This document shows, piece after piece, positions 1 to 5,336 of a stretch of DNA of 5,336 nt. Made by a program: the position numbers and the translations under genes. Position 1 is the first letter of the stretch. Each line of letters starts with the position of its first letter. Under the pieces are notes generated by a model, which saw nothing but the letters and a program-made list of their open reading frames with translations, made no database searches and was not told where the DNA came from. Source of the stretch: Nitrososphaerales archaeon (lineage in GTDB: Archaea > Thermoproteota > Nitrososphaeria > Nitrososphaerales > UBA183); assembly GCA_030042335.1 (NCBI GenBank), contig JASHZW010000037.1, positions 1 to 5,336 of the forward strand. The letters run 5' to 3'.

Positions 1-14
1 CGTGTTCGGAAGCT

Positions 15-452
15 ATGACCAAGCGAAAGGTCAGGCTCGGCCACTGTTACCGATGCATCTACACGTGGCGGATGCGCCGCCAGTATCCCCGCATGTGTCC
101 GCGATGCAAGTCTCGGCTCTGGAGGACCCCGAAGGTCCGTCCCGTCGTCCTGGGGCAGGGCCTCGGGATCGAAGAGATCGTCGCGCCGCATCGGACGGCG
201 ATCTTGCGACTGGGTCGGAAGCATGGTGTTAGACAGTTCTGGGTCTTCGGCTCGGTCCGTCGCCGCGAGGCGAGCGCCACGAGCGACGTGGACCTCATGG
301 TTAGCTGGAGAAGGCCGGTTTCGTTGTTGGGCAAGGCGAGCTTGATCGTGGACCTCCGCGCCACGATGGGGCGTCGCGTGGACCTCGTGAACGTCGGGGG
401 TCTGCACTGGGCGATCGCACCCCAAGTTGAGGCCGAGAAGGTTCCGTTATGA
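15..452 (+). CDS. mntA: MntA-type minimal nucleotidyltransferase antitoxin with N-terminal zinc ribbon
   Basis: The 145-aa product has two parts. Residues 11-31 form a zinc ribbon (C11-x2-C14 and C28-P-R-C31, then K-S-R-L-W). Residues 50-145 form a minimal nucleotidyltransferase with the full GSx10DxD signature: G79-S80, ten residues, D91-V-D93, plus a third acidic residue D123 in a VDLV strand. In this family MntA uses ATP to AMPylate its partner HEPN toxin and so silence it. All three catalytic carboxylates are present, so the enzyme is probably active. The ribbon is an extra relative to the bare ~100-aa bacterial MntA; I infer a nucleic-acid or partner-binding role. The ATG at 15 sits just before the ribbon and gives a natural N-terminus, but only 14 bases lie upstream, so an earlier start outside the window cannot be excluded. 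The stop overlaps the start of hepT, so the two are co-translated. Family assignment is firm; the antitoxin role is inferred from the pair. Confidence 0.85.
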   Translation: MTKRKVRLGHCYRCIYTWRMRRQYPRMCPRCKSRLWRTPKVRPVVLGQGLGIEEIVAPHRTAILRLGRKHGVRQFWVFGSVRRREASATSDVDLMVSWRRPVSLLGKASLIVDLRATMGRRVDLVNVGGLHWAIAPQVEAEKVPL

Positions 453-832
453 AAGAGACCGAGCAAAGGGACCGGTTCCTCGTCGATGAGATGCTTCACC
501 ACCTTAGCGTGGTGGCGCTCGAGGTCCGAGGGGGCAGGGTCCGATTGGGATCCTCCCCGGAACCGCTGTACGCCCTTGAACACGCCACGGAGTTGCTGGC
601 CGAAGCAGCCGAGAAGACGAGTCGCGGGTTCAAGGCCGCCAACGAGAGCGTCCCGTGGAAGCTCCTGCGACTGTTTCGGCACGACGTCGCTCACCCCTAC
701 GACATCGGGGCAGCACGACTCGACCTCGAGCAGCTTTGGCGCTTCGCGCGAGATGACGCGCCTCGCATCACTAAGCGCTTGCGAATCGCCAGGTTTCCAA
801 AGGACCCCGGGAGCGGGGAGCGTCGCCGGTAA
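449..832 (+). CDS. hepT: HepT-like HEPN ribonuclease toxin
   Basis: This 127-aa protein has the helical HEPN pattern of the HepT/DUF86 families: a first helix rich in L, E and H (about 8-26), a central YALEHATELLAEAAEK helix (41-56), a VPW-K turn (68-71), and the diagnostic Rx4HxY motif as R77-HDVA-H82-P-Y84. In studied MntA-HepT systems this motif is the RNase active site, and its tyrosine is the residue AMPylated by MntA; Y84 is therefore the predicted modification site. The ATG at 449 overlaps the mntA stop as ATGA, and a purine stretch GAGAAGG (435-441) lies about seven bases upstream. Translation is therefore probably coupled, which would keep antitoxin and toxin in step. The antitoxin-first order is the reverse of the Shewanella pair. 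The C-terminus (about 110-127) is basic and R-rich. The pairing and both motifs make the call strong; the RNA target cannot be read from sequence. Confidence 0.87.
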   Translation: MKETEQRDRFLVDEMLHHLSVVALEVRGGRVRLGSSPEPLYALEHATELLAEAAEKTSRGFKAANESVPWKLLRLFRHDVAHPYDIGAARLDLEQLWRFARDDAPRITKRLRIARFPKDPGSGERRR

Positions 833-935
833 GCAGGCGGACCACGGTTTCGTGAGAGTCTCCCCAGCGTGCCCTCGCGGAAGGCGCCAACAGCCTCGAT
901 CGACCCGTGTTCGCGTGGCGAGACTGGTGGCGAAC

Positions 936-1010
936 CGGGCGCGGAGGGATTTGAACCCTCGACCGCCGGGTTAGGAACCCGGTGCCCTATCCAGGCTAGG
1001 CTACGCGCCC
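936..1010 (-). tRNA. tRNA-Arg (anticodon CCU)
   Basis: Read on the minus strand, a complete cloverleaf is visible. The acceptor stem is GGGCGCG (1010-1004) with CGCGCCC (943-937) and discriminator G at 936. The D arm is GCCT...GGGC with a GG-containing loop. The anticodon stem CCGGG/CCCGG encloses loop TTCCTAA, so the anticodon is CCU, reading AGG. There is a five-base variable loop, and a T stem GAGGG/CCCTC with loop TTCAAAT. No CCA is encoded after the discriminator and no intron is seen. The GTAGCCTAGCCTGG opening resembles euryarchaeal tRNAs. The 3' end faces the mntA-hepT module, the side on which tRNA-targeting integrative elements normally lie. No second copy of the tRNA 3' end occurs in this window. 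Confidence 0.97.
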
Positions 1011-1049
1011 CGAAGGAACTGCCTGATTTCGCAGTTAATCCCTTCCCCC

Positions 1050-1205
1050 GGACCCGCCGACTGGAAACGCGACACCGACGACCTCCTCTCGACCCTCCGC
1101 CAGTCTAAGTCAACCCCTTCCGGGGCCCCGGTTCGCTGGGGCCCCGATCTTTACGACTGCCCGATCTGCGGGTGCGTCCACTCAATCCGGGGGCCCGGAC
1201 TATGA
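1050..1205 (+). pseudogene. Start-less tail of a small CPxC zinc-knuckle ORF
   Basis: The frame ending at TGA 1203-1205 is open back to a TAG at 972-974, which lies inside the tRNA. From about 1056 it looks coding: third positions are mostly G or C, and the peptide (ADWKRDTDDLLSTLRQ, then WGPDLYDCPICGCVH) has a normal protein composition with a C-P-x-C knuckle at codons 1158-1169 and a further C at 1173. There is no ATG, GTG or TTG anywhere in frame, so it cannot be expressed as a normal gene. Its stop overlaps the ATG of the next gene as ATGA, the usual sign of a former operon. I read it as the 3' remnant of a small zinc-finger gene whose 5' end was lost next to the tRNA. It could instead start at a rare codon or be a chance open frame. 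Confidence 0.3.
1121..1146. repeat. Perfect 9-bp inverted repeat with a TTCG tetraloop
   Basis: The arms CGGGGCCCC (1121-1129) and GGGGCCCCG (1138-1146) are perfect complements. A G-T and a G-C pair extend them to 11 bp around a TTCG loop (1132-1135). The RNA hairpin would be very stable on either strand. No T-tract follows closely, so it is not an obvious terminator. It lies inside the presumed zinc-knuckle remnant, so it could simply be coding sequence that folds. Its minus-strand reading GGGGCCCCAGCGAACC loosely recalls the GGGGTCCCC-GCGAGCC core of the intergenic repeat further right. Confidence 0.6.
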
Positions 1206-1432
1206 AGGTCGGCCGTCCCCGGCTCATCTTCGCGGAGACTCTCTTGGAGGCTGAGCGGCTACATGCTGCGGGGAGCAGCTGGGCAGACGCGGCACGCGCG
1301 CTCACAATCAGTCCTGAGATGCTTAGAGCGGCCCGAGCCAGGCTGAGGGGCGGAGAGACGTTCCCGAGCAAGAACGGGGTTTCGAGCGGGGTTCCCGCGG
1401 CCCCCGAGCAGGTTCCTGAGGTCACCCCGTGA
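1202..1432 (+). CDS. Small helix-turn-helix DNA-binding protein
   Basis: The 76-aa product opens with a basic GRPR segment (residues 4-7, AT-hook-like). A helix follows (about 10-23), then a resolvase/transposase-style helix-turn-helix, W27-A-D-A-A-R-A-L and S37-P-E-M-L-R (about 24-48). The tail is Gly/Pro-rich and probably unstructured. This is the shape of the DNA-binding half of recombinases or of small regulators, without any catalytic domain. I chose the ATG at 1202 because it directly precedes the GRPR segment and overlaps the upstream stop as ATGA; a GTG at 1172 would add ten residues that overlap the zinc-knuckle frame. The stop overlaps a GTG (1429) that opens a further 67-codon frame, but that peptide does not look like a protein. 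The DNA-binding call rests on motif shape only and the function is unknown. It could be a viral or element-borne regulator. Confidence 0.45.
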   Translation: MKVGRPRLIFAETLLEAERLHAAGSSWADAARALTISPEMLRAARARLRGGETFPSKNGVSSGVPAAPEQVPEVTP

Positions 1433-1842
1433 TACGACCCGGGGGCCTCGCGCGCGCGGGGGAGCAAACTCCCCGGCGGTTTCCAGAGAGTTTCTCAGGG
1501 GGGGTCCTCGGAGGGCCCCGCGCTCGCCTCCTCCATCTCAGGTCTAGGTGCCTTAGCAGGCCGACCACAGAAACCGGGCAGAGCGGGGTTGGGTCGGTCG
1601 AGGTTCGCGCACTCGCACTCAAGTTCTGGTGAAGGCCAGCCCGCGTAGACCCGCGGATCGTTGCCGCCCTGCCAATGGGGGAGGGGGGTTCCCGCTCCTC
1701 CCCTCAGGTTCAAACTTAGGCCGGCGAGCCGGGGAGTAAGGGGTCCCCGAGCGAGCCGAGTGCCACAAGCTATCGCGGTACAATCCTCCGGTCAGATCGC
1801 AAGGGCCAATCCGGCACAAGTGTCAGACGTCAGAGCTGTTGC
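1433..1842. other. GC-rich hairpin-rich intergenic region, no convincing gene
   Basis: About 410 bases without a gene I can defend. It contains a tight hairpin GGGGAG-CAAA-CTCCCC (1459-1474), and a 7-bp hairpin GGGGAGG (1678-1684) with CCTCCCC (1697-1703). It also has GC tracts around 1500-1525, and repeat copy 1 at 1719-1776. On the minus strand a TTG-started 72-codon frame (1713-1495) has a plausible-looking middle with W, Y and a C-E-C segment, but also long proline runs and no ribosome-binding site. I do not annotate it. A structured RNA is possible; I could not match the region to SRP RNA or RNase P RNA. Confidence 0.5.
1719..1776 (+). repeat. Intergenic repeat, copy 1
   Basis: Positions 1719-1749 match 2869-2899 (copy 2) at 30 of 31 bases. 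Positions 1733-1764 match 3316-3347 (copy 3) at 30 of 32. The core is GGAGTAAGGGGTCCCC followed by GAGCGAGCC. It lies about 70 bases past the stop of the minus-strand methyltransferase. Unlike copy 2 its right arm does not complement the left arm. GCGAGCC appears on both sides as a direct repeat, so only the inner CGGGG/CCCCG stem can form. Confidence 0.85.
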
Positions 1843-2688
1843 TTAACGGACCCTAACGGCAATCCCTACCCCTTTGCTGCAAATGGCTTCTAGGTTGGGC
1901 TTCCGAGACGTAACAAAGTCGGGAAATGCCGTGTTCCACCCTATGTCGTCGGCCACAACGAACCCGCCAATCGGTAAACGACTCCAAGCCCAATCGAATT
2001 CAAAGGCCATGTGCGCACGAGTATGCAATGAGTCGTGAAGGAAGAGTTGGGGCATAACATTCAGAGTCGGGAGGAGGTCTTGGGAGGGTCCAATCAATAG
2101 GGTCCAGTTTTTGCGGAGTGCTCCGGGCACTATCCAGCCCACTCCCAAGCTGGGCTTCACGAACACCGCGTCTCGATGGCCATGTTCACGATATGGGAGA
2201 CCCGCCGGGTCGTGATTGGGCAAGTCGACCGAGGTAAGATGCCCACTCCCGTTTTGGTGTAATGCGTCGAGGATGAAGGAGGAGGAGACCCCCTGTGCAA
2301 CGCCAGTCTCGACTACGTTTTCAGGGCGGTATCTTCGAATCAGTGCATAGAGTGCTATCTCTTTGAAACCGGGCCATCCGCCAGTGGATCTCTGAAGAGT
2401 GCCATCCTGAATGAAGCGTGTGCGCAATTCGTTCCTGACCAACCGACCAAGCTCGTGCAGACGCTCGACGCTCTCTCCCAGCTCTAAAGATGGAAGAACT
2501 TGAGAACCAACGTAGGTACTCATCACCACGAAGCGGAGTTCGCCCAGGTCAGCGCAGTGGAGGACTCGTCGCTGCTGCCTCCCGAGTACTACTTCGTAGC
2601 CTCGCCGCCTCCAGACGTTACCGATAATCCTAACTCCCAATCCCCAAAAGTTGGCAATCTTGGGCCGAGCCTTGTACAGAATCGCCAA
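1843..2688 (-). CDS. Class I SAM-dependent methyltransferase (Methyltransf_24-like, surface-glycan type)
   Basis: With the TTG at 2688 the protein has 281 residues. An N-terminal helical segment (about 15-35, ending W-R-R-R-G-Y-E-V-V) is typical of methyltransferases from polysaccharide clusters. The Rossmann core follows: the SAM loop E127-T-G-V-A-Q-G-V-S135, an acidic residue after strand 2 (D155 in SVDLP), the family signature H218-D-S-L-H222 followed by the FEFDWAW helix, and D247-D-I near the end. These features fit methyltransferases that modify sugars or small metabolites; the substrate is unknown. The start is uncertain. TTG 2715, GTG 2748 and ATG 2523 (226 aa) are alternatives. The frame runs open to 2952, but that extension passes through repeat copies 2 and 5 and is unlikely to be translated. 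A sample line in this gene (1861-1920) is 50% GC, against 62% at 3661-3720, which suggests foreign origin. No other glycan gene is nearby. Confidence 0.85.
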   Translation of the reverse strand: MAILYKARPKIANFWGLGVRIIGNVWRRRGYEVVLGRQQRRVLHCADLGELRFVVMSTYVGSQVLPSLELGESVERLHELGRLVRNELRTRFIQDGTLQRSTGGWPGFKEIALYALIRRYRPENVVETGVAQGVSSSFILDALHQNGSGHLTSVDLPNHDPAGLPYREHGHRDAVFVKPSLGVGWIVPGALRKNWTLLIGPSQDLLPTLNVMPQLFLHDSLHTRAHMAFEFDWAWSRLPIGGFVVADDIGWNTAFPDFVTSRKPNLEAICSKGVGIAVRVR

Positions 2689-2720
2689 CCTTCGAGTGCT
2701 AACCCTTGGATACAAGACCG

Positions 2721-2745
2721 GACCCGAGCGAGCCCGGGGCCCGTT
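2721..2745 (+). repeat. Intergenic repeat, degenerate partial copy 5
   Basis: The 12-mer CCCGAGCGAGCC (2723-2734) is identical to the right core of copies 1 (1745-1756) and 3 (3329-3340). GGGG and a CC-GTT stretch follow, resembling the GGGTGCCGTA that follows in copy 3. The left half (GGAGTAAGG) is missing. It lies just upstream of the methyltransferase in the same direction as the other copies. With a 12-base exact match in GC-rich DNA it is only a probable relic. Confidence 0.4.
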
Positions 2746-2868
2746 CACGAGTTCGGCAGAGGGGATCGGAGTCTGATGCAAGGTCCCGGGAAGTCCTTCC
2801 AGGCGCTCAGGTCTACTCCAAGTAAACCATTTCCGGCGGCCGATGGACTGACCGCTCCACTCCCATTG

Positions 2869-2925
2869 GGCCGGCGAGTCGGGGAGTAAGGGGTCCCCGG
2901 CTCGCCGGGCGCTCCTAGGAATAGC
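2869..2925 (+). repeat. Intergenic repeat, copy 2, with a long hairpin
   Basis: It is identical to copy 1 at 30 of 31 bases on the left. It also folds on itself: CCGGCGAG (2871-2878) pairs with CTCGCCGG (2901-2908), T2879 faces G2900, and CGGGG (2880-2884) pairs with CCCCG (2895-2899). That is 14 stacked positions including one G-T wobble, around a 10-base loop AGTAAGGGGT. After the stem comes TAGGAATAG, also seen as TAGGGATAG in copy 3 and GGGAATAG in copy 4. It sits between the divergently oriented methyltransferase and zinc-ribbon genes. Confidence 0.88.
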
Positions 2926-2978
2926 GCGCCACTGTCTTCTACCAAAGTGCATCTCCGCAAACCGGGATCGGGGTATTC

Positions 2979-3281
2979 ATGCAGGGCCGACGGGTTGCCG
3001 GAATCGTTCTCGTGATCCTCGGAATCGTGTTCGTCCTCCTGACGGTCACGACGGTTTACGCGCTCCCGTTGGGCCTGATCGTCTTGGTCCTGGGAATCCT
3101 CCTAATCGTCCGGATTCGCTCCGGAGGCGCGTTGTTCCCTGCCATACGAGAACAGCTGGACTACCGCGACTCGATGCGGGAGGTGGAATCTCGACCGGGT
3201 CCGACCTGCTGGCGGTGCAAACGACAGAACCGGCCGTTCGCGACTGTCTGCGAGGCCTGCGGCGCCGAGCTCACACAGTGA
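2979..3281 (+). CDS. Two-helix membrane protein with C-terminal zinc ribbon
   Basis: This is a 100-aa protein. Residues 6-26 (V, I, L, F, with one G) and 29-46 (L-P-L-G-L-I-V-L-V-L-G-I-L-L-I-V) form two membrane helices separated by a short Y-A-L-P turn. A charged linker follows (57-72). The C-terminus is a zinc ribbon C77-W-R-C80 and C91-E-A-C94-G. Short helices plus a zinc ribbon are common in archaeal proteins of unknown function; a membrane-anchored adaptor or sensor is conceivable, but nothing shows it. The ATG at 2979 lies four residues before the first helix, which suits a membrane protein. There is only a weak G-rich stretch (about 2965-2973) upstream and no clear TATA box. It stands alone between repeat copies 2 and 3, with no partner in the same direction close by. 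Topology is confident; function is unknown. Confidence 0.75.
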   Translation: MQGRRVAGIVLVILGIVFVLLTVTTVYALPLGLIVLVLGILLIVRIRSGGALFPAIREQLDYRDSMREVESRPGPTCWRCKRQNRPFATVCEACGAELTQ

Positions 3282-3315
3282 CGGTTCCCCTCCCCACGTT
3301 GTGAATCCCCGCAAT

Positions 3316-3357
3316 GGAGTAAGGGATCCCCGAGCGAGCCGGGTGCCGTAGGGATAG
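3316..3357 (+). repeat. Intergenic repeat, copy 3
   Basis: Positions 3316-3347 match copy 1 (1733-1764) at 30 of 32 bases: GGAGTAAGGGATCCCC, then GAGCGAGCCGGGTGCC. The far-left GGCCGGCGAG arm of copies 1 and 2 is absent here, so the conserved unit is the core plus right side, ending in TAGGGATAG. It separates the zinc-ribbon membrane gene from the P-loop kinase gene and ends about 33 bases before the kinase TATA box. Confidence 0.85.
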
Positions 3358-3389
3358 GGACCACAGAGAGCGAGGGGCGGGAGAGTCGG

Positions 3390-3396
3390 TATAAAA
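3390..3396 (+). promoter_or_regulatory. Archaeal TATA box for a leaderless transcript
   Basis: TATAAAA stands out in otherwise GC-rich DNA. Its centre is about 26 bases before the ATG at 3419, the usual archaeal distance from TATA box to transcription start. The transcript would therefore begin at or next to the start codon. The GGAGGGAG that touches this ATG is too close to act as a normal Shine-Dalgarno site. This supports both the archaeal assignment and the chosen start of the kinase gene. Confidence 0.65.
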
Positions 3397-3418
3397 CGTC
3401 GATTTGTGCCGGAGGGAG

Positions 3419-3977
3419 ATGGCAACGGAGTACCGCGTTACCTCCCCCGTTACCCTCATTCTGATCACGGGGAACCCCGGAGCCGGGAAGACAGCTGTTT
3501 CGAAACTCCTTTTTGCGGCCTGCCCGAGGAATGGAGGCTCGTCAGTCTCGACGACTTCTTGTTTCTGAATGTAGAAGGCGCCGGATTCAGTTGGACAATC
3601 TACGAGGCCAGCGCCCCCGACCGTGCATCCGCCCTCAAGTTCTACGCCAGCAATCGCGCGAAGGTGCTCGCGGAAGGAATCGTGCAGTCCGACTACGAGG
3701 TTCGGACCTACTGCGCTGCGATGGGCCTTACCCCCGAGTCCGTGGAGTTTCGGTTTATCGACCTTAGATGCGAGAGGGCCGAGGCCGTCCAACGGATGAC
3801 TGGCCGCCCCCTTCGTCAGGATGGGCTCTTCAAGCCCGGGGACCACTACGTCGGCCTGACCGAGAAATTGGGGCAAGTGGGGCAACCCAGGTCACCACCG
3901 ACGGCAAAACACCTGAAGCTGTGGCCCTGGAGGTCCTTGCTATCGTCAACGGCCCGAAGAGTCGCCCCTCGACCTAG
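3419..3977 (+). pseudogene. P-loop kinase-like gene interrupted by two frameshifts
   Basis: The ATG at 3419 opens a reading frame with a β-strand and Walker A motif LILITGNPGAGKT (residues 13-25). That frame stops early after losing similarity near 3524. The protein continues in the -1 frame from about 3523 (P-E-E-W-R-L-V-S-L-D-D-F) through Y-E-A-S, F-I-D-L-R-C-E-R and a R-M-T-G-R-P-L-R segment. This resembles the lid of small-molecule or nucleotide kinases. Near 3880 it must shift again to end with TTDGKTPEAVALEVLAIV and TAG at 3975-3977. The joined product is about 186 aa, a normal length for AAA_33/APS-kinase-like proteins. Both breaks fit one missing base, at CCC (3523-3525) or the T run (3510-3514), and at GGGG (3879-3882). 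They are either real lesions or homopolymer sequencing errors. The substrate cannot be told. Confidence 0.8.
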
Positions 3978-4153
3978 CCGGACAAATGGGCCCGTTCTCA
4001 CCGCTGAGGCCTCTCTTGGTGAACCGGACCCTTGGTGACGATGAGAGACTCCGCACGGCCGACCGCCCTTGGGTCCCCAGCGAGCAAGCTGCTGCCCGGG
4101 AATAGTACGAGTTGGTAGGGGTCGCTCGAAGCGGCGGGGCGACGGACCTCGAG
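3978..4153. other. Intergenic region between convergent genes
   Basis: It holds the degenerate repeat copy 4 (4071-4107). I see no T-rich terminator, tRNA or credible small gene. The two flanking genes point towards it, so both transcripts must end here or nearby. Confidence 0.5.
4071..4107 (+). repeat. Intergenic repeat, degenerate copy 4
   Basis: GGGTCCCC-AGCGAGC (4071-4085) corresponds to GGGTCCCCGAGCGAGC of copy 1 with one base missing. GGGAATAG (4098-4105) corresponds to AGGAATAG of copy 2 (2917-2924). The spacing between the two blocks is nearly that of copy 2. The left GGAGTAA block is not recognisable. I treat it as an old, decayed member of the same family. Confidence 0.45.
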
Positions 4154-4891
4154 CTACTTGCGGCGTGGACTTCGACCTGTCCGGAACTCCAGGAAGCTGC
4201 CATCGCTTCCCCGACCCATGCCGGGGAAGGTCTTCCAGCTCAGATTCCCGGTCAGAGCAATCTTCGACCCGACTCTGCGAATCTCGTCGCGAAGCTTGAG
4301 AAGGTCGCATGAGCGGCCGTTGACTCGAAGCACCATCGTAACTTCATCGAGAGTTCTCAAAGCGCCGTCGGGGTCCCAACCATCGCGAGACTCCGATCGA
4401 CCAACGTCCAGGATTGTCAGTGCGTCAGAACGATGCCGTGCCGCATAGTCCTCCAGCATTTCATCGACGTGCAGCAAACCACCTCGTGCGTCGCCGGACT
4501 TGCCGGTTCGAATGTGCAGTGGGGACTCGTCTCCGACCTCGAAACGTCCCCGGAGACAGGCCGAGCGTTCCACTCGCGCCTTGCGTTCGGCTGCTGTGGC
4601 GTGGACCAAACTCGGCCAGAAAACCGATGAAAGGACCCCGGCTGCGCTCAGAAACGCCTGCAGGTGTAGAAGTGTCAGCCCAGTCTCGTTTACCATGTCC
4701 TGGGACCGTGCCAGGAGCGCATCCCGCTCGGCGGTAAGCCCATGCTCGACGTAAGGTTCTAAGCGAGCGATTTCCTGGGTCAACTCGCGACGTCTCGCGA
4801 GGCATTGCTCAATCGCTTCGAAAGCCTTCTCCGCGCAAACGGCCTGGAATCGAACCTCCATCCCAAAGGCCGTCTCTAGGTTACGGTCCAT
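4154..4891 (-). CDS. Uncharacterised 245-aa protein with an Rx4H motif
   Basis: From the ATG at 4891 the product has 245 residues; a GTG at 4903 would add four. The N-terminal half is helical: an A/E/R-rich stretch (about 20-48) that may form a coiled coil, then H-L-Q-A-F-L-S-A-A-G and F-W-P-S (about 76-94). Next come V-G-D-E-S-P-L (about 119-125) and A-R-G-G-L-L-H-V-D-E-M-L-E-D-Y (from about 135). From memory, this layout resembles unnamed prokaryotic proteins carrying F-L-x-A-x-G, W-P, D-x-S-P-L and RN-x3-H-x-DE segments. R136-x4-H141 here matches the HEPN-type Rx4H spacing, although the usual N after R is G. An HEPN-like fold is a guess. The C-terminal part (about 155-245) is mixed and ends basic. 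The only weak promoter candidate is ACTATACC on the minus strand near 4941-4948. The gene converges on the broken kinase gene and its start lies close to the insertion-sequence end. Confidence 0.7.
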   Translation of the reverse strand: MDRNLETAFGMEVRFQAVCAEKAFEAIEQCLARRRELTQEIARLEPYVEHGLTAERDALLARSQDMVNETGLTLLHLQAFLSAAGVLSSVFWPSLVHATAAERKARVERSACLRGRFEVGDESPLHIRTGKSGDARGGLLHVDEMLEDYAARHRSDALTILDVGRSESRDGWDPDGALRTLDEVTMVLRVNGRSCDLLKLRDEIRRVGSKIALTGNLSWKTFPGMGRGSDGSFLEFRTGRSPRRK

Positions 4892-4957
4892 CAGGGTCCG
4901 CACTCCGCGCTTATGCTACCCGCCCCAATCCGCCCGAGCGGGTATAGTTGTAGAGTA

Positions 4958-4998
4958 TCACGACATCTTGCCGACTGAATTGTCAGGACATCTTGCCG
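4958..4998 (+). repeat. Direct repeat pair at the insertion-sequence end
   Basis: Two 16-mers with 25-base periodicity differ at a single position (TCACGACATC... versus TCAGGACATC...). Both end in CTTGCCG. They are probably the transposase-binding sites of the left terminal inverted repeat. Confidence 0.8.
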
Positions 4999-5011
4999 CC
5001 CCCGGGAAGGC

Positions 5012-5336
5012 GTGGCCTTGGTCAGAAAGGATGTCCGACTTCGCCTCCACGCCTTCAAGCAGCACCTCGAACGTGGGGTCCGAGCAGCCGAAATCTGCAG
5101 ACTTCACGGGATCTCCGAGAGGACCCTGAGATACTGGTGCCAGCACTATCGCGAGAACGGCGTCCCTGGGTCGAGGAACGAGTCCCGTCGACCTCGACGT
5201 AACCCCAACCGCATCCACGGGAACCTCGTCAACCGGATCCTCCAGCTGCGCAGAAGGAATCCCGCTTGGGGCGCACTGCGGATCCACGCAGTCCTCGCTC
5301 GCCGAGGGGTGAAGGTCGCGTGGATTACCGTCCATC
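5012..5336 (+). CDS. IS481-family transposase, N-terminal part
   Basis: 108 codons are visible before the window ends. The first helix-turn-helix is R21-G-V-R-A-A-E-I-C-R-L-H-G-I-S-E-R-T-L-R-Y-W (about 21-42). A basic linker R-N-E-S-R-R-P-R-R-N follows. A second DNA-binding domain (about 67-108) carries the family signature L-R-R-R-N-P-A-W-G-A-L-R-I-H, and then R-R-G-V-K-V-A-W-I-T-V. These match the N-terminal half of IS481/IS3-like DDE transposases; the catalytic DDE core would lie to the right, so intactness is unknown. The GTG at 5012 is the first start in frame after TGA 4976-4978, and a GGGAAGG stretch (5004-5010) lies immediately upstream. The gene begins 14 bases after the second terminal repeat, which is typical of compact insertion sequences. 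Confidence 0.9.
   Translation, partial: MALVRKDVRLRLHAFKQHLERGVRAAEICRLHGISERTLRYWCQHYRENGVPGSRNESRRPRRNPNRIHGNLVNRILQLRRRNPAWGALRIHAVLARRGVKVAWITVH

What the first reader, a model, noticed from the sequence alone, without database searches (positions are those of the whole stretch)
1719..4107. Same-orientation intergenic repeat family separating single genes
Three clear copies (1719, 2869, 3316; 30/31 and 30/32 matches in pairwise cores) and two degenerate ones (2721, 4071) all point the same way, although the flanking genes point both ways. Exactly one gene lies between consecutive main copies: the methyltransferase, the zinc-ribbon membrane gene, then the kinase. This is reminiscent of gene cassettes bounded by recombination sites. 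It could also be a non-autonomous mobile repeat or a REP-like element. I do not recognise it as a described family.
Basis: partly seen in the sequence, partly recalled or inferred. Interest (0 to 1): 0.7.

Follow-up and report, generated by a model that had tools for sequence, protein, structure and literature searches.

The report
Insertion scars behind a new RNA
In a little-known group of archaea, the repeat seen here is the tail end of a previously unlisted RNA-like element, and extra copies of that tail seem to mark places where small genes were slotted in behind it, one after another.

Summary
The repeat is real. It is the 3'-terminal hairpin of a conserved noncoding element of about 231 nt (window 1536-1766 +), probably a structured RNA, with no Rfam match. 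Of 106 genomes of one Thermoplasmata order, 4 hold it in full and 1 truncated. In the window and four of these five genomes, extra 3'-end copies follow on the same strand 0.3-1.1 kb away, with one or two small genes between. Close copies occur nowhere else. Four of seven downstream copies keep only the right (3') half. That is the scar left when an integrase inserts DNA into the 3' end of an RNA gene and displaces its old end. A relative shows the textbook case at RNase P RNA: an integrase and a perfect 28-nt copy of the gene's end 4.2 kb on. The third window interval begins with a leader found at only two places in 106 genomes, both divergent from an integrase gene. Best reading: successive insertions of integrase-less, cassette-sized units at a new RNA gene, integron-like in layout but not an integron. 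The enzyme, transcription of the element and actual movement are inferred, not shown.

The parts
1536..1766 (+). Conserved, probably structured noncoding element (231 nt); proposed target RNA gene
   Evidence: BLAST identity over 219-230 nt: 90% to G001, 86% to G076, 78% to G043, 69% to G070; covariance model R1; no Rfam match; mismatches spread evenly over frame positions, indels of 1-4 nt, so not coding
1719..1766 (+). Repeat copy 1 = 3'-terminal hairpin of the element
   Evidence: left half 22/22, right half 23/24 of consensus; fold z -3.8 as RNA, -3.3 as DNA
2866..2922 (+). Repeat copy 2; full hairpin, right arm an almost perfect complement of the left arm
   Evidence: left 20/22, right 13/24 ungapped, 16/24 with a one-base shift; fold z -4.5 RNA, -5.5 DNA
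3316..3355 (+). Repeat copy 3; right half plus the last 7 bases (GGAGTAA) of the left half; hairpin lost; proposed displaced 3' end
   Evidence: left 11/22, right 23/24; RNA fold z +1.4
4069..4104 (+). Possible degenerate copy 4; not secure
   Evidence: right 16/24 with shift, 10/24 as anchored; similar ending to copy 2
2720..2744 (+). Possible degenerate copy; chance cannot be excluded
   Evidence: right 17/24
1843..2952 (-). Methyltransferase (Methyltransf_24), interval 1; true start probably near 2690 (inference)
   Evidence: Pfam E 1e-16; GC 0.54-0.57 against a window mean of 0.62; 297 proteins with E <= 1e-10, the window's own included
2979..3281 (+). Small membrane protein with C-terminal zinc ribbon, interval 2
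   Evidence: Zn_Ribbon_1 E 0.0011, below the curated cut-off
3366..3414 (+). Promoter-like leader (TATAAAA) shared with two integrase-bearing loci
   Evidence: 88% over 49 nt to G001:C154 and 88% over 43 nt to G076:C84; 24-nt core exact at only 2 places in 106 genomes, none more with up to 3 mismatches
3419..3977 (+). Kinase-like gene, interval 3; reading frame broken
   Evidence: P-loop GNPGAGKT read by eye, remainder in other frames; no Pfam match for the one frame tested
1202..1432 (+). Small ORF resembling the C-terminal helix-turn-helix of serine recombinases, upstream of the element
   Evidence: HTH_7 E 0.029, below the cut-off

Best explanation
The 231-nt element is a lineage-restricted noncoding RNA gene whose 3'-terminal hairpin serves as a chromosomal attachment site. 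Small mobile units recombined, one after another, into the 3' half of this hairpin (in or near GGGGTCCCCGAGCGAGCCGGGTGC). Each insertion rebuilds the 3' end of the RNA gene and pushes the older 3' end downstream, so same-strand 3'-end copies come to alternate with cargo genes. The acting enzyme is most likely a tyrosine integrase supplied by related elements elsewhere in the genome, because the inserts themselves carry only cargo. Shown: the conserved element, the locus-restricted copies, the half-site asymmetry, foreign composition of several intervals, the leader shared with integrase loci, and a textbook insertion at RNase P RNA in a relative. Inferred: that the element is transcribed, that it is the target, which enzyme acts, and that the units are or were mobile.
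For: Full element in the window and 4 of 106 order genomes, truncated in a fifth. Downstream same-strand copies in four of the five: with a matrix that leaves out each genome's own copies they score 38.1 (G001), 22.3 (G071), 12.4 (G076) and 10.0 (G043), against at most 5.1-7.0 in 88 kb of other DNA from this order. First copies match both hairpin halves in 6 of 6 loci (left 16-22/22, right 16-24/24), while 4 of 7 downstream copies (window 3316, G001, G076, G043) match essentially the right half only (left 7-11/22, right 19-24/24). GC3 of interval genes in G071 and G076 is 0.67-0.76, against 0.85-0.97 in five other genes that I picked on those contigs. Leader at window 3366-3414 at only 2 places in 106 genomes, both divergent from a tyrosine integrase. 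G001:C154 reads as a ~1.9-kb element with integrase, one acetyltransferase gene and a serine-recombinase remnant beside tRNA-Thr, with a 17/19 copy of the tRNA 5' end at its far side (E 0.019 within the contig). G106 has an integrase 34.5% identical to that of G076 overlapping the 3' end of RNase P RNA, and a perfect 28-nt copy of that end 4.2 kb downstream. The rule 'regenerated target plus displaced fragment' stands in the abstract of PMC4383910 (seen in the listing).
Against: No PF00589 integrase on any of the five contigs that carry the element, one of them 177 kb long, and none among the window proteins tested. Units of 0.3-1.1 kb are far smaller than usual islands. Of seven downstream copies, two (window 2866, G071) keep the left arm and one (4071) is insecure. 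Low GC is clear only for the methyltransferase interval, G071 and (by GC3) G076; the zinc-ribbon and kinase intervals of the window and the G043 interval show no clear dip. No pair of strains with and without one insert was found. G070, the only relative without a clear second copy, has a diverged element whose own tail the matrix does not recognise (-2.0), and has a borderline hit (6.5) just behind its first gene. Hairpin folding is weak in some first copies (RNA z -1.4 in G001, +0.8 in G043). Covariation support for the RNA is modest: 4 pairs with changes on both sides, reached by 59 of 500 shuffles, and an unfavourable covariation term of +3.84. RNase P is 95% identical between G070 and G001 but their elements only 65%, so the element may itself move or MAG bins may be mixed.
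Confidence: 0.6

Rival explanations
1. An integron-like platform: the 231-nt element is not a cellular RNA gene but the fixed landing site (attI-like) of a mobile cassette system, and the hairpin copies are folded single-strand recombination sites (attC-like) that belong to the cassettes.
For: Intervals with one or two genes, same-strand sites, strong hairpins in window copies 1 and 2; patchy distribution and discordance of the element with RNase P; different genes beside the element in every genome.
Against: No attC core motifs in copies 1 and 2 (read); the three right-half-only copies that were folded (window 3316, G001, G076) do not form the hairpin (RNA z +0.7 to +1.4); no tyrosine integrase on the element's contigs.
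Confidence: 0.2
2. Serine-recombinase version of the same story: the resolvase-type recombinase encoded just downstream of RNase P in G076 acts at the tails.
For: Serine recombinase on G076:C84, 260 nt after RNase P, about where the element lies in G070; weak resolvase-like helix-turn-helix ORF upstream of the element in the window.
Against: Adjacency of G076 contigs C84 and C55 is not shown; the window ORF lacks a catalytic domain; G070 and G071 have no serine recombinase at E <= 0.001.
Confidence: 0.1
3. No mobility: the hairpin is an ordinary regulatory or RNA-processing element duplicated locally behind the RNA gene.
For: Copies are local and on one strand; copy 2 keeps a near-perfect hairpin.
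Against: Genes between copies lie on both strands; the right-half-only copies that were folded do not form the hairpin; foreign composition of several intervals; leader shared with integrase loci.
Confidence: 0.12
4. Dispersed mobile repeat (REP-like, or a retro-copied RNA tail).
For: Copies are 5'-truncated at different points and share a 3' end.
Against: No dispersed copies at 0-2 mismatches in the eight genomes searched; no Y1 transposase in 5 of 5 genomes.
Confidence: 0.04

Closest known systems
Genomic islands integrated in tRNA/tmRNA genes by tyrosine integrases (Islander type)
   Same: Intact RNA gene followed on the same strand by a displaced fragment of its 3' end, with foreign genes between
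   Different: The target is an unlisted RNA-like element, the inserts are 0.3-1.1 kb with no integrase gene, and they are stacked
Integrons and integrase-less attC clusters, including archaeal ones (PMC9668308, passages seen)
   Same: Units of one or two genes separated by same-orientation sites, integrase absent from the array
   Different: No attC motifs in copies 1 and 2, half sites instead of full sites, a 231-nt conserved element at the head; the string 'thermoplasma' does not occur in the main text of that paper
Very small archaeal elements with one integrase and one cargo gene (G001:C154, this work)
   Same: Same leader sequence in front of the cargo gene
   Different: The window unit lacks the integrase and sits at a different RNA-like target
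REP/BIME repeats with RAYT transposases (recalled)
   Same: Short intergenic hairpin repeats
   Different: Confined to one locus; no Y1 transposase found

Membership tests
Integrative island at an RNA gene | Intact target gene plus displaced fragment of its end in direct orientation | tested here: met
   First copies match both halves in 6 of 6 loci; 4 of 7 downstream copies match essentially the right half only. In G071 the upstream part of the element is truncated
Integrative island at an RNA gene | Integrase gene within the island | tested here: not met
   No PF00589 match on the five element-bearing contigs, none among window proteins tested; contigs are incomplete
Integrative island at an RNA gene | Foreign composition of the inserted DNA | tested here: inconclusive
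   Clear for the window methyltransferase interval, G071 and (GC3) G076; not clear for the other window intervals and G043
Integrative island at an RNA gene | Target is a functional RNA gene | tested here: inconclusive
   Conserved, noncoding, foldable, modest covariation; no Rfam match; expression not testable
Integron / attC cluster | attC sites with RYYYAAC / GTTRRRY core motifs (recalled) | tested here: not met
   No GTT or AAC in copies 1 and 2 (read)
Integron / attC cluster | IntI integrase next to the array | tested here: not met
   contigs incomplete
REP / RAYT | Many copies dispersed through the genome | tested here: not met
   draft genomes
REP / RAYT | Y1 (RAYT) transposase in the genome | tested here: not met
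   0 of 5 genomes
Known RNA family (Rfam 15), archaeal SRP and RNase P RNA included | Covariance-model match | tested here: not met
   SRP RNA found at a separate place in 4 of 5 genomes, RNase P RNA in 5 of 5

The most novel reading that the evidence does not exclude
A cassette-capture platform unlike integrons: a new noncoding RNA gene of Thermoplasmata whose 3' hairpin is a standing attachment site at which integrase-less units of one or two genes are stacked, moved in trans by a family of very small integrase-plus-one-cargo elements that use structured RNA genes (tRNA-Thr, C/D-box sRNA, RNase P RNA and the new RNA) as their sites and share a common cargo leader.
Probability: 0.35. Interest if true: 0.85.

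Novelty: new variant of a known kind. Interest (0 to 1): 0.62.

Why it matters
If right, it adds an unlisted structured RNA to a poorly known archaeal group, adds RNase P RNA and the new RNA to the integration targets seen there, and gives archaea a cassette-stacking system built on a principle other than attC sites. It also suggests a way to find tiny integrase-less inserts that searches for integrase genes would miss: look for half copies of RNA-gene ends.

Tried and rejected
Known RNA families: Rfam at permissive thresholds gave only chance-level hits for the element. SRP RNA and RNase P RNA are found at separate places, so the element is neither. Virus, plasmid or phage origin: no match to the element in plasmids or phages; in viral contigs the core pattern gave 0, an inner pattern 3 that the model rejects, the leader 0, and the integrase no relative. 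Weak tail or element hits in G012, G061, G037, G027, G019, at G001:C77 and at a second G043 place were judged chance; of these I looked at the sequence of G012 (inside a protease-like gene) and G037 only. Reciprocal half-site exchange between window copies 2 and 3 was considered and dropped, because the right arm of copy 2 is the complement of its own left arm. A first left-half count was out of register and was redone. A first alignment had two elements in the wrong orientation and was redone. The first weight-matrix scan had been trained on some of the copies it scored and was redone leaving each genome's copies out. A serine recombinase as the main enzyme is kept as a rival only.
Full report
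Observation. The window holds three clear same-strand copies of the reported repeat (16-nt core at 1733, 2883, 3316; 0.13 expected, 0 of 200 shuffles with 3). The two degenerate copies (2721, 4071) match 17/24 and 16/24 of the right half, which chance alone can give in a window of this size.

The repeat is the end of something larger. No genome is held for the window. One scan of genome contigs with a 22-nt pattern gave a single locus, L001, a Thermoplasmata MAG contig. It aligns with the window over about 230 nt (90%), and the repeat is the last 50 nt. DNA and covariance searches found the full element in G001, G076, G043 and G070 and a truncated one in G071: 5 of 106 genomes of the order and the same 5 of 400 drawn from the class; both runs used strict filters that can lose weak matches. 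One search listed 7 of 106, of which G012 and G061 are taken as chance. The four full elements are single in their genomes at E <= 0.001. The element is noncoding: mismatches fall evenly on frame positions and indels are 1-4 nt. Of the cells of a 63-pair consensus structure 88.9% pair, against 35-50% when partners are slid, but only 4 pairs change on both sides, which 59 of 500 shuffles reach, and the covariation term is unfavourable (+3.84). The structure is therefore likely, not proven. Rfam has no match.

Downstream copies. A weight matrix trained without the genome in question finds a second tail downstream on the same strand in G001 (38.1), G071 (22.3), G076 (12.4) and G043 (10.0); the highest score in 88 kb of other DNA from this order is 5.1-7.0. 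In G070 the best hit is 6.5, just behind the first gene, against 5.0 in the control, while G070's own tail scores only -2.0; so G070 is undecided, and its own tail has no convincing second match on its contig (best E 0.008, upstream). In the window the matrix gives 48.9, 43.4 and, for copy 2 with its changed right arm, 4.1. In eight genomes a 20-nt right-half pattern gave 5 hits with 0-2 mismatches, all at RNA loci (G001, G043, G071), and 14 with 3 mismatches, one of them the G076 RNA locus; the reversed control gave 6. Gaps between neighbouring copies are about 1.1 and 0.4 kb in the window and 0.26-0.84 kb in the relatives.

Half sites. I split the tail into a left (22 nt) and a right (24 nt) half and scored both against 176,132 control positions. 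First copies: left 16-22, right 16-24 in 6 of 6 loci (G070 lowest, 16 and 16). Downstream copies: window 3316 L11 R23 (its last seven left bases kept), G001 L9 R24, G076 L10 R19, G043 L7 R20, that is, essentially the right half only; G071 L17 R18 and window 2866 L20 R13 keep the left half; window 4071 fails when anchored (L5 R10). Three right-half-only copies were folded and do not form the hairpin (RNA z +1.4, +1.3, +0.7). Among first copies folding is uneven: z -3.8 (window), -2.1 (G071), -1.4 (G001), +0.8 (G043). The half-site asymmetry is what insertion into the 3' end of a gene leaves behind.

Foreign DNA. GC falls to 0.54-0.57 in the methyltransferase interval of the window and to 0.56-0.60 in the G071 interval, against means of 0.62 and 0.70 for those sequences. 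GC3 of interval genes is 0.67-0.72 in G071 and 0.72-0.76 in G076 (the second G076 gene lies behind its second copy), against 0.85-0.97 in five other genes that I picked on those contigs; one search also lists a G076 ORF outside the intervals with 0.73. The other window intervals and G043 show no clear dip. Contents differ in every genome: methyltransferase, zinc-ribbon membrane protein, kinase-like gene, a DUF5678-like plus aspartyl-protease pair (G071), small membrane proteins, a 138-aa protein without a Pfam match.

Recombinases. All five genomes have tyrosine integrases, none on the contigs with the element. A 43-49-nt leader just behind window copy 3 is shared with G001:C154 and G076:C84. 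Its 24-nt core is exact at those two places, and with up to 3 mismatches there is no further place in 106 genomes. At both it is divergent from an integrase gene. G001:C154 reads as a ~1.9-kb element: a 17/19 copy of the tRNA-Thr 5' end, serine-recombinase remnant, acetyltransferase, leader, integrase, tRNA-Thr. The G076 integrase ends beside a C/D-box sRNA near RNase P, and one G043 integrase lies beside a tRNA-Thr. In G106 an integrase of this family (34.5% to that of G076) overlaps the 3' end of RNase P RNA, with a perfect 28-nt copy of that end 4,160 nt further on. Among the other 25 genomes with RNase P examined, none shows a comparable copy within the downstream flanks held, 0.4-8.8 kb (best 16/18, E 0.006, in G070). 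The G001 integrase has 492 relatives with E <= 1e-10 among 7,994 scored candidates; 5 of the 120 listed bear a Thermoplasmata name.

Interpretation. Integrases of this family do insert at structured RNA genes in this order, and the tails have the same anatomy as the G106 scar. The window units lack integrases, so I propose movement in trans. Not shown: transcription of the element, the enzyme, an empty site, a circular unit.

Against. In an RNase P tree of 26 genomes the element-bearing genomes group with G045 and G106, in which the model found no element; support inside that group is low. G070 and G001 share 95% of RNase P but 65% of the element. Mis-binning of the short G001 contig, fast change in G070, or movement of the element itself would each explain this; the last would favour the rival in which the element is part of the mobile system.

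Literature. Seen: the listing with the beginning of the abstract of PMC4383910, and passages of PMC9668308 and PMC8371274. Searches on RNase P RNA or small RNA genes as island sites found 0 papers holding all the terms; related searches were 60, 61, 95, 99 and 100. The library holds open-licence papers only, so this is weak evidence of novelty.

One search replaced the matrix scores, changed the reading of G070 from 'no extra copy' to undecided, and confirmed the overlap in G106.

Noticed in passing
window 15-832 (+): Nucleotidyltransferase followed by a HepT-like gene: looks like an MNT/HepT toxin-antitoxin pair (HepT just below the Pfam cut-off).
   Followed up: no
window 1108-1131; L021 14808-14875; L090 2489-2552; L001 1595-1657; L019 12779-12742: A hairpin-rich motif (ACCGAA...CCAACYCC...CCCCGGGCAACCGGG) recurs upstream of the element or after RNase P in several genomes; could be a second conserved element of the locus.
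   Followed up: partly
L132 (G106:C6), RNase P 3' end and 4.2 kb downstream of it: Integrative element at the 3' end of RNase P RNA with a perfect 28-nt direct repeat and a convergent tyrosine integrase.
   Followed up: yes
L094 8087-10100 (G001:C154): Very small element (about 1.9 kb) beside tRNA-Thr: one acetyltransferase gene, leader, integrase and a serine-recombinase remnant, with the tRNA 5' end repeated (17/19).
   Followed up: yes
L127 7365-7997 (G015:C47) and L090 2629-3108 (G076:C84): Serine recombinase genes about 1 kb and 0.26 kb downstream of RNase P RNA in two genomes.
   Followed up: partly
L129 819-935 / L064 389-505 (G048), next to the C/D-box sRNA: Possible remnant of the C-terminus of a G076-like integrase (51% over 41 aa) beside the same sRNA site.
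   Followed up: no
window 4958-4998 and 5012-5335 (+): Start of an IS-like helix-turn-helix transposase at the contig end, preceded by a 16-nt direct repeat (15/16).
   Followed up: no
L009 2978-3034 (+); L090 1178-1232 (-): C/D-box sRNA-like gene near RNase P, conserved in several relatives.
   Followed up: partly
G070 contig C79, oriented position 10230: Borderline tail-like match (6.5) directly behind the first gene after the G070 element; could be a worn copy or chance.
   Followed up: partly
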